The notes under the pieces: model-generated | The model's database searches: none | Seen by the model: only the letters and a program-made list of their open reading frames with translations | What the model was told of the DNA's origin: nothing | Origin: Spirochaetota bacterium | GTDB taxonomy: Bacteria > Spirochaetota > Brevinematia > Brevinematales > Brevinemataceae | Assembly (NCBI GenBank): GCA_030154445.1 | Contig: JAGUQW010000002.1 | Location: 186,001 to 250,000, forward strand | Direction of reading: 5' to 3' | DNA length: 64,000 nucleotides | Shown: positions 1 to 64,000 of the stretch, piece by piece | Layout of the letters: each line of letters begins with the position of its first letter | How positions within the stretch are numbered: the stretch's first letter is position 1 | Position numbers and translations under genes: made by a program

Positions 1-745
1 TAGGAGTTGCAAGAAATTTGTAAATATTGTACACAGTACAAGTATTAAATTCTTTTGCTTCTTCAAGAGGCGTGGAATCTGTAGTAATACTCATCACTTG
101 TTTTTTTATTTCTTTTTCAGATCCAAAAATCTCAATGGTATTATTTTTGGATTTAGACATTTTTTCACCATTAGTACCAGGGATAATAGCAACAGATTCT
201 TGTATTAGTGGCTCTGGAACGACAAAAGTATCGCCATAAATTCTATTAAATTTTTCTGCTAAATCTCTTGTAATTTCTATATGTTGTTTTTGATCTGCGC
301 CTACAGGAATGAAATGAGGATCATACATGAGAATATCTGCTGCTTGAAGAATAGGATAAGACAATAAGCCCATATTAGGATTTTTTTCATGAGCAATAAT
401 ATCTTTGTAAGCATGAGCTCTTTCCATGAGACCAACAGGCGTTAAGCTTGTAAGTAACCAACATAATTCTGTATGCTCAGGAACATCACTTTGTATAAAA
501 ATAGTACTTATATCAGTATCCAAGCCCAAAGCAATAAGAGACTTGAACATATCCAATGTTAATTGTCTTAGAGCTTTAGGATCTGGACTACTATTAAGGG
601 CATGATAGTCTGCAATAAAATAAAAATTATTAATATCTTTTTGAGCTTGTAAATTGATAAATCCTTGAACAGCACCAAGATAATTACCAAGATGAATGTT
701 TCCTGTTGGTTTGATACCTGATAATGATCTTTTGCAAGTATTCAT
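1..745 (-). CDS. trpS: Tryptophanyl-tRNA synthetase (3' end cut by window)
   Basis: Charges tRNA-Trp with tryptophan in the cytoplasm. About 248 codons are visible. The class I HIGH-type motif reads NIHLGNYLG near residue 16 and the KMSKS motif is intact (EKMSKSK, near residue 195). The segment SYPILQAADILMYDP typical of TrpS lies between them. The ATG is preceded by a perfect GGAGGT ribosome site. The protein runs off the left window edge, so the C-terminal anticodon-binding part is missing only because of the window. It is preceded by its own promoter and separated from rlmN upstream by a terminator, so it is probably transcribed alone or leads a unit to the left. Identification is very safe. 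Confidence 0.96.
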   Translation of the reverse strand, partial: MNTCKRSLSGIKPTGNIHLGNYLGAVQGFINLQAQKDINNFYFIADYHALNSSPDPKALRQLTLDMFKSLIALGLDTDISTIFIQSDVPEHTELCWLLTSLTPVGLMERAHAYKDIIAHEKNPNMGLLSYPILQAADILMYDPHFIPVGADQKQHIEITRDLAEKFNRIYGDTFVVPEPLIQESVAIIPGTNGEKMSKSKNNTIEIFGSEKEIKKQVMSITTDSTPLEEAKEFNTCTVYNIYKFLATP

Positions 746-774
746 TATATACCTCCACTATGTGATAGTATTTT

Positions 775-803
775 ATTATATCTAATTTTAAATTATTCGT
801 CAA
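775..803 (-). promoter_or_regulatory. Sigma-70 type promoter of trpS
   Basis: On the minus strand TTGACG and TATAAT are separated by exactly 17 bp and lie about 30 bp before the trpS start. Confidence 0.8.
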
Positions 804-850
804 GCATATGATAAAGTAATAACAAATATAATAATAGTATATTAAAAAAA

Positions 851-874
851 AACAACTAGTCTAGGCTAGTTGTT
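851..874 (-). terminator. Intrinsic terminator after rlmN
   Basis: Perfect 9-bp stem (AACAACTAG / CTAGTTGTT) with a 6-nt loop, followed on the minus strand by a run of seven T. It lies just past the rlmN stop codon. Confidence 0.85.
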
Positions 875-880
875 TTTTAT

Positions 881-1954
881 TTATACTTGTTGATTTTTTA
901 ATGCTAATTGACCACATGCTGCATCAATATCTCTTCCTTTGGATATTCTTAATACATGAGGGATAGAATGTCTTTTGAGACGAGCTGTGAAGTCATTAAT
1001 ACAATTCTGACTAGGAGCGTCGTAAGGCAAGCTAGATACTGGATTTAATGGTATTACATTAAGATTGTATTTAATTTTATGTAATTCATGTTTTAGTGCT
1101 AATACATCTTCTTCAAGATTGTTAAATCCTTCGATAAGAATATACTCTATGGTAATACGCCTACCAGTTTTTTCTTGATAATAACGAACAGCATCAAGAA
1201 CTTCTTTGGTATTTTCTTTTCTAGCGATAGGCATGATAGTTTTGCGTTTTTCATGATTTGCTGCGTGTAGTGATAATGCTAAGCGAACTTGTCCCCTAGC
1301 ATAAGCTAGTCTTTGGATACCATCGATAATACCTGATGTGGAGACTGTGATTCTGCGTGTTCCAATATCAAAACATTTTTGATCATTAAGAACTTCAATA
1401 GAACCAATAACAGCATCAAAATTTAGGAAAGGTTCTCCCATTCCCATAAATACGATATTGTCAATAGCTCTATCGTGGGGATCAAGTTTGTAGGTGTTTT
1501 TGAGATAAGCATCAACAAGAAGAACTTGAGATATAATTTCGTCTCTTCGGAGATCTCTTTTGTATCCTAGTAATCCCGTAGCACAAAAAGAACATCGTAA
1601 AGCACAACCTACTTGTGATGATACACAAATAGTATAACGAGAATCATCTTCGTTAGGAATCATGACGGTTTCAATATTTTCACCATCTTCTGCAATAAAA
1701 AGAAATTTTAATGTGCCATCTTCTGAAGTTTGGACTCTTTTTTGAGTTAATGAAATTACAGTAAATAATTCTGCTAAAGCACTTCTATCTTTTTTAGAGA
1801 GATCACTCATTTCATCAAAAGTGAAAACACTTCTTTTGTATATCCATTGGAGGATAGTTTGAGCTTTGTATTTTGGGTAACCATTTTTTATGAGAAGTGC
1901 TTGTAACATTTCAAAATCGTAATCGAGTATGGATAATTTTGGAGTATCTATCAT
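881..1954 (-). CDS. rlmN: Dual-specificity 23S rRNA (A2503) / tRNA (A37) methyltransferase RlmN
   Basis: Radical SAM enzyme that makes 2-methyladenosine in 23S rRNA and in tRNAs. The 357-residue length is normal. The iron-sulfur cluster motif CxxxCxxC is at residues 117-124 (CALRCSFC). It is followed by GLLGYKRDL and the glycine-rich GMGEPFLNF segment. A C-terminal cysteine (AACGQL, about residue 348) fits the conserved catalytic cysteine of the family. The ATG is preceded by AAGGACAGG. It has its own promoter (TTGACA, 18 bp, TATACT) and terminator, so it looks monocistronic. Low doubt; the close relative Cfr is less likely because this is a lone housekeeping copy. Confidence 0.96.
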   Translation of the reverse strand: MIDTPKLSILDYDFEMLQALLIKNGYPKYKAQTILQWIYKRSVFTFDEMSDLSKKDRSALAELFTVISLTQKRVQTSEDGTLKFLFIAEDGENIETVMIPNEDDSRYTICVSSQVGCALRCSFCATGLLGYKRDLRRDEIISQVLLVDAYLKNTYKLDPHDRAIDNIVFMGMGEPFLNFDAVIGSIEVLNDQKCFDIGTRRITVSTSGIIDGIQRLAYARGQVRLALSLHAANHEKRKTIMPIARKENTKEVLDAVRYYQEKTGRRITIEYILIEGFNNLEEDVLALKHELHKIKYNLNVIPLNPVSSLPYDAPSQNCINDFTARLKRHSIPHVLRISKGRDIDAACGQLALKNQQV

Positions 1955-1982
1955 TCTGTACCTGTCCTTATTTGTAAGACAT

Positions 1983-2012
1983 AGTATAGTATAGATCTGC
2001 TTATTTTGTCAA
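1983..2012 (-). promoter_or_regulatory. Promoter of rlmN
   Basis: TTGACA, 18-bp spacer, TATACT on the minus strand, about 30 bp before the rlmN start. TATACT is repeated in tandem, so the exact -10 is ambiguous. Confidence 0.65.
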
Positions 2013-2091
2013 TCAATCTTGAAATTACTTATTGTATTAATAGATAAGAAATGAGATATAATATATTTATACTTTCAATGCTTGAATATTA

Positions 2092-2871
2092 CTATTGTTG
2101 TTTAGATTTATTTTCTGCTACTGCTATATCTATATCTTCTATTTTTTTTAGTACAGCTTTTTCATATTGTGGATAATCTTTTAATACCTCTAGGGTAATA
2201 GTTCTAATTTTATCTTCATATATCACAAAACAATTCATAGATCTTAAAACTTCCTCTTGATATTGAGTTTCATCTAGTAGTAAGAAGTATTTAATATAAT
2301 TAATATTTGTAAAAAATCCAGAATGACAAATCAATAAGTTTAGCGTAGATAAATTATTGTGCTGAACAATTGTAAAAGTTAATTTTGCTAGTAACTCAAA
2401 GTATTTAATCATATAAGAATAAGATGAAATATTTGTAGTATGTATTAAAGGTTCTAATGCAGTACTACATTTTATCAGCCAAGATTTCAGGGCAAGTTTA
2501 TATTTTATTTCTTCATTTTTTGTTCTTTCAATCTCGTATTCATCTAGTAATGGAAAAGGTTTCAATTCTTTTTCAATATAAGATAGTATGTATTCTTTAT
2601 CTTCAGTTCTTTTATCTTTTTTATCTTTTTGATTTTCATTCTCTTCAATTTTTTTATCTTTTTTATCTTTTTGATTTTCACTGTACCAAGCCCACACAGC
2701 TAATGCGATAGGTACAAATAAAGAACTAATAGCATTGATCATCTCCCAAAAAGAAGAGTTTCCTTTAGTAGGTGAGAAAATAAATAACCAGTCATTACTA
2801 GAAATATGTTCACGAGATATAAAACCAAAACCAAATCCTATAATAAAAATCCATATTATATTTTTATTCAT
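2092..2871 (-). CDS. Hypothetical membrane protein with charged duplicated segment
   Basis: Not recognised. The N-terminus has two hydrophobic stretches (residues about 5-18 and 45-63), then a strongly charged linker in which ENQKDKKDK occurs twice in tandem. A soluble, mostly helical C-terminal domain of about 180 residues follows. This suggests a small membrane anchor with a long cytoplasmic tail. I chose the ATG because AAAGGTGA sits 5 nt before it; a GTG 9 bases further upstream (position 2880) is the alternative. It stands alone between rlmN and a lipoprotein gene, with about 290 bases of AT-rich DNA upstream and no clear operon partner. Confidence 0.75.
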   Translation of the reverse strand: MNKNIIWIFIIGFGFGFISREHISSNDWLFIFSPTKGNSSFWEMINAISSLFVPIALAVWAWYSENQKDKKDKKIEENENQKDKKDKRTEDKEYILSYIEKELKPFPLLDEYEIERTKNEEIKYKLALKSWLIKCSTALEPLIHTTNISSYSYMIKYFELLAKLTFTIVQHNNLSTLNLLICHSGFFTNINYIKYFLLLDETQYQEEVLRSMNCFVIYEDKIRTITLEVLKDYPQYEKAVLKKIEDIDIAVAENKSKQQ

Positions 2872-3103
2872 CTCATTCACCTTTGATATTAAGTTATAGT
2901 TCTTTAACTATATATAAATATATGATTTTAGTGAAAATAGCTATAGTTTGTATAGTAAAACAAGGTCTATACTATCTAAGTAATGTCACTTTTTTATGGG
3001 GGGGACTCATGATTAAATTATAGTTAGCTTGTTTCTATAATCTAATATAAATATTCTGTATGTATCTTATCAGAAATCAAATAATCTTCCTCAGTATTAG
3101 ATC

Positions 3104-3136
3104 AAAAAACACCCTCTGTAATGAAGGTGGTTTTTT
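3104..3136 (-). terminator. Terminator after the lipoprotein gene
   Basis: CACC / GGTG core flanked by A and T runs (AAAAAACACC and GGTGGTTTTTT). The stem is imperfect. It lies about 25 bp downstream of the stop codon at 3162. Confidence 0.6.
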
Positions 3137-3161
3137 AACGATGATTTGTAGTATTAAATAT

Positions 3162-3668
3162 TTATTTTTTATTAGCAATATGAGTACCAAAGATAATTAA
3201 TCGACCATCTTTAACAGAGACATCTGATTCTGTGAATTCTGTTTTTGGTTTTTGATCAAGATAGATGTTATTCAGTTTTAAAGTGTAAGCATTTAAAACG
3301 CCAAGTGTTTGTTTATAATCTACTCCATCTATACTAAAAATTTTATCTTCATCAAATTTTATCTCTTGTAAAGTTTGTGTACTATCACTAGTGATGATTG
3401 AAAGAGAATATAGATTGTTAACTTGTGTAGATGTTATTGTAACATCAGAAGACATAGTCATTGAAGTTCCGTTTGCGGTCAATACTACTCCATTTATGAC
3501 TGTATAAGTATCAATAGCATTTTCCATGAATATATCCTTTAGTACTAGTTGTATAGGTGTTAATCTTGATTTTGATCCAGGCTCATTAACAGAACAAGCT
3601 AGAGATATTCCTGATACTAAAGCACCAATAGCTAATAACAATTTGAGGGGGTGATTTTTATTCGTCAT
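3162..3668 (-). CDS. Putative lipoprotein
   Basis: Function unknown. The start was chosen at the ATG preceded by AAGGAG (spacing 6). This removes a spurious upstream extension and leaves a clean lipoprotein signal: a basic N-terminus (MTNKNHPLK), a hydrophobic core and a lipobox ending in SLAC near residue 25. The mature part, about 143 residues, is rich in Thr, Ser and Asp with short beta-strand-like repeats and no cysteines beyond the lipidated one. It is likely exported and anchored to a membrane. A terminator follows, so it appears to be a single-gene unit. Confidence 0.8.
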   Translation of the reverse strand: MTNKNHPLKLLLAIGALVSGISLACSVNEPGSKSRLTPIQLVLKDIFMENAIDTYTVINGVVLTANGTSMTMSSDVTITSTQVNNLYSLSIITSDSTQTLQEIKFDEDKIFSIDGVDYKQTLGVLNAYTLKLNNIYLDQKPKTEFTESDVSVKDGRLIIFGTHIANKK

Positions 3669-3781
3669 AATTGACTCCTTAATTATAGAGATATTCAAAT
3701 AAAAATTAATACTATATAAGCTTGTAGTCAAATATTAGGAATAGAATTTTTGTATTGTCTTTGAAAAAATAGATAATATAA

Positions 3782-3809
3782 AAAAGCCTTCTAGTTTTAG
3801 AAGGCTTTT
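3782..3809 (-). terminator. Terminator of the rdgB-udg-priA unit
   Basis: Perfect 12-bp stem (AAAAGCCTTCTA / TAGAAGGCTTTT) with a GTTT loop, directly after the priA stop codon. The minus strand continues into T-rich sequence. Confidence 0.88.
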
Positions 3810-3812
3810 GGA

Positions 3813-5825
3813 TTATAAGATTTGAGTAGGATCGACATCTATTTCGATTTTTATCTTATCGCTAGATGGAAAACTTTTGTATAATTTGTAAATAAACTTT
3901 ATCATTTTGAGCATAGAGGAGTGATTTTCACTCTTCATCAAAATATGATAACGATAATGATTATTAATCCTTTCTATAGGACAAGGGGAAGGTCCTAATA
4001 CTTCGAGTTGATGAGCTTGAAAATTGGGTTTTTGTTTTTTTAAAGCTTTTTTGAGTTGATAATTCAGTTGGGTAAGAATATTCTCATCGGTAGATCTAAA
4101 AACAATACGCCCCATTCTGACAAAAGGAGGATAATTGAATTCTTTTCGTACTTGTATTTCTTGTTTATAGAATTGTTCATAATCTTGGGTAATTGCTAAT
4201 TGTACGGCAAAATGATCAGCAAGATATGTTTGTATAATAGCGTAGCCTTGTGTGTCACGACGACCTGCTCTGCCTATAGCTTGTGATAAAAGGGAAAAGG
4301 TACGCTCTGAGGCTCTAAAATCTGGTAAAGATAACATGATCTCAGGGAATAATGCTCCGACAAGAGTGATATTGGCGATATCATGTCCTTTTGCTATCAT
4401 TTGAGTACCTACCAAAATATCAGCTTCGTGATTTTGCATTGCTCTGAGAATTTTGTCCGATCCATGTTTTTTCTTAGCGGTATCAAGATCTAATCTCAAA
4501 ATACGAGCAGAAGGAAGTAAACTTTGTAGGGAATCTTCTAATTTTTCTGTACCATAGCCAATATCTTTGATATTAAAGCCCCCACATTCTGGGCAATTAT
4601 TCGGAGCAGTGTCTTCAAATTCACAATAACGACATTTGACCATACCATCTCTTTTATACCAAGTCATACCTATATCACAATTAGGACACTTAAAAAAGAA
4701 TCCACAATCTTGACATAACAAACTAGGAGAATAACCTCTTCTATTAAGAAAAATAAGACTTTGTTTTTTTTGAGATAATGTTTCTACTAATTTTTTGAAT
4801 AGTGTTTCTGACAAAAAAGTATTGCCCGTTTTTTCTTCTTTTAGATCGACAATTTGTACTTCGGGTAACGAAATATTATTAAAACGATTCATAAGTTGTA
4901 TTTTTGTAATAAGACCTTGATCAGCGGCATAGCGACTTTCTATACTAGGCGTTGCTGATCCAAATAGTAAGAGTGCTTTTTCTTTTTTTGATCTCATGAA
5001 TGCCACTCCTCGTGCATGATAACGAGGGGAGTCCATAGCTTTGTAAGAGGGATCATGTTCTTCATCTAAGATAATTAATCCTAGATTTTTAACAGGAGCA
5101 AAAATAGCACTACGAGGGCCTATTACAATTTTGGCATCGCCTTTGAGGACACGAATCCACTCACTAGAACGCTCTGCTGGACTGAGCTTGCTATGAAACA
5201 AAGCAATATGACTACCGAATTCTTCTGAAAATCGTCGCAAAGTTTGATCGGTAAGTGCAATTTCTGGTACAAGAATAATACTATTTTTATTTTGAAGGAG
5301 ACATTCACGAGCAAGAAGTTTGTAGACTTCTGTTTTGCCACTACCTGTAACTCCTTGTAATAAAAAAGTTGACGCTGTACCTACAGAATCTTTCATAATA
5401 TCAAAAGCTAATTGTTGTTCTTCATTTGGGGTGAAATCTTTGTGTTCAGAGATATAAGGATTGGTAAAATGTTTTGGCTCTTTAAGTGGAGGGAGCATTG
5501 TGAAAATGACTTCACCTATAGGAGCGTGATAATATTCTGCTACTATTTCTCCGAGATTGATTAAATCAGATGTGAAAATAGGCTCAGCATCAATAACACT
5601 TTCTATTTCTTTAATAGATTTTAGATCTCTGAGATTTGTTGTAGTAACTTCTTCTTCTTTAAGAATACGCATGACAAAGCCAATCTCTTCTCTACGACCA
5701 AAATGAATAGCCACACGCTTGAGAGCGATATCTTGATTTTGTAATTCTTGAGGAATGATGTAATAATAAGTACTATGGAGAGGCACATTCAATACAACTT
5801 CTGCTAATAACCAAGGTTCATGCAT
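3813..5825 (-). CDS. priA: Primosomal protein N' (replication restart helicase PriA)
   Basis: Superfamily 2 helicase that reloads the replisome at stalled forks. At 670 residues it is a little shorter than many PriA proteins. The N-terminal DNA-binding region leads to Walker A GVTGSGKTE (residues 158-166) and the DEEH box (LDEEHDPSYK). An eight-cysteine zinc-binding insert follows (CQDC, CPNC, CRYC, CPEC). C-terminal helicase motifs include GTQMIAKGHD and QAIGRAGR. It is the last gene of a three-gene unit and begins 2 nt after the udg stop codon. Very safe. Confidence 0.96.
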   Translation of the reverse strand: MHEPWLLAEVVLNVPLHSTYYYIIPQELQNQDIALKRVAIHFGRREEIGFVMRILKEEEVTTTNLRDLKSIKEIESVIDAEPIFTSDLINLGEIVAEYYHAPIGEVIFTMLPPLKEPKHFTNPYISEHKDFTPNEEQQLAFDIMKDSVGTASTFLLQGVTGSGKTEVYKLLARECLLQNKNSIILVPEIALTDQTLRRFSEEFGSHIALFHSKLSPAERSSEWIRVLKGDAKIVIGPRSAIFAPVKNLGLIILDEEHDPSYKAMDSPRYHARGVAFMRSKKEKALLLFGSATPSIESRYAADQGLITKIQLMNRFNNISLPEVQIVDLKEEKTGNTFLSETLFKKLVETLSQKKQSLIFLNRRGYSPSLLCQDCGFFFKCPNCDIGMTWYKRDGMVKCRYCEFEDTAPNNCPECGGFNIKDIGYGTEKLEDSLQSLLPSARILRLDLDTAKKKHGSDKILRAMQNHEADILVGTQMIAKGHDIANITLVGALFPEIMLSLPDFRASERTFSLLSQAIGRAGRRDTQGYAIIQTYLADHFAVQLAITQDYEQFYKQEIQVRKEFNYPPFVRMGRIVFRSTDENILTQLNYQLKKALKKQKPNFQAHQLEVLGPSPCPIERINNHYRYHILMKSENHSSMLKMIKFIYKLYKSFPSSDKIKIEIDVDPTQIL

Positions 5826-5827
5826 TT

Positions 5828-6658
5828 TTAATCCTCTAATATAGCGTCATAACCTACATATTGTAAAGCGGTAACTACATCTTTTTCTAACAAATCAACA
5901 GGGTAGGCCCCTCTGATAATTGCGGAAGGATGTAGGGTGGGTAGTACCATTCCATAAGAAGATTCTTGAACAACTCCACGAATTTTGGTAATACCTACTT
6001 TAGTTTCTAAAATATATTGAGAAGAAAAATTTCCCAAAGTAATCAATAATTTTGGTTGTATGAGTTCTATTTGTTTTCTTAAAAAAGGAGTACAAGCACT
6101 GATTTCCGATGAGAGAGGATTTCTATTATTTGGTGGTCTATGTTTTAGAATATTTGCAATAAAAATATCTTCACGCTGGACACCGTATTTGTTTAGGAGT
6201 TTGATCAATAATTGTCCAGCACGCCCGACAAAAGGTCTTCCTTGTTCATCTTCATCAGCTCCAGGAGCTTCTCCGATCACCATGATTTGAGCTTTTGGAT
6301 TACCATCACCAAATACCAAATTCAAAGCAGAATCACATAATTCACAAGCTTTACAAATAAGACAAGTGTTGTATAATTCTAATAATTGAGGATCACTGGG
6401 TATAGGAGGAGAGTAGGTAATCATTTTTTCTTGAGATTTTTCTTTAATTTTAGTATCTTTTGTAGAAGGTGATGATTTGATATTTTTTGCCATAGATGTT
6501 TCTTCCTCGTTTTCTGTATTTTCTTCTGTAGAAGAGGTGTTTGGATGAGCTTCAGTACTAGTATTTGGAAGCTGTTGTTCTGTATGTTGAGTTATATCTA
6601 TAGAAGTAATATGTTCTTCAGTAAAGTGTTGTTGAATAAGTCTTTTTATATTATCCAA
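5828..6658 (-). CDS. Family 4-type uracil-DNA glycosylase with low-complexity N-terminal extension
   Basis: Removes uracil from DNA. The catalytic domain starts near residue 95. It shows the iron-sulfur family pattern: paired cysteines in CLICKACELC, motif GEAPGADEDEQGRPFVGRAGQLL spread over residues about 129-151, a further cysteine in EISACTPF, and the HPSAIIRG motif near the C-terminus. The first 90 residues are a Glu/Thr/Ser/Asn-rich linker with no fold that I recognise, similar to extensions fused to this domain in some bacteria. The start overlaps the end of rdgB by 8 nt, so translation may be coupled. An internal start at Met 56 or Met 80 would give a compact enzyme. Confidence 0.88.
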   Translation of the reverse strand: MDNIKRLIQQHFTEEHITSIDITQHTEQQLPNTSTEAHPNTSSTEENTENEEETSMAKNIKSSPSTKDTKIKEKSQEKMITYSPPIPSDPQLLELYNTCLICKACELCDSALNLVFGDGNPKAQIMVIGEAPGADEDEQGRPFVGRAGQLLIKLLNKYGVQREDIFIANILKHRPPNNRNPLSSEISACTPFLRKQIELIQPKLLITLGNFSSQYILETKVGITKIRGVVQESSYGMVLPTLHPSAIIRGAYPVDLLEKDVVTALQYVGYDAILED

Positions 6659-7250
6659 TGGGTGCCTCTATATATTGTAAATAATCTTTCAATCCTAATA
6701 AAGCTTTGTAACGATGGGAGATACTGTTTTTTTGTTCTATTGTTAGATCAGCAAGTGTATGTTGATGATTGAATTGAAGAGGAGCAAAAATAGGATCATA
6801 ACCAAAGCCTTTGTGTCCAGATTGATGCTTAGTAATAGATCCGTAACACTCTCCACGAGAAAAAAATATTTCTTGTTGGGGAGATAATAATAAAATATAA
6901 GAAACAAACAAAGCTGAACGGTCTGTAACATCGTTTAGCTCAAGTAATAATTTGTCAATATGTTCCTGATGAGTAGCATTTTTACTGGCATATTCAGCAG
7001 AAATAACACCAGGTGCATTATTGAGTGCAGCTACTTCTAATCCAGAATCATCTGCTAGGATATAGTGATCTGGATAATATTTTGCCCAAGCTTTGGCTTT
7101 GAGTAGGGCGTTTTCTATATAAGAAATATCGCCTTCTGGTATATCTAATGATTGACTAGGTATAGTGATATCAATAGAAGGAATAGATAATAAAATAGAA
7201 GATATTTCTTCTATTTTATGTTTATTTTGAGTGGCTAGCAAGATATTCAT
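6651..7250 (-). CDS. rdgB: dITP/XTP pyrophosphatase (RdgB/HAM1)
   Basis: House-cleaning NTPase that hydrolyses dITP, ITP and XTP to keep deaminated purines out of DNA and RNA. The 199-residue length is typical. Family signatures are the N-terminal ATQNKHKIEE, the DDSGLEV loop, FGYDPIF, and the terminal SHRYKAL. It is the first gene of the rdgB-udg-priA unit. Pairing it with a uracil glycosylase and PriA makes a coherent theme of base-damage avoidance and replication repair. Very safe. Confidence 0.95.
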   Translation of the reverse strand: MNILLATQNKHKIEEISSILLSIPSIDITIPSQSLDIPEGDISYIENALLKAKAWAKYYPDHYILADDSGLEVAALNNAPGVISAEYASKNATHQEHIDKLLLELNDVTDRSALFVSYILLLSPQQEIFFSRGECYGSITKHQSGHKGFGYDPIFAPLQFNHQHTLADLTIEQKNSISHRYKALLGLKDYLQYIEAPIG

Positions 7251-7399
7251 AAAAGTATCCTTAATTAATGAAAAATAAAAATGATAGTGTTTATTGTAGC
7301 ATATTTTTTAAAAAAATAAAAGTAGAAAATAAATTATTAGAATGCCTTATTTATTTAAAAGAAATTACGATAATTATTGAATAAATATATAAAATATAC

Positions 7400-7428
7400 T
7401 TGACCATTGCATTTATTCATATTATGAT
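7400..7428 (+). promoter_or_regulatory. Promoter of the 7513 lipoprotein gene
   Basis: TTGACC, 17 bp, TATGAT. The -10 element lies inside the left arm of the long dyad at 7412-7469, so a protein bound to that dyad would occlude RNA polymerase. Confidence 0.7.
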
Positions 7429-7469
7429 ATTATAGAGTCATGATTCTATAATATCATAATATGAATAAA
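7412..7469. repeat. Perfect 25-bp-arm inverted repeat over the -10 region
   Basis: Left arm starts TTTATTCATATTATGATATT and the right arm is its exact reverse complement over 25 positions, with an 8-nt centre (GTCATGAT). No T-run follows on either strand, so it is not a standard terminator. It covers the -10 box and start-site region of the downstream lipoprotein gene. Confidence 0.85.
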
Positions 7470-7512
7470 AATTGTCTGTAAAAATTTATAAATTAAATTT
7501 TAAAGAGGTTAT

Positions 7513-8250
7513 ATGCGTATTATTTCAAAAATTTTAATGCTATCTATATTAGGAACAGTTGTTATAGCTTGTGATAAAAAAAAGGATGACACAGTTAATC
7601 GGATTACAGAATCTCTTAAAAAAGATTTGAATTTAAATGAAATTAATATTACAAATGCTGTAGAACTGATATCAAATGTCAATTTACCAGAAGAATTCAC
7701 TAATGATATGACGCTTGGTGAAAATTTCACCATGAATGAAATTGAAAACATACAAGAAACACCAGTATTGGTTACGAAAGTTGTAGATAATGTAGCTAGG
7801 CAAGATCCTCAATCACATTTATATAATAGTACTAGTATAAAAAATAGAGAACAACTAAATATTGTTCAGCAAGAATCTTATATAAAATTAGGAATAGATA
7901 AACCTGGTATTAGAGTTAATAGAAATAAGAGTCAAAAAATTACTGTTGTGATATTTCCTGAACAGTATGCTAAGATGGTTGATGTGTATATTTTTGCAGT
8001 GCCTACTTCAAGTTATTTAATTAGAAATAACAACACATTAATAGGATATGCTAGAGGTCTTGAGTTTATTAATGGACAAGCTCAATTTACAAGATATTGG
8101 TCAGCTAAACTTGTTAATGGTAAATTTATGAAATCAAGAAGATATAATATATATGTAGAATACCATTATAAAAACAGTAAAGGAAAGGTGATGCTGACCA
8201 AAGGTCGTTATTGGGGTGGAAATCATAGAAAGTGGAATGTTATCTTATAA
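7513..8250 (+). CDS. Putative lipoprotein
   Basis: Unknown function, 245 residues. The N-terminus MRIISKILML leads into a hydrophobic core and lipobox VIAC (Cys 20), followed by a lysine/aspartate-rich tether. Residues about 25-90 are acidic and asparagine-rich. The C-terminal 150 residues look beta-rich and basic, ending RYWGGNHRKWNVIL. The ATG follows AAAGAGG. It precedes the flaA pair in the same direction, but the 184-bp gap holds a separate promoter-like element, so co-transcription is doubtful. The promoter is overlapped by a long dyad, which suggests specific control. Confidence 0.78.
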   Translation: MRIISKILMLSILGTVVIACDKKKDDTVNRITESLKKDLNLNEINITNAVELISNVNLPEEFTNDMTLGENFTMNEIENIQETPVLVTKVVDNVARQDPQSHLYNSTSIKNREQLNIVQQESYIKLGIDKPGIRVNRNKSQKITVVIFPEQYAKMVDVYIFAVPTSSYLIRNNNTLIGYARGLEFINGQAQFTRYWSAKLVNGKFMKSRRYNIYVEYHYKNSKGKVMLTKGRYWGGNHRKWNVIL

Positions 8251-8286
8251 ATAATAATAAAAAATTGTTTATTTCCATCAAAAAGG

Positions 8287-8313
8287 TAATATAAAAAAAA
8301 TAAAAGCCGATAA
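8287..8313 (+). promoter_or_regulatory. Candidate sigma-28 (FliA) promoter of the flaA genes
   Basis: GCCGATAA, identical to the classical flagellar sigma -10 consensus, at the 3' end of this feature. TAAT (3 of 4 matches to the TAAA -35 core) sits exactly 15 bp upstream. It is about 120 bp before flaA1. The exact octamer is rare in AT-rich DNA. The -35 match is only moderate. Confidence 0.55.
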
Positions 8314-8374
8314 ATATAAAAAAAATGCAAAAAGATGTTGCTAAAAAATATAATTTCTGTTAGAATTTAAATAT

Positions 8375-8394
8375 ATACCAAAACTCATTGGTAT
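8375..8394. repeat. Small inverted repeat in the flaA leader
   Basis: ATACCAA / TTGGTAT, 7-bp arms with a 6-nt loop, 40 bp before the flaA1 start. It could be an mRNA hairpin or an operator. Confidence 0.4.
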
Positions 8395-8434
8395 TGAATA
8401 TTATAATAATTTTGTTAGAGAAGGAGTTCCTGAT

Positions 8435-9373
8435 ATGAAAAGGGCGAATCTTCACAGTATAATTTCTTATACTATGGTAATAATGACTGTTTTAATTGTA
8501 CCAGTATATGGTCAAGACAAACAAAAGGGATCGTATGTTTCTCAAAACTTTACATTATCAGATTTTGGTGATGGTTACGATGCTGCCAAATCTTTGATTT
8601 GGAAACCTAAATTTTCTGAATTTGTAGTACAAGTTCCTAAAGAAGAAGGTACTGATGATACTGAAGTAAATAATACTGAAGCTACTCAAGATGAAATAGT
8701 AGTCCTTGGACAAAATCCAGATCCAGCACGTAATGCTGTACGCTACACAAAAAACAAACCTGATGGAGTTAGTGATCTCGTTGGTGGACCACAACAGTTT
8801 GTATTAGGTGTTAAAGCTGAGTTTACTCAACAAGGGTATAATTGGATAGAATTACATCCTTATAGAATTGAAAGTGGTAACGAAACCCCTGTAGCAGGCG
8901 AAACCCCTGCAACTGATGTGCAAGCAGAAGCATCTGCAAATTCTGAAAGTTTTCTTTTACAAACAAAAGGTGTTGTTGAAGAAGCTCCAGATACTAATGC
9001 TGAAGCTAAAATTTTTAGAATTCCATTTGCTGGAAAAGCAACAGAACTTACAATGTGGGTATGGGGTGGTTATTATGGTTGGTGGGTTGAAGCTTACTTA
9101 AGAGATTATTTAGGTTATCAGTATAGAATCCCAATGGGAGATCTATTATATACTGGTTGGAGACAAAAAAGAACTGCAATTCCTAATAATATAGTACAAA
9201 GCAGAAAACGTTTACCAGCAACTTTAACATTAGAATTTGAAATGCTTAAGCTTTGGAGTTTTCCAAGTGAAAGAGTTGATCAGTTCTATGTATATTTTGA
9301 TCTTTTACAACAAGGATCTATTGTATCTACAGAAGTATTCAACGGTAAAAAGTTAGAATCAGAGCTTTGGTAA
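8435..9373 (+). CDS. flaA1: Periplasmic flagellar filament sheath protein FlaA (FlaA1-like)
   Basis: Forms part of the sheath around the FlaB core of spirochaete periplasmic flagella. A signal peptide (residues 1-26, ending VYGQ) directs export by Sec, unlike the FlaB core flagellins. The 312-residue length suits FlaA1. The recognisable pattern is an early acidic DFGDGYDAAKSLIWKP segment, a central KAEFTQQGYNWIELHPY block, the aromatic WVWGGYYGWWVEAYLRD block, and a C-terminal FYVYFDLLQQ strand. A low-complexity insert at about residues 150-185 carries a short ETPVAGETPATD duplication. It is followed 18 bp later by a second FlaA gene. The ATG follows GAAGGAG. Confidence 0.85.
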   Translation: MKRANLHSIISYTMVIMTVLIVPVYGQDKQKGSYVSQNFTLSDFGDGYDAAKSLIWKPKFSEFVVQVPKEEGTDDTEVNNTEATQDEIVVLGQNPDPARNAVRYTKNKPDGVSDLVGGPQQFVLGVKAEFTQQGYNWIELHPYRIESGNETPVAGETPATDVQAEASANSESFLLQTKGVVEEAPDTNAEAKIFRIPFAGKATELTMWVWGGYYGWWVEAYLRDYLGYQYRIPMGDLLYTGWRQKRTAIPNNIVQSRKRLPATLTLEFEMLKLWSFPSERVDQFYVYFDLLQQGSIVSTEVFNGKKLESELW

Positions 9374-9391
9374 GGGATATAGGAGTTTAGC

Positions 9392-10150
9392 ATGAAAAAT
9401 AAAAAACATATAATTTTACTATTAGCTTTATTTATAACAAGTATTGCACAAGCACAAGAAGCTACAACAGAACCAGTAGAAACACAAGCACCTATTTCCC
9501 CTGAAGCACCACCTCAAAATACAGGTAATTTACCTGTTATAGCAACGGATCCAGAAGCTGAATCAATAGGATTACCAAGAGTGGCTGATGAAAAATTAAC
9601 TACAGTATTAATTGATGATTTTGAAGTTCCTCAAGGGTGGTTATCAAGTATTCCTTTAGATTTTGGTCTTTCAAAGATTTTATATAGAGACGGTGCACCT
9701 CAAGAAATAGCAACTGATGTTAATAAAACAGTATTAGGTGTGAAAACAGTATTCTTCCGTCGTAATTTTGGTTGGATGAGTATTGACAAACCATATCCAT
9801 TAAGTTTGAAAAATATAGTAAGAAGTTTCTCTGTATGGATTGCTGGTAGAAATAGACGACATGTATTTTTTGTTAAAGTTCGTGATATGTCTTATAATAA
9901 AATGCGTTTATCTGGTGGTGAAATGAGATTTCAAGGTTGGAAGAAAGTACTTGTTCCTGTCACTGAATCAGTTGATCAATTTAATCCAATACGTAATAAT
10001 AATGGTTTAGATTTATTAGGTTTTCATATAGCTTTTAATGCCGAAGATATTAATATTTTAGAACCATATTATATATATTTTGATCAATTTACAGCTAGTT
10101 TAAATATGTCAGCAACACAAAAGTCTGATGATATCCGTGATGATTGGTAA
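9392..10150 (+). CDS. flaA2: Periplasmic flagellar filament sheath protein FlaA (FlaA2-like)
   Basis: Second, shorter FlaA-family sheath subunit (252 residues). A signal peptide ends in AQAQE near residue 22 and is followed by a Pro/Glu/Thr-rich spacer (residues 23-50). The core block LIDDFEVPQGW, the KTVFFRRNFGWMSIDKPYP strand, FSVWIAGRNRRH and the closing YYIYFDQF strand parallel those of the preceding protein, showing shared ancestry. Adjacent flaA1-flaA2 pairs are known from Leptospira. It shares the flaA transcript and ends at a strong terminator. Which copy is A1 or A2 is assigned by length only. Confidence 0.82.
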   Translation: MKNKKHIILLLALFITSIAQAQEATTEPVETQAPISPEAPPQNTGNLPVIATDPEAESIGLPRVADEKLTTVLIDDFEVPQGWLSSIPLDFGLSKILYRDGAPQEIATDVNKTVLGVKTVFFRRNFGWMSIDKPYPLSLKNIVRSFSVWIAGRNRRHVFFVKVRDMSYNKMRLSGGEMRFQGWKKVLVPVTESVDQFNPIRNNNGLDLLGFHIAFNAEDINILEPYYIYFDQFTASLNMSATQKSDDIRDDW

Positions 10151-10172
10151 GAAATATAAATAACAAAAACTA

Positions 10173-10211
10173 AAAAAATCCCTTTACTTGATTTGAGTAA
10201 GGGGATTTTTT
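10173..10211 (+). terminator. Terminator of the flaA operon
   Basis: 16-bp stem AAAAAATCCCTTTACT / AGTAAGGGGATTTTTT with a single T-G wobble and a 7-nt loop, followed by a T tract. Confidence 0.9.
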
Positions 10212-10214
10212 ATA

Positions 10215-10243
10215 TTGACAATAGTGATTAAATAAGTTATAAT
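10215..10243 (+). promoter_or_regulatory. Full-consensus sigma-70 promoter of the ABC binding-protein gene
   Basis: TTGACA, 17 bp, TATAAT: a perfect match. It begins 4 bp after the flaA terminator. Confidence 0.9.
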
Positions 10244-10305
10244 AATGTATTAAAAATATACATTTTATAAAAAATGATTTAATTTCAATCATTCCATGGG
10301 GGTTT

Positions 10306-11823
10306 ATGATGTTAAAAGTAGCATTATTATTTGTGAGTGTGTTGTCAGTAATGTCATGCGCTCAATCAGAAGTTCTAACGAATAAAGATTTAATTAAAAT
10401 AGGAGTACCAATAGAAGCAGTAACACTGTATCCTTATGGTTCTAATGATAATGCTACTGCAAGAGTATTAGTCAATATCTTTGATCGTCTGATTGAAAAA
10501 GATAGTAAAGGTGAATTCCAACCAGGTTTAGCAACTTCATGGAAAATAGAAACGCCTACTTCTATTAAATTAAATCTTCGTTCAAATGTCACTTTTCATA
10601 ATGGAACACCATTTACAGCGAAAGATGTGAAATATAGTATTCAAAAAATGATGAAAGCTCCTGAAATTGAACATATTGCTAGTCCTATGAAAAATGTAGA
10701 TATCATAGATGATTATACAGTAGTAATAAATTTACACAAACCTTTTGCTCCTATTCTATCTCATTTAGCGCATATAACTATGTCTATTATGAGTAAAGAT
10801 TATACAGAAACTGCTGGTGTAGATATTGATCAAAAACCAATAGGTACAGGACCTTATAAATTAAAAACTTGGAATAGAGGGCAAAATTTACTATTAGAAG
10901 CTAATACTGAATATTGGAATGGAGCTCCTAAAATTGCTAATATTGAATTTAGAAATATACCAGAAGCAACTGCAAGAACTATTGCATTAGAAACTGGAGA
11001 TATTGATATAGCCTATGATATAGATGCTATTGATAGAGAAAGAGTTCAAAATAGCCCTGATTTACAATTGATTGAAGAGTCTATTGCTCGTATTGAATAT
11101 CTAGGATTTAATATTAATAAAGGTAAAAATCCTATATGGAAAGATAAAAGAGTCAGAGAAGCTGTAGCACTTGCATTAGATTATGAGGGTATTATCAATT
11201 CCGTATTATTTGGTACAGGAACTCTTACTGATTCTATTCTTTATAAGTCTGTAATTGGACATTACGATGGATTGAAAATTCGTGTTAGAAATATAGCAAA
11301 AGCAAAAGAATTATTAGCTGAAGCTGGTATTGCACCTGGTACAAAAGTAACCATGTGGGCTACAGAAGGTCAACGGCAAAAAATATTAGAGATTGTACAA
11401 GCAAATTTAAGAGAAATAGGTATTGATGCTAGTATAGAAATTTATGAATGGGCTCGTTTTATAGATAGTACAGCAAAAGGTGAGCATGATATGTTTATTC
11501 TAGGTTGGACTACTGTAACAGGAGATGCTGACTATGGTATTTATAATTTAGTTCATTCAAAAGCTTTTGGACCTGGTGGTAATAGAAGTTTTTATTCTAA
11601 TTCAAAAGTTGATACTTTATTAGAATCAGCAAGAATTGAATTAGATCCTATAAAAAGAGCTGATATGTATAAAACTATTCAAGAAATTTTATATGAAGAT
11701 TTACCACTTATTCCTCTTTATTATAAACTATCTAATATAGGTGCTTCAAAATTTGTAAAAGGATTTGAATTTGATTTATCTGATGCTCATAGACTTAGAA
11801 CAGTGTATTTTGAAAATAAATAA
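10306..11823 (+). CDS. ABC transporter substrate-binding lipoprotein, peptide/nickel family (SBP_bac_5)
   Basis: Extracytoplasmic binding protein of the DppA/OppA type. Its lipobox VMSC at residues 15-18 follows a 14-residue hydrophobic signal. Family features are LATSWKIE, LRSNVTFHNGTPFTAKDVKYS, the GTGPYKL motif (about residue 184), the EAGI-PGTKV block and LPLIPLYY near the end. The 505-residue length is normal. No permease or ATPase gene is adjacent, so it works with a transporter encoded elsewhere or an oligopeptide system with several receptors. The very strong promoter suggests high expression. The ligand cannot be told from sequence. Two consecutive ATGs are possible starts; the first is used. 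Confidence 0.9.
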   Translation: MMLKVALLFVSVLSVMSCAQSEVLTNKDLIKIGVPIEAVTLYPYGSNDNATARVLVNIFDRLIEKDSKGEFQPGLATSWKIETPTSIKLNLRSNVTFHNGTPFTAKDVKYSIQKMMKAPEIEHIASPMKNVDIIDDYTVVINLHKPFAPILSHLAHITMSIMSKDYTETAGVDIDQKPIGTGPYKLKTWNRGQNLLLEANTEYWNGAPKIANIEFRNIPEATARTIALETGDIDIAYDIDAIDRERVQNSPDLQLIEESIARIEYLGFNINKGKNPIWKDKRVREAVALALDYEGIINSVLFGTGTLTDSILYKSVIGHYDGLKIRVRNIAKAKELLAEAGIAPGTKVTMWATEGQRQKILEIVQANLREIGIDASIEIYEWARFIDSTAKGEHDMFILGWTTVTGDADYGIYNLVHSKAFGPGGNRSFYSNSKVDTLLESARIELDPIKRADMYKTIQEILYEDLPLIPLYYKLSNIGASKFVKGFEFDLSDAHRLRTVYFENK

Positions 11824-11834
11824 GTAAATAAATT

Positions 11835-11867
11835 AAAAAAGCTATTCTTAGGAATAGCTTTTTTTTT
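11835..11867 (+). terminator. Terminator of the ABC binding-protein gene
   Basis: Perfect 13-bp stem AAAAAAGCTATTC / GAATAGCTTTTTT, TTAG loop, then a long T run. Confidence 0.92.
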
Positions 11868-11966
11868 GATATAATATTATGCATTAGATTACATACAATG
11901 ATAGTAATTGACAAAATTATAAATAATAACTAATTTATATATAATATATTAAATTAGGATGTTAAC

Positions 11967-12341
11967 ATGTTCATTGAAATAGCAAAAAGTTTTATGGAAA
12001 AATCAGAGATACTAAATGAAACTATAGAAACTATTATTATTATGATATTAATTCCTTCATTTTGGATCTTAAGAGGAATAGCAATATTTGGTTTAATGTA
12101 TCCGATAATGAGAGTATTATTTATTACTAAAGTATCACCTCAATTAATTTGGAAATATAATTTTGCTATATTTTGGTTAATAGCTAATATATTAATATTA
12201 TGGAGTAGTATTGATCTTTATTGGAAGTGGGTTTGGGTAGATGTAATTGGTGTTTTTATTGCTATTACGACATTATTTTCATGGAATAGTGATATAATAC
12301 ATGAACAGTATAAAAAACGAAGCTATAGTAAAATTAAATAA
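11967..12341 (+). CDS. Small hypothetical membrane protein
   Basis: 124 residues with three clear hydrophobic helices (about 22-50, 65-80 and 88-106), many Trp and Ile residues, and a basic cytoplasmic tail (EQYKKRSYSKIK). It is not recognised. The ATG follows AGGATG with normal spacing. It converges on the chemoreceptor gene; the two stop codons are 25 bp apart and both lie inside the arms of a shared hairpin. No operon partner. Confidence 0.72.
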   Translation: MFIEIAKSFMEKSEILNETIETIIIMILIPSFWILRGIAIFGLMYPIMRVLFITKVSPQLIWKYNFAIFWLIANILILWSSIDLYWKWVWVDVIGVFIAITTLFSWNSDIIHEQYKKRSYSKIK

Positions 12342-12372
12342 AATAGAGAGCATTAAAATTCCTATTTTATTT
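12336..12372. terminator. Shared bidirectional terminator of convergent genes
   Basis: Perfect 11-bp stem AAATAAAATAG / CTATTTTATTT with a 15-nt loop. The TAA of the plus-strand gene lies in one arm and the TAA of the minus-strand chemoreceptor in the other. The arms are AT-only except for one G-C pair, so it may terminate weakly. Confidence 0.55.
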
Positions 12373-13962
12373 TTCGATTTGTTGATCAATATCTATAATA
12401 ATATCTTCAACTTTTTTTATAGAATATTTATATTCACGATATTTTTTTTGAGCAGTTCTACTAGAATTAATAATAGTATTAGTTGTTTGATTTAATTGAG
12501 AAACATTATTTTCAAATATATTTGATAATGATGTGATATCTGACATCTTTGTTTGACTACCTTCTATAGAATGGATAGTTTTTTCTAATGTATTTTGAAC
12601 TTCACCAATTAAAGATAAAGTATTCTTTGTTTCAATAGACATATGATAATTAATTTGTGTTAAATCTGTGATTTTAATAACAATTTGATCAATAGCTGTT
12701 GAAAAATCTATAATATTCTTATTTAAATAAGAAAAAGATTGACCAACATTTTTAATAACTTCAACAGTTTCGGTAATTGATTTGAGATTGTTTTGTAAAG
12801 ATTGATTCAATATATCTGCATTTTGTGTAGTTTCTGTTGATAATAGTTTGATTTCTTTTGCAACAATAGCAAAACCACCACCATATTTACCAGCTCTAGA
12901 GGCTTCAACAGCAGCATTGAGTGCTAATATATTTGTTTTTTCGGCAACTTCCATAATCAATGTTATCATATCAAGTACATTTTTAGAATTTTCAGCAACT
13001 TTTTCTATAGCAACAATTGATTCTTGCATATCAACGCTACCCTTTTCAGTTAATTCAATTAATTCATTCATTTGTACTTTCCTATTTTGAATAATAAGAT
13101 TGATTTCTTGAGATGTATCAGAAATAGTCTGAGTTTTATTTTTATATTCTATTATATTTTCTTTATGATTATTAAAAACTGTTAAAATATTTGAACTAGA
13201 GTGTATAAGATTTTCGTTTCGCATTTGGCTAGCTTTTAACAATTGATTAAATTCATGCATATCAGAGGTGAATTTTTGAATATGATCGTTTAATTGTCCT
13301 GCTAGAGTATCATTATCAATATTAAATACTTCTAATTGATGGTCGGATTGTTGATTTTCTAAATATACACGAATAATATTTTGTAATAAAATATCTTTGT
13401 TTTTAGATATATCACGCTCTTCGTTGAATCTATTCATAATATTACCAGTTAAGTTGTATATCTGATTGCTAAGAATAATCATAATTATTAGAGAAACATA
13501 AGAACCTACTATAGGAATAATATGATCTACTCCTATTATAGATTTTTGTATTATAAAAATATAAATACTGAGCATACTAAAAGAAATAAATCCCATAGTA
13601 ATAGATACAAATTTATGTTGAGCTAATATCCCAGTTAAAGTAAGTGGAATCATTTGAAATGATATAAGCAGATATACTAATTCAGGAATGATGATAGGAC
13701 GACTGTATGTAACAGAAAAAGAAGCAATAGATAATATAATTATAGTAATATATAATGCTATAGAATAATAATTAAATTGCTGTAAAATTATTGATATCAT
13801 TAAAAAGAAAATTGCTACAATAGAAATGATTGTAGTTGGAATAGCCCCTTGAATGAAAGTCATTATTCCTAATCCAGTCATGGCACTTAATATAGATAAA
13901 TTACAAATAAATAAAATGTTGTCTTGTAGTTGTTGTTGAAAGGTTTTATGAAATTTTTGCAT
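12367..13962 (-). CDS. Methyl-accepting chemotaxis protein with six-helix membrane sensor
   Basis: Chemoreceptor signalling through CheW/CheA to the periplasmic flagella. The N-terminal 165 residues hold about six hydrophobic helices and no sizeable periplasmic loop. A long coiled-coil cytoplasmic domain follows. Its hairpin tip (NILALNAAVEASRAG then KYGGGFAIVAKEIKLLS, about residues 345-375) is the conserved MCP signalling core. No HAMP domain is evident between membrane and coil. This architecture implies sensing within the membrane or of an internal signal rather than a periplasmic ligand. It lies 71 bp downstream of the thiamine transporter with no terminator between, so it may be co-transcribed with the thi operon. 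Confidence 0.9.
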   Translation of the reverse strand: MQKFHKTFQQQLQDNILFICNLSILSAMTGLGIMTFIQGAIPTTIISIVAIFFLMISIILQQFNYYSIALYITIIILSIASFSVTYSRPIIIPELVYLLISFQMIPLTLTGILAQHKFVSITMGFISFSMLSIYIFIIQKSIIGVDHIIPIVGSYVSLIIMIILSNQIYNLTGNIMNRFNEERDISKNKDILLQNIIRVYLENQQSDHQLEVFNIDNDTLAGQLNDHIQKFTSDMHEFNQLLKASQMRNENLIHSSSNILTVFNNHKENIIEYKNKTQTISDTSQEINLIIQNRKVQMNELIELTEKGSVDMQESIVAIEKVAENSKNVLDMITLIMEVAEKTNILALNAAVEASRAGKYGGGFAIVAKEIKLLSTETTQNADILNQSLQNNLKSITETVEVIKNVGQSFSYLNKNIIDFSTAIDQIVIKITDLTQINYHMSIETKNTLSLIGEVQNTLEKTIHSIEGSQTKMSDITSLSNIFENNVSQLNQTTNTIINSSRTAQKKYREYKYSIKKVEDIIIDIDQQIEK

Positions 13963-14033
13963 TATTATGAACTCTCATACATATTTCCAGTATTGTTATA
14001 TTGAGTATAATGATATGTACACTATCTTCGGAA

Positions 14034-14762
14034 TTATTCATAAGAAACTTTATTTTTAATAATCGATATCTTATATTTCCAAATATATAATCCATAAAAA
14101 GACATCACTAAGTAATAAATATAAACCATCACATAGATATAGGAATGAATACTGATATAAAGAGGTATACTGATAATATTTACTAATATCCAGATATACC
14201 ACATTTCAAGATATTTTTTAGAGACGAACCACTGAGCTAGAATTGCTAAAATAGTAGTAGTTGCATCAGTAACAGCTTGCAAATTGGAACTGTATTTTCC
14301 CAAAGATACCCCTAGATAATACAAAATGATAATTCCTATTATACATAGTACTAGATATTTATACCATTCTGTTGATGTTAATGTTTTAGTATTGAGTGTA
14401 TTATTAATTTTTTGTCTATGTTTTTTTGGATGAGTCCAATAGTAGATTCCATAAATATTTAAAATAATATAAACTATGGCAATAGACATATCCCATAATA
14501 AAGGAGACCAAAAATATAAATAAAGAACAGAAGATAATGATCCAATAATACCTATAATAAACATAGATTTTTTTTCTTCAACTTCTAAGACAATGAAGAT
14601 TATACCCATAATAGATGAGATAAAACTTAACACTAATCCTAATAAATCTTTAGAAGAAGGATTATTAAAATTAGAAAAATCGATAAATGTTCCATAACTT
14701 ATTAATAATAAACCTATAAATATAGAAATTAATAAAATCCAATGATGTTTGCTTTTAGTCAT
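14034..14762 (-). CDS. pnuT: PnuC-family thiamine transporter (PnuT-like)
   Basis: Facilitator for vitamin uptake. Seven or eight hydrophobic helices are visible. The family signature region is DATTTILAILAQWFVSKKYLEMW with flanking tryptophans (about residues 170-195), preceded by a NIYGIYYW repeat half. PnuC proteins carry nicotinamide riboside, PnuX riboflavin and PnuT thiamine. The assignment to thiamine rests on its position as last gene of a TPP-riboswitch operon. I start at the ATG that overlaps thiD by 8 nt (GGGAA upstream); an in-frame ATG 24 bases earlier has no ribosome site. Confidence 0.82.
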   Translation of the reverse strand: MTKSKHHWILLISIFIGLLLISYGTFIDFSNFNNPSSKDLLGLVLSFISSIMGIIFIVLEVEEKKSMFIIGIIGSLSSVLYLYFWSPLLWDMSIAIVYIILNIYGIYYWTHPKKHRQKINNTLNTKTLTSTEWYKYLVLCIIGIIILYYLGVSLGKYSSNLQAVTDATTTILAILAQWFVSKKYLEMWYIWILVNIISIPLYISIHSYIYVMVYIYYLVMSFYGLYIWKYKISIIKNKVSYE

Positions 14763-15579
14763 ATAATTTTCCCGAACAAGCTTCATCTAAAAACCATAAA
14801 TGATCTGTAGGACCTGCACCATTACCTACACTTTGTTGAGAAGCTGATAAAATAGCATTAGTAAGATATTTTTTAGCATATTTTACACTATCAGACAAAC
14901 TATATCCTTGAGCAATAGCCGCTGTAATAGCTGCTGATAAAGTACATCCTGTACCGTGAGTATTTTTGGTATTTATTCTTTTGGTACTAAATAATTCAAT
15001 TTTATCATCATGTAAAAATAAATCAGTGGCATCTTCATGATGGTAGTGACCACCTTTTATTAATACAGATTTACAACCTAATTTTAATATTTCATGAGCT
15101 ATCTTCTCTTGAGAAGGTGAAGGTGTTATGCTTCCTATTAATTCAAGTGCTTCAGGAACATTAGGCGTAATGATTGTTGCTAAAGGAACTATTTTTTTGA
15201 TTAGACTCTGTCTTGCTTCTGGTAATAATAATTGATCACCACTTTTTGCAAGCATAACAGGATCAAGAATAATAGGAATATCTAGTGCATTCTTTATTAA
15301 AAATTCATAGACGGTATTAATAATTTCTTCATTGAAAAGCATTCCAATTTTAATAGCTTGGGGTGGAATATCTTCAAAAATACTCTCTAATTGTTCTTTA
15401 ATAACAGAACAAGGGATTATATGGCAACTTTTAACACCCATAGTGTTCTGTACCGCTAGTGCAGTAAGTACTGTCATACCATAACATCCAAAAGAAGAAA
15501 ACACTTTAAGATCAGCTTGTATGCCTGCTCCACCTGAATTGTCAAACCCAGCAATAGATAAAACAGGATTTTGTATCAT
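14755..15579 (-). CDS. thiD: Hydroxymethylpyrimidine / HMP-phosphate kinase
   Basis: Phosphorylates 4-amino-5-hydroxymethyl-2-methylpyrimidine (HMP) and its monophosphate to HMP-PP for thiamine synthesis. Ribokinase-fold motifs: GFDNSGGAGIQADLK near the N-terminus, LDPVMLAKSGD in the middle, and the anion-hole catalytic motif NTHGTGCTLSAAI (about residue 210). At 274 residues it has the usual length, with no fused ThiE domain. The start codon overlaps the thiM stop codon (TAATG), indicating translational coupling. Confidence 0.95.
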   Translation of the reverse strand: MIQNPVLSIAGFDNSGGAGIQADLKVFSSFGCYGMTVLTALAVQNTMGVKSCHIIPCSVIKEQLESIFEDIPPQAIKIGMLFNEEIINTVYEFLIKNALDIPIILDPVMLAKSGDQLLLPEARQSLIKKIVPLATIITPNVPEALELIGSITPSPSQEKIAHEILKLGCKSVLIKGGHYHHEDATDLFLHDDKIELFSTKRINTKNTHGTGCTLSAAITAAIAQGYSLSDSVKYAKKYLTNAILSASQQSVGNGAGPTDHLWFLDEACSGKLYD

Positions 15580-16379
15580 TATATATTCCTTGGTAATTCT
15601 AATGAATTGATTTTGTTTTGTATGTAATCATAATCAGGTTGATAGATCATATCGATAAAGTTGTTTTTGAAATAGCCTAAAGAATTTTGTTTTGCATAAG
15701 CTAGTTCACCACACAAATTATAATAAAGATGTGCTAAAAAAGTAGCTTTAAAAGGATTGGATTCGACGCTATTGAAAACAGCGATAACACTAGATAAGAC
15801 ACATCCCATCCCTGTAATTTTAGGCATGAGAAAATTTCCAAAGGGGCAGGATTGATATAATTTATTATATATAATATAATCAATTTCTCCAGAAATAGCT
15901 ACAGTAATATTTTGTTTTTGACTGATGTTAAGTGCATTATCAAGAGCTATTTCTGATGTAATGCAAGTATCAACACCTTTAGGTTTGTAAATAGAAGAAT
16001 TATGTATCGTATTAATTTCACTGGCATTTCCTCTAAGTATAGTACAGTAAGGCAATAACATAGAAACTGCTTGAGCTCTTATACTACTAGCACCTATGCC
16101 TACAGGATCTAATATCATGGGTTTTTGTTTGTTGTTAGCTTTAACTATACTTAAAGTCAATTCTAAAAAATCATGATCGAGTGTTCCTATATTAATATTA
16201 ATAGCATGAGAAATTTGTACTAATTCAAGAGCATCAATCTTATTGTTACTCATAATAGGGGAAGCTCCTAAAGCTAGCAGAGTGTTTGCAATAAAATCCA
16301 TAGTAACAAGATTTGTGAGGTTTAATATCAATGGATTGAGTGTTTCAATTTTGTATTTAATTTCTCTGATATCAATCAT
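15579..16379 (-). CDS. thiM: Hydroxyethylthiazole kinase
   Basis: Salvages 4-methyl-5-hydroxyethylthiazole by phosphorylation. 266 residues. Recognisable stretches are NLVTMDFIANTLLALGASPIMS, LDPVGIGAS, LRGNASEI and the catalytic-loop equivalent ITGMGCVLSSVIAVF with the conserved Cys. It overlaps thiE by 4 nt and thiD by 1 nt. Having ThiM but no thiazole synthase (ThiG) in this operon shows that the locus is built for salvage of preformed thiazole. Confidence 0.95.
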   Translation of the reverse strand: MIDIREIKYKIETLNPLILNLTNLVTMDFIANTLLALGASPIMSNNKIDALELVQISHAININIGTLDHDFLELTLSIVKANNKQKPMILDPVGIGASSIRAQAVSMLLPYCTILRGNASEINTIHNSSIYKPKGVDTCITSEIALDNALNISQKQNITVAISGEIDYIIYNKLYQSCPFGNFLMPKITGMGCVLSSVIAVFNSVESNPFKATFLAHLYYNLCGELAYAKQNSLGYFKNNFIDMIYQPDYDYIQNKINSLELPRNI

Positions 16380-17017
16380 ATGTGTTCCTGTAATAAATCA
16401 TCTAGTAATGTTCTAAATTCTTTAGTTGTTTTATAGGGATCTTTAGCATTGTGAACAGCTCCAATAAGTGCTATTCCTTGAGCTCCATGTTGAATAATAC
16501 TCGTGGTATTTTGCAGAGTAATTCCACCAATTGCAGTAATAGGGTGTTTACTAATAGATGATAATAATTTTAATCCATTTAATCCCCAAATAGTTGAGAG
16601 ATTAGATTTGTTTTGTGAAGGAAATACAGCACTAGCAGTAACATAGCTAAGATTATTTTCTTTATTGGCACTGTGTAAATTTTCTAAACTTTCTATAGAG
16701 ATACCAATATGTCCTTTTGGAAATTTTGTTAGAACTTTTTGAATAGAATCGTCTTTTTGTCCTATGTGAATGTAAGGAGTCGTCAGTTGTTGTGCAATAG
16801 TAGAATAATCATTGATAACTAAAGGAATATGATAAGGAGTTAATATTCTTAGTAATTGTTCTCCCAAGTCTAAAAGTTCTTCTTGAGAAAGTGATTTTTC
16901 TCTTAACTGTAATGAAGTTATCCCACCATCAGCACATTTTTTGATAAAATCAAGATATTTTGGTGTAGGAATATTATTTTTTTGACTAATCAACATAAGT
17001 CTGTAAAAAGGGATCAT
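16376..17017 (-). CDS. thiE: Thiamine-phosphate synthase
   Basis: Joins HMP-PP and thiazole phosphate into thiamine monophosphate. TIM-barrel motifs: GGITSLQLREKSLS (about residue 34), HIGQKD, GISIESLE, TASAVFPSQNKS and ITAIGGITLQN. The start chosen is the ATG with AAAGGA upstream; a TTG 30 bases earlier would run into the riboswitch expression platform. It is the first gene of thiE-thiM-thiD-pnuT and is placed directly behind a TPP riboswitch and its hairpin. Length 213 residues, normal. Confidence 0.95.
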   Translation of the reverse strand: MIPFYRLMLISQKNNIPTPKYLDFIKKCADGGITSLQLREKSLSQEELLDLGEQLLRILTPYHIPLVINDYSTIAQQLTTPYIHIGQKDDSIQKVLTKFPKGHIGISIESLENLHSANKENNLSYVTASAVFPSQNKSNLSTIWGLNGLKLLSSISKHPITAIGGITLQNTTSIIQHGAQGIALIGAVHNAKDPYKTTKEFRTLLDDLLQEHI

Positions 17018-17046
17018 TATTTTTTCCTTTAAAATAATACACAACA

Positions 17047-17076
17047 AAATAAGCTCCCATTAAAGAGAGCTTATTT
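17047..17076 (-). terminator. Expression-platform hairpin of the TPP riboswitch
   Basis: Perfect 10-bp stem AAATAAGCTC / GAGCTTATTT between the aptamer and thiE. The T run on the minus strand is short (TTTTG), so it may act as a transcription terminator or by masking the thiE leader. Confidence 0.6.
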
Positions 17077-17100
17077 ATCGTTTTTATTTGATAAATAATT

Positions 17101-17180
17101 TACTCCCTACGCTAGTATAAACTAGATCAGGTTCTATCGGTGGTTGTTATTACAACCTCTCAGCTCTTAAGCACCCGAGT
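17101..17180 (-). ncRNA. TPP (thiamine pyrophosphate) riboswitch
   Basis: Minus-strand sequence carries the Thi-box landmarks in order: CGGGTGC, GCTGAGA, ACCGATAGAACCTGATC, and AGCGTAGGGA. The P3 arm is present as TTGTAA / TTACAA-type pairing. It lies upstream of thiE and represses the operon when TPP is abundant. Confidence 0.96.
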
Positions 17181-17192
17181 AATTATTAGTTC

Positions 17193-17221
17193 AGTATAAT
17201 ACAATATAATTTATAAGTCAA
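17193..17221 (-). promoter_or_regulatory. Promoter of the thi operon
   Basis: TTGACT, 17 bp, TATACT on the minus strand, ending about 12 bp before the riboswitch aptamer. Confidence 0.82.
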
Positions 17222-17285
17222 CTAAAACAAGATAACATTGTAATATTTGTGGAAGTAGTAGAAATATATTTAGTTGAAAAGTACT

Positions 17286-17337
17286 TATTAAAAATAAAGG
17301 GCTTTCTCTATATAGAGAAAGCCCTTTATTTTTAATA
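17286..17337 (-). terminator. 52-bp perfect palindrome, terminator of the 20435-17341 operon
   Basis: Every position from TATTAAAAATAAAGGGCTTT outward pairs with its mirror; the centre is CTATATAG with no unpaired loop. G-C pairs sit in the middle and A/T tracts at both ends, so it can terminate in both directions. It follows the DUF2147 gene stop codon. Confidence 0.9.
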
Positions 17338-17340
17338 TAT

Positions 17341-17856
17341 TTATTGTTTTTGTCTTATAGGAATAAGAGAGTTTAGCTCACTAGGGCTATGTAAAGAATT
17401 AGTAAAAGGTGTAGGATCTTCAACTTTTGTCCAAATTAATGTTTTACCAAAAAGACCTGCTTTATCGATAGTAGCTTTCCAAGTAATAGTTTTTTTGTCA
17501 TTAGATAGAGTTCCGTTAAGATAATAATATTTACCTGCTTCTGGATTATAAATTTCGCCATTAGCTAATTTATTATTTTTGATCTCAATACCATTTACAA
17601 TCATACTATTACGAATCAGACGATCTCTTAATGTTGGATCAGGATTGTTAATATCTTTATTAGGATTAACCGTACCATCACTATATTTAAATCCTATACC
17701 ATAAAATTTATTATCTTTTTGAAATAAATTTGCAACTGCTATAAGACCAGCATCATCTTTAGGGAGATACCACATACCTGTTAGATCTGTCGCTTCTAAT
17801 GCGAAAGTAGAAGTACTGAGTACTAATATAACTAGTAATAATTTAATATTTTTCAT
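17341..17856 (-). CDS. Exported DUF2147-family protein
   Basis: 171 residues after choosing the ATG with AAGGAG upstream. The signal peptide MKNIKLLLVILVLSTSTFAL ends near residue 20. The mature part follows the DUF2147 pattern: TGMWYLPKDD at the start, NKFYGIGFKY, RDRLIRNSMIVNGIEIKNN, a GEIYNPEAGKYY block and a final TLIWTKVE strand. The fold is a small beta-barrel of unknown role. It is the last gene of a three-gene unit behind an outer-membrane protein and a CrtI-like flavoprotein, which suggests an envelope function. Confidence 0.8.
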   Translation of the reverse strand: MKNIKLLLVILVLSTSTFALEATDLTGMWYLPKDDAGLIAVANLFQKDNKFYGIGFKYSDGTVNPNKDINNPDPTLRDRLIRNSMIVNGIEIKNNKLANGEIYNPEAGKYYYLNGTLSNDKKTITWKATIDKAGLFGKTLIWTKVEDPTPFTNSLHSPSELNSLIPIRQKQ

Positions 17857-17893
17857 AATATAACTCCTTATTATTAATAATATATAAAATATT

Positions 17894-18802
17894 TTAGAAC
17901 TTGAATTTAACCCCAGTATCAACTTGGATAGCAAAATACTGTGTCATATATCTATCTTTTACCCAAGTACCAACTTGTCCACGAAAATAAGGTACAATAT
18001 TAGGATATTTAATAGATGCTTTTTCATAACTAAAAGAACCAAAAACCCCAGCCCTAAAAATACCTTTTACAGATTGGACATGTTGAATAATTGATGTTAA
18101 AGCAACACTCATTCCTGTACCAGTGATATTGTAACCCAATTTGATATCATGATTCCAAAAGATATCCTGAGCTTTTAAAACGATACTTTCTCTATTATTA
18201 AGATAATACTGATTAGGATTCATACCAAAATTATGTATGTAAATTAAGGTAGGATTATAGATTAACGCTATCATACCAGGTCCTGCTGGACCACCAAAAG
18301 TAAAAGTTGGTGAAAATTCAATTTCTAGAGTATCTGTATCTAAATAAACTGGCTTTCTATTCAAAGGGTTTAATCCTGTAAAAGGTGGTAAAGCGTGATT
18401 GTAATTATCTCCGGATCCTGTAAGAAGAGCTGGTTTAGTAAAATCTTTAGAATAACCTATTTTTACAAGAAAATTTACAGCGATAACTGGTTGCCAGAAC
18501 AAAAAGAGAGATGTTCTTGAATAAGAAGCTATAGCTTGTTCTAATCCAACTTCAAAACTAGAATTAGCAAACCAAAAGCTATTTTGACCTCTTAGCAAAG
18601 CTCCTCTATAGTAAAGTTTTGTGCGATAACAAGCTCCAAATGCATTCCATCTACCTCTAAAAGAATTATCCCAATAAAAACCTTGATCTATAGTAGAATT
18701 ATTTGGGCGAGATGTTATGGTACCTTCAGTTGTAGTGGTTTGAGCGAAATTTATACTTACAAAAGAAATAACAGATAACATTAAAAATAATATTTTTTTC
18801 AT
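17894..18802 (-). CDS. Putative outer-membrane protein, paralogue of the 26995 gene
   Basis: 302 residues with a signal peptide (MKKILFLMLSVISFVSINFAQ). The rest is rich in aromatic and alternating residues typical of beta-barrels, with strands such as SLFLFWQPVIAVNFLVKIGYSKD and DIKLGYNITGTGMSVALTSII and a C-terminal phenylalanine. It shares many blocks with the protein encoded at 26995 (QNSFWF, ERTS/SRTS-LFWQPVIA, ALPPFTGLNP, GTGMS, IIEHVQS), so the two arose by duplication. No functional family is recognised. It sits 19 bp after the flavoprotein gene and 37 bp before the DUF2147 gene. Confidence 0.78.
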   Translation of the reverse strand: MKKILFLMLSVISFVSINFAQTTTTEGTITSRPNNSTIDQGFYWDNSFRGRWNAFGACYRTKLYYRGALLRGQNSFWFANSSFEVGLEQAIASYSRTSLFLFWQPVIAVNFLVKIGYSKDFTKPALLTGSGDNYNHALPPFTGLNPLNRKPVYLDTDTLEIEFSPTFTFGGPAGPGMIALIYNPTLIYIHNFGMNPNQYYLNNRESIVLKAQDIFWNHDIKLGYNITGTGMSVALTSIIQHVQSVKGIFRAGVFGSFSYEKASIKYPNIVPYFRGQVGTWVKDRYMTQYFAIQVDTGVKFKF

Positions 18803-18821
18803 AAAAAATCCTGATATATAA

Positions 18822-20435
18822 TTATATTGCTACAAATGTTTTAATTAAAAAAATAAGTAGTTCGATAGAGAAGAAACATCCTAATGTTCCAAGGATAATT
18901 CGAATAGGCATAGGTAAAATAAGATCTATAGCTGTATAATATCCAGCTAGAATAGCTCCAGTAAAACCACCTCCTGGTAGACACCAAGCTCCAGTAAAAT
19001 GTAGATTTTTAACTTTATGAGCCTGACGAGGAGCTCTAGATCCAGGGAAACAATATCCTATTTGTTTGTACCCAAAAACAGCACCTTTTGGAGTTTTCAT
19101 ATAACGCTCTATTGTCTTAGGAGTAGATACTTCAAAATATTCAATATTTTCAGTAAATCCTGGGTAATGTTTTTCTACTACAGTAAATAAATGTTTTGCA
19201 AAATTTTCTTTTTTAGCTTTGTATTCTTCTTTGTTTATATTGCTTTCCCATTCTTCAATATGTGAACAACCACATAATACTCCAAATCCTCTTGGATCAC
19301 CTTCTGGAACTAAACCTGAATCAATTGCAGAATAATCAACCATGACAAAACCTCTATCTTCAAGAGCTTTTTTGGTATTTTCATGTAATAATGTATTTTG
19401 AGGAGAATTTAGTTGCTCTTCTGTCTGAAAGAATGTAGAGTACGCTGTTCCAGGGAATTTTTTGGATAAAGCTTCTTTATATGTAATATAAATAGTCCAT
19501 AAAGAGGTAGATACTTTTTTTGATTCAATTTGTTCTTCACGAAATTCAGTTGGTATCATATTTCCATTGAAAACACTATCAGGACTACAGTTTGCTATAA
19601 TCTTTTTACCAGTGACAGTGATAAGTTCTTTAGTTTTACGATCTTGGTATGTTACACCAGTAGCTTTATTTCCCTCTAATTCAATTTTTTTCACATCTGC
19701 AAAGTAACGAATTTCTCCACCATTTTCAGTGATTTTATCAGCTAATTGATTAGACAAAACTTGACTTCCACCTTTAATGTACACAGATTTATGATAATAA
19801 CTATATTGAGCAGAAGCATGATAATACCATGAAAGTTCGTAAGGATTATCTGTAAAATATACATGATTAATATTTAAAATACTCTTTAATCTATCAGATT
19901 TGAATAATTTATCTAATTTATGACCTGTACTGATATTTTGCCACATTCCGTAAAGAACACTAGGAAATGTCATAATTGGATAAAGTAAAAACTCAATTGG
20001 GTGAAAATCATTTGGAAAACATTTATTAGTTGCTGTTATATATTTCATATCAGCAAAATATTTTTTGACCCCAGCTTTTTCTGCTGGAAATTTTTCTGAT
20101 AAGTAGTTAATTACATTTTGTCTTCCGTGAGGAATAGTATATTCTTCTTTTTCAGTTTTAATACGCCATGTCTGTGGAAGTTCTACCAGCGGTAGAGTAT
20201 CTAGAATACCTAGTTTTTTGAAAACAAGAGCTTTCATATCTCTGTTAGGCGTACCCCAATCCATTTCATGGAGACCCACTTCAAAATTAATACCTTTTCG
20301 TATATAAGTAGTTGCAGCCCCACCAGGAATATTATGTTGTTCTAATACTAGAACTTTTTTACCTTTTTTAGCAAGAGTTGCTCCGGTTGTCAGACCTCCA
20401 AGTCCTGCACCAATAATTATAATATCATATTTCAT
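18822..20435 (-). CDS. FAD-dependent desaturase/reductase of the CrtI / retinol saturase family
   Basis: Flavoprotein of 537 residues. The N-terminal dinucleotide motif GAGLGGLTTGATLAKKG leads to VLEQHNIPGGAATTY, the standard start of phytoene desaturase-like and all-trans-retinol 13,14-reductase-like enzymes. The C-terminal FAD motif is NLHFTGAWCLPGGGFTGAILAGY. A last hydrophobic helix (about 510-535) may anchor it to the membrane. No carotenoid genes (crtB, crtE) are nearby, so a polyene or lipid substrate is only an inference. It is the first gene of an operon with an outer-membrane protein and a DUF2147 protein. Confidence 0.85.
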   Translation of the reverse strand: MKYDIIIIGAGLGGLTTGATLAKKGKKVLVLEQHNIPGGAATTYIRKGINFEVGLHEMDWGTPNRDMKALVFKKLGILDTLPLVELPQTWRIKTEKEEYTIPHGRQNVINYLSEKFPAEKAGVKKYFADMKYITATNKCFPNDFHPIEFLLYPIMTFPSVLYGMWQNISTGHKLDKLFKSDRLKSILNINHVYFTDNPYELSWYYHASAQYSYYHKSVYIKGGSQVLSNQLADKITENGGEIRYFADVKKIELEGNKATGVTYQDRKTKELITVTGKKIIANCSPDSVFNGNMIPTEFREEQIESKKVSTSLWTIYITYKEALSKKFPGTAYSTFFQTEEQLNSPQNTLLHENTKKALEDRGFVMVDYSAIDSGLVPEGDPRGFGVLCGCSHIEEWESNINKEEYKAKKENFAKHLFTVVEKHYPGFTENIEYFEVSTPKTIERYMKTPKGAVFGYKQIGYCFPGSRAPRQAHKVKNLHFTGAWCLPGGGFTGAILAGYYTAIDLILPMPIRIILGTLGCFFSIELLIFLIKTFVAI

Positions 20436-20641
20436 ATATGTGTCTCCCTGTATAATAAATTATTATATTAATATTTGTTATATAGTATAGTATCATAAAA
20501 CAAAAAAAAATGCAAGCGTTTTTATTAAAAAAAATCTTATATATTAATATAAAACTATATATTATTTAATTAATTAATTTAATTATATTACTTTATATTT
20601 TTTTTAATCATAAGCGTAATCTTTATTTTGTAATTTATTTG

Positions 20642-20670
20642 TTGACAAAATATCTTAAATATGACATTAT
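20642..20670 (+). promoter_or_regulatory. Promoter of the 20709 gene
   Basis: TTGACA, 17 bp, CATTAT (4 of 6). The ATG at 20661 falls inside this element, which is why the later start was chosen for the gene. Confidence 0.55.
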
Positions 20671-20708
20671 ATATTAGAGATATAATAAAATTAAAGGATT
20701 TCAAATTT

Positions 20709-21662
20709 ATGAATTTAGTACAAAAAATGCAAGATTTGTACACGGTACCTGTGTTACAAGAGTTAAATAAATGTTGGCAAAAATTCTCTAATCTGAGAGC
20801 TATTTGTTATACTTTTCCTCATTCAGATATGTTTTTAAATATATTAGTAACCAAAGTTCCTAATGATCAAATAATGACAGAAGAACAGTTAATTCAAATA
20901 ATGAGTTCAGACAATACTGTAGATGTTACTACTGTGAAACAATTATGGGGGCATAATTTTGATTCTGATTTAGTAGAATCTTGTATAAAAATGATGGGTA
21001 GACCAGAATTTATTTTTACTGCTATTGAAAAATTACAATTACAAAGAGATTTGACAAATAATATACACTCTGATCATGATCCTCTTATTAAGAATATCTT
21101 AATGATGTATAGAATTAATATGATTACGAAAGATTATTCAAATAATACTAATATTTTAAGAATACTAAGTGTTGTTTTTGCACAGTATTTAGGTATATTA
21201 GAACACCCAATTCTTTATCATAGTATGTTTTTAGATACTATCGTCGAAATTTTAACATTAGATGAAAATACAAAGTTTGATGAAATGAATTTATTATTTA
21301 TCTTACAAAGTTTTGGAACTTTGTGCTATTTAGGGACTTTTGTGTTATCTATTTATCATACAAAGATCGCTGAAAGCCTAGAGAAAATACAAGAAGATGT
21401 CTATTTATCTAAAATATTCCAACAAGAAAATATTTCTACCTATTTATTTCAAAATATGATTATAAATATTCCTAGTATTATGAGTAAAATGAATTGGAAA
21501 AGAGATAAAAGTGCTCGCTTTTTAACACGATTGAAGTTCTTAGACCTATTAATAGAAAAGAAACAAGGAAAGGACAAATACTTTATAAATAGTACTATTC
21601 GTAACACATTTATAGAATTACGCGGTAATTTGGAAATTCAAAAAATGATAAAAAAGATATAA
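20709..21662 (+). CDS. Hypothetical protein, possible C-terminal winged helix
   Basis: 317 residues, soluble, mostly helical, no signal peptide. I do not recognise a family. The stretch at residues about 250-300 (IPSIMSKMNWKRDKSARFLT, then RLKFLDLLIEKKQGKDKYFI) resembles a winged-helix repeat in which two helices are followed by a hairpin, as seen at the end of Fic-type and regulator proteins. There is no HPFxxGNG motif, so it is not a Fic enzyme. AAAGGA lies about 10 nt before the chosen ATG. It stands alone, 100 bp before ldhA. Confidence 0.7.
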   Translation: MNLVQKMQDLYTVPVLQELNKCWQKFSNLRAICYTFPHSDMFLNILVTKVPNDQIMTEEQLIQIMSSDNTVDVTTVKQLWGHNFDSDLVESCIKMMGRPEFIFTAIEKLQLQRDLTNNIHSDHDPLIKNILMMYRINMITKDYSNNTNILRILSVVFAQYLGILEHPILYHSMFLDTIVEILTLDENTKFDEMNLLFILQSFGTLCYLGTFVLSIYHTKIAESLEKIQEDVYLSKIFQQENISTYLFQNMIINIPSIMSKMNWKRDKSARFLTRLKFLDLLIEKKQGKDKYFINSTIRNTFIELRGNLEIQKMIKKI

Positions 21663-21763
21663 ATTTTATATTTTATAGTTGATTTAATTTCAAATTTGTA
21701 ATATGATTTTTTATGTAAATAGTTATATAGAATATAACTTTTATGAAAATATAGGGCGTGTAT

Positions 21764-22759
21764 ATGAAAATCGTATCTTATGGAGTTAGACCTATTGAAG
21801 AATCATTTTTTCACAAACTCAATACTTTTTCGTATATACTGGATTTAGTACCAGAATTATTAACAAATGACAATATACATCTCTGTCAGGGTGCTGATGT
21901 TGTAATGCTTCGTAGTAATTGTAACGCAGATAAAAATAATCTTATCAAAATGAAAGAATTAGGTATTAAATATATTTTAACACGAACAGTTGGATATGAT
22001 CATATCGATCTTAAGATGGTTAAAGAATTAGAGTTTGAATTATGTGCTAGGATACCTTCTTATTCACCAACGGCAGTTTCTGAATTAGCAGTATCAATAG
22101 CTTTAGGATTGAGTAGAAAAACTATCGCGATGACGATGAACACATCTCATAAAGATTATAAAATTTATAATAATTACTTTTCAAAAGAAATTAGACATTC
22201 TACAGTAGGTGTTATTGGTACAGGTCGTATAGGTATCTGCTCAGTTAAAGCTTTCTTAGGACTTGGGGCAAAAGTTTTAGGATATGATCCTTATCCTTCT
22301 GAAGAAATAAAAAGTATAATAGATATAGTAGATTTAGATACTTTATTACAAGAATCTGATATTATTTTATTACATACTCCTTATTTCAAAGATTCTAATT
22401 ATCATTTTGTAAATGAACAATTTATTAATAAAATGAAAAATAATTCTATATTAATTAATACAGCTAGGGGTGAATTAGTAGATCTCAAAGCTATCCTAAA
22501 AGGTATAAAATCAGGGAAGCTTGCTGGCGTGGGCTTGGATGTTTTAGAAAATGAAAATATGTGTTTTTTTAGAGATAATACAGATCAAAAACTACAAGAT
22601 CCTATTATTGAAGAATTATCTTCTTACTATCCTAGAGTTATTATAACACCACATGTAGGATCTTTTACAGAAGTTGCTTTGACAAATATGATAGAAATTT
22701 CTTATCAAAATCTAGATCAATTTCTCAAATATGGTTTTTGCGATAATACTTTGATTTAA
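21764..22759 (+). CDS. ldhA: D-lactate dehydrogenase-type 2-hydroxyacid dehydrogenase
   Basis: NAD-dependent reduction of pyruvate to D-lactate, or a related 2-hydroxyacid reaction. 331 residues from the ATG with AGGG upstream; a GTG two codons earlier is an alternative. The Rossmann motif is GTGRIGICSVKAF (about residue 149). The catalytic Arg, Glu and His triad is visible in NTARGELVD, LDVLENE and TPHVGSFTEVA. The VGYDHIDL and SPTAVSELAVSIAL segments are those of fermentative LdhA and VanH enzymes. With no van genes near, a fermentative role is favoured. It ends at a terminator shared with galE. Confidence 0.88.
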   Translation: MKIVSYGVRPIEESFFHKLNTFSYILDLVPELLTNDNIHLCQGADVVMLRSNCNADKNNLIKMKELGIKYILTRTVGYDHIDLKMVKELEFELCARIPSYSPTAVSELAVSIALGLSRKTIAMTMNTSHKDYKIYNNYFSKEIRHSTVGVIGTGRIGICSVKAFLGLGAKVLGYDPYPSEEIKSIIDIVDLDTLLQESDIILLHTPYFKDSNYHFVNEQFINKMKNNSILINTARGELVDLKAILKGIKSGKLAGVGLDVLENENMCFFRDNTDQKLQDPIIEELSSYYPRVIITPHVGSFTEVALTNMIEISYQNLDQFLKYGFCDNTLI

Positions 22760-22792
22760 TTTTGTCATAAAATAATAATAACAATATAAACA

Positions 22793-22823
22793 AAAAAACA
22801 CCTCTAATTTAGAGGTGTTTTTT
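22793..22823. terminator. Bidirectional terminator between ldhA and galE
   Basis: Perfect 15-bp arms (AAAAAACACCTCTAA and its complement) around a single central T. A and T tracts flank both sides, suiting the convergent genes. Confidence 0.93.
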
Positions 22824-22858
22824 AATAGTATATTCAGTATATAAATCTTTTTTTGCTT

Positions 22859-23848
22859 TTAATAAGTTTTATTTTGCTCCCAATACCAAGCTGTTTTGAC
22901 CATATCTTCTAATTGATATTTGGTTTTCCAATTCAAAATTTTAGCAACCTTACTTGGATTTGCTACTAAAAGGGCAGGATCACCCTCTCTTCTGGTAGTT
23001 TCTTCTACTTTGAAATTAATACCTGTAATCTGTTTACACATAGTAATAACTTCTCGTACTGAATTACCTTTACCTGTACCTAGGTTGTAAGAATCACTGA
23101 CTTTTTCCTTAACCATTCTTTCCATTCCCAAGATATGGACTTGAGCCAAATCAACAACATGGATATAATCTCTTACACCTGTACCATCTGGAGTGGCATA
23201 ATCAGTACCAAATATTTTGATAGAAGGTCTTTTACCATTAGCTGCTTGTAAAGTAGCTGTAATCAACAAAGTAGCGGGATTATAAGAAGGGCCAATAAGA
23301 CCATCAAAATCAGCCCCACAAGCATTAAAATAGCGTAAAATACAATAGTTAAATTCAGGAAAAGCATGAGAGTAATCTCGTAAAATCCATTCCACCATGA
23401 GTTTGGAACTTCCATAAGGATTGATAGGTAATTGAGAGTGAGTTTCTGATATGAGGTCTTCTTGAGGATTTCCAAATGTCGCTGCAGTACTACTGAATAC
23501 AAAGTTATTAACATTATGCTTTCGCATTGTATTCAGTAAAGTTAGTACTTTACACACATTATTATCATAATAAATATCAGGATTAAAAACAGATGTCCCA
23601 ACTTCTATTAGTGCTGCAAAATGCATGACTGTATTAATATTATATTTTGTAAAAATATCTGATAAAACTTTCTCATCACCTAAATCACCAATAATTAAAG
23701 GAATAGAAGGGTCAATGGCATTGAGAGAAGCTTTGTATCCTTTACTTAAATTATCAAGTACAATTACCTGGTAGCCTTGTTGAAGTAGTTGTTTGACAGT
23801 ATGAGAACCTATATATCCAGCTCCACCAATTACGAGAATATTTTTCAT
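22859..23848 (-). CDS. galE: UDP-glucose 4-epimerase
   Basis: Interconverts UDP-glucose and UDP-galactose (possibly the N-acetyl forms), supplying sugars for envelope polysaccharide or lipo-oligosaccharide. The extended SDR fold begins GGAGYIGSHTVKQLL. The catalytic triad region shows FSSTAATFG and YGSSK (about residue 147), and the substrate site RYFNACGAD and YNLGTGKGNSVREV match GalE. The 329-residue length is typical. It has its own consensus-like promoter. No other sugar genes are adjacent. Confidence 0.94.
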   Translation of the reverse strand: MKNILVIGGAGYIGSHTVKQLLQQGYQVIVLDNLSKGYKASLNAIDPSIPLIIGDLGDEKVLSDIFTKYNINTVMHFAALIEVGTSVFNPDIYYDNNVCKVLTLLNTMRKHNVNNFVFSSTAATFGNPQEDLISETHSQLPINPYGSSKLMVEWILRDYSHAFPEFNYCILRYFNACGADFDGLIGPSYNPATLLITATLQAANGKRPSIKIFGTDYATPDGTGVRDYIHVVDLAQVHILGMERMVKEKVSDSYNLGTGKGNSVREVITMCKQITGINFKVEETTRREGDPALLVANPSKVAKILNWKTKYQLEDMVKTAWYWEQNKTY

Positions 23849-23882
23849 ATTTCACCTCTTATATGATATAAGTAATAATTAT

Positions 23883-23911
23883 ATAATATCTTATATACAA
23901 AACTTTGTCAA
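23883..23911 (-). promoter_or_regulatory. Promoter of galE
   Basis: TTGACA, 17 bp, TATTAT on the minus strand, about 35 bp before the start codon. Confidence 0.82.
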
Positions 23912-23976
23912 ATAAAAAATCATCTATACTTTTTATTTTTAGTTAGTATACTCTATTTTATATAGTTAATTTTTTA

Positions 23977-24004
23977 AATATCTATGTTTTAAAACATAGA
24001 TATT
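23977..24004. repeat. 28-bp perfect palindrome between divergent genes
   Basis: AATATCTATGTTTT followed at once by its reverse complement, with no loop and no flanking T run. It lies in the 384-bp gap between galE and the divergent oxidoreductase, about 65 bp upstream of the galE -35 box and 170 bp upstream of the other promoter. The rest of the gap shows only those two promoters. Confidence 0.8.
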
Positions 24005-24171
24005 GGACAAACTGCTTAGATATATTTATTTTGTGACTTAGTAAAATTATCAATGATTATGATTTGGCATAGATAAATATATAGGAAAATATTCATACTT
24101 TGTGGTGAGTCTATGAAGTTGTCAAAGATGTTAAATAGTATAGGTAGTCATTAATATTCTATAGAGATCTA

Positions 24172-24199
24172 TTGATTATTATTTTAAATATGCTATACT
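24172..24199 (+). promoter_or_regulatory. Promoter of the 24233 oxidoreductase gene
   Basis: TTGATT, 16 bp, TATACT, about 35 bp before the ATG. Confidence 0.65.
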
Positions 24200-24232
24200 T
24201 ATATATAACAAAAAAATAAAAAGGATATATTT

Positions 24233-25225
24233 ATGTTTAAAGTTGCTATTATAGGTGCAGGCCCTGCTGGAATTTCTATGGGTGCAGAACTCGTACAGTC
24301 TGGTATCCCGTCAGATCAAATACTAATTTGTGAAAAATCAGAACATGATAATGCCTCAGTTAGACAATTTTATCCAGCTACAAAAGACATTAATTCAGTT
24401 TATAAAAATATAGAGGTGCCAATTAATGGTGTTGTAGGATTTTCGGGATTGATTTCTCTTACAGAATATCACAGTATGATAGATAACATCATCACAGATA
24501 ATAAACTAAACTTAAAACTTAAAACAGAAGTTCAAAAAGTAATTAAACAAGATAAAGGATTCCAAATAGAAACTTCTCAAGGTGTTTTTGAAGCAGAATA
24601 TGTTGTTTTGAGTAGTGGTGTTTTTTCAAAACCACGCAAACCTGATTATCCTATTCCTTCTATATTACTACCGAAAATATCTTATGATATTTTAAAACTT
24701 CAAAAACAGGATACAAGAGAATTAGATATTCTTGTTGTTGGCGGTGGAGATTCAGCATCAGAATATGTACAAATTCTTACACAGATGAAAAACAAAGTAA
24801 CGCTTTCTTATAGACAAGAGAAACTATTTAGAATGAATCAGCTGAATATGGATCGTTTAAATACTTTAGTTGATATAAACAAAGTAACAACATGTTTTGG
24901 AACTAATATTTCTTCTATTGAAGCAGATGAGGATAGAATCAAAATTCACTTTGAAGAAAGAGAAGATATGATAGTAGATCGTATTGTATATACTCTTGGT
25001 GGTGCGTCACCTAGTGCGTTTATGGCACAATGTGGTATTGACTATGATGACACAAATGTCGTCCTCCGTGATAATAAAGAGACTGATATTGACGGTTTAT
25101 TTATGATTGGAGATCTTGCTACAGGAAGAAAAGGCGGATCATTGATGCTAGGATTTAAAGGTGCTAGAGAAGTTATGGAAGCTCTTCATAAAAAATATAA
25201 TTTTAATGCTCCAAAATCTATTTAA
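24233..25225 (+). CDS. FAD/NAD(P)-binding pyridine nucleotide oxidoreductase (YpdA/TrxB-like fold)
   Basis: 330 residues with two dinucleotide-binding motifs. GAGPAGISMGAELVQSG at the N-terminus binds FAD, and VVGGGDSASEYVQIL (about residue 165) binds NAD(P)H. A C-terminal GLFMIGDLATGRKGGSLMLGF motif is typical of thioredoxin reductase-like flavoproteins. There is no redox CxxC pair, so it is not a classical thioredoxin reductase. It resembles YpdA-type or CzcO-type enzymes, and the substrate cannot be named. It is monocistronic, with its own promoter and a shared terminator. Confidence 0.82.
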   Translation: MFKVAIIGAGPAGISMGAELVQSGIPSDQILICEKSEHDNASVRQFYPATKDINSVYKNIEVPINGVVGFSGLISLTEYHSMIDNIITDNKLNLKLKTEVQKVIKQDKGFQIETSQGVFEAEYVVLSSGVFSKPRKPDYPIPSILLPKISYDILKLQKQDTRELDILVVGGGDSASEYVQILTQMKNKVTLSYRQEKLFRMNQLNMDRLNTLVDINKVTTCFGTNISSIEADEDRIKIHFEEREDMIVDRIVYTLGGASPSAFMAQCGIDYDDTNVVLRDNKETDIDGLFMIGDLATGRKGGSLMLGFKGAREVMEALHKKYNFNAPKSI

Positions 25226-25255
25226 TTACAGATAATTATAAAAATAAAGCCCATC

Positions 25256-25277
25256 ACAATATTAGTAGTGGGCTTTT
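25256..25277. terminator. Bidirectional terminator between the oxidoreductase and the DNA methyltransferase
   Basis: AAAGCCCA / TGGGCTTT stem with a partly pairing 13-nt loop and T tracts on both sides, between convergent genes. Confidence 0.75.
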
Positions 25278-25280
25278 GAT

Positions 25281-26231
25281 TTATAATACTTTCTTGATAT
25301 TTTCAGCAATTCGAGCAATAACAGGAACTACCACAGAATTACCTGCCTGTTTGTATAAATGTGTATTGGCTACATCTTCGGGTAATACAAAGTTTGTTGG
25401 ATAACCTTGTATACGGAAACACTCTTTAGGAGTCAATTTTCTAATTCCTGTATCAGTTAATACCAAAGGTACATTATGACCACCTGTCCCCATATTAGCT
25501 GTGAGGGTAGGACAAACAGTGTTTTTGTTCTCTCTAACATAAATTCTACGCCATTGATAGACAGTATTCTTTGAAGTCATTGCTTCAATTAATTTATCAT
25601 AAAAAGAACATGTGTTTGTGTAATAATATCTTGAATCAACTTGTTTTTCATAATCTATGACATCAGAAAGTTTTGTAGTTAATTCTTGTGGGTTAGGAAA
25701 TTCAAATTTTTGGTATTGTTTTTTATTCTTAAATGCTATAATATAAATTCGTTCACGATTTTGGGGTATGTTCCCATAGTGTATGGCGTTTAAAACTTGA
25801 TATTTCACATAATAGCCTGTTTTATCTAACTTTTCTAAAATGGCTCTAAATGTGTTTCCATTGTCATGTCCTACAAGGTTCTTAACATTTTCAAGAAAGA
25901 TGATCTTTGGTTTTTTTATTTTAAAAATTCTTTCTAATTCAAAGAAAAGTGTTCCTCTACCTTTTTTATCCTCAAATCCTTGTCTATATCCTGCTAACGA
26001 AAATGCTTGACAAGGAAAACCAGCTAACATAATATCAAAATCAGGTATCTCATTATCTTTTACTATATTTATATCTCTGTTATCTACCTTTAAATCAAAA
26101 TTAGCTTCGTATGTCTTACAGGCAAGTGGTTCAATTTCATTAGCATATATGGTATTAAACCCTTGTTGCTCAAAAGCTAAATCAATGCCACCAACTCCTG
26201 CAAAAAAAGATGCACATGTTAAATTTTTCAT
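25281..26231 (-). CDS. DNA (cytosine-5-)-methyltransferase of a type II R-M system (M.Bsp6I-like)
   Basis: Protects host DNA against the neighbouring endonuclease. 316 residues with the ordered C5-methyltransferase motifs: I FFAGVGGIDLAFEQQG, IV GFPCQAFSLAG with the catalytic Cys (about 74), VI FLENVKNL, VIII QNRERIYIIAF, a short target-recognition region (about 205-255, including TANMGTGGHN), IX RKLTPKECFRIQGYP and X YKQAGNSVVVPV. The length and the partner endonuclease match what I recall of the Bsp6I system (GCNGC). The specificity is an inference. A dyad lies immediately before its GGGAG ribosome site. Confidence 0.93.
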   Translation of the reverse strand: MKNLTCASFFAGVGGIDLAFEQQGFNTIYANEIEPLACKTYEANFDLKVDNRDINIVKDNEIPDFDIMLAGFPCQAFSLAGYRQGFEDKKGRGTLFFELERIFKIKKPKIIFLENVKNLVGHDNGNTFRAILEKLDKTGYYVKYQVLNAIHYGNIPQNRERIYIIAFKNKKQYQKFEFPNPQELTTKLSDVIDYEKQVDSRYYYTNTCSFYDKLIEAMTSKNTVYQWRRIYVRENKNTVCPTLTANMGTGGHNVPLVLTDTGIRKLTPKECFRIQGYPTNFVLPEDVANTHLYKQAGNSVVVPVIARIAENIKKVL

Positions 26232-26243
26232 ATGGATACTCCC

Positions 26244-26275
26244 TCACTAAATTGCAGCATGGTGCAATTTAGTGA
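26244..26275. promoter_or_regulatory. 13-bp-arm dyad upstream of the methyltransferase gene
   Basis: TCACTAAATTGCA / TGCAATTTAGTGA with a 6-nt centre. It contains GCAGC, a GCNGC sequence, and abuts both a TATAAT-like -10 (minus strand, 26275-26280) and the ribosome site of the methyltransferase. Likely an operator or leader hairpin controlling methyltransferase expression. Confidence 0.6.
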
Positions 26276-26284
26276 TTATAAAAA

Positions 26285-26303
26285 AGTGAGATATGCACTC
26301 ACT
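26285..26303 (-). terminator. Short terminator after the endonuclease gene
   Basis: AGTGAG / CTCACT stem with a 7-nt loop, followed on the minus strand by TTTTTT. It lies 5 bp past the endonuclease stop codon, implying that the methyltransferase has its own promoter. Confidence 0.55.
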
Positions 26304-26307
26304 CTCC

Positions 26308-26826
26308 TTACGATAGTTTTATAATTTTTTTACTTCGAATATCTACCTTAGCAATTGCTGCAAGTTCTTTAGGTTCAATAATAAAATTAATTATACTGAA
26401 TCTAGGTCTTCGTCCAGAAGCTTGTTGCTGTGCAAAGCTTTCATTCTTGTTAACTTTAATTTTTTTTAACTCATCAGAGTTCATTCCTGTATCATAAATA
26501 TACAGTTCATCATTTTTCTTATCTAGTCTTAAAAAATAAAGTTTATCAAATTTTTCTGACGGTGAAAAGCTCGAAGTATCTAATCCCCAATTACTTGTGG
26601 CTTTAAACTCAATAATTTCATTACCATTTATAGCATCGCCACCACTACCTTTATTCCATTGAAAGCCTAGTGCGTAACACGCCATAGCTTCGCTAATGGT
26701 TTCGGGGAAATTAATACCCCTTGTAGCAGATGTTCGTATCCTTTGGTCTAGCTCTTTCCAAAGAAAATACATTTCGATCGCATCATAAAATATTGCTTTA
26801 TCTACAGTTACTAAATCTAATGCCAT
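26308..26826 (-). CDS. Type II restriction endonuclease, Bsp6I-like
   Basis: 172 residues, directly upstream of a C5 methyltransferase gene on the same strand. A PD-(D/E)XK-type active site is visible as GGDAINGNEIIEFKAT (about residues 62-77), with the Asp, Glu and Lys at usual spacing. The small size, the start MALDLVTVDKAIFYDAIEMYFLW and the RRPRFSIINFII C-terminus agree with the Bsp6I family, which cuts within GCNGC; specificity is inferred. No Shine-Dalgarno sequence precedes the ATG, while TGTGG...CCACA symmetry lies just upstream, so translation is probably weak, as often seen for restriction genes. Confidence 0.8.
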   Translation of the reverse strand: MALDLVTVDKAIFYDAIEMYFLWKELDQRIRTSATRGINFPETISEAMACYALGFQWNKGSGGDAINGNEIIEFKATSNWGLDTSSFSPSEKFDKLYFLRLDKKNDELYIYDTGMNSDELKKIKVNKNESFAQQQASGRRPRFSIINFIIEPKELAAIAKVDIRSKKIIKLS

Positions 26827-26901
26827 TTAATTATGTGGAGTGCATAGTCCCACAAATACAGTGTAGCATAAAATAATAAAAAAATATAGATCATAAATAA
26901 T

Positions 26902-26932
26902 AAAAAACGATTTATATATTAGGTCGTTTTTT
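26902..26932. terminator. Terminator-like hairpin in a divergent gap
   Basis: Perfect 9-bp stem AAAAAACGA / TCGTTTTTT with a 13-nt loop and T tracts on both strands. It lies upstream of both flanking genes, which read away from it, so it terminates no gene now present. Confidence 0.65.
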
Positions 26933-26994
26933 ATTTGTCAATTATACAATATATAACTATATTTAGTTATATAAATATAATATAGGGCGTAAGT

Positions 26995-27939
26995 ATGTTC
27001 AAAAATTTTTTTTTAATATTTGGTATCATATTATTTGGTACAGTAAATTTAGTATATGGACAAGATGCTACTGTTTTTAACCCCGATCCAGCAGTTGGTA
27101 TTAGAAGTGATAGAGATTTTGATTCTGTAGACGATCAGGGATGGTATTGGTTGAATTCTATGTATTTTAGATGGTCTTATTTTGGAGCTTATTATCAAAC
27201 TCGTCTTTATTATCGATTACCAATTTTTAGAGATCAAAATTCTTTTTGGTTTGCTGATTCAGCTTTTATGGTGGGTATAGAACAGGATATAGGTCCATTT
27301 GAAAGAACGAGTTTATATCTATTTTGGCAGCCTGTTATTGCTCTTGCTTTTGAAATGAGAATGGGTTATGAACAGGATGTGGCTAATTATTTAAAACCTG
27401 TGGAAGTAGATGGGGCACATGCTGATTATAATTTTGCATTACCACCTTTTACAGGTCAAAATCCAAATAATAAAACACCAAATTATCAAGGAGGAAAAGC
27501 TTTTGTTCTAGAATTTACACCAACTTTAACTATGGGTGGATCTATAGGTGATGGAATGTTAGCGCTTATTTATTCTCCTATTATGACATATGTTAAAAAT
27601 TTTCAATTACATAATGATAAATACTATTTCTATGGAAGAGATATTGTTGTTATGTTACCTACAGATATTTATTGGAAACATAATATTAAATTAGGATACA
27701 ACTTTACCGGTACAGGAATGTCTATGGCAGTAATAAGTATTATTGAACATGTACAATCGTCTGGAAGATTAATGAGAGCAGGTTTATTCGGTGGATTTAA
27801 TTTTGAAAAACAATTGAAAAAATATCCTAATTTAATTCCTTTTTTTAGAGCTCAAGTAGGATCATGGTTGTCAGATGAATATCTAAAAGGAGATTTTGCT
27901 ATAGGAATTAATGGAGGATTGATTTGGAAATTTACATAG
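26995..27939 (+). CDS. Putative outer-membrane protein, paralogue of the 17894 gene
   Basis: 314 residues. The signal peptide ends near VYGQ (residue 22). The mature protein begins with an acidic segment, then QGWYWLNSMYFRWSYFGAYYQT and a series of amphipathic aromatic strands. It ends in LIWKFT, close to the terminal-aromatic rule for barrels. Blocks shared with the 17894 protein include DQNSFWFADSAF, TSLYLFWQPVIALAF, NFALPPFTGQNPNNK and IKLGYNFTGTGMSMAVISII. The family is not recognised. The leader TATAGGGCGT before the ATG is nearly the same as at ldhA. A strong terminator follows. Confidence 0.78.
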   Translation: MFKNFFLIFGIILFGTVNLVYGQDATVFNPDPAVGIRSDRDFDSVDDQGWYWLNSMYFRWSYFGAYYQTRLYYRLPIFRDQNSFWFADSAFMVGIEQDIGPFERTSLYLFWQPVIALAFEMRMGYEQDVANYLKPVEVDGAHADYNFALPPFTGQNPNNKTPNYQGGKAFVLEFTPTLTMGGSIGDGMLALIYSPIMTYVKNFQLHNDKYYFYGRDIVVMLPTDIYWKHNIKLGYNFTGTGMSMAVISIIEHVQSSGRLMRAGLFGGFNFEKQLKKYPNLIPFFRAQVGSWLSDEYLKGDFAIGINGGLIWKFT

Positions 27940-27967
27940 AATTTTATAAAAGAAATTAAATTACTAT

Positions 27968-28002
27968 AAAAAAGCACGATTACATATTAATCGTGCTTTT
28001 TT
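27968..28002. terminator. Strong bidirectional terminator between convergent genes
   Basis: Perfect 15-bp stem AAAAAAGCACGATTA / TAATCGTGCTTTTTT with a CATAT loop. Confidence 0.94.
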
Positions 28003-28036
28003 AATACACCTTATTATAAGGATATATTAAATAGTG

Positions 28037-28531
28037 TTATTGTATTGCTAGCGTTGTGCCTGTATGTGTGAAAATATTACTCTCTTTGTAAGTCTCTGTA
28101 TACCATGTTTTTTTTTCTTCTATAGTCGCAGAAGGTAAAATTGATGGTGGAATTTTTTTAAAGGATCCTTGGTAAATAATAGGTTTTTGTGCAATGTTAT
28201 TAAATCCTATACCAACACCTATAAATAACTTTAACACTTCTTTATTAAGAGTATATTCAAAGGTGTAATAAGCAAATGTAGAATGACCTACGGTATTTAT
28301 TTTGTGAACAAGAGGTGTTGTAACCCCATCTATATCTGTAAAATTATAAGTAAAAGAACCATCGGTATTAAAAATTAAAGGAATAGAAGATGCTATATTT
28401 ATATCTGCAGGATCAGGTAAGTACCAAGTATTTTGGGTTAATTGATTGATAAAAGTAGTATTTTTTTCAGATTTTGTAGAACATTGAGTAAAAGAGAAGA
28501 TAACTAATATTGGATATAGATAATATTGCAT
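28037..28531 (-). CDS. Putative lipoprotein
   Basis: 164 residues. The short signal MQYYLYPILVIFSFTQC ends in a lipobox-like FTQC (Cys 17). The mature part contains NTWYLPDPADINIASSIPLI, loosely like lipocalin or extracytoplasmic DUF domains that start with a W-x-L strand, and is beta-rich throughout. Function unknown. AAGGAA lies before the ATG. It is divergent from the next gene and convergent with the outer-membrane protein gene, so it is monocistronic. Confidence 0.75.
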   Translation of the reverse strand: MQYYLYPILVIFSFTQCSTKSEKNTTFINQLTQNTWYLPDPADINIASSIPLIFNTDGSFTYNFTDIDGVTTPLVHKINTVGHSTFAYYTFEYTLNKEVLKLFIGVGIGFNNIAQKPIIYQGSFKKIPPSILPSATIEEKKTWYTETYKESNIFTHTGTTLAIQ

Positions 28532-28588
28532 GACAATTCCTTATTAAATAGAATAACATATTTAGAGACTATAGTCAATTCATATGTC

Positions 28589-28617
28589 TTGACATTATGT
28601 TCATATTATATTATAAT
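28589..28617 (+). promoter_or_regulatory. Full-consensus promoter of the 28654 barrel gene
   Basis: TTGACA, 17 bp, TATAAT. Its position over the upstream in-frame ATG (28597) supports the later start for the gene. Confidence 0.9.
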
Positions 28618-28653
28618 AGTATAAATTCAATACATTTAGGGAGAATTCTTAAT

Positions 28654-29193
28654 ATGTACAAAAAAATAATATTATTTATTTTTGTTATGATACCAAGCTT
28701 AGGATTTTCATTTTTTGGTCATGATGATGATTTGACTGGTTGGGTTGGTTACGATCAACAATTCGGAATTTTAAATGATAAATTTATTACTTATGGTGGA
28801 GCTTCAGCTGGTGTTTCAATATTTGGCATATCATTAGGAGCTGCAGTATATGGTAATTATGGGCATAATGTGTATGTTTCGTCTTTACCACCAATGAGTG
28901 CAACTATGATTTATGGTGGAGTTATTATAGGTTATAAAAGCCCAGAAATTGAATTTGTACGCTTTAGACTTAATACTCTTTTAGGATATGGTACTGTTGA
29001 ATTAGGTGCTCATAAAACAGGACATTTTGTAGTATCGCCAACATTCTATGTAGATTTCGAAGTATTTGATCAAGTGAATTTCAGTGTTGGTGTTACTTAT
29101 CGTTATTTCCATGAAGTAGATAATACTATTGGACTAAATAAAGCTGAAAATAGCTTTGCTGGATCTATTTCTTTTTCATGGATTGATAATTAA
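28654..29193 (+). CDS. Small putative outer-membrane beta-barrel protein
   Basis: 179 residues from the ATG with AGGGAG upstream. The signal peptide MYKKIILFIFVMIPSLGFSF is followed by an acidic start (GHDDDLTGWVGYD). Then come about eight alternating strands rich in Gly, Tyr and Phe (for example SAGVSIFGISLGAAVYGNYG), ending AGSISFSWIDN. The size and pattern suggest an eight-stranded barrel of the OmpW/OmpX type, but no family signature is certain. The perfect promoter implies abundant expression. Confidence 0.75.
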   Translation: MYKKIILFIFVMIPSLGFSFFGHDDDLTGWVGYDQQFGILNDKFITYGGASAGVSIFGISLGAAVYGNYGHNVYVSSLPPMSATMIYGGVIIGYKSPEIEFVRFRLNTLLGYGTVELGAHKTGHFVVSPTFYVDFEVFDQVNFSVGVTYRYFHEVDNTIGLNKAENSFAGSISFSWIDN

Positions 29194-29212
29194 TAATTAT
29201 AAAATATATAAA

Positions 29213-29240
29213 AAAAACTCCCTAATTTAGGGTGTTTTTT
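29213..29240 (+). terminator. Terminator after the small barrel gene
   Basis: AAAAAACTCCCTAA / TTAGGGTGTTTTTT with one T-T mismatch, then a T run. It may also serve guaA, which converges from the right. Confidence 0.8.
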
Positions 29241-29277
29241 TATGGGTTATTATTAGTAATTAAAGAATAATTATTTT

Positions 29278-30831
29278 TTACTCCCATTCAATAGTAGCAG
29301 GCGGTTTTGATGATATATCATAAACAACACGAGCTATTTCTGGAACTTCATTAGTAATACGGGAAGAAATTTCTCTGAGATCTTTCATCTTAAATTCATA
29401 AATATCAGCACTAATACCATCAACAGAACAAACAGCTCTTAAGGCAATAGTATAACCATATTTTCTAATATCGCCTGCTACACCTACAGATTTGATAGGT
29501 AAAAAGACGGCAAATGCTTGCCAAATTTTTGAATAAAGTCCACGCTTGTGTAATTCTTCTATATAGATAGCATCGGCATTTTGAAGAATACGACATTTGT
29601 CAGCATCTACTGCACCTAAGATACGCACGCCTAATCCAGGTCCAGGAAAAGGGTGTCTAAAAATTAATGTTTCGGGTAATCCTAGGTGAAGCCCCAAAGA
29701 TCTAGCATTATCTTTGTATAATTCTTTTAATGGTTCTACTAATTTTCCAGATTCTCTTTTTTCTACAATTAAAGGAGAATTAACATTGTGATGACTTTTT
29801 ATAGTATTAGCTTTAGTACCAACTCCTTTACCAGATTCGATAAGATCTGTGTAAAGAGTACCTTGGGCCAAATAAAAGTCTTCAGGGAGACCTATCTTTT
29901 TCACTTCATCTATAGTAACAGTAACAAATAAATCGCCAATAATATGACGCTTACTTTCAGGATCATTAATATCTTTTAAAGCATCAAAAAAACGAGTCTT
30001 AGCATCAATAATATGAAGATACTTTGCGTTAAGTTGTTGAAGAATATGGCGAATCTCATCTGTTTCATTTTTTCTCATTAATCCTGTATCAATATACATG
30101 AGATGAATTTTTTCTGGATTTAGAGTTTTTAGAAGTACTGCTGCGGCAACACTAGAATCCACTCCACCAGATACTAATAATAATACAGTATTGTCTTGTA
30201 CTTGTGTTTTGATAGAATGGGAAATATTTTGAAAAGTATTTTCTATAGATATTCCCTCTGGAGTGAGATTGGAAATATATTTAGCGAAATTATTTAAAAT
30301 TACGCTTCCTTTCTGAGAATGAGCCAATTCAGGATGAAATTGCAATCCCCAAAAATGAAATTCTTTACAATATGCAGCGGCTGGGTGAGCATGAGACTCA
30401 GCAATAAGAGTAAATGTTTCTGGTAATTTAGTGATACTATCCCCATGAGACATCCATGTGATAAAATCTTTGTCAATATCTTTGAAAAGAGGGTCTTCAT
30501 GAATAATAGATACAGAACATTCTCCATATTCGCGTATGAGAGATGCTTCTACTTTTCCTCCAAGATTATGGATAGTACATTGAAATCCATAACAAATGCC
30601 GAGTTTGGGTAGAGGAAGTTTTAGAATATTGATATCATAGTTAGGGGCTTTTGTTTCATATACAGAAGAAGGAGATCCTGAAAAAATAATTGCATTTGGA
30701 TTTTTTGCAAGAATATCTGCAGCAGTAGTATTAGTTGGTAAAATTTCAGAAGTGTATCCCAGATCTTGTAATCGGCGTTGAATAAGATGTGTTGATTGAC
30801 TACCAAAATCTAAAATAATAAATTGACTCAT
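29278..30831 (-). CDS. guaA: GMP synthase (glutamine-hydrolysing)
   Basis: Converts XMP to GMP using glutamine and ATP. 517 residues. The N-terminal class I amidotransferase has LGICYGFQ with the catalytic Cys (about 79) and the GLQFHPELAHS histidine/glutamate pair. The ATP-pyrophosphatase P-loop is LLVSGGVDSSVAAAVL (about 217). The dimerisation domain ends in the canonical KPPATIEWE. It follows guaB by 22 bp, making a two-gene guanine branch operon. Very safe. Confidence 0.97.
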   Translation of the reverse strand: MSQFIILDFGSQSTHLIQRRLQDLGYTSEILPTNTTAADILAKNPNAIIFSGSPSSVYETKAPNYDINILKLPLPKLGICYGFQCTIHNLGGKVEASLIREYGECSVSIIHEDPLFKDIDKDFITWMSHGDSITKLPETFTLIAESHAHPAAAYCKEFHFWGLQFHPELAHSQKGSVILNNFAKYISNLTPEGISIENTFQNISHSIKTQVQDNTVLLLVSGGVDSSVAAAVLLKTLNPEKIHLMYIDTGLMRKNETDEIRHILQQLNAKYLHIIDAKTRFFDALKDINDPESKRHIIGDLFVTVTIDEVKKIGLPEDFYLAQGTLYTDLIESGKGVGTKANTIKSHHNVNSPLIVEKRESGKLVEPLKELYKDNARSLGLHLGLPETLIFRHPFPGPGLGVRILGAVDADKCRILQNADAIYIEELHKRGLYSKIWQAFAVFLPIKSVGVAGDIRKYGYTIALRAVCSVDGISADIYEFKMKDLREISSRITNEVPEIARVVYDISSKPPATIEWE

Positions 30832-30853
30832 AGGGACTCCTTATAGAATTATT

Positions 30854-31963
30854 TTATTTATGATAATTAGGGGCAGATTTGATACTAAGAAGATCATGAG
30901 CATGAGACTCATTAAGTCCAGCTGGGGTTATTTCTATAAATTTTTTATAATTATTCATGTGGGTAATAGTTTGTTGACCACAATACCACATTCCTTTTTT
31001 AATACCGGTAACAATTTGGTGAAAGACTTCATCCAAATATCCACTACAAGGAACTAATCCTTCTACCCCCTCTGGTACGATAGCTTTATTTTGTTCACTT
31101 TGATAACGAGCTGATCCGCCATTAGTCATAGCATCCATAGAACCCATCCCTCGGTATTTTTTGAATGATTTGTTATTTTGAATGATGTTTTCTCCAGCTG
31201 ATTCTATTGTAGTAGCAAGCATATTGCCAAGCATTACTACATTAGCACCAGCACCAATAGATTTGACAATATCTCCAGAATAACGAAGGCCGCCATCAGA
31301 AATACACGGGATAGAATGTTTTAGACATTCTTCAGAACACAGTAAGGTCGCCGATAGTTGAGGGATCCCTATACCACAAATAATACGCGTAGTGCAGATA
31401 GATCCTGCTCCGACACCTATTTTTACAGCGTCTGAACCAGCTTCTATCAATCTTCGTGTTCCATCTACTGTTGCCGCATTACCACCCATAATAGGGATAG
31501 AAAATTGTTTTTTACATTCTGTAATAGCGTTAAGAGTGAAGGTACTATCCCCATGAGCAACATCAAATACAACAAAATCAACACCAGCTTCTACTAATAA
31601 AGGCATTCTAATAAGATAATCTTGTGGGGCAACAGCTGCTCCAACAAGGAGTTTTTGATTTTGATCTAAGGAAGCTAAAGGATATTTTGTAAAATCTACG
31701 GGAGTTTGTTTGAGTTGTTTAATTTGGAAAGCTTGATTTTCAGGAGTTATGTTCCTATGAATAACACCAACTCCACCAAGTTTTGCCATTTGGGTAGCCA
31801 TAAGTAATTCAGTAACGGTATCCATCGCTGCAGAAATAATAGGAATATTTAAAAAAATATTACTAATCAAACGTGTTCGGAGAGATATTTCCTCTAAAGA
31901 GAATGAAGCTAAATTAGGGACGAGAAGCACATCATCGTAGCTATAGAATTTTTGAAAAGTCAT
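30854..31963 (-). CDS. guaB: IMP dehydrogenase lacking CBS (Bateman) domains
   Basis: Oxidises IMP to XMP, the committed step to GMP. Only 369 residues against about 480-500 in most bacteria. The barrel begins [17 protein letters not shown] and IMP loops include [10 protein letters not shown], the catalytic-cysteine loop [10 protein letters not shown] (Cys 190), [14 protein letters not shown], and [10 protein letters not shown]. Where the two CBS domains normally sit (after VIHRNI, residue 71) only about 25 residues bridge to LLVGAAV. The reading frame is intact and the active site complete, so this is a domain-deleted but probably active enzyme. Short forms are known in Borrelia. Upstream of guaA. 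Confidence 0.93.
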
Positions 31964-32065
31964 AATGAATCCTTATATGTAGATTATAATATCTGTCTAT
32001 AATTAGGAAATTTTCCTTTATGATTATTTTTCTGAGCTAAGACTATTAATATTTTTAATATAGTT

Positions 32066-32821
32066 TTAGGGATAATAAAAAATAGTGTATATATTATCTT
32101 TTATAAATCTTATAATGTGATTATCTAACAAAATACGACATTCATTTTTCAACCCTTTTTGAATTAATATATTTTTTAATATATTTTTAAACAAACAAAA
32201 TATTTTTGGATCTTTAATAGATCCTAAATCATATGAAGGAAGTAGTAGCCAATCTTTTAAAGAGTCTTTATGTTTTTCTACTGGTATATAAATAGTATTA
32301 TTAATTTCTAGTGCTATTGGAATTAGAGTGTTTAGGTTTGTATTTTTAGAAATAGATAATAATTTTATGTCAGGATAATGTTTTTGAATTAAGTTAATAA
32401 TAGCCTTCTCAATATCTATAGCATGATTGATTGTTGAGATTGTGTGACTATTTACACCAAAATATTTATGCCTAATAAAGGAAAATTGTGGTCCAATCAT
32501 AAAAGGATAAGGTGTTTTTAGGTCAGGGTAGAAATCGATTTCTGTAATAAAAATAGTTTTATATCCAAGAGTTATCGCTGTTAAAATAGCTAGTATTCCT
32601 GCAGTAGGAACTTTTTTGTTATAAAATAAGTGATATTGTAAAAAATCATGTATAATAGGACTAATTTCTTTATAGGTAGTAAGTAATATCTTTTCCTAAA
32701 TAATATTTATCTTCAAAATAAAAATTATTTATACGCATAGTATGATATTTTTCAGGTAAGCATTTATAATTAATTTCTGTGAAAGAATGTCCATTACCAA
32801 TCCTTAATTATGAAGCTTCAT
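32066..32821 (-). pseudogene. Decayed GT42 (CstI/CstII-like) sialyltransferase
   Basis: Translating the minus strand in pieces recovers a GT42 enzyme. One frame gives GNGHSFTEINYKCLPEKY, then INNFYFEDKYYLGKDI, very close to the GNGPSLKEIDYSRLP and NQFYFEDKYYLGK that I recall from Campylobacter Cst proteins. A frameshift follows. The next frame gives KKVPTAGILAILTAITLGYK, then TIFITEIDFYPD, matching ITSGVYM.AIALGYKEIYLSGIDFY. The remainder, 144 residues from MIGPQFSF, still includes a DIEKAI...IKLLSISKNTNLN tail. Defects: no in-frame start (stop just upstream), at least one frameshift near 32665, and about 55-60 residues missing from the centre. No longer functional. Confidence 0.82.
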
Positions 32822-33025
32822 AAAATTTTAGCATATTATAAAAGTATTGTCAATATAATGTGTTGTCAATAAATATTTATAAAATAAATAAAAGTACTAA
32901 ATACTTGTATTCAATATAATAATTTTATGAAAATTTTTTCTAACTTAGATAGTATACTACGCTATATTGAATGACACATGAAAACAAATTATAATAAATA
33001 TTATGTTGAAACTATTTATAGACAC

Positions 33026-33054
33026 TTGAATTTTGATGATAAATTATGTATACT
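33026..33054 (+). promoter_or_regulatory. Promoter of the 33121 flavoprotein gene
   Basis: TTGAAT, 17 bp, TATACT. The rest of the 300-bp gap back to the sialyltransferase relic is AT-rich with no gene that I can see. Confidence 0.65.
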
Positions 33055-33070
33055 ATCTAGTATAATATTG

Positions 33071-33089
33071 ACCTAGCTTTAAGCTAGGT
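33071..33089 (+). promoter_or_regulatory. Leader hairpin, possible attenuator
   Basis: ACCTAGCTT / AAGCTAGGT, 9-bp arms around one T, followed by TTTTG. It lies in the 5' leader of the 33121 gene, between promoter and ribosome site, so it could reduce read-through. Confidence 0.5.
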
Positions 33090-33120
33090 TTTGTATTGGA
33101 TATTTTATTGAGGAATATAT

Positions 33121-34515
33121 ATGTATGATATAATTTTTGTTGGAGCAGGACAATCCGCTATTATGGGATCTTACGAAGCTTTGAGGTTAAATCCGAATTT
33201 AAAAATATTGTTGATTGATAAAGGATTAATGTGGGAAGATCGTTTGGAAGCTGTTACCTCTAAAAACAAAAACACAATGTCACCCATTGTTTATGGAGTA
33301 GGTGGTGCTGGAGCTTTTTCTGATTGTAAATTTAATTTAGACTATAGAGTGGGTGGGGATGTTTTTACTATTGCTGGAAAAACAGCAGTTGATTCATTAA
33401 TTCAACATACCGTAGATTTGTATAAAGAATTAGGTTGTACTGTTGAACCTGTCGGTGGTACTACAAATACCGAAGTATCAGCTATTAAAAAATCTTGTAT
33501 AGAAAATAATGTGCAATTAGTAGATACGCTTACTATGCATTTAGGTACAGATGGAGCAAGAGATCTCTATACTTTATTAATTAATTCTATTAAAGAAAAA
33601 AATGTAAAATTTGCAACTTCTGCAGAATGGGAAGATTTGATTATAGAAAATGAACAATTAGTAGGCGTTGAGTATTCTCAAAATGGTGAGATGAAAAAAG
33701 CTATGGGAAATAAAATTGTCATAGCGGTTGGTCGTAGTGGGGCTAGTAAAATGCAAGAAATAGCCAAAAAATATACCATCAATTTTGAACAAGGTGGTGT
33801 TGATGTTGGAGTTCGTGCAGAAATCCCAGACATTGTTATGCAATCTATTAACGAACATTTTTATGAAGCTAAAATGATCTACTATACCAACAAATACAAA
33901 GATAAAATGAGAACTTTTTGTAGTAATCCTAGCGGATTTGTTGCCGTAGAAAAACATACAGATGGGATTGTTTTAGCGAATGGTCATGCTTATAAAAATC
34001 GTAAATCTACTAATACTAATCTAGCGTTACTATGTACTCAGAGTTTTACAGAACCTTTTAACGAGCCTTTTGAATATGCCAAATCTATTGCTAGAATGAG
34101 TGCTATGTTGACAGGAGGGAAAGTTCTTTGTCAATCTTATGGAGATCTTGTGACACATAGAAGATCAACAGAAGAACGGCTTGCACGATTGAATATTACT
34201 CCGACGACTACAGATTATATAGCTGGTGATATTTCTTTGGCTTGTCCCAAACGAATTTTAGATAATATTATTGAATTCATTGAAGTCCATGGTAAGATAG
34301 CTCCGGGATTTGCGTCTTCAGATTTATTATTGTATTTTCCAGAAATTAAATTTCGTAGTGTGCGTTTAAAAATCGATCAAAATATGGAAACAAGTATGAA
34401 AGGATTGTATGTCGCTGGGGATAGTTCTGGCTATGGTAGTGGACTCAATCAAGCTGCTGTAATGGGCATACTTGCTGTAAGACATATTTTGGGATATGAG
34501 GCTGAAACAGTTTGA
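33121..34515 (+). CDS. FAD-dependent dehydrogenase (COG2509-type)
   Basis: 464 residues. The N-terminal FAD motif is GAGQSAIMGSYEALRLNP with the following acidic LLIDKG. Then YGVGGAGAFSDCKFN, a stretch typical of the uncharacterised COG2509 flavoproteins, and the closing FAD motif GLYVAGDSSGYGSGLNQAAVMG. The family is widespread in anaerobes and its reaction is unknown. It has its own promoter and a hairpin leader. No partner genes are close. The FAD-binding role is certain; the substrate is not. Confidence 0.85.
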   Translation: MYDIIFVGAGQSAIMGSYEALRLNPNLKILLIDKGLMWEDRLEAVTSKNKNTMSPIVYGVGGAGAFSDCKFNLDYRVGGDVFTIAGKTAVDSLIQHTVDLYKELGCTVEPVGGTTNTEVSAIKKSCIENNVQLVDTLTMHLGTDGARDLYTLLINSIKEKNVKFATSAEWEDLIIENEQLVGVEYSQNGEMKKAMGNKIVIAVGRSGASKMQEIAKKYTINFEQGGVDVGVRAEIPDIVMQSINEHFYEAKMIYYTNKYKDKMRTFCSNPSGFVAVEKHTDGIVLANGHAYKNRKSTNTNLALLCTQSFTEPFNEPFEYAKSIARMSAMLTGGKVLCQSYGDLVTHRRSTEERLARLNITPTTTDYIAGDISLACPKRILDNIIEFIEVHGKIAPGFASSDLLLYFPEIKFRSVRLKIDQNMETSMKGLYVAGDSSGYGSGLNQAAVMGILAVRHILGYEAETV

Positions 34516-34822
34516 TTAAATTTAACAAAAATAGTAATGGATGCTTAATTTACTTATTATATATGTAAACAAAAAACTCCATATTTTGAATTCTTATGAA
34601 GATATCATTTTGTATCTGTTGAAATCACTTCTTATTTTGAATATAAAATAATTCTATCTTCTACTTTAATAAGTAGCAATAAATAATATTATTAATGATT
34701 TTATAGATCCTGATAATTATAAAAATAACTCAGAATAGTAAAAATTTGTTATAAAGATCATCGCAAATTTTTTTTGAATAAATATTCAAAATTAAAAAAT
34801 TAATTAACACGATGGAGATACT
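34516..34822. other. Gene-free stretch with small dyad
   Basis: AT-rich gap of about 300 bases. I see no recognisable gene; short protein-like fragments in both frames contain stops and match nothing that I know. Near its end TTTTGAATA-AA-TATTCAAAA (34772-34791, 9-bp perfect arms) precedes the 46-residue gene and could be a terminator for 33121 or an operator. Confidence 0.5.
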
Positions 34823-34963
34823 ATGCCACTACAGGATAAAAATAAAGAAACACAAAAACCAGATCAAATAATAGATATCTTAAAAAATCATCTCAAAAAA
34901 CCCTATTGTTCTGTATGTAGTGGTGCTAAGAAGCCTGTACCCTATAAAAAACCACCTTATTAA
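34823..34963 (+). CDS. 46-residue CxxC protein
   Basis: A small gene starting ATGCCACTACAG with GGAGA 6 nt upstream and a terminator just after its stop codon. The protein is hydrophilic at first (MPLQDKNKETQKPD), then a short helix (IIDILKNHLK), and ends in PYCSVCSGAKKPVPYKKPPY: a CxxC pair followed by a Lys/Pro/Tyr-rich tail. This could bind zinc or be redox active. No family recognised. A ribosome site, intact frame and own terminator together make it credible. Confidence 0.6.
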   Translation: MPLQDKNKETQKPDQIIDILKNHLKKPYCSVCSGAKKPVPYKKPPY

Positions 34964-34973
34964 ATATAAAAAT

Positions 34974-35008
34974 TACACTCTCATGCTTATGCTAGGGTGT
35001 TTTTTTTA
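34974..35008 (+). terminator. Terminator after the 46-residue gene
   Basis: ACACTCT...AGGGTGT imperfect stem followed by eight T. Confidence 0.7.
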
Positions 35009-35113
35009 TAGAATAGATATTGTTTTGATTGAGATAATTGATAGATGTATTGACAAATACTGAAAAAAGATACATAATATTCACAAATAAAATCAAATAG
35101 TGGAGATAAATAA

Positions 35114-36064
35114 ATGGTTTTTGGACACAGAATAGGATGGAGAATGTATCTATTTGTTTTGATTTTTATTACTAATATAATATTTACACAAGAATTAGTT
35201 AATGCTGAAAATAAGCAAACAAATAGTTATTTTTCCTTTCGTCATTATGATTCTGATAAGTATTATATAGCTTGGATGAATCCGCGCTCTTTTGTATCCC
35301 GTGCTTATATCAAACATAATTTTGATCTAAAATCTGCATTATTATATCGAAATCCTCAATCTGAAGTTGCTTGGAATTTTAATACTATCACGGCTGTATT
35401 AGAAGGACGGATCGCTACAGAAATTTATTTGTTCCGTACGCCTAAGTTTGCAATAGGTGTTGGTGCTGCATTTGAAGTACCTCTAATTATTCGTAAAAAA
35501 TTAGAATTGACAGAAAGTAAATTAAATATTCTTAATCTCTATAGTATTATAGGTCAAACAGCTGCTTTTATCGATGTGTATTTACCTTATGAGATGAAAT
35601 TGAGAATAATACCTGTTTTTCATGAATCTGTGCATATCGCTGATGGTTATGTAGGGAATTCAAAAGATTTTAGTTTTATTAGTTATGAATTTGTGGCTTT
35701 GGAGTTATATAGTAAAATAAAATGGGCAACATTGTATACAGGGATTGAAGTGACCTTTCATGCCTCTGCTGAGTCTGAACGTTTGTTACGAACTAGAGTG
35801 CATTTTGGAGCTGATCTTAGATATCCTATATGGAAAGATACAATTAGTGTTATTATGGGATTTAATATAGCAGCTTTATATGATGAAAAAAACACGAAAT
35901 TTCTAGAAACTAGCGGGTGGCATCCAGCTGTTAATTTTGGGATGGGTATAGAATTTGATAGAGTTATTACATCTTTTAAAATATCATATCAAAGAGGATT
36001 TGAGTCTGTTACTTATCAAACAATGCAAACAAGTTTGGGGATGGAAGTAACGGTATTATTTTAA
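35114..36064 (+). CDS. Putative outer-membrane beta-barrel protein
   Basis: 316 residues. The N-terminal hydrophobic signal (about residues 10-30, ending TQELVNA) is followed by alternating strands: SYFSFRHYDSDKYYIAWMNP, EIYLFRTPKFAIGVGAAFEV, MKLRIIPVFHES, LYTGIEVTFHASAESE and a final QTSLGMEVTVLF, with a terminal Phe as in many outer-membrane barrels. The pattern DSxxYYIAWMNPRSFVSRAY and the MKLRIIPVFHESVHIADGY block resemble DUF1207-like or spirochaetal exported proteins, but I cannot assign a family. GGAGA precedes the ATG. Probably monocistronic. Confidence 0.72.
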   Translation: MVFGHRIGWRMYLFVLIFITNIIFTQELVNAENKQTNSYFSFRHYDSDKYYIAWMNPRSFVSRAYIKHNFDLKSALLYRNPQSEVAWNFNTITAVLEGRIATEIYLFRTPKFAIGVGAAFEVPLIIRKKLELTESKLNILNLYSIIGQTAAFIDVYLPYEMKLRIIPVFHESVHIADGYVGNSKDFSFISYEFVALELYSKIKWATLYTGIEVTFHASAESERLLRTRVHFGADLRYPIWKDTISVIMGFNIAALYDEKNTKFLETSGWHPAVNFGMGIEFDRVITSFKISYQRGFESVTYQTMQTSLGMEVTVLF

Positions 36065-36136
36065 AAAATTAAATCAAAATATTGATAAATTAATGGTAAA
36101 TTAAAAATAAATATATATTGGTTTATAAAGACAGTT

Positions 36137-36169
36137 AGAAAAAGCACACTCTTAAAGGTGTTTTTTTTT
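36137..36169. terminator. Terminator between convergent genes
   Basis: ACACT / GGTGT weak stem flanked by A-rich and T-rich runs on both sides. It serves the barrel gene and perhaps the purine permease converging from the right. Confidence 0.55.
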
Positions 36170-36183
36170 ATAAAATTATGGAC

Positions 36184-37479
36184 TTATGCTATGAATAAAA
36201 ATATTACAGACAGTATTCCTATAATCCATAATACAGGAGATATTTTTTTAAAATCATTATCAATAATATGCATAATAATATAAGAGATAAAACCAAAACT
36301 GAGGCCTATAACAATATTGTAAGATAGAGGCATAAGAACAATTGTCAAAAAACTTGGTATAGCGGTCTTCATGTTTGAAAAATCCATATGTACAATATTT
36401 TTGAACATATAAACTCCTACCATAACTAATGCAGGGGCTGCAATAAATAAAGGAACAATAGTTACAATAGGTGTGAAGAATAATGCTAAAATAAATAATA
36501 ATGCAGTTATTACAGAAGCAAAGCCTGTTTTGGCTCCAGCTGTAATTCCTACTGTAGATTCACTAAAGGTAGAAATAGTACTTGTTCCCATACAAGCACC
36601 TGCTAGTGTTGCGATAGAGTCAGCATAAAGCATTTGATTGATATTTTTGATACGGCCATCAGATTCTTCTAAACCCAACTGTTTGCAACATGCAATTACA
36701 AATGCTAAAGAGTTAAATAAATCGATGAATAGAAATGAAAAAATCGCACCAGCTAGAGACCATTTGAATGCACCTAAGATATCCAATTTCATAGCAATAG
36801 GAGCTATACTTGGGGGCAGAGATATAAATTTGGTAGGTACTTCAACTATACCTAAGATAATACCAATAACAGTAGTAATGATAATACTAAATAGCATCCC
36901 ACCTTGAACTTTTTTGACATCAAATAAAACCATTAAAAAAAGACAGAATAGAGAAAGAGCAACTTTCGGATTGAAATCTCCTAATGCTACTAGTGTAGCT
37001 GGATTAGCGACAATAATATTCATTCCTCTTAAACCAATAAAAGTAATAAACAAACCAATACCAATAGAAGCAGCTAAACTGATTGGAATAGGAATAGCAG
37101 AAGCAATTTGTTTTCTGATACCTGTTAGCGTTAGTAATAAATAGAAAAATCCTGATAAAAAAACTACTCCTAAGGCTATTTCCCAAGAAACCCCTTGTCC
37201 TTGAACAATGGAAAAAGCAAAAAAAGTATTTAATCCCATTGCAGGAGCCAAAACAATAGGTATATTTGCAAAGAAAGCAACTAATAAAGTCCCTATAGCA
37301 GTAGCAATACAAGTCACAGTGATGAGTGCATTTTTGTCCATACCTGTACTAGATAGAATAGAAGGGTTTACAAAAATAATATAAGACATTGCTACAAAAG
37401 TAGCTATACCACCTATGATTTCTTGTTTGATGGAGCTTTGTCGTTCTGATATTTTGAATATCTTTTCTAATATACTCAT
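36184..37479 (-). CDS. Purine permease, NCS2/AzgA-PbuG type (copy 1)
   Basis: Proton-coupled uptake of hypoxanthine, guanine or adenine. 431 residues with 12-14 helices. AzgA-type signatures: QEIIGGIATFVAMSYIIFVN, LAPAMGLNTFFAFSI (helix 3), SLAASIGIGLFITFIG, FLFIDLFNSLAFV and GTSTISTFSESTVGITAGAKTGFASVITALLF. It is close in sequence along its whole length to the permease at 38849. It lies 23 bp after xpt, so import and phosphoribosylation of the same base are co-expressed under one riboswitch. Confidence 0.93.
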   Translation of the reverse strand: MSILEKIFKISERQSSIKQEIIGGIATFVAMSYIIFVNPSILSSTGMDKNALITVTCIATAIGTLLVAFFANIPIVLAPAMGLNTFFAFSIVQGQGVSWEIALGVVFLSGFFYLLLTLTGIRKQIASAIPIPISLAASIGIGLFITFIGLRGMNIIVANPATLVALGDFNPKVALSLFCLFLMVLFDVKKVQGGMLFSIIITTVIGIILGIVEVPTKFISLPPSIAPIAMKLDILGAFKWSLAGAIFSFLFIDLFNSLAFVIACCKQLGLEESDGRIKNINQMLYADSIATLAGACMGTSTISTFSESTVGITAGAKTGFASVITALLFILALFFTPIVTIVPLFIAAPALVMVGVYMFKNIVHMDFSNMKTAIPSFLTIVLMPLSYNIVIGLSFGFISYIIMHIIDNDFKKISPVLWIIGILSVIFLFIA

Positions 37480-37502
37480 GCATAACTCCTAATAGTATTG
37501 AT

Positions 37503-38078
37503 TTATTCTGTGATAAATTGAATGTTATGCGGTGGGGAAACACTTTTTAGACGAACAAGACTTTCTAAATGAATACCTTGATCTACAAGAGTTTGTCTAC
37601 CAGATTGGAAGCTTTTTTCGATAACAATACCGACACCAATACAATTGGCTTTACCCATAATAATGAGCTTTTGCATACCAAGAACAGCATGCCCCATAGC
37701 TAGAAAGTCATCAATAATGAGAATATTTTCATCTTTTTTGATATATTCTTTAGATACAAAAATATCATAATCTTTATTTTTTGTAAAAGAATATATTTTG
37801 GTATTGTAACCTTCTGCCATAGTAGAGGGAAGAGACTTTTTGGCAAATAATAAAGGTACATTCAACTCCAAAGCTACACCAAGAGCTGGTGCAATTCCAG
37901 AAGCTTCTAAAGTGAGAACTTTGTCTATTTTACTGTCTTTGAATCTCAGAGCAAGTTCTTTTCCTATTGCTAGCATTAATTGAGGATCGATAATATGATT
38001 GAGAAAATTATCAACTTTGAGAATTCCTTCTCTAGGAACAGTAGATAGTTCAAGAATTTTTTCTTGTAATAATAGCAT
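37503..38078 (-). CDS. xpt: Xanthine phosphoribosyltransferase
   Basis: Converts xanthine (and guanine more weakly) plus PRPP to the nucleotide. 191 residues. Signatures: the family-typical start MLLLQEKIL with VDNFLNHIIDPQLM, TLEASGIAPALGVA, and the PRPP loop ILIIDDFLAMGHAVLGM (about residue 118). A GGAGT ribosome site precedes the ATG. A purine riboswitch and a promoter with a dyad over its -10 box lie upstream. Together with guaB and guaA close by, this gives a complete xanthine-to-GMP route. Confidence 0.96.
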   Translation of the reverse strand: MLLLQEKILELSTVPREGILKVDNFLNHIIDPQLMLAIGKELALRFKDSKIDKVLTLEASGIAPALGVALELNVPLLFAKKSLPSTMAEGYNTKIYSFTKNKDYDIFVSKEYIKKDENILIIDDFLAMGHAVLGMQKLIIMGKANCIGVGIVIEKSFQSGRQTLVDQGIHLESLVRLKSVSPPHNIQFITE

Positions 38079-38189
38079 AGGTACTCCATGGGATAATTAT
38101 AGACAAATAAAAAAGTTTCATATAAAAATATAAAGAATGTGATAAAAAATAAACAAAGATGATACGAATAAGGAAGAATTGAAAAATAA

Positions 38190-38266
38190 CTTTATATAAT
38201 CAAAGTAAAGCTTTTACGGAGCTTTGTAGAAACGCTTGTCCATATTACAAACATATAGGATTAAAT
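38190..38266 (-). ncRNA. Purine riboswitch of the xpt-permease operon (variant P1)
   Basis: Minus strand: P2 GTTTGT / ACAAGC with loop AATATGG, joining segment GTTTCTAC, P3 AAAGCT / AGCTTT with loop CCGTAAA. The two loops have the conserved GG and CC for loop-loop pairing. The 3' joining segment reads ACTTTG where ACTATG is usual; C74 (guanine-type) is kept. P1 pairs TAATC with GATTA but has two mismatches next to the binding core. No clear terminator follows. Confidence 0.8.
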
Positions 38267-38293
38267 ATCATTTATTTATTGTAAATGATATTT
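38263..38293. repeat. 12-bp-arm dyad over the xpt -10 box
   Basis: AAATATCATTTA / TAAATGATATTT with a 7-nt centre. It spans the TACAAT -10 element of the xpt promoter and the riboswitch 5' boundary, so it could be an operator. Confidence 0.6.
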
Positions 38294-38306
38294 AAGTATT
38301 TGTCAA
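38278..38306 (-). promoter_or_regulatory. Promoter of xpt operon
   Basis: TTGACA, 17 bp, TACAAT on the minus strand, just upstream of the riboswitch. Confidence 0.82.
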
Positions 38307-38331
38307 GAGTGATTTTGGTGATAAATAAATC

Positions 38332-38359
38332 TTGACAAATAAATTTTTATGGTTATAAT
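38332..38359 (+). promoter_or_regulatory. Promoter of the divergent purine permease unit
   Basis: TTGACA, 16 bp, TATAAT. Its -35 region (TCTTGACAAAT) is the exact reverse complement of the xpt -35 region (38298-38308), so the divergent promoters are mirror images. Confidence 0.82.
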
Positions 38360-38368
38360 AGGATTATA

Positions 38369-38442
38369 CTTTTATATATATCTGTAATACGGTCAGATGT
38401 TTCTACGACCCACCACAAATGGGACACTATAATAGTATAAAG
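38369..38442 (+). ncRNA. Purine riboswitch (guanine type) upstream of permease copy 2
   Basis: P2 TCTG / CAGA enclosing TAATACGGT, joining segment TGTTTCTACG, P3 CCC / GGG with loop ACCACAAAT, then ACACTATA. The loop GG and CC bases, the GTTTCTAC core and ACTAT with C74 all match the guanine/hypoxanthine class. P1 is AT-rich and imperfect (CTTTTATA / TATAAAG). No obvious terminator hairpin follows. Confidence 0.86.
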
Positions 38443-38526
38443 TTTTATCTTTCTTTTATTTCTAACAATATCCTCACTTTCTTAATGATTAATATATAAT
38501 ATTATATATTAAATTCATGTGATGTT

Positions 38527-38730
38527 ATGAAGGTCTTATATTTCTTAAGATCTATTTCAGGTAATTCTTTATCTATTTTGTGTGTCTGTATTTTGTCAAT
38601 TTTTATGGAAAGTGCATCTGTAGCACATGTAGTGATTATTAGAGCGATGAGTAATAGTACAAAAGGTGATGACAAAGAACAATATCTAAAATTCTTTAAA
38701 GAGGCTGTAAAAAATCAGCAAATGTTTTGA
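38527..38730 (+). CDS. Possible 67-residue secreted or membrane peptide
   Basis: The first reading frame behind the purine riboswitch and before permease copy 2. The N-terminal 35 residues form a plausible signal or anchor (basic MKVLYFLRS, then SLSILCVCILSIFMESASVA). A short charged tail (STKGDDKEQYLKFFKEAVKN) follows. The ribosome site is poor (GTGAT). No homologue recognised. It may be a real purine-controlled small protein, or the DNA may simply be a long permease leader; the two cannot be told apart by eye. Confidence 0.42.
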   Translation: MKVLYFLRSISGNSLSILCVCILSIFMESASVAHVVIIRAMSNSTKGDDKEQYLKFFKEAVKNQQMF

Positions 38731-38848
38731 TTAATATAATAAATTCTGTAGAATTTCCATACTAAACTATACCATTAATTTCTTATCTATTTTTTTGAAA
38801 GAAATATAATAATAACGATATTCAGATAATAAATCTTAGGAGAGTATT

Positions 38849-40171
38849 ATGAAACAGAATAGCAATAATCAATTATTATTATCTATAGATAATTTCTTCA
38901 CTATCTCAAAAAGAAACAGTTCTTTTAAGCAAGAAATTATAGGAGGGGTAACAACTTTTTTAACAATGTCTTATATTATTTTTGTTAATCCTTCTATTTT
39001 ATCTTTAGCAGGGATGGACAAAGGAGCTTTGATCACGGTGACTTGTTTAGTTAGTGCTTTCGGCACTTTATTAATGGCTTTTATGGCTAATGTTCCTATG
39101 GCATTAGCTCCGGGAATGGGATTGAATGCATTTTTTACTTTCACATTAGTGTTAGGGCAGGGAGTACCATGGGAAGTGGCTTTAGGGGTGGTTTTTATTT
39201 CTGGATTGTTTTTTATGTTATTATCTCTTTCTGGAATTAGAAAAAGAATAGCTTCTACGATTCCCACTTCTTTGATCATAGCAGCTTCTGCGGGTATAGG
39301 TCTATTCATTACTTTTATAGGATTACAAAATATGAAACTTATTGTAGCAAATGAGGCAACATTAGTATCATTAGGTGAATTTACTGTTCCAACATTGTTA
39401 TCTTTATTTGGTCTTGTACTGATGATAGCGTTGGAAGTCACAAAAGTCAAAGGTAGTATTCTGATAGGTATAGTAGCTACTACAATTATGGGAATGATAT
39501 TTGGTGAAATACCGATTCCTAGTTCTTTTGTTTCTATGCCTCCAAGTATAGAACCTATAGCATTTAAACTTGATATTTTTGGGGCACTTAAATGGTCTTT
39601 AGCAAGTGTAATTTTTTCTTTTATGTTTATTGATATGTTTGATTCATTAGCGTTGCTCTTATCTTGTGCTAAACAAATTGGTATCAAAGAAAAAGATGGA
39701 GAGATTTTAGGGATTGGTAGGATGCTATATGCTGATGTTGGAGCAACATTAGTAGGATCTGTGTTGGGGACAAGTACTGTTACTTCTTTTGGAGAATCTG
39801 CAGCTGGTATGGCAGCAGGTGCTAAGACAGGTTTTGCGTCTGTGATTACAGCTATCTTATTTTTATTAGTATTATTTTTCACCCCTATTGTATCTATTGT
39901 TCCTGTATTTGCGGCAGCTCCAGCTCTTGTAATCGTAGGGGTGTATATGTTTAGATCTATTGTAGAGATTGATTTTTCTGATATAAAAATAGCAATACCC
40001 GCTTTTGTAATGATATTGTTGATGCCTCTTACTTATAGTATTAGTGTTGGATTAAGTTTTGGATTTTTAACATATATCTTAACGCATGCCATTGTTAAAG
40101 AATTTAATAAAATTTCACCAGCAATGTGGTTTGTAGGTTTATTATCTATCCTTCATTTTATTCTAGGATAA
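38849..40171 (+). CDS. Purine permease, NCS2/AzgA-PbuG type (copy 2)
   Basis: 440 residues, with the same architecture as the permease at 36184. Matching segments are QEIIGGVTTFLTMSYIIFVNP, LAPGMGLNAFFTFTL, SAGIGLFITFIG, FSFMFIDMFDSLALL and GTSTVTSFGESAAGMAAGAKTGF. Its own N-terminal extension is about 12 residues. AGGAGA precedes the ATG. It is controlled by the plus-strand purine riboswitch about 400 bases upstream. The duplicated permeases probably differ in preferred base (for example guanine/hypoxanthine versus xanthine), but that is an inference. Confidence 0.93.
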   Translation: MKQNSNNQLLLSIDNFFTISKRNSSFKQEIIGGVTTFLTMSYIIFVNPSILSLAGMDKGALITVTCLVSAFGTLLMAFMANVPMALAPGMGLNAFFTFTLVLGQGVPWEVALGVVFISGLFFMLLSLSGIRKRIASTIPTSLIIAASAGIGLFITFIGLQNMKLIVANEATLVSLGEFTVPTLLSLFGLVLMIALEVTKVKGSILIGIVATTIMGMIFGEIPIPSSFVSMPPSIEPIAFKLDIFGALKWSLASVIFSFMFIDMFDSLALLLSCAKQIGIKEKDGEILGIGRMLYADVGATLVGSVLGTSTVTSFGESAAGMAAGAKTGFASVITAILFLLVLFFTPIVSIVPVFAAAPALVIVGVYMFRSIVEIDFSDIKIAIPAFVMILLMPLTYSISVGLSFGFLTYILTHAIVKEFNKISPAMWFVGLLSILHFILG

Positions 40172-40205
40172 GATAATAATATGATAATTAATAATATTTA
40201 AAAAG

Positions 40206-40235
40206 AAAAAAGAGTAAGTTATGTTACTCTTTTTT
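40206..40235. terminator. Bidirectional terminator between permease and 40266 gene
   Basis: Perfect 12-bp stem AAAAAAGAGTAA / TTACTCTTTTTT with a 6-nt loop and T tracts on both strands. Confidence 0.93.
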
Positions 40236-40265
40236 TTTGTGAATAAAATACAAGATACAAGCTTG

Positions 40266-42977
40266 TTAGTAGGATAGAGAACTTTGAAAATAAAAATTAT
40301 AACCCCATGTTTTGGTAGTAATGGCATAATTACCTTCTACAATGATAGAAAAAGGAACAGTCCCAAATAAAATAGACATATCAAGATTAGATTTGAAGTA
40401 TACAGAATGTAGATAAGGATACTGATCTCCCCAGTAGGCAGCTCTATACCCTGTAAAAAAAGCCCATCTATGAAAAAATAATTCTCCAAATCCAGATCCG
40501 TTTTGTATCTCCCAAGAATAAAGCATAAGATCAATACTACCATATAATACGAGATCATTAAATATATTATAGGTACTATATTCTTTGTATTGAGGTACGG
40601 AACTACTGCCAAGAGCAGACATTCCTAAAATAGAAAAGGAAGAGGTATCATAAACAGCGTAGAAGCTGATATCTATAGGAAGTATAGGAGGAGATAATTT
40701 GATAAGCCCAACTACTCGTTGCCATTTTATATTTAGATAATCTAATTGATGTTGAAAAGAAATACTTAGATTTCTATAAAATCCGTAAGAACCTTCTGAG
40801 GCATATTGACGCCAAGATATACCTGTACGACCTATTAATTGTTGAAAGGCTAGATGTCCCCATGTATAAGTAAATTTATCTGGATTACCAGTGAGTCTAC
40901 CCTGCCATGATAATATACTTGAAAAAGAAAAAGTGCCTGCTAATTGATAAGAATCATGACTGTATGAGGTGCTGATCCCTGAGCTTAACAAATGATGTTC
41001 TTTTAATTGAAAGATACCATTAGCTTGAATAAAATAATTATTAAAGAATAAATTAAACTCTATAGGAAATTCTGTGTTTTGCCAATTAAATTTGAATTCG
41101 GGAGTAGCTTTGGTATATTCAATAGCTAGCCCAGTAGTCAATACATTTGCTCCAACAGAATCAATGGTGATGTTTTGAATACCTGCTTCACGAGCAGAAA
41201 TAATAGGAATCCAAAATAAAGGAGAGAGATCTCTTGAGACCTTATAAGGAGTGATGACCCCATCATAATAAAGATCATTCTTTGGGGTAGGTGTAAGGTT
41301 GTTAAAATTGATTTGATAGGTAGATATATTCAACTGAGAAAGAGGAGTACTCATGATATTATCATGTTGTGAAAAAGAAGATCTATAATAAAGAATTTCA
41401 TTATCTAATATAGAATCAAAAATTTCACCTTTAATATTATCATTAATTAATCGCATACTATTATTAGAAATAATAGCTCTTGAATAAAAAGAATTAGTGT
41501 TAGGAGCAAACGAAACACTAATACTATTATTATTTGCTGTAAGAAAACGGGGAAAATTGAGATTAGTTGTATTTAAGCTAGCGACAGTATTATTTAGTCT
41601 ATTAATACGAGAAACTCTTTTGTTACCATTATAAGAATGTAAAAAATAAATAAATTGATCGTCTATACTAACAGGAGAATCAAAATAATTAATAGCACTA
41701 CCTTGATAGATAGAATTAGTAGTGTCATTTTGGAAGATTACTAATTCTGGATAAACAGAATTTCTATCTATAGCAACAAATTTTGGATTGTTTATTGTTG
41801 TGTCAACCAAAAAAGATGCATCATCAAAGCCTATATATGATTTTGATAAAGGGAGTAATGTTTTGTTTCGAACTAAGATCACAAAAGTTTTTTGATTAGC
41901 AAATCCTGATACAAGTAGTTGTTTTTCATCAGGAGACACTACTACTTTACGCCAATTATAGTTAGCAAAAACAACATGAGTATCTTTGTTGCTAGTGAGA
42001 TCATAAGTACGAAGTTCTTTGTTTTGTTGGTTGAAATAATAAATTTTATTTTTTATTTTTTGTATAGAATTGATACGCCTATCTTTTGTAGATAATAGAG
42101 CGTTAGTATTTGTTATAAACGCTACAGAAGGGGTGAGACTGTCTTGAAATTCTGACCATAGTGCTTTTTGTTTTTTTTGAGTAACCGTGTTTAAACTCCA
42201 ACTAGAGATTTTCCAATTACCAGCTTCAGTCCAATATGATTTGTCTATATCAGTATCAATATTTTGAGATAAGTATTGATTAAATAATCCTCCATAAGTA
42301 TAAGATAGAGAACCTTTTTCATAACCTGTATGGGCTCCACTAATTTGAGCAAAAGAAGGAAATACATTATCTAATAAATCTCTACGCATTTGATGATAAA
42401 TAAAAGGATCTTTCAGTCTACCATAGTCACCATCACTTTCACGAGCAATAGCAGAGCCTTCCATAAATGATCGAGCCGTAAAAACAACAGTGGGATTAAT
42501 AATATGAGAAATACGATTAAAAAGAGGATCTTTTTTAGCAAATTTACGAATGGCCAGTGTTATCACATGGGTTAATTCATGTCTAAACAATGATCGAAGG
42601 TGTTCTGCTTGAGTATAGGAATGAGATTCTGACATAGCTGGAGGTATTTTGGCGTACAAGTGTATAGTAGGGATTTGGAGTAAGCTAGCAAAACCATTTG
42701 CTAATTGATAGTCTGAAGATATAATAATACGGATCTTTTGATTAGGAATAAAATTTCTAAGTTGAAAGACCCCATAATAATTTGTTAGTGAATCAAACTC
42801 TTCTTCTGCAAAAGAAGCTATCTTAAAAGCTTGTTGTTCAGAAGAAGCAGAGTAGATAATAGTAAAGTTAGAAGTATTGAGTTCTTTTAAGTGAATTAAT
42901 GAATTATCAAAAGGATAGGTATAAAAAGAAAGAGTTGATACAGGCAGTAAAGAAAATAATATTAATAATAAAACCAT
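40266..42977 (-). CDS. Large exported metallopeptidase-like protein with C-terminal barrel-like region
   Basis: 903 residues. The signal peptide ends near STLSF (residue 17). Residues about 35-200 form a peptidase-MA-like domain with HELTH at 133-137 and a downstream FMEGSAIARE (Glu 173), the third zinc ligand spacing of gluzincins. Residues about 300-560 contain repeated blades such as NKIYYFNQQNKELRTYDLTS and YNWRKVVVSPDEKQLLVSG, consistent with a WD40-like (TolB-type) propeller. The last 300 residues are aromatic alternating strands ending YFQSSLSY, typical of an outer-membrane barrel. Likely surface-linked protease; substrate unknown. Overall layout inferred by eye. Confidence 0.75.
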   Translation of the reverse strand: MVLLLILFSLLPVSTLSFYTYPFDNSLIHLKELNTSNFTIIYSASSEQQAFKIASFAEEEFDSLTNYYGVFQLRNFIPNQKIRIIISSDYQLANGFASLLQIPTIHLYAKIPPAMSESHSYTQAEHLRSLFRHELTHVITLAIRKFAKKDPLFNRISHIINPTVVFTARSFMEGSAIARESDGDYGRLKDPFIYHQMRRDLLDNVFPSFAQISGAHTGYEKGSLSYTYGGLFNQYLSQNIDTDIDKSYWTEAGNWKISSWSLNTVTQKKQKALWSEFQDSLTPSVAFITNTNALLSTKDRRINSIQKIKNKIYYFNQQNKELRTYDLTSNKDTHVVFANYNWRKVVVSPDEKQLLVSGFANQKTFVILVRNKTLLPLSKSYIGFDDASFLVDTTINNPKFVAIDRNSVYPELVIFQNDTTNSIYQGSAINYFDSPVSIDDQFIYFLHSYNGNKRVSRINRLNNTVASLNTTNLNFPRFLTANNNSISVSFAPNTNSFYSRAIISNNSMRLINDNIKGEIFDSILDNEILYYRSSFSQHDNIMSTPLSQLNISTYQINFNNLTPTPKNDLYYDGVITPYKVSRDLSPLFWIPIISAREAGIQNITIDSVGANVLTTGLAIEYTKATPEFKFNWQNTEFPIEFNLFFNNYFIQANGIFQLKEHHLLSSGISTSYSHDSYQLAGTFSFSSILSWQGRLTGNPDKFTYTWGHLAFQQLIGRTGISWRQYASEGSYGFYRNLSISFQHQLDYLNIKWQRVVGLIKLSPPILPIDISFYAVYDTSSFSILGMSALGSSSVPQYKEYSTYNIFNDLVLYGSIDLMLYSWEIQNGSGFGELFFHRWAFFTGYRAAYWGDQYPYLHSVYFKSNLDMSILFGTVPFSIIVEGNYAITTKTWGYNFYFQSSLSY

Positions 42978-42986
42978 AGTACCCCT

Positions 42987-44159
42987 TTATTGTGTTAATA
43001 AAGCTGTTTTTAGTTGAAAAAGAGCTTTTTTAATTTGATCTAATGGAGCACCTATATTAAGACGGATAAATCCTTTACCACCTTCACCAAAAGTATGTCC
43101 AAAAATCACATGAATCTTTGCTTTGTTAAGTATAAAGTCTTCTAATTCTGTGTTTGTCATATTGAGAGCTCTCATATCAATCCATGCCAAAAAAGTAGCC
43201 TGAGGGGGTATTAATGTAATATGGGGCAAATTAGATTTTAAAAATTGATCTAAATAATTGAAGTTATGTTCTATATAATTCATTAAAATAGGTGTGTAAT
43301 TTTTGGGAGCATGAGTAAGAGCAGTTTCATAAGCGATAAGACCAAAAATATTAGGATCCATATTGTTTGTTACAAAATTAATATGAGATCGTAATTCATC
43401 ATTTGGTATGATAGCTGCTGAAATTTTTAATCCTGCAATATTGTACCCTTTACCAGGTGAGATAAGCGTAATAGTCTTTTGTTCTATTTCTGAAGATATT
43501 GAAGCTATAGGAGTATGTTTGTATTTTGGTAATATAAGATCTGAATGTAACTCATCAGAAATGATAAAACAATCATTTTGAACACACAAGTTACCTAAAG
43601 TTAGGAGATCGTCTCTTAACCATACTCGTCCTATAGGATTGTGTGGATTACATAGAATTAAACTGTGGATAGATTTGTTATTTTGAAAAAGAGTGTGTAA
43701 ATTCTTAAAATTCATAGAATATAAGATATCTTGTAACAATAGAGGATTTGATATTGCTTGTAAATTTGCTCTTTTAATATCATTAAAAAATGATCCAAAT
43801 ACAGGAGGTTGTAATATTACTTGATTTTGAGAAGTTTTTTGAAGTTGATTTTTAATTCCAGTAAAGATAAAATATAGAGATGTTGTTGCATCTGGATAAA
43901 AAATAATCCATTCTTTTTGTATAGTCCAAGCATGTTGTGTTTGGAGGTGTTGTACTATTAATTCTTTAAGATCATCAGTAGGATAAGTATACCCAAAACA
44001 AGGATGTTCTAATCTTTTTTTGAGAGCTACTACTATTTCAGGAGGACATGAAAAATCCATATCAGCAATACCCATAGCTATCATATCAGAAGATAAAGTA
44101 TCCCATCGTTTGCAATTGGTATTTTTACGATGTAAAAAATTATTAAAATTAATAGACAT
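42987..44159 (-). CDS. MalY/PatB-family aminotransferase (probable cystathionine beta-lyase), copy 1
   Basis: PLP enzyme of fold type I, 390 residues. The start NFLHRKNTNCKRWD and MGIADMDFSCPPEIVVAL are hallmark PatB features. LCNPHNPIGRVW and SDELHSDLIL bind the cofactor ring, and SPGKGYNIAGLK (Lys about 240) carries the aldimine lysine. Such enzymes release sulfide, ammonia and pyruvate from cysteine or cystathionine, and some (MalY) also regulate. It lies 9 bp upstream of the metallopeptidase gene and 21 bp after the LysM-M23 gene, implying one transcript. A second copy is at 56982. Confidence 0.9.
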   Translation of the reverse strand: MSINFNNFLHRKNTNCKRWDTLSSDMIAMGIADMDFSCPPEIVVALKKRLEHPCFGYTYPTDDLKELIVQHLQTQHAWTIQKEWIIFYPDATTSLYFIFTGIKNQLQKTSQNQVILQPPVFGSFFNDIKRANLQAISNPLLLQDILYSMNFKNLHTLFQNNKSIHSLILCNPHNPIGRVWLRDDLLTLGNLCVQNDCFIISDELHSDLILPKYKHTPIASISSEIEQKTITLISPGKGYNIAGLKISAAIIPNDELRSHINFVTNNMDPNIFGLIAYETALTHAPKNYTPILMNYIEHNFNYLDQFLKSNLPHITLIPPQATFLAWIDMRALNMTNTELEDFILNKAKIHVIFGHTFGEGGKGFIRLNIGAPLDQIKKALFQLKTALLTQ

Positions 44160-44180
44160 TATCTCCCCTTTATGAATATA

Positions 44181-45251
44181 TTATATTTGCAATCCATTAT
44201 ATAGAGGATTTTTAGCTTGTCCATATTTACGAATTTCAAAATGTAAATGAGGACCTGTGGATCTACCTGTATTACCTATAGAACCAATTCGTTGACCTGT
44301 AGTAACCCATTGCCCAGCTTTAACAAACAATTTAGATTGATGAGCGTATAATGTTGTTAATCCATTGTTATGACGAATAACAATGGTGAGCCCAAAACTA
44401 CCATTCCATCCAGATGAGATCACACGACCTTCTTTTGGAGCGTATATTGGGGTACCAATAGATCCTGCAAAATCAATACCTTTGTGGAGAATTCGTTGTT
44501 TGAGGATAGGGTGTCTTCTCCAACCAAAATGAGAAGAAATTCTTCTATATCCAGGGACAGGATTGATAAACTGGAAGCCAAGAATCTCGGCCATCGCTTT
44601 GAAAGAAAGATTTGCATTTGGTAAAAATAAAGTAGTACCTTCTTCGATTTTTGTACTAGATAGTGCATTAACTAGAGATATTTCTTCTGCTGAAATACCA
44701 TAACGCTCAGCAATTTCTGAGACAGATTCTTTGTTGGTAGTATTGAAAATAATTCCAGATCGAGTAGGTAATAGTATTTTTTGTCCAACACGCAAAGAAT
44801 GTGCATTATCTAAACTATTCAAAGAGAGTACAGTTGCCATAGATAATCCAAATTTGATAGCAACAGAAGAAAGATTCTCCCCTGGTAAAATACGATAAAA
44901 AGCAAAAGAAAGCGGTGATTTATTGGATATTTTTTGCAGATCTTCTTGTGTTTCGATAGTTTTAGATGTAATATTTTGGACACTTTCTTTTTCAACAATT
45001 AAATCTGTTAATATAGAATCACCTAGAGATATTTTGTTTGAACCAAGTGTTACAGCAGTATTAAAGAAGATAATTCCAAATAAAATAATAAAAGGTACTA
45101 AAACATGTATAAAATAAGTATTTATTTTTTTTGTTTTTAATTTAAAAATTGGAAATTGCGGGGTGCTATTGGGAATAGATAAAGAATCAAATGGCAGTAG
45201 GGTTATAATTTTATTATATAGTATAATGAATATGTTTTTTTGATTATTCAT
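44181..45251 (-). CDS. LysM domain / M23 family peptidoglycan endopeptidase
   Basis: 356 residues anchored by one N-terminal helix (about 48-68, with a cytoplasmic part before it). Two LysM repeats follow: one at about 118-165 (ILPGENLSSVAIKFGLSMAT) and a second shorter one at about 170-215 (VSEIAERYGISAEEI). The M23 domain (about 230-350) starts SHFGWRRHPILKQRILHKGI with the HxxxD zinc pair and closes with GPHLHFEIRKYG, which carries the HxH ligand. Periplasmic cell-wall hydrolase or divisome activator of the NlpD/MepM type. First gene of a three-gene minus-strand run. Confidence 0.92.
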   Translation of the reverse strand: MNNQKNIFIILYNKIITLLPFDSLSIPNSTPQFPIFKLKTKKINTYFIHVLVPFIILFGIIFFNTAVTLGSNKISLGDSILTDLIVEKESVQNITSKTIETQEDLQKISNKSPLSFAFYRILPGENLSSVAIKFGLSMATVLSLNSLDNAHSLRVGQKILLPTRSGIIFNTTNKESVSEIAERYGISAEEISLVNALSSTKIEEGTTLFLPNANLSFKAMAEILGFQFINPVPGYRRISSHFGWRRHPILKQRILHKGIDFAGSIGTPIYAPKEGRVISSGWNGSFGLTIVIRHNNGLTTLYAHQSKLFVKAGQWVTTGQRIGSIGNTGRSTGPHLHFEIRKYGQAKNPLYNGLQI

Positions 45252-45375
45252 AAAACAGTCCTTCTGATTATTTTAAATATTAAGTAAGAAGATTGTGAGT
45301 CAATATTATAGCATAATATCTTATATTTTTCAATAAATAACTATTCATAATAATTAATTTGAATTGAAAATAATA

Positions 45376-45404
45376 TTGACAAAATTATATATCTTAGTTA
45401 TAAT
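45376..45404 (+). promoter_or_regulatory. Full-consensus promoter of the rpsF operon
   Basis: TTGACA, 17 bp, TATAAT. It precedes a structured leader of about 65 nt. Confidence 0.93.
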
Positions 45405-45434
45405 GATTGGTCTTTAATTATTTTCGACCTTCTT

Positions 45435-45456
45435 CCCATATATTTTGATATATGGG
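45435..45456 (+). promoter_or_regulatory. Structured leader hairpin before rpsF (possible S6:S18 binding site)
   Basis: Perfect 9-bp hairpin CCCATATAT / ATATATGGG with a TTTG loop, flanked by TTTCGACC and GGTCCGAAA, which can form an outer stem. It ends just before the AAAGGAGG ribosome site. Position and shape suit autogenous control by S6:S18, but the known motif was not matched base by base. Confidence 0.5.
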
Positions 45457-45478
45457 CTACGGTCCGAAAGGAGGAAAT

Positions 45479-45769
45479 ATGTCTAGAAAATATGAAATAG
45501 CTTTTCTTTTGAGAGAAAGCGAATATGTTGTTGCTATCGAGCGTATCAAGACGGCGCTGGGTAAAGCAAACACTGAACTTGTGTCAGAAAATAATACAAT
45601 GGGAGTCCGAGAGTTAGCGTATGTCATTGTACAAAATCGTGAAAAATTCACTCGTGGATATTATTATTTTGTTGATATTAATGCAATTCCCGAACAACTG
45701 GTGGTTTTTGAAGAGGCTATCAAATATGATCAAGGTATTATCAGGCACATGGTAGTCTTGGATTCATAA
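45479..45769 (+). CDS. rpsF: 30S ribosomal protein S6
   Basis: 96 residues from the ATG behind an excellent AAAGGAGG site; an earlier in-frame ATG lies within the leader hairpin and is not used. The fold pattern KYEIAFLLRES and LAYVIVQNREKFTRGYYYFVDI is diagnostic. S6 pairs with S18 on the platform of the small subunit. First gene of rpsF-ssb-rpsR-x-rplI-dnaB, the classic replication and translation cluster. Only one base separates it from ssb. Confidence 0.97.
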   Translation: MSRKYEIAFLLRESEYVVAIERIKTALGKANTELVSENNTMGVRELAYVIVQNREKFTRGYYYFVDINAIPEQLVVFEEAIKYDQGIIRHMVVLDS

Positions 45770-45770
45770 G

Positions 45771-46316
45771 ATGGCTTGGGATATTAATAGAGTAGTCCTT
45801 GTTGGGCGTTTATCTAATGATGTAGAGTTACGCTATACACCAAGTGGTGCAGCAGTAGCTCGTTTTGGAATTGCAGTGGGTGGTCGTCCGTCTAAAGATG
45901 GGCAAGATTCAGTGTCATTCTTTACTATAGTTGTTTGGAATAAAGCTGCTGAAACAGCAAATCAATACCTTAGTAAAGGTAAACAAGTTGCTATTGATGG
46001 TAGATTAGAACAGCGTACATGGACAGCACAAGATGGAACTAGACGGTCTATTATTGAAATTATTGCGGATAGAGTAGAGTTTTTATCATCATCTAGTGGT
46101 GGACAAACTTCATCGTCTCAAGGTACTTATAATAATAAAGCACCTTCAGGTACACCAGCTACATCTTCTTCTCAACAGTATTCACAGGCTGTAGCTGCTC
46201 CTATAAGACAAGAGCAAGCTACACCAAAAAAAGAAGAAGATTACTATGATAATACAGATTTCAATGATGCCCCTCTTGATAAGTACGATCCCTTTGATGA
46301 AGATGTACCTTTCTAA
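45771..46316 (+). CDS. ssb: Single-stranded DNA-binding protein
   Basis: 181 residues. The OB-fold (residues 1-105) begins WDINRVVLVGRLSNDVELRYTP and includes FFTIVVWNKAAETA and the KGKQVAIDGRLEQRTW strand. A disordered Ser/Gln/Thr-rich linker follows. The acidic tip DPFDEDVPF recruits repair and replication partners. It has no separate ribosome site of its own beyond the end of rpsF, so coupling is likely. Confidence 0.97.
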   Translation: MAWDINRVVLVGRLSNDVELRYTPSGAAVARFGIAVGGRPSKDGQDSVSFFTIVVWNKAAETANQYLSKGKQVAIDGRLEQRTWTAQDGTRRSIIEIIADRVEFLSSSSGGQTSSSQGTYNNKAPSGTPATSSSQQYSQAVAAPIRQEQATPKKEEDYYDNTDFNDAPLDKYDPFDEDVPF

Positions 46317-46343
46317 AAATCTTGATAAATAATGGAGAAAAAA

Positions 46344-46781
46344 ATGTCTGAAGAACAAAAAGTAAATACAAATTCTGATTTTGAAGATGCTGGAAAAGCA
46401 TTAGATAATTTGAATAAAAATATAAATGATGGCTCAAAAGAATTTAAACCTAGAAAAGAAGGTGGATACCAACCTAGAGAAGGGTATCAACCTAGAGAAG
46501 GGGCTCGACCTCCTATGAACAGAGGTTTTCGTCCTGGTGGTGGAGCTGGTGGGAAGAAAAAATCATTCTTTGCTAAAAAAGTATGTAAATTTACAACTAA
46601 CCAAATTGATCCTGCTACAATAGATTATAAAAATATTGAATTATTAAAAAGATTTATTATGCCTAGTGGTAAAATCGTACCTCGTCGTATTACAGGAACT
46701 AGTTCCAAGTATCAGCGTGTATTAGCTAGAGAAATTAAAAAAGCTCGTATTATGGCTTTCTTACCATTCTCAGCTCGTTAA
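46344..46781 (+). CDS. rpsR: 30S ribosomal protein S18 with long basic N-terminal extension
   Basis: 145 residues, against about 70-90 in most bacteria. The S18 core is the last 75 residues ([56 protein letters not shown]). Before it lies an extension: an acidic first 35 residues, then Arg/Gly/Pro-rich [19 protein letters not shown] with two tandem copies of GYQPRE (an 18-bp DNA repeat) and a GGGAGGKKK hinge. The start chosen has GGAG 6 nt upstream; an ATG 12 bases earlier overlaps that site. Confidence 0.93.
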
Positions 46782-46817
46782 TTGTAAATAATTCAATATT
46801 AAGGGTGAAAGAGTAAT

Positions 46818-47540
46818 ATGGATTTTTCAATTTTTGTGTGGGGAGTTGCATGTATATGCTTTCTGTTTTCAGGAAGTTTGGTATGTATACTTCAGAATAT
46901 AAAATTTTCAAATTCTATAAGGTATAATTATTTATATCTTATAGGTTTGTGTATTTTAGGAATAGTTATATGGTTTTATATTCCTAATTCCATGCAAAAT
47001 TGGGTAGAAATTAATAATGTTATAATACCATATATTCAACAATATAAAGGTAATAACAGTAGCTTGTTTATAGAAGTTTGGTATACTATTGTCTTTTTTA
47101 GAAATATGTGGCCAGGATTTTTTGTAGCATTAATTATGATAGCTATAGAATCTTCTTTTCATCCTATTAGTGCTCGTTATAGAATGATGCATAAATTTAG
47201 TCATAATAAACTTCTTATAATAGTAGGATTTTTATTTGCTTATTTTAGTGTAAAACATATAAATCATGAGAGTAATTTTAGTAGTTTTTTCTTGAGTCTT
47301 ACTGTATATACAGCTGTATATTACTGGCGATTTGGTTTTGCTACTATTCTTTATATCTTGAAAAAAAATAAAATCCCTTATGAAATCGGAATAATATTAG
47401 TAGTAGGTTCTGTTATTAGTGCAGGAGAATATTTCTTTCTTCCTTTAGTACTATGTATAGGAATAGGTATTTCTGATATATGGATGGATTACCACCACAG
47501 AAATGCTTCTGCTATGGTATTTAATCTCGATTTTCATTAA
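46818..47540 (+). CDS. Hypothetical multi-pass membrane protein between rpsR and rplI
   Basis: 240 residues with six to seven hydrophobic helices and a histidine-bearing C-terminus (WMDYHHRNASAM). No catalytic motif recognised. In some bacteria a DUF2232 (YybS-like) membrane protein occupies this same slot between rpsR and rplI; that makes a distant relative plausible but not shown. GGGTGA precedes the ATG. It overlaps nothing and is part of the rpsF run. Confidence 0.8.
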   Translation: MDFSIFVWGVACICFLFSGSLVCILQNIKFSNSIRYNYLYLIGLCILGIVIWFYIPNSMQNWVEINNVIIPYIQQYKGNNSSLFIEVWYTIVFFRNMWPGFFVALIMIAIESSFHPISARYRMMHKFSHNKLLIIVGFLFAYFSVKHINHESNFSSFFLSLTVYTAVYYWRFGFATILYILKKNKIPYEIGIILVVGSVISAGEYFFLPLVLCIGIGISDIWMDYHHRNASAMVFNLDFH

Positions 47541-47562
47541 ATTAAAAAAAAAGGAGATCCCT

Positions 47563-48009
47563 GTGAAAGTTATTCTTTTAGAAAACATTCCTGGACTTGG
47601 ACGTGCTGGAGATATGAAAACAGTGCGTGATGGTTATGGTAGAAATTATTTAATTCCTCAAAAACTTGCGGAAATGGCAACATTAAGTCGTGAAAAATAT
47701 CTTGAAAGAAAGAAAGCTTCGTTGGTTAAAAAAGCTCAACTTATGTTTGAATCTGCTCAAGAATTAAAACAAAAATTAGAAGAAATTACTTTAATTATTC
47801 AAAAAACTTCAAGTGTTGAAGGTAAAATTTTTGGATCTGTTACTAGTAATGATATTGTAAATCTAGTTGCAGAACATGGATTCAAAATTGACAAAAAAAG
47901 AGTTGTGATTCAACATGTGAAAACAATTGGTGAACATATTTTTCATGTTCGTCTTGACGAAAATGTAACAGCAGATATGAAAATTACTGTTGAAAAAATG
48001 GTTCAATAA
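47563..48009 (+). CDS. rplI: 50S ribosomal protein L9
   Basis: 148 residues. It starts at GTG, with AAGGAG 6 nt upstream; this gives the canonical N-terminus VKVILLENIPGLGRAGDMKTVRDGYGRNYL (read in two parts). An upstream in-frame start inside the previous gene is not used. A long connecting helix and a C-terminal domain with GKIFGSVTSNDI follow. Length normal. Confidence 0.96.
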   Translation: MKVILLENIPGLGRAGDMKTVRDGYGRNYLIPQKLAEMATLSREKYLERKKASLVKKAQLMFESAQELKQKLEEITLIIQKTSSVEGKIFGSVTSNDIVNLVAEHGFKIDKKRVVIQHVKTIGEHIFHVRLDENVTADMKITVEKMVQ

Positions 48010-48027
48010 TCGTTTTCGAGAATTGAT

Positions 48028-49509
48028 ATGAATGAAAAAAATATACTTGTTTCGCCTCATTCTGCTGAGGCAGAACAAGCTATTTTAGGAGCAGCACTCT
48101 CTAATCAACGAGCATTATACACAATCACAGAATCTCTTAATGAAGCGGATTTTTATGATCCTAGTCATCAAGCTATTTTTCGGGCAATTATTGTTTTGGA
48201 AAGTAATAATAGACCTGTAGATATAATCTCTGTTACTGATAACTTAAATAAATCAAATACTATTCAAACAATAGGCGGACAGCATACACTAATCGATCTT
48301 GTAGATCGATTTGCTTCTGTTGCTAATATTGAATACCATATTAAGCTTATCAAAGATTATTCACTGCTTAGAGCTCTCATAAATGCTTCTCGTCAAATTA
48401 TAGATCTTGCTATGAAAAGAGAAGAGGATGTAGAAACAATTCTCAACACTGCCGATAGTTTGATGTTTAATATTATTAATAAAAGAGAGACATCGGAGTA
48501 TCATAGACTTTCAGAATACATTAATCGGGCTCTTGAATTGATACGACAACGAGAAGCTTCTGGTGATGCTTTGATGGGTATTCCTACAGGATATCCAGAT
48601 ATTGACAATCTCACTAATGGATTATCAAAAGGTGCTCTTATTATTTTAGCAGCTCGTGCTGGTATGGGAAAAACAGCTTTTGCTTTAAATATTGCTCGTA
48701 AATTTTTAAAGGAAGTTCCTCAAGATCAAGATAATAGGTTAGGAGTATTAATTTTCTCTCTTGAAATGACAGGAGAAGAAATAGCAATGCGTCTTCTTTC
48801 TGCAGAATCAAAAGTGCCATTAGAAAAAATTAATAAAGCTCAAATGAATGAAAATGAGGCAACTTATTTACTTAATGCTGCAAGAGATTTAGACCCACTG
48901 AATATTATTATTGATGATACAGGTAATATTCCTTTAAATACTCTGAGAGCAAGAGCTCGTAGTATTATGAGAAAATATCCTTATCAATTAATGGTCATTG
49001 ATCATATACAAATTGTCTCAGCTTCTAGCGGAAACTCTTATAATACGAATAGAACGCACGAACTTTCTAAAATTACTGGCACTTTAAAAGCATTAGCAAA
49101 AGAATTGGGTATTCCTATTATTGCTTTATCACAGCTTTCTAGAGGAGTTGAATCTCGTGCTGATAAAACACCACAACTTTCAGATTTAAGAGAATCTGGA
49201 TCAATTGAACAAGATGCTGATATCGTAGTAATGCTTTATCGTGAAGATTACTATGAAAAAGATAAAACAAATATTGCAGCACAAGGTATCGTAGAATTAA
49301 ATTTTGCTAAACATAGAAATGGACGGACGGATATGATTCCTTTAAAATTTTTTGGAGAAACAATGCGTTTTGAACCTTTAGAATTACAAGCACAGCAAGC
49401 ATATAAAGAGTATAAAGATAATAAAAAATCAGGAATGAATTCGGGATTTTCTTCAGGACAAAGAACTGATTATTATAATAGGAATGATAGAAATGATCCA
49501 CCTTTCTAA
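48028..49509 (+). CDS. dnaB: Replicative DNA helicase DnaB
   Basis: Hexameric helicase of the replication fork, 493 residues. The N-terminal domain has PHSAEAEQAILGAALSNQ. The linker leads to Walker A ARAGMGKTAFALNIA (about residue 208). FSLEMTGEEIAMRLL, the Walker B VIDHIQIV, and LSQLSRGVESRADKTPQLSD with LRESGSIEQDADIV follow. No intein. The terminal 40 residues are a Ser/Asn/Arg-rich tail. It follows rplI by 18 bp. Confidence 0.97.
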   Translation: MNEKNILVSPHSAEAEQAILGAALSNQRALYTITESLNEADFYDPSHQAIFRAIIVLESNNRPVDIISVTDNLNKSNTIQTIGGQHTLIDLVDRFASVANIEYHIKLIKDYSLLRALINASRQIIDLAMKREEDVETILNTADSLMFNIINKRETSEYHRLSEYINRALELIRQREASGDALMGIPTGYPDIDNLTNGLSKGALIILAARAGMGKTAFALNIARKFLKEVPQDQDNRLGVLIFSLEMTGEEIAMRLLSAESKVPLEKINKAQMNENEATYLLNAARDLDPLNIIIDDTGNIPLNTLRARARSIMRKYPYQLMVIDHIQIVSASSGNSYNTNRTHELSKITGTLKALAKELGIPIIALSQLSRGVESRADKTPQLSDLRESGSIEQDADIVVMLYREDYYEKDKTNIAAQGIVELNFAKHRNGRTDMIPLKFFGETMRFEPLELQAQQAYKEYKDNKKSGMNSGFSSGQRTDYYNRNDRNDPPF

Positions 49510-49546
49510 ATAATTTGAAATTTATAAAAAGGTCAAAGGTTTAATA

Positions 49547-50326
49547 ATGGTAAAGAACAAAAAAAAATTTGGAGTATTAATTGGAGTATTAATTGAACTG
49601 GGTGAATTTGGTGCCTATTCTTTAAGAATCCTCAAAGGTTTTTCTACTATACTTAAATATAGAAAAGAATTTTTACTCCAAGTAGTCCATATTGGTATCT
49701 CAGCAATGCCTATTATTTGTATAGCTTCATTTTTTATGGGTGCAATAACAGGAATTCAAATGGGTGCTGCTATTAATTATGTTATTAGTGGTTCTGCTTC
49801 TCTAGTAAGTGGAGGAGTGGTGATAGCTCTTGTTCGTGAAATGATACCTGTACTTACAGCTTTAGTTGTTGTAAGTCGTATTTGCTCTTCTGTTACTGCT
49901 GAAATAGGGTCCATGGTTGTTACAGAGCAAGTTGACGCTTTACGGGTTATGTCTATAAATCCTGAAGAATATATAGGAGTGCCTCGTGTTCTTACAGGAA
50001 TGATTACAGTACCTATAATAGGTACTATTGCTATTCTTATAGGTATTATAGGAGCTTGGATTTCAATGCTTCTTATTCATGATGTACCTACTTATTCATT
50101 TTTTCAAAGTGGATTATCTATTTTGATTTTACGATTTTATATTGAATCTTTTTTTAAATTAACAATATTTGGTTTGATCTTACTTTTAATAGCAACTTTT
50201 TACGGATTTCGTACTGTTGGTGGATCAGCAGGTGTTGGTAATGCTACAGTTAAAGCTGTTGTTGTTGGTACAGGCACTACTATTTTAGTAGATTATGTTG
50301 TTGGTACTTTTTTCTTAATGTTGTAG
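49547..50326 (+). CDS. mlaE: MlaE-type ABC transporter permease
   Basis: Inner-membrane permease that moves phospholipid between inner and outer membrane. 259 residues with five to six helices. Family landmarks: LLQVVHIGISAMPIICIASFF, ALVREMIPVLTALVVVSRIC, the MVVTEQVDALRVMSINPEEY block (the long MlaE signature) and YGFRTVGGSAGVGNATVKAVV. It is followed by its ATPase and MCE partner. No MlaC or MlaB homologue is adjacent. Confidence 0.94.
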   Translation: MVKNKKKFGVLIGVLIELGEFGAYSLRILKGFSTILKYRKEFLLQVVHIGISAMPIICIASFFMGAITGIQMGAAINYVISGSASLVSGGVVIALVREMIPVLTALVVVSRICSSVTAEIGSMVVTEQVDALRVMSINPEEYIGVPRVLTGMITVPIIGTIAILIGIIGAWISMLLIHDVPTYSFFQSGLSILILRFYIESFFKLTIFGLILLLIATFYGFRTVGGSAGVGNATVKAVVVGTGTTILVDYVVGTFFLML

Positions 50327-50335
50327 GAGAAAGTA

Positions 50336-51094
50336 ATGAAAAATAATATTATTGAAATAAAAGATCTCAAAAAAAAATTAAGAGACAAACATATTCTTAA
50401 CGGATTAAGTCTTAATGTTGAAGAAGGTGAAACTTTTGTTATTGTAGGAAAAAGTGGAACAGGAAAAAGTGTTTTATTAAAACATCTTACTGGATTAATG
50501 TATGCTGATTCTGGTTCTATTATTATCAAAGATAAAAATATGACTTATGCTACCGAAGAAGAGTGGTATAAAACTAGACTTCATATAGGAATGTTATTTC
50601 AAAATGGCGCTATTTTTGATTCACTAACAGTAGGACAAAATTTAATTTTTGCTTTAGATCATTTAACTCCTCATATGGCAGATAGAGAAAAAGATGAAAG
50701 AGTTGAGTATTGTTTAGATGTAGTTGGTTTAGAGGGTTTACAGAATATAATGCCTTCAGAATTGTCTGGTGGTATGCGTAAAAGAGCAGCTTTAGCAAGA
50801 GCAATAGTTGCAAAACCTGATATTCTACTATTTGACGAACCTACTACAGGCTTAGATCCTATTATGACAGCATTAGTTGACGAATTAATTGTTACTGTAA
50901 AGCAAAAACTTGGAACAACATCCATTGTAGTAACTCATGATATGGCTAGTGTAAAGCGTATTGCAGATAAAGTAGTTTTATTATATAAAGGTCAAATTAT
51001 TTTTACAGGCACAGTGAATGATTTAGAAAATACAAGAGATCCTTATATGGTTCAATTTTTACAAGGGTTACCACATGGCCCTATGACTGATTAA
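50336..51094 (+). CDS. mlaF: MlaF-type ABC transporter ATPase
   Basis: 252 residues. Walker A GKSGTGKSVLLKHLTG (about residue 38), Q-loop MLFQNGAIFDSLTV, signature LSGGMRKRAALARAI, Walker B DILLFDEPTTGLDP, H-loop VTHDMASVKRIAD. Energises MlaE for lipid transport. The start follows mlaE by 9 bp with GGAGAA as ribosome site. Confidence 0.95.
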   Translation: MKNNIIEIKDLKKKLRDKHILNGLSLNVEEGETFVIVGKSGTGKSVLLKHLTGLMYADSGSIIIKDKNMTYATEEEWYKTRLHIGMLFQNGAIFDSLTVGQNLIFALDHLTPHMADREKDERVEYCLDVVGLEGLQNIMPSELSGGMRKRAALARAIVAKPDILLFDEPTTGLDPIMTALVDELIVTVKQKLGTTSIVVTHDMASVKRIADKVVLLYKGQIIFTGTVNDLENTRDPYMVQFLQGLPHGPMTD

Positions 51095-51112
51095 GAGGGG
51101 AGGAGAACGTTT

Positions 51113-51967
51113 ATGTCTCGTACAATTCGCAAACAGCCTAATTACATGCTTATAGGTGTTTTTATGGCTATAGGTTTATCTAGTATACTTATTAGTGTTA
51201 TTTTTGCAGATAAACTTGTTAATCGATTGAAAGGTGGGTATACTATCTATTTGAAATTTAATAATTTAGATGGATTAGTTGTTGGATCAAAAGTTGTTGT
51301 TGGATCTGGGAAAAATATTGGACAAGTTGAATCAATAGAATTAGACGGTTCTATTTTAATTGTTAAAATATTAATTGAAAAAAAATATCAAATCAATCAA
51401 GATGCTATCTTTGAAATTTTTTCTACTAGTTTTGTTGGTGGAAAATACTTAGCTGTAGAAAATTATACAGGCTTAGCTCCATTTATAGAAAAAAACACTA
51501 TTCTCCAAGGAATTACGCCAATATCTATAAATTCTATCCTTGGGATGTTTGGAGATGCTATGAATTCTGGTACAGATGAAGGATTAACTGTAGGTATTTC
51601 TGGAATTATAGGTTCTGTTAATAATGTACTTTCTAAAGTTGATACTATTATTAATGAAAATCAGACAAATATTAATGCAACATTAGTTAATGCTGCTTCT
51701 ATATCGAAACATCTTAATTCTACTATGGCTAATATTGATAGAAAATTAGCCACAGTAAGTGATCGAGAATTTAAAGTAATGTTAAATGATACTCAACGTA
51801 GCTTAAGTAATTTAGATTTATTTCTTAAAGATATAAATTCTGCAAATGCCCCATTATCTATTCTTAAAGATCCAAATATAGCTCATAGTATCAGAACTAT
51901 TGTGACTAACTTAGAAGAAACAACAAAACGAGTGAAAGCAAAACCGAGTTTATTATTACGTAGTTAA
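51113..51967 (+). CDS. mlaD: MCE-domain lipid-binding protein (MlaD)
   Basis: Periplasmic lipid-shuttle ring subunit, 284 residues. One N-terminal membrane helix (about 12-32). The MCE domain follows (TIYLKFNNLDGLVVGSKVVV, GKNIGQVESIEL, VGGKYLAVEN). A long C-terminal helical segment (about 165-275) can form the needle-like extension seen in longer MCE proteins. It completes the mlaEFD core of a lipid transport system, evidence for an outer membrane. Confidence 0.92.
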   Translation: MSRTIRKQPNYMLIGVFMAIGLSSILISVIFADKLVNRLKGGYTIYLKFNNLDGLVVGSKVVVGSGKNIGQVESIELDGSILIVKILIEKKYQINQDAIFEIFSTSFVGGKYLAVENYTGLAPFIEKNTILQGITPISINSILGMFGDAMNSGTDEGLTVGISGIIGSVNNVLSKVDTIINENQTNINATLVNAASISKHLNSTMANIDRKLATVSDREFKVMLNDTQRSLSNLDLFLKDINSANAPLSILKDPNIAHSIRTIVTNLEETTKRVKAKPSLLLRS

Positions 51968-51990
51968 AATATACACTAAGAGAGAGAAAT

Positions 51991-53094
51991 ATGATACCAT
52001 TTATTGACCTACAAGCTCAATATCAAGCTTATAAAACAGACATTGATGAAAGAATTTCAAATGTATTAAAGCGTAATGATTTTATAATGGGCAAAGATGT
52101 AAAAGAACTAGAAGAATGGATGAGTAGTTACACAAATACTCACGCTGTTGCTGTATCTTCGGGTACAGATGCATTGATGATTCCCTTATATACAATGAAT
52201 CTTGAAGAAGGTGATGAAATTATTACAACGCCTTTTACTTTTTTTGCAACAGCTGAAGTGATTTCTTTCTTAAAATTAAAACCTGTTTTTATAGATATTG
52301 ATCCAGATACTTGTAATATGGATATTTCTAAAATAGAACAAGCTATTACGCCACAAACTAAGGGAATAATATCAGTTTCTTTATTTGGTCAAACTTCTGA
52401 TCTCGATAAAATTAACGAAATCGCAAAAAAACATAATATTTTTCATATGGAAGATGCTGCACAAAGTTTTGGTACTATCTATAATGGAAAAAAATCTGGA
52501 GGGGTGGCTGAAATTAGCACTACTTCATTTTTTCCAGCAAAACCTTTAGGTACTTTTGGGGACGGTGGTATGATGTTTTTTAAAGATGCTGATTTTGCTG
52601 CAAAATGTTCTAGTATATTAAATCAAGGTCAAGTAGAGCGTTATCAACATCAATATGTAGGTGTTAATGCTCGTTTTGATACAATTAAAGCTGCTGTATT
52701 AATGGCAAAATTACCGTATTATGATCAAGAATTACAAAGACGAGAAGAAATAGCACTTGAATATTCACAACATTTTATTAGTTCTAAAGCAATACCATTA
52801 AAAAGAGAAAAATTTACAGATAGACATGTATGGGCTCAATACACTTTGAAAATTGAACAAAGAGATAAGGTAAAATCTTTATTACAAGAAAGAGGTGTTC
52901 CTACTGCTATTCATTATCCAAAACCTTTACATTTACAATCAGCTTTAGCATATTTAGGACTCAAAAAAGGTTCATTTCCTGTTGCAGAGGATATGTCTGA
53001 AAAAGTTTTGAGTTTACCAATGCATCCATTTATGTCTAATGATACTCAAAATAGTATTATTGGGCATGTGATTGATGTTTTAGAATTAGTTTGA
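51991..53094 (+). CDS. DegT/DnrJ/EryC1-family sugar aminotransferase
   Basis: PLP enzyme of 367 residues that aminates a nucleotide-linked keto sugar for surface polysaccharide or lipid A-type glycans. Landmarks: MIPFIDLQAQYQAYKTDIDE, VAVSSGTDALMIPL, HMEDAAQSFGTIYNGKKSG, and the aldimine lysine in FFPAKPLGTFGDGG (about residue 185). It is close in style to WbpE-type enzymes acting on UDP-3-keto-GlcNAcA. No companion dehydrogenase or acetyltransferase is adjacent, so the product is uncertain. It sits inside the mlaEFD run. Confidence 0.88.
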   Translation: MIPFIDLQAQYQAYKTDIDERISNVLKRNDFIMGKDVKELEEWMSSYTNTHAVAVSSGTDALMIPLYTMNLEEGDEIITTPFTFFATAEVISFLKLKPVFIDIDPDTCNMDISKIEQAITPQTKGIISVSLFGQTSDLDKINEIAKKHNIFHMEDAAQSFGTIYNGKKSGGVAEISTTSFFPAKPLGTFGDGGMMFFKDADFAAKCSSILNQGQVERYQHQYVGVNARFDTIKAAVLMAKLPYYDQELQRREEIALEYSQHFISSKAIPLKREKFTDRHVWAQYTLKIEQRDKVKSLLQERGVPTAIHYPKPLHLQSALAYLGLKKGSFPVAEDMSEKVLSLPMHPFMSNDTQNSIIGHVIDVLELV

Positions 53095-53105
53095 TTAGGT
53101 TATAA

Positions 53106-54341
53106 ATGGATATAAGTTTTATATTATTCATTCTTTCTATTTTTTTGATAGGAATATCTGCTTTTTTATCTGCTTCAGAAACCGCTTTTTTTTCTTTAGA
53201 TGAATTAAAAATTAGAACATTTAAACAACAAGATGTTAGGGTGATTCGTAAATTGCTAAAAAAGGCTACTTTATTATTAGCAACAATCTTAATAGCTAAT
53301 ACAACTACTAATATTTTATTGATAACTATTCTTGAAACATTGTTTAACACTTTAGGTTTTGATTTTAATTTAATATGGTTAACTATTATTGTCTCAGGAA
53401 TTGTTATTTTCTTTGGAGAAATTCTCCCAAAATCATTTGCTAGTGCACAAGTCATTAGTATTATTCCTATTATTTTAGCTCCTTTAGAATTTATTTCTGT
53501 ATCTTTGTCAAAAATTGCAACACCTATTAATAATATTTCTATATGGCTTACTAATAAATTTGAACATTTATTACCAGAAGTTGAAAGTAAAGATGATAGG
53601 CGTAGAGCATTATATAATATAGTTTCTCGAGGTCAATTTCTTAAAACAGAAGAAAAAATATTAATTGGACGTATATTATCTCTTGCAGAGCGTAAAGTTA
53701 CTGCAGTTATGACTCCAAGACCAAGAGTTTTTTCAATGGATGCAGAATCTACATTAATGGAATTAAGAGATGAATTAATAATAGAACAGCATAGTAAAAT
53801 TCCTGTTTATAAAGAACAGGATAGTAATGTAATTGGAGTTATTTTCTTTGAAGATATAGCTGTTAAATTTCGAGATCGAGTGGAATTAGATCATTCTATT
53901 TTAGAATATATTAGACCTATTTATTTTGTACCAGAATCTAAAACCTTAGGATCTTTGTTAGACGATTTTAGAGAAAAAAATATTCATATGGCAGCTGTAG
54001 TAGATGAATATGGTGAATTTTTAGGTATAATTACACTTAGTGATATTATGGCTGAGTTAGTTGGAGAAGTAGTTGATGAAGACTTTGATGATCAAGAAAT
54101 TGCACAACAATTACCAAATCGTTTTATTGTTAAGGGAGAGGTATCTCTTATTGATTTTAATGAAAAATTTATTACTATACTTGCTAGTGAAGAATATGAA
54201 ACAATTGCAGGATTTTTAATTGAACATTCTGGTGGATTACCTCCATTATATTATACTTTTGAAAATGATCAAGTAATAATTACCGTAAGAGAAAGATCTT
54301 CGACAAGAATAGAAAGCCTTTCAGTGAGGTTGAAATCATAA
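53106..54341 (+). CDS. CNNM/HlyC-CorC family transmembrane protein, copy 1
   Basis: 411 residues. The DUF21 membrane domain (about 1-135, three to four helices) contains the SASETAFFSLDELKIRTF motif. Two CBS domains follow (MTPRPRVFSMDAESTLMELR about residue 195, and MAAVVDEYGEFLGIITLSDI). A C-terminal transporter-associated CorC_HlyC domain includes AGFLIEHSGGLP. Members have been linked to magnesium homeostasis and, in spirochaetes, annotated TlyC haemolysin; the haemolysin label is weakly supported. Its stop codon overlaps the start of the next gene (TAATG). Confidence 0.92.
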   Translation: MDISFILFILSIFLIGISAFLSASETAFFSLDELKIRTFKQQDVRVIRKLLKKATLLLATILIANTTTNILLITILETLFNTLGFDFNLIWLTIIVSGIVIFFGEILPKSFASAQVISIIPIILAPLEFISVSLSKIATPINNISIWLTNKFEHLLPEVESKDDRRRALYNIVSRGQFLKTEEKILIGRILSLAERKVTAVMTPRPRVFSMDAESTLMELRDELIIEQHSKIPVYKEQDSNVIGVIFFEDIAVKFRDRVELDHSILEYIRPIYFVPESKTLGSLLDDFREKNIHMAAVVDEYGEFLGIITLSDIMAELVGEVVDEDFDDQEIAQQLPNRFIVKGEVSLIDFNEKFITILASEEYETIAGFLIEHSGGLPPLYYTFENDQVIITVRERSSTRIESLSVRLKS

Positions 54342-55633
54342 TGGAATTTATTACAAATATAGATATAGAATTAGCATTGATTTATTTTTTTTATGCTGCT
54401 ATTAATTTTTTATTAAGTGGATTTTTTGGTAGTAGTGAAACTATTTTTTTATCCTTAAATAAAATATTATTATATGCTAGACAAAGTAAAGGTGAATTCA
54501 CAGCAAAAATATTAATTTTTCTTGTAGAAAGATCATCACAATTTATTACAAGTATTGTTATTTTGAATAATGTAACTATTATTCTTAGCACTTTATTTGT
54601 TTCTAAAATATTTATAGAAGCTGTACATGTCCCTATGTTTTGGGTTCCCTTTTGGGCTACTTTATTTATGACACCATGCACTTTGGTTTTTGCAGAAGTA
54701 CTACCCAAATCCTTAGGACATCCTTTTGCAGATGTATTGGCATACCATTTTGCGAGTATTTGGTTTGTTTTATATATTGTTATGTTTCCTATTGCTTGGA
54801 TTTTTAGAAAAATTGCTCAAATTTTTTCCTATTTAATTGGATATCATGAAAAAATAGAATTAGGTATGGCTCAAAATGAATTTCAAGGATTGTTAGATAT
54901 TTCTTTGAAAAGTGGAGCATTGAATACAGGTGAAAGAAAATTTATTAATAATATTCTTGGCTTTAGAGAAATTCAAGCAAGTGAAGCTATGACACCACTT
55001 GCACAATTAGTATGTATAGAACAAAATCAAACAGTATTCAATACATTAGATATTATGAAAAAACATAAAATTTCTATTTTACCAGTATATCAATCTAGGA
55101 TTGATGAACCTATTGGTAGAGTACGAGCAAAAGATCTTATTAATGCAGATCCTCAAGATACAGTATTTCAATATGTACAAGAAGCATTTTTTGTGCCAGA
55201 AACAGCTTATCTTGAAAAAGTCCTTGTACAAATGCAACGACGAAATATGCCTTTAGCTTTTGTTGCAGATGAATATGGTGGAATAGTAGGTGTACTTCGT
55301 GTAGAAGATATTGTTTCAGAAATTGTAGGTGAAGTTGTTGATGAAGGTGAAATTGATTTCAAAATATTATCTGATGGAAGTATTTTAGCAAATGGACTTT
55401 GTGATATTGATGATCTTTTTGAAGAACTAAAATTAGATTTTTTAAATATAGATTCTAAAACCTTAAGTGGTTTTATGATGGAAGAATTAGGTAGAATGCC
55501 GAAAATTGGTGATATTGTCTTTAAAAAACCATGGTATTTTGAAACTATATCTCTTCAAGGACGAAGAATTGATGAAGTTATTATCAAAAAAACGATGAAA
55601 AAAAAACATGAAAATAATAATAAGGCTGAATAA
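54341..55633 (+). CDS. CNNM/HlyC-CorC family transmembrane protein, copy 2
   Basis: 430 residues, same architecture as the preceding gene: DUF21 membrane part with GSSETIFLSLNKILLYAR and FAEVLPKSLGHP, CBS pair (MTPLAQLVCIEQNQT, and PLAFVADEYGGIVGVLRVED) and C-terminal domain (SGFMMEELGRMP). The two proteins are tandem relatives but clearly diverged, so they may form a heteromer or have separate regulation. The gene begins on the stop codon of copy 1 and ends directly before rlmD. Confidence 0.92.
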   Translation: MEFITNIDIELALIYFFYAAINFLLSGFFGSSETIFLSLNKILLYARQSKGEFTAKILIFLVERSSQFITSIVILNNVTIILSTLFVSKIFIEAVHVPMFWVPFWATLFMTPCTLVFAEVLPKSLGHPFADVLAYHFASIWFVLYIVMFPIAWIFRKIAQIFSYLIGYHEKIELGMAQNEFQGLLDISLKSGALNTGERKFINNILGFREIQASEAMTPLAQLVCIEQNQTVFNTLDIMKKHKISILPVYQSRIDEPIGRVRAKDLINADPQDTVFQYVQEAFFVPETAYLEKVLVQMQRRNMPLAFVADEYGGIVGVLRVEDIVSEIVGEVVDEGEIDFKILSDGSILANGLCDIDDLFEELKLDFLNIDSKTLSGFMMEELGRMPKIGDIVFKKPWYFETISLQGRRIDEVIIKKTMKKKHENNNKAE

Positions 55634-56872
55634 ATGGAATTTAGTGGTAAAGAATCTCGTAAATTAAAATCTGTAGAAAGAGAAGAAATTGTTCGTATTG
55701 AAAAATTTGCAGGAGAAGGACCATCTTTGGCTTATGATTCTACAGGGAAAGTATTGTTTGTTCGCTATGTGTTGCCTGGTGAATTAGTTAAAGTTAAAAT
55801 ATATAAAGAAGCAAGTGATTATGCTATGGCTGATCCACTTGAAATTATTGAAAAATCCCCTCTCCGAAAAGATCCTACTTGTGAATATTTTAGTATGTGT
55901 GGGGGATGTGATTATCAAATGTTAAATTATGATAATCAATTAGAAATCAAAAAACAATTAGTAGAAGAAACTTTTCAACGTATTGGAAATATTACTTTTC
56001 CTCTATCTGGTATTTTAAAATCTCCTAAAGATTTTGAATATCGTAATAATATGACTTACAAAGTAAATCCAAGACGTGAACTTATTGGTTTTTTTCGTAA
56101 AGATTCTAAATCAATTGTTGATATCAAAAAATGTGCTTTAGAAATGCCTATTATTTCAAAAGCATTAAATTCTATGAAAATACAACATTTAGAAAACTTA
56201 GAAGAATATCCATTTCCAAAACATAATTTTAAAGTACGAGCAACTACTACTGATGAAATTGGAGTTTACTGGGTTCCAACGAAGGATTATGAAGATAAAG
56301 CTGTATACGAAACAATCACTGCTGCTAATCAATCTATCAAATTTAAAATATCAAAAGACAGCTTTTTTCAAGTTAATCCTTATCTTGTACCATTCTGGAT
56401 AGAAAAAATTGTTGATTTTTTAGATCAAGAAAAAAGTGAGAAAATTGTTGATCTTTATTGTGGGATAGGTTTGATTACTTTATTTGTCTCTTTCCATGCT
56501 AAAGAAACGATAGGAGTGGAGATCGCAAAATCTTCTGTATTAGATGCGAATCATAATAAAGAAATTAATAATATTATATCTAATGTTGAATTCATGTTAG
56601 GTGATGCCGGGGAATGTCTCAAGCAAATAGGTTCAGCCGATGTTATTATTGTAGATCCGCCTCGTGCCGGTATGGATGATGCAACAAGAGAACTATTATT
56701 AGAGTACGCTCCTAAGAAAATTATTTATTCTTCTTGCAAAGTTTCTACGATGGCAAGAGATATTGGAATTTTATCAGAAAAATATGAATTGAAAGAATTA
56801 TATTTAGTAGATATGTTTCCTCAAACTCATCATGTAGAATTACTTTCTTTATTAGTTAGAAAAGAAAATTAA
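55634..56872 (+). CDS. rlmD: 23S rRNA (uracil-5-)-methyltransferase, RlmD/RumA type
   Basis: SAM-dependent m5U methyltransferase, 412 residues. An N-terminal TRAM-like domain precedes the iron-sulfur cysteines in CEYFSMCGGCDYQ (about 88-100). The SAM site is VDLYCGIGLITLFVS, and DPPRAGMDDATRELL is the catalytic-loop region. The nucleophilic Cys is in YSSCKVSTMARD (about 372). It starts at the base after the previous stop codon. The family also contains tRNA m5U54 enzymes (TrmA/RlmCD-like), so the exact target base is uncertain. Confidence 0.92.
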   Translation: MEFSGKESRKLKSVEREEIVRIEKFAGEGPSLAYDSTGKVLFVRYVLPGELVKVKIYKEASDYAMADPLEIIEKSPLRKDPTCEYFSMCGGCDYQMLNYDNQLEIKKQLVEETFQRIGNITFPLSGILKSPKDFEYRNNMTYKVNPRRELIGFFRKDSKSIVDIKKCALEMPIISKALNSMKIQHLENLEEYPFPKHNFKVRATTTDEIGVYWVPTKDYEDKAVYETITAANQSIKFKISKDSFFQVNPYLVPFWIEKIVDFLDQEKSEKIVDLYCGIGLITLFVSFHAKETIGVEIAKSSVLDANHNKEINNIISNVEFMLGDAGECLKQIGSADVIIVDPPRAGMDDATRELLLEYAPKKIIYSSCKVSTMARDIGILSEKYELKELYLVDMFPQTHHVELLSLLVRKEN

Positions 56873-56883
56873 AATATTAAATA

Positions 56884-56911
56884 AAAAAACCTCTTAACTT
56901 AGAGGTTTTTT
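56884..56911. terminator. Terminator ending the rpsF-to-rlmD run
   Basis: Perfect 11-bp stem AAAAAACCTCT / AGAGGTTTTTT with a 6-nt loop and a long T run. Bidirectional, between convergent genes. Confidence 0.93.
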
Positions 56912-56981
56912 TTTATTTTTGATTGTTTTTTGTAAATTATAGTTAATAGTAATTTATTATTTAATAAAGTTTAGAGATATT

Positions 56982-58151
56982 TTATTTCAAACTTTCCACT
57001 AATCTTTTTAAGCCTTCTTCAACTTTAGATCTAGGACAGGCTATGACCATTCTTAAAAACGGAGTAGATTCTTGATATCTATCACCATCCATAATGGCTA
57101 CTTTACCAATATTAATAAGTTTTTCTTGAATTTCTGTCATAGATATTCCTAGATTACTACAATCAATCCATGCAAAATAAGTACCTTGTGGTACAATTAC
57201 CTTGAGAGCAGGTAATTGTTGCTGTAAGTATTCTTTAAGAAAAATAATATTTTGCTGACAATGTTCTGTTAATTGATCAACCCATTTTTCAGATTCATTA
57301 TAGCCTGTAATTAAGGATGTTATATACAATGCTGATGTAGAACCTAAGCTATCACCATTGCCTAGTATATATATATATTCTGATAATTTATTAGTATTAG
57401 GGGAAATAATATAAGCTCCACCAATGCTAGATAGATTAAATGTTTTGGCACTAGAAGTTATAATTACTACATTATCTAAATAATCTATTTCTTGTGCAAT
57501 TTTTATAATTGGAATAAATTGAGCAGGTTTGTATACAAAATCCATATGAATATCATCAGAAATAATCATCACTTGATATTTTTTACACAGTTCAATGATT
57601 TTAGTCAAATCTTCTCTGCTCCATAAATATCCATTAGGATTGTTGGGATTACAAAGAAGAAAAACTTTACTTTGACTAAGTGCTTTTTCTAAATCATTCC
57701 AATCAAGGTGATATTTTTCATTGATAAGTGATTGATGAATAGGCTTAATTGGATATTTATTTGCAGATAATATTTTCATAAATCCATCATAACAAGGTGT
57801 AATCAAACAGATAGGATCTTTGTGAGGATTGTACAGAGATAAAATCCTGACAATTCCATACATGACATTAGGAGAATAAGCGATCCACTCTTCTTTGATA
57901 GAACAATCAAATCGTTTTTGATACCAAGATATAATTGCATTTTTGTAATCAGCATGATTCCATCTTGTATATCCAAAAATACCATGGGCAACTCTTTTTT
58001 GTAGTGCTTCCAGTATTTCTGGAGAAGTTTGTATATCCATATCTGAAATAGTAAAAGGAAGTAAACCTTCTTTACCAAATCTATCTTTTACAAAATCCCA
58101 TTGGGAGCAATAAGTATTCAGACGATTTATAGTTTTGTTGAAATTATACAT
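56982..58151 (-). CDS. MalY/PatB-family aminotransferase (probable cystathionine beta-lyase), copy 2
   Basis: 389 residues. Family features: NRLNTYCSQWDF, TISDMDIQTSPEIL, YSPNVMYGIVRIL, LCNPNNPNGYLW, SDDIHMDFVY and the PLP lysine in TSSAKTFNLSSIGGAY (about 236). It resembles the enzyme at 42987 but is clearly a separate branch. It lies 18 bp after the PTS permease gene and is co-transcribed. This echoes the malX-malY pair of enteric bacteria, where MalY is both a beta-C-S lyase and a regulator. Whether this copy has a regulatory role is unknown. Confidence 0.9.
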   Translation of the reverse strand: MYNFNKTINRLNTYCSQWDFVKDRFGKEGLLPFTISDMDIQTSPEILEALQKRVAHGIFGYTRWNHADYKNAIISWYQKRFDCSIKEEWIAYSPNVMYGIVRILSLYNPHKDPICLITPCYDGFMKILSANKYPIKPIHQSLINEKYHLDWNDLEKALSQSKVFLLCNPNNPNGYLWSREDLTKIIELCKKYQVMIISDDIHMDFVYKPAQFIPIIKIAQEIDYLDNVVIITSSAKTFNLSSIGGAYIISPNTNKLSEYIYILGNGDSLGSTSALYITSLITGYNESEKWVDQLTEHCQQNIIFLKEYLQQQLPALKVIVPQGTYFAWIDCSNLGISMTEIQEKLINIGKVAIMDGDRYQESTPFLRMVIACPRSKVEEGLKRLVESLK

Positions 58152-58169
58152 AAAAACCTCTATTATATA

Positions 58170-59480
58170 TTATTTTTCTATTATTTGCTCTTGTTCTTCA
58201 CGAAGAGCTTGTTTGTCCATTATTTTGAAAAAGGGAAAATAAATTAAACCAGATATACCAATTATCACTATTTGACAAATAACTACAGAAATTTTCCCAC
58301 CAGAAGAAAGGTAAGCGTTAATAATAGGAGGGGTAGTCCAAGGGATATCAATACCAGGCATTCTTGCGACAAGCCCTATAGAGGTTGCTGTATAGGCTAT
58401 TAAAACACCTACCAAGGGGGATAATATAAAAGGAATAATCATAATAGGATTGAGAACAATTGGTAAACCAAAAATGATAGGTTCATTAATACCAAAAATT
58501 CCAGGAGCTAATGATAATTTTCCAATAGATTTTATTTTTTCGCTTTTTGCAAAAAAGGCACACATAACGACTAATGGTAATGTATTTCCACCGCCACCAA
58601 TTTGAGTAAAAATTTCTCTCCACAATGGACCGCTAATAACATAAGGTAATTGTTCACCCATTTGAGCAGCAATTCTATTGGCATCTCTAAAAGTTGCTTC
58701 TAATGGTTGAAAAACAGGAGAGAGGGCGTTAGAACCATGAATACCTAAACTCCAAAATAAATCTTTTAAAAAAATTAAAATGGCATAACCAGGTAAAGTT
58801 GATCCCAAAGAAGTAATAGGTCTAGTAATGATAGTGTTAATTAAATTATGTAAGGTTTCAAAAGGAGTTGAAGCTAATAATAAACGAATTATCCACATAG
58901 TACAAAGCACAGTAAATGCGGGAACTACTGCTAAGAAAGATTTGGAGACATTAGGTGGTACCATATCGGGAAGCTTGATGACAAATCCTTTTTGAATAAT
59001 AGTTCTATATATCTCTGTAGAAAAAATAGATGTAATTAATACAACAAATAAGCTTGCTGCTCCTGTATATTGAAATCTCCAAACATTGGTGATTTTTAAC
59101 ATTTCTGTTGTTCCTTCAATGTTTTGTAAAAAAAATGAAGGGACTATAGTAAAGTATCCACAAAGAGAAATAATAGATCCTAATAAAGGGTCTACTTTAT
59201 AACTTTCTGATAAACGATAAGAAATACCGATACAAGCAATGACTCCTATAAGATCAAAAGTGGCTGCAATAGGATAACTCAATACTAAAGACCAGTTAGC
59301 TCCAAAAATCGTTTGCATAAAAGTATCCCAATTAGGAATAGGGAAAAAACGAATGATAAGGAATAAAGACCCGGCTAATGTTACGGGTAAAGATATAATA
59401 ATACCATCTTTAATAGCAGACATATGTCTTTGTGCGGCAATACGACCACCTATTTCTTGAAATTTATAAATAATATTCAT
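58170..59480 (-). CDS. PTS permease EIIC, cellobiose/diacetylchitobiose-like
   Basis: Sugar permease domain, 436 residues and eight to ten helices. It contains SAIKDGIIISLPVTLAGSLF, GIHGSNALSPVFQPL and FGINEPIIFGLPIVLNPIMIIPF, the last being the substrate-binding signature of the CelB/ChbC branch. No EIIA or EIIB gene is adjacent, so those parts must be supplied from elsewhere. GGAGGA lies 6 nt before the ATG. It forms a two-gene operon with a MalY/PatB protein. Confidence 0.92.
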   Translation of the reverse strand: MNIIYKFQEIGGRIAAQRHMSAIKDGIIISLPVTLAGSLFLIIRFFPIPNWDTFMQTIFGANWSLVLSYPIAATFDLIGVIACIGISYRLSESYKVDPLLGSIISLCGYFTIVPSFFLQNIEGTTEMLKITNVWRFQYTGAASLFVVLITSIFSTEIYRTIIQKGFVIKLPDMVPPNVSKSFLAVVPAFTVLCTMWIIRLLLASTPFETLHNLINTIITRPITSLGSTLPGYAILIFLKDLFWSLGIHGSNALSPVFQPLEATFRDANRIAAQMGEQLPYVISGPLWREIFTQIGGGGNTLPLVVMCAFFAKSEKIKSIGKLSLAPGIFGINEPIIFGLPIVLNPIMIIPFILSPLVGVLIAYTATSIGLVARMPGIDIPWTTPPIINAYLSSGGKISVVICQIVIIGISGLIYFPFFKIMDKQALREEQEQIIEK

Positions 59481-59565
59481 GAATTATCCTCCAATATCTC
59501 TTTATAGGTATTATAATAGGGGTATAGCTATTTGTCAATATATTTAAAATCATTATGGCAAAGAA

Positions 59566-59591
59566 AAAAACTCTGATAAGTCAGAGTTTTT
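59566..59591. terminator. Terminator-like hairpin left of the SDR relic
   Basis: Perfect 11-bp stem AAAAACTCTGA / TCAGAGTTTTT with a TAAG loop. On the minus strand it ends the rho-SDR side transcript before the PTS operon. Confidence 0.88.
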
Positions 59592-59604
59592 ATGTTTGAG
59601 AAAT

Positions 59605-59940
59605 TTAGTATACTGAGTAAGTAGTGATTTTAAGCATCTTATTTTGTTGGGGGGCAATATCCACACGATTATAAATATAAGAAATTACATTAGCTATATC
59701 TTGAGGATCAAGACCTACTCTTATTATTTTTCCAGATATTATAAGCATCAACAATAGCTGTATCTGTAGGATGAAACATTTAAAAAATCAGCTTCTTTAA
59801 TTGCAGATTGAAAAGAGCTTATATCTAGAATATCTACTTTACAATATAGTGTGTTAATGCTTCTATTTTGTCTATACGACGAGCTAAGAGTAGTAAAGGA
59901 TACTTTTCTTAAGACATTTTTTTGGTAGCTGATTTAACAA
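59605..59940 (-). pseudogene. Decayed short-chain dehydrogenase (SDR family)
   Basis: Fragments in three frames of the minus strand. The first reads ATKKMS, stop, EKYPLLLLARRIDKIEAL. The second reads KVDILDISSFQSAIKEADF. The third reads HPTDTAIVDAY and then VGLDPQDIANVISYIYNRVD with a tail before its stop codon. These match the start of strand beta-2, the NNAG-preceding loop and the C-terminal end of YdfG-type SDR enzymes in the correct order. The N-terminal glycine motif, the catalytic Tyr-Lys and the middle are gone. It covers only about 110 codons of a 250-codon family, with stops and frameshifts. Confidence 0.72.
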
Positions 59941-59962
59941 GGATGTAATTAATAAGTATTTT

Positions 59963-61561
59963 TTATAATTTTCCAAGCATTTGGAGATTGTTAAGAAACT
60001 CTTCATTAGTGTGAAAGCGTTTCATAGATTGTCCGACCTTGTTAATAATTTCATCATTAGACATATTCGCAAATACTTTTCTCAACATTTGACTACGCTC
60101 TAATGTAATAGGATCTAACAATAATTCTTCTTTACGAGTACCAGACACTTTAATATCAAAAGCAGGAAAAGTACGCTGATTTGCAAGATTTCTATCAAGA
60201 TTCATTTCCATATTTCCAGTACCTTTGAATTCTTCAAAGATAATATCATCCATTTTTGATCCTGTGTCAACAAGTGCTGTGGCAATAATTGTCAAACTAC
60301 CACCCTCTTCAATATTACGAGCAGTACCAAAGAATTTTTTAGGTTTGTGTAATGCACCAGAATCAATACCTCCAGATAATACCTTCCCTGTAGAAGGTTC
60401 TACCTGGTTGTATGCTCGTGCAAGTCTTGTGATAGAATCTAATAAAATAACAACATCATAGCCACTTTCGACAAGACGACGAGATTTTTCTAGTACCATT
60501 TGAGCAACATTTACATGTTTTTGAGCAGGTTCATCAAAGGTAGATGATACTACTTCAGCTTTTACAGAGCGTTGCATATCAGTAACTTCCTCAGGTCTTT
60601 CATCAACTAGGAAAATAATTAATTTGATTTCAGGATGATTAGTTGTGATACTATTAGCAATTTCTTTTAATAAAGTAGTTTTACCAGCTTTCGGAGGAGA
60701 TACAATCAAGGCACGCTGTCCTTTACCTATAGGAGTGAAAATATCCATCATACGCATACTTAGATTGGCTGGATTTCGTTCTAATTTTATTGGTTGATTA
60801 GGGAAAATAGGAGTAAGATTTGAGAATAGAGTTCTTTTACGAGCTACCTCTGCAGATTTTTCATTAATACTTTCTACACGGAGCATAGCAAAAAATTTTT
60901 CTTCTTCAGATTTTTGAGGAGGGCGTATTTGTCCTTGAAGTACATCTCCACTTCTTAAACGAAATAGTGATATTTGAGAAGGAGATACATAAATATCATC
61001 AGAACTTGGTAAATAACTATATCGAGGAGATCTGAGAAATCCAAATCCACCGTCTATTAATTGTAATGTTCCACCACCATAGATAATACCTTTGTTGTCT
61101 GTATGTTTTCTTAAAATAGTATAAACTAGTTCTTGTGTATGCATACTTTCACAGTTTTCTAATTTAAGATGATTTGCAATTATAAGTAATTCTGTTATAC
61201 CTAATTGTTTTAATTGATTAATAAATAAAAATTTAAAATCTTCTGAAAACACTTGTTCTTTTATTTTTGTAGGATCACTAGAGCGTTCATAAATACTAAA
61301 AAGTTGTTTTCCATATTGTTCAAAATCTATTGTTACAGTTGGATATTCTTCTTCTACATTTTTATGAAATGAAGGTTTTTTTGAAGGATTAGAAGTATTT
61401 TTTTTAAGTTGAAATTCACTTCTTTTCATGTGAAGTTTTACTTTAGGAGATGGGGGAGATTTTTCAGTAGTTAGATTTGATTCAGTTATATCTGTTGATA
61501 TTATTGGAGTTATAGGTTGCTCTGAAGAGTCTTCTATATTACTTTTTGTAGGGCGAGTCAT
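59963..61561 (-). CDS. rho: Transcription termination factor Rho with N-terminal extension
   Basis: RNA-dependent hexameric helicase that ends transcription. 532 residues, about 110 longer than E. coli Rho. Residues 1-75 are Ser/Thr/Lys/Pro-rich and disordered. A Rho N-terminal helical domain follows, then an RNA-binding cold-shock-like domain ([20 protein letters not shown] about residue 165), Walker [16 protein letters not shown] (about 288), [14 protein letters not shown], and the Q-loop/R-loop [17 protein letters not shown]. Such inserts are known in low-complexity extended Rho proteins. AGAGGT precedes the ATG. Confidence 0.95.
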
Positions 61562-61703
61562 GAAATACCTCTGATTGGATTTGGAAATTTTGAATTTTTA
61601 TAAAAGTGATAGTAAAATCTATAGGATCAATATACTTTATACAAGTAATTAAGAGACACTTGTATAAAGATAGTATACTTTGACAGTAAAATAAAAGATA
61701 TTC

Positions 61704-62918
61704 TTATTTATCTTTTATATGAATAATATTTTCATCAATACCAAAACGAATATGATGAACAGTACATAATCTAACAATTTCTTGTTGAACTAAATCTGTA
61801 GTAAACATTTTATTCAGAGGAGAGCTAATATAAAATGATAGTCTAAAAGAGTATAAATTACCTTTGGGTTCTAAAAAATAAATATAAGGTTCTGGATAAA
61901 TAAGGATAGCAGATGTGTTTGTTACAGCCTGTATTAACAGTTCTTTAATTTGTTCTACACTTGCATCTTCAGCATATGTTTTGTAAAAAAGATTCACTCG
62001 AATTCTTTTTACAGGTTGTGATAAATTAGTAATGACCATTTTAGAAAGAAGACCATTAGGAATAGCGATGATTTCTTCATCAAAAGTGCGTAATTTTGTA
62101 CTACGATACCCAATTTGAAAAATAATACCTTCATTCTTGTTATCTAAAATAATATAATCACCTTCAGTATATGTTTCGTCAAGCATTAAAGATACACCTC
62201 CAACAATATGGGATAATGAATCTTGTAAGGCAAGACCGACTACGATACCAGCAATACCCAAACCAGCTAAGATAGGACCTATTTCTACACCCCATAGCCC
62301 TAAGAGAATAGTTACAGAAAATAGAAACCAAGTAATATGACAAGCTCTAGCAATAACTATAAAAGCATTTTTGTTTTTAAAAAACTTTATTTTTGCTCCA
62401 TGCGTATGTGATATAAGGATAGCTCTAGTATAAATAGATATTATTTTATTAGTAATAACATAAAAAATCCATAATAAAATAGAAAACATACACCCTTTGA
62501 TTAGATTTGCTATAGGGCTTGGAATTCTAAGAAAATCTACTCCTATAATAATACCTAATAAAAATCCTATAAGAATAAATCGGGATGATAGTAATGTGTT
62601 AAAAATTCTTCGACCAAGATGTTTTTTCATATTTTTAGATTTTTGAGTAAAGATATAAAAAAGAAAGCGTAAAAACACTGTGAATATAAAAACAGATATA
62701 ACAACAAATAAAAAAATAGCATAAGGATTGTCTTTGATAATATGGTAAATGATCTTAATAATAGAATTAGGTGATTTAGCCATCAAAGATATTGCTACTT
62801 CTAGTAGCATTGTGTTAGATAAACTCGTGTTAGAAAGGACATCTACAGACTCTGGGTCAATAATATTAGATTGTGCAATCATATTATTTTGTAATTTTTT
62901 CAAGATAGCTGGTAACAT
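61704..62918 (-). CDS. MscS-family mechanosensitive channel
   Basis: Inner-membrane tension-gated channel for osmotic protection. 404 residues with four to five N-terminal helices before the pore. The MscS core has GILGLGIAGIV-type packing as LAGLGIAGIVVGLALQDSLS (pore helix, about residue 218), then the beta domain LDETYTEGDYIILDNKNEGI, and IPNGLLSKMVITNLSQP. The N-terminal 60 residues are an extra soluble or periplasmic part. AGGAGA precedes the ATG. It follows the cca gene by about 40 bp, so the two may be co-transcribed. Confidence 0.9.
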   Translation of the reverse strand: MLPAILKKLQNNMIAQSNIIDPESVDVLSNTSLSNTMLLEVAISLMAKSPNSIIKIIYHIIKDNPYAIFLFVVISVFIFTVFLRFLFYIFTQKSKNMKKHLGRRIFNTLLSSRFILIGFLLGIIIGVDFLRIPSPIANLIKGCMFSILLWIFYVITNKIISIYTRAILISHTHGAKIKFFKNKNAFIVIARACHITWFLFSVTILLGLWGVEIGPILAGLGIAGIVVGLALQDSLSHIVGGVSLMLDETYTEGDYIILDNKNEGIIFQIGYRSTKLRTFDEEIIAIPNGLLSKMVITNLSQPVKRIRVNLFYKTYAEDASVEQIKELLIQAVTNTSAILIYPEPYIYFLEPKGNLYSFRLSFYISSPLNKMFTTDLVQQEIVRLCTVHHIRFGIDENIIHIKDK

Positions 62919-62957
62919 AGTGAGATCTCCTATATAACTAATGTTATTTTATACTGC

Positions 62958-64000
62958 TTATATAGATTTACTATTAATAAATGCAGTTGCTTCTGATATT
63001 AAGACATCGTAAGTATTTATTTTTGGATCATCTAATACTAATTCTAATAAATGATGAAGAATTTGTCCAATAATAGGCGAGGGTTTTAAATTTAATAACT
63101 CTATTAATTGAGTTCCATTAATATCCAAATCTGAAACTTTCAAAGCAGCATCATCTTTTAATATATTATCAATTCGTTTACGAAATTCTTGAAGAATATA
63201 AGGGCTATTTTTTTTAGTACCACTACCATTACGGTCAGCTTCTCTTAATTTGAATAATAAGTTTAAAAAATAAATATTACCATCAAAGCGTTTTAAAAAA
63301 CGTCTTATAGCACCATCATGCCAATCACTGGTATAATAAAACATGTGTAATTCTACTAATAAAACACAGGTATTAATTTCTTCATTAGAAAACTTTAATC
63401 GTTTCATCAAATTTTTAGTCATTTTAGCACCAATAATTTCATGATTATAAAAAACATTTCCATTACCAATTTTTAATGCAAATTTTTTTGCACGAGGTTT
63501 TCCAATATCATGTAATAAAGCTGCTAACCTTCCAATTAGATTGTCTTTGTTCATATGATTGCATGTTTCTACATTGTGTCGGTAAACATCATATTTGTGA
63601 AATTCATTTTGTTCTACCCCATAACCTTCTTCCAATTCTGGTAGAATAATAGGTAATAATGCAAGATCGTGTAATAAATTAAATCCAATAGAAGGTTTAT
63701 TACTGCTTAATATTTTCATTATTTCATCACGAATACGCTCTTGTGATACTTCATTGATATTGCAAGATAATTCTTTGATAGCGATTTGGGTAGATGTATT
63801 AATTTGATATTCTAACTTACTTGCAAAACGACAAGCTCTGAGCATGCGTAAAGCGTCTTCTTTAAAACGTTGTGTAGGATTGCCAACAGTTTTTATAATT
63901 TTTTTATTGATATCGTCTTGACCGTTAAAAGGATCAATGATTTCTCGTGTAATAGGATCTACAGCAATGGCATTAATAGTAAAATCTCTACGAGAAAGAT
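62958..64000 (-). CDS. cca: CCA-adding enzyme / poly(A) polymerase family (5' end beyond window)
   Basis: Adds or repairs the 3' CCA of tRNA. The frame stays open to the right edge, so the N-terminal nucleotidyltransferase residues (GxxR, DxD) are outside. Visible: SRRDFTINAI, then RFKEDALRMLRACRFASKL of the neck. An HD phosphohydrolase motif LLHDIGKPR (about 150 residues before the C-terminus) follows, and then the body and tail. A PcnB poly(A) polymerase is the other option; the HD motif favours the CCA/multifunctional type. The first in-frame ATG at 63845 is not the true start. Confidence 0.88.
   Translation of the reverse strand, partial: LSRRDFTINAIAVDPITREIIDPFNGQDDINKKIIKTVGNPTQRFKEDALRMLRACRFASKLEYQINTSTQIAIKELSCNINEVSQERIRDEIMKILSSNKPSIGFNLLHDLALLPIILPELEEGYGVEQNEFHKYDVYRHNVETCNHMNKDNLIGRLAALLHDIGKPRAKKFALKIGNGNVFYNHEIIGAKMTKNLMKRLKFSNEEINTCVLLVELHMFYYTSDWHDGAIRRFLKRFDGNIYFLNLLFKLREADRNGSGTKKNSPYILQEFRKRIDNILKDDAALKVSDLDINGTQLIELLNLKPSPIIGQILHHLLELVLDDPKINTYDVLISEATAFINSKSI

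Follow-up and report, generated by a model that had tools for sequence, protein, structure and literature searches.

Divergent guanine-type riboswitches upstream of sister purine permeases in a Brevinemataceae spirochaete

How do two purine riboswitches come to lie back to back between divergent purine salvage genes, with mirror-image −35 regions between them, and does this symmetry record the origin of the block? The question is raised by an intergenic region of Spirochaetota bacterium (Brevinemataceae), which we analysed within a window of 64,000 nucleotides (contig JAGUQW010000002.1, positions 186,001 to 250,000). We consider it very probable that the block holds two independent, divergent guanine riboswitches that belong to the ordinary RF00167 class and control one salvage unit each, that the permeases and aptamers are old, and that the mirrored −35 regions reflect promoter context. 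The aptamers, promoters, gene identities, conservation and paralogy are taken from the sequence itself. The minus-strand transcript carries xpt and permease A, and the plus-strand transcript leads to permease B:

36184 to 37479, minus strand: permease A, an AzgA-like NCS2 purine permease of 431 aa (PF00860, 130 bits; 62% identity to permease B)
37503 to 38078, minus strand: xpt, xanthine phosphoribosyltransferase, 191 aa (NF006671, 232 bits, cut-off 177)
38849 to 40171, plus strand: permease B, an AzgA-like NCS2 purine permease of 440 aa (PF00860, 155 bits; PDB relatives AZG1 and AZG2)

Among solved structures, those of the adenine/guanine permeases AZG1 and AZG2 are nearest to both permeases, and we therefore describe them as AzgA-like. 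The earlier note had called the two permeases paralogous, and in a protein tree they are indeed sisters (support 93/89), the pair being in turn sister to clostridial permeases. For comparison we used two further Brevinema genomes, G001 (79% complete) and G002 (a second species), and a genome from another genus of the family, G003; among named relatives, an uncultured Brevinema (L003) is nearest. Two of the four Brevinemataceae genomes gave no purL, and in the window genome (95.5% complete) neither purL nor purE was found, which suggests, for the two genes examined, that this organism depends on purine salvage. The same search found purL in G001 and G002, and purE was annotated by ORF in both.

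Comparison with Rfam places one purine riboswitch aptamer in front of each unit, against a curated gathering score of 37 bits for RF00167:

38280 to 38183, minus strand: guanine-type aptamer of the xpt-permease A operon (61.1 bits, E 3.8e-8; 95.7% identity to the G001 orthologue)
38352 to 38449, plus strand: guanine-type aptamer upstream of permease B (59.9 bits, E 7.7e-8; 80% identity to the G002 orthologue)

These are the only RF00167 matches in the whole 1.5 Mb genome, both precede genes of purine salvage or transport (xpt and the AzgA-type permeases), and both are real purine riboswitches beyond doubt. The earlier note had assigned a purine aptamer to each unit and proposed an RF00167 search, which is thus positive on both strands. 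A TPP riboswitch lies elsewhere in the window (17188-17087, minus strand; RF00059, 74.4 bits).

In the RF00167 alignments both aptamers keep the guanine core, with UUUCUAC in J2/3 and a C, the equivalent of C74, in J3/1; the ligand contacts described for this class are U22, U51 and C74 (PMC9295807). From this core we infer that guanine or hypoxanthine is the ligand of both riboswitches. The L2-L3 contact is formed by GG in L2 and CC in L3 in both aptamers, while the loops of the plus aptamer vary around these pairs (L2 AAUACGG, L3 CCACAAA), and its P1 is long with non-standard positions. The P1 of the minus aptamer is intact in its outer portion and has two mismatches, C.U and U.U, adjoining the ligand pocket, which are the same in G001 and correspond in our own mapping to A76 to U in xpt numbering. 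These mismatches may weaken or retune binding. Since they are conserved, and the usual pocket-side pair is lost in both species that carry the xpt aptamer, the xpt-side aptamer might be read as a retuned guanine riboswitch with a threshold or purine preference unlike that of its back-to-back partner, giving two set-points for two paralogous permeases, although we give this reading only a small chance.

Each aptamer lies just downstream of its own near-consensus sigma-70 promoter, as found by a promoter search:

38278 to 38306, minus strand: promoter of the xpt operon, TTGACA-17-TACAAT (11/12; TCTTGACAAA conserved in G001)
38332 to 38359, plus strand: promoter of the permease B transcript, TTGACA-16-TATAAT (12/12; TCTTGACA at the equivalent place in G002)
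38297 to 38341, no strand: imperfect inverted repeat over the two −35 regions and their flanks, with 19-nt arms at 38297-38315 and 38323-38341 (17/19)

Transcription is predicted to start at about 38271 on the minus strand and about 38363-38366 on the plus strand, upstream of both aptamers rather than inside them, in keeping with the layout that the earlier note had assumed. The riboswitches that it had termed facing are in fact divergent. Its statement that the −35 regions are exact inverted copies 21 bp apart holds for the 11-mers TCTTGACAAAT at 38298-38308 (minus) and 38330-38340 (plus).

How unusual is this mirror? The 11-mer TCTTGACAAAT occurs five times in the 1.5 Mb genome, and TTGACAAAT exceeds its expected frequency in the window (9 occurrences for 2.1 expected), in line with a favoured −35 context. 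Among 33 promoter-like sites drawn from the window and the relative loci, all five flanking bases agree in 1.3% of randomly drawn pairs, and we regard the mirror as modestly unusual. A mirrored −35 pair, AGTTTGTCAA-N10-TTGACAAACT, also occurs in G003 (L042 6915-6945), with a riboswitch-permease on one side and, on the other, an outer-membrane-like gene homologous (25% identity) to window positions 35114-36064.

If the imperfect palindrome of 45 bp that covers both −35 regions were an operator, a DNA-binding regulator would control both promoters in addition to the riboswitches. The repeat is centred between the promoters, and the pair in G003 would be a second case beside a riboswitch-permease, but the spacing between the hexamers varies by genome (25 bp here, 34 in G002, shorter in G003) and the arms boil down to TTGACA with A-rich flanks. 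Nor are mirrored pairs clearly enriched in the genome, where TTGTCA-N0-30-TGACAA is found at 8 places versus 5 for the reversed control. We therefore regard an operator as highly unlikely. A perfect 14-nt inverted repeat at 38261-38295, which spans the minus −10 box and predicted start, was also considered as an operator and rejected, as it is not conserved in G001. The −35 mirror is, we conclude, largely the promoter consensus shared by two strong promoters pointing apart.

The earlier note had suggested comparing the block in related genomes, and the head-to-head gene order is conserved in G002, with permease B on the minus strand and xpt-permease A on the plus strand. The sole aptamer that Rfam detects there is that of permease B; on the xpt side no purine aptamer is matched even at E 10. 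The xpt leader of G002 aligns colinearly with its counterparts in the window and G001, which bear the aptamer, but lacks the aptamer's middle. Its alignment score tops all but 0-0.1% of dinucleotide shuffles (p <= 0.001), while plain local alignment alone is weak (p 0.05-0.2), and the aptamer looks to have decayed by internal deletion. The stretch that matches those leaders on either side, with the middle of the aptamer gone, lies at L038 5150-5230 (plus strand).

In G001 the xpt aptamer is present with a different gene upstream, permease B was not found in the 79% of the genome that is covered, and a second permease piece resembles permease A. Two purine riboswitches lie apart in G003; a permease-xpt-guaA-like operon follows one of them and a further permease the other. 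A further purine riboswitch precedes purE in G001 and G002 (L037 8049-8149 and L039 89-189), and in G001 purL is likewise placed behind a riboswitch; no counterpart of the purE switch was found in the window genome. The most parsimonious reading is that the two riboswitches were already head to head in the ancestor of the Brevinema species. The xpt aptamers of the window and G001 share 95.7% identity, above the values for the promoter (76%), the remaining leader (79%) and third codon positions (66%); between the window and G002 the permease B aptamer is 80% identical, against 54% for the third positions of that gene. Judged by these identities, the aptamers are under selection.

The same identities bear on the origin of the block, which the earlier note had attributed to inverted duplication. 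Had promoter and aptamer been duplicated together in inverted form, the mirrored −35 regions would be the trace of that event, and both the exact 11-mer copies within their 17/19 imperfect arms and the sister relationship of the permeases would fit. Within the window, however, the xpt and permease B aptamers are about 60-62% identical to each other, compared with 95-97% and 80-81% to their respective orthologues, and the symmetry of the block ends at the −35 regions. In the relatives, moreover, TCTTGACA is found on single promoters. On the aptamer identities we reject a recent inverted duplication; the attribution is not supported, and we think it improbable that the whole control block arose in this way. 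Nor can the −35 letters be taken as a trace of duplication, since the TCTTGACAAA flank precedes xpt in G001 without a divergent partner, TCTTGACA precedes permease B in G002 opposite a −35 that reads TATTGACAAA, and G003 carries mirrored TTTGTCAA/TTGACAAA between its riboswitch-permease and the unrelated outer-membrane-like gene.

Permease and aptamer could have been duplicated together in inverted form at an ancient date, and the matching −35 letters cannot count as evidence for such an event. The permease duplication itself is old, preceding the split between the window species and G002, and could have been inverted in form. A 214-bp tandem duplication, considered from two equally spaced direct repeats, fitted no better than other offsets, and support in the aptamer tree is too weak to give the order of its deep branches. 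A purine riboswitch lies directly upstream at six clostridial permease loci, so that joint acquisition of permease and switch is possible. From the position of the pair in one moderately supported protein tree, the AzgA-type permease was probably acquired with its riboswitch from a Clostridia-like donor.

How the riboswitches act on their genes is less apparent from the leaders. No convincing hairpin with a U tract, as in an intrinsic terminator, follows either aptamer, whereas terminator hairpins are seen in compared leaders (−17.4 kcal/mol for the Romboutsia permease, −11.9 and −24.0 kcal/mol for the purE leaders). A perfect 24-nt AT-only palindrome in the plus leader (38489-38512) was rejected as a terminator, as no U tract follows it. 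Neither leader has a convincing or conserved helix that would sequester a Shine-Dalgarno (SD) sequence, for which the calculations were ambiguous. Both leaders contain much U and little G (5-9% G), a composition that would fit Rho-dependent control without proving it. The switching step may be Rho-dependent or translational, and OFF control by guanine or hypoxanthine is the most likely action by analogy. Coordinated but separable control of the two units, as the earlier note had suggested, would be reasonable given two aptamers, separate promoters and paralogous permeases.

On the plus side, a gene relic lies between the aptamer and permease B:

38527 to 38730, plus strand: 67-aa ORF that includes a degraded C-terminal fragment of an MTA/SAH nucleosidase gene (tblastn with the intact genomic mtn: 51% over 45 aa, 8-aa deletion, E 2.7e-6)

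An intact mtn is located elsewhere in the window genome (G000:C4, L071 985-1686), and the relic, which is absent from the G002 leader, explains the ORF better than a small riboswitch-controlled gene. The SD sequence of permease B lies about 400 nt past the aptamer, behind the relic, and it is therefore not certain that the plus riboswitch controls this gene. Translational control across about 400 nt is unlikely, so that either transcription would be controlled or the switch is partly uncoupled. Full uncoupling would mean that a nucleosidase gene came in between and then degenerated, so that the aptamer now precedes the relic and permease B is expressed from elsewhere. This would fit the aptamer-permease B distance of about 400 nt, against 114 nt in G002, with the mtn relic inside it, and the departure of L3 (CCACAAA) from the consensus CCGUAAA. 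However, aptamer and promoter are intact (59.9 bits, 12/12) and only weak promoter-like sites are seen nearer permease B, and we judge full uncoupling unlikely.

We return to two independent riboswitches, for which ligand, OFF polarity, switching step and transfer are our interpretation. Each would begin a few bases past its own sigma-70 promoter and, at high guanine or hypoxanthine, would lower expression of its own unit, xpt-permease A or permease B. An AzgA-type permease with its riboswitch would have come from a Clostridia-like donor and undergone duplication ahead of speciation within Brevinema. From then on, depending on the species, the head-to-head layout would have been retained, eroded or lost. 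The mirrored −35 regions would represent two strong promoters with the preferred −35 context of the genome, rather than the remains of a recent inverted duplication.

The riboswitch class is known and the layout is an uncommon but real feature. None of 97 purine riboswitches in clostridial-class genomes (51 of 148 genomes carry them) has a head-to-head partner within 1 kb, and no such pair was found in six further clostridial-type genomes. Searches of the literature outside subscription papers turned up no account of purine riboswitches placed head to head, and none of any Brevinema riboswitch. The arrangement is rare, yet it is as expected from an old duplicated transporter unit set head to head. 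The locus documents guanine riboswitches in Brevinemataceae, with a rare head-to-head pair on sister permeases, and comparison of the three Brevinema genomes suggests that one riboswitch is decaying by internal deletion while its gene and promoter persist. Should the two aptamers differ in affinity, they would form a small natural system in which paralogous transporters divide control by one metabolite.

Comparison with known systems indicates what is shared and what differs at this locus. Like the guanine (guanine-I) riboswitch of Bacillus subtilis xpt-pbuX, the aptamers have a three-way junction, the J2/3 and J3/1 core and a C that pairs with the ligand, and they are placed before xpt and purine permeases. 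Unlike that class, the window leaders have no recognisable intrinsic terminator, P1 of the xpt aptamer is mismatched at two positions next to the pocket, and the copies diverge, two from one intergenic block. The guanine riboswitch variants xanthine-II, guanine-II and 2'-dG use the same scaffold with changes or insertions in J2/3 or J3/1 (PMC9295807), whereas the window aptamers keep both junctions canonical. In other spirochaetes, two riboswitches (L043 5965-6033 and L044 6038-6106) score just over the 2dG-II cut-off (62.4 and 61.3 against 60), although their J2/3 reads GUUUCUAC as in guanine riboswitches, and are of uncertain ligand class.

The AzgA-type permease loci of Peptostreptococcaceae (Clostridioides difficile, Romboutsia and Terrisporobacter) resemble the window in having a permease about 61% identical and a purine riboswitch about 100-200 nt upstream, but they are single rather than head to head, and a strong terminator hairpin is present in at least the Romboutsia case. 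Tandem guanine riboswitches, of which a review lists seven doublets and one triplet, likewise bring guanine aptamers close together; the doublets discussed there lie on one transcript, and divergent pairs are not discussed (PMC9481103). Whereas the tandem aptamers act jointly, the window pair lies on opposite strands with separate promoters and would act separately.
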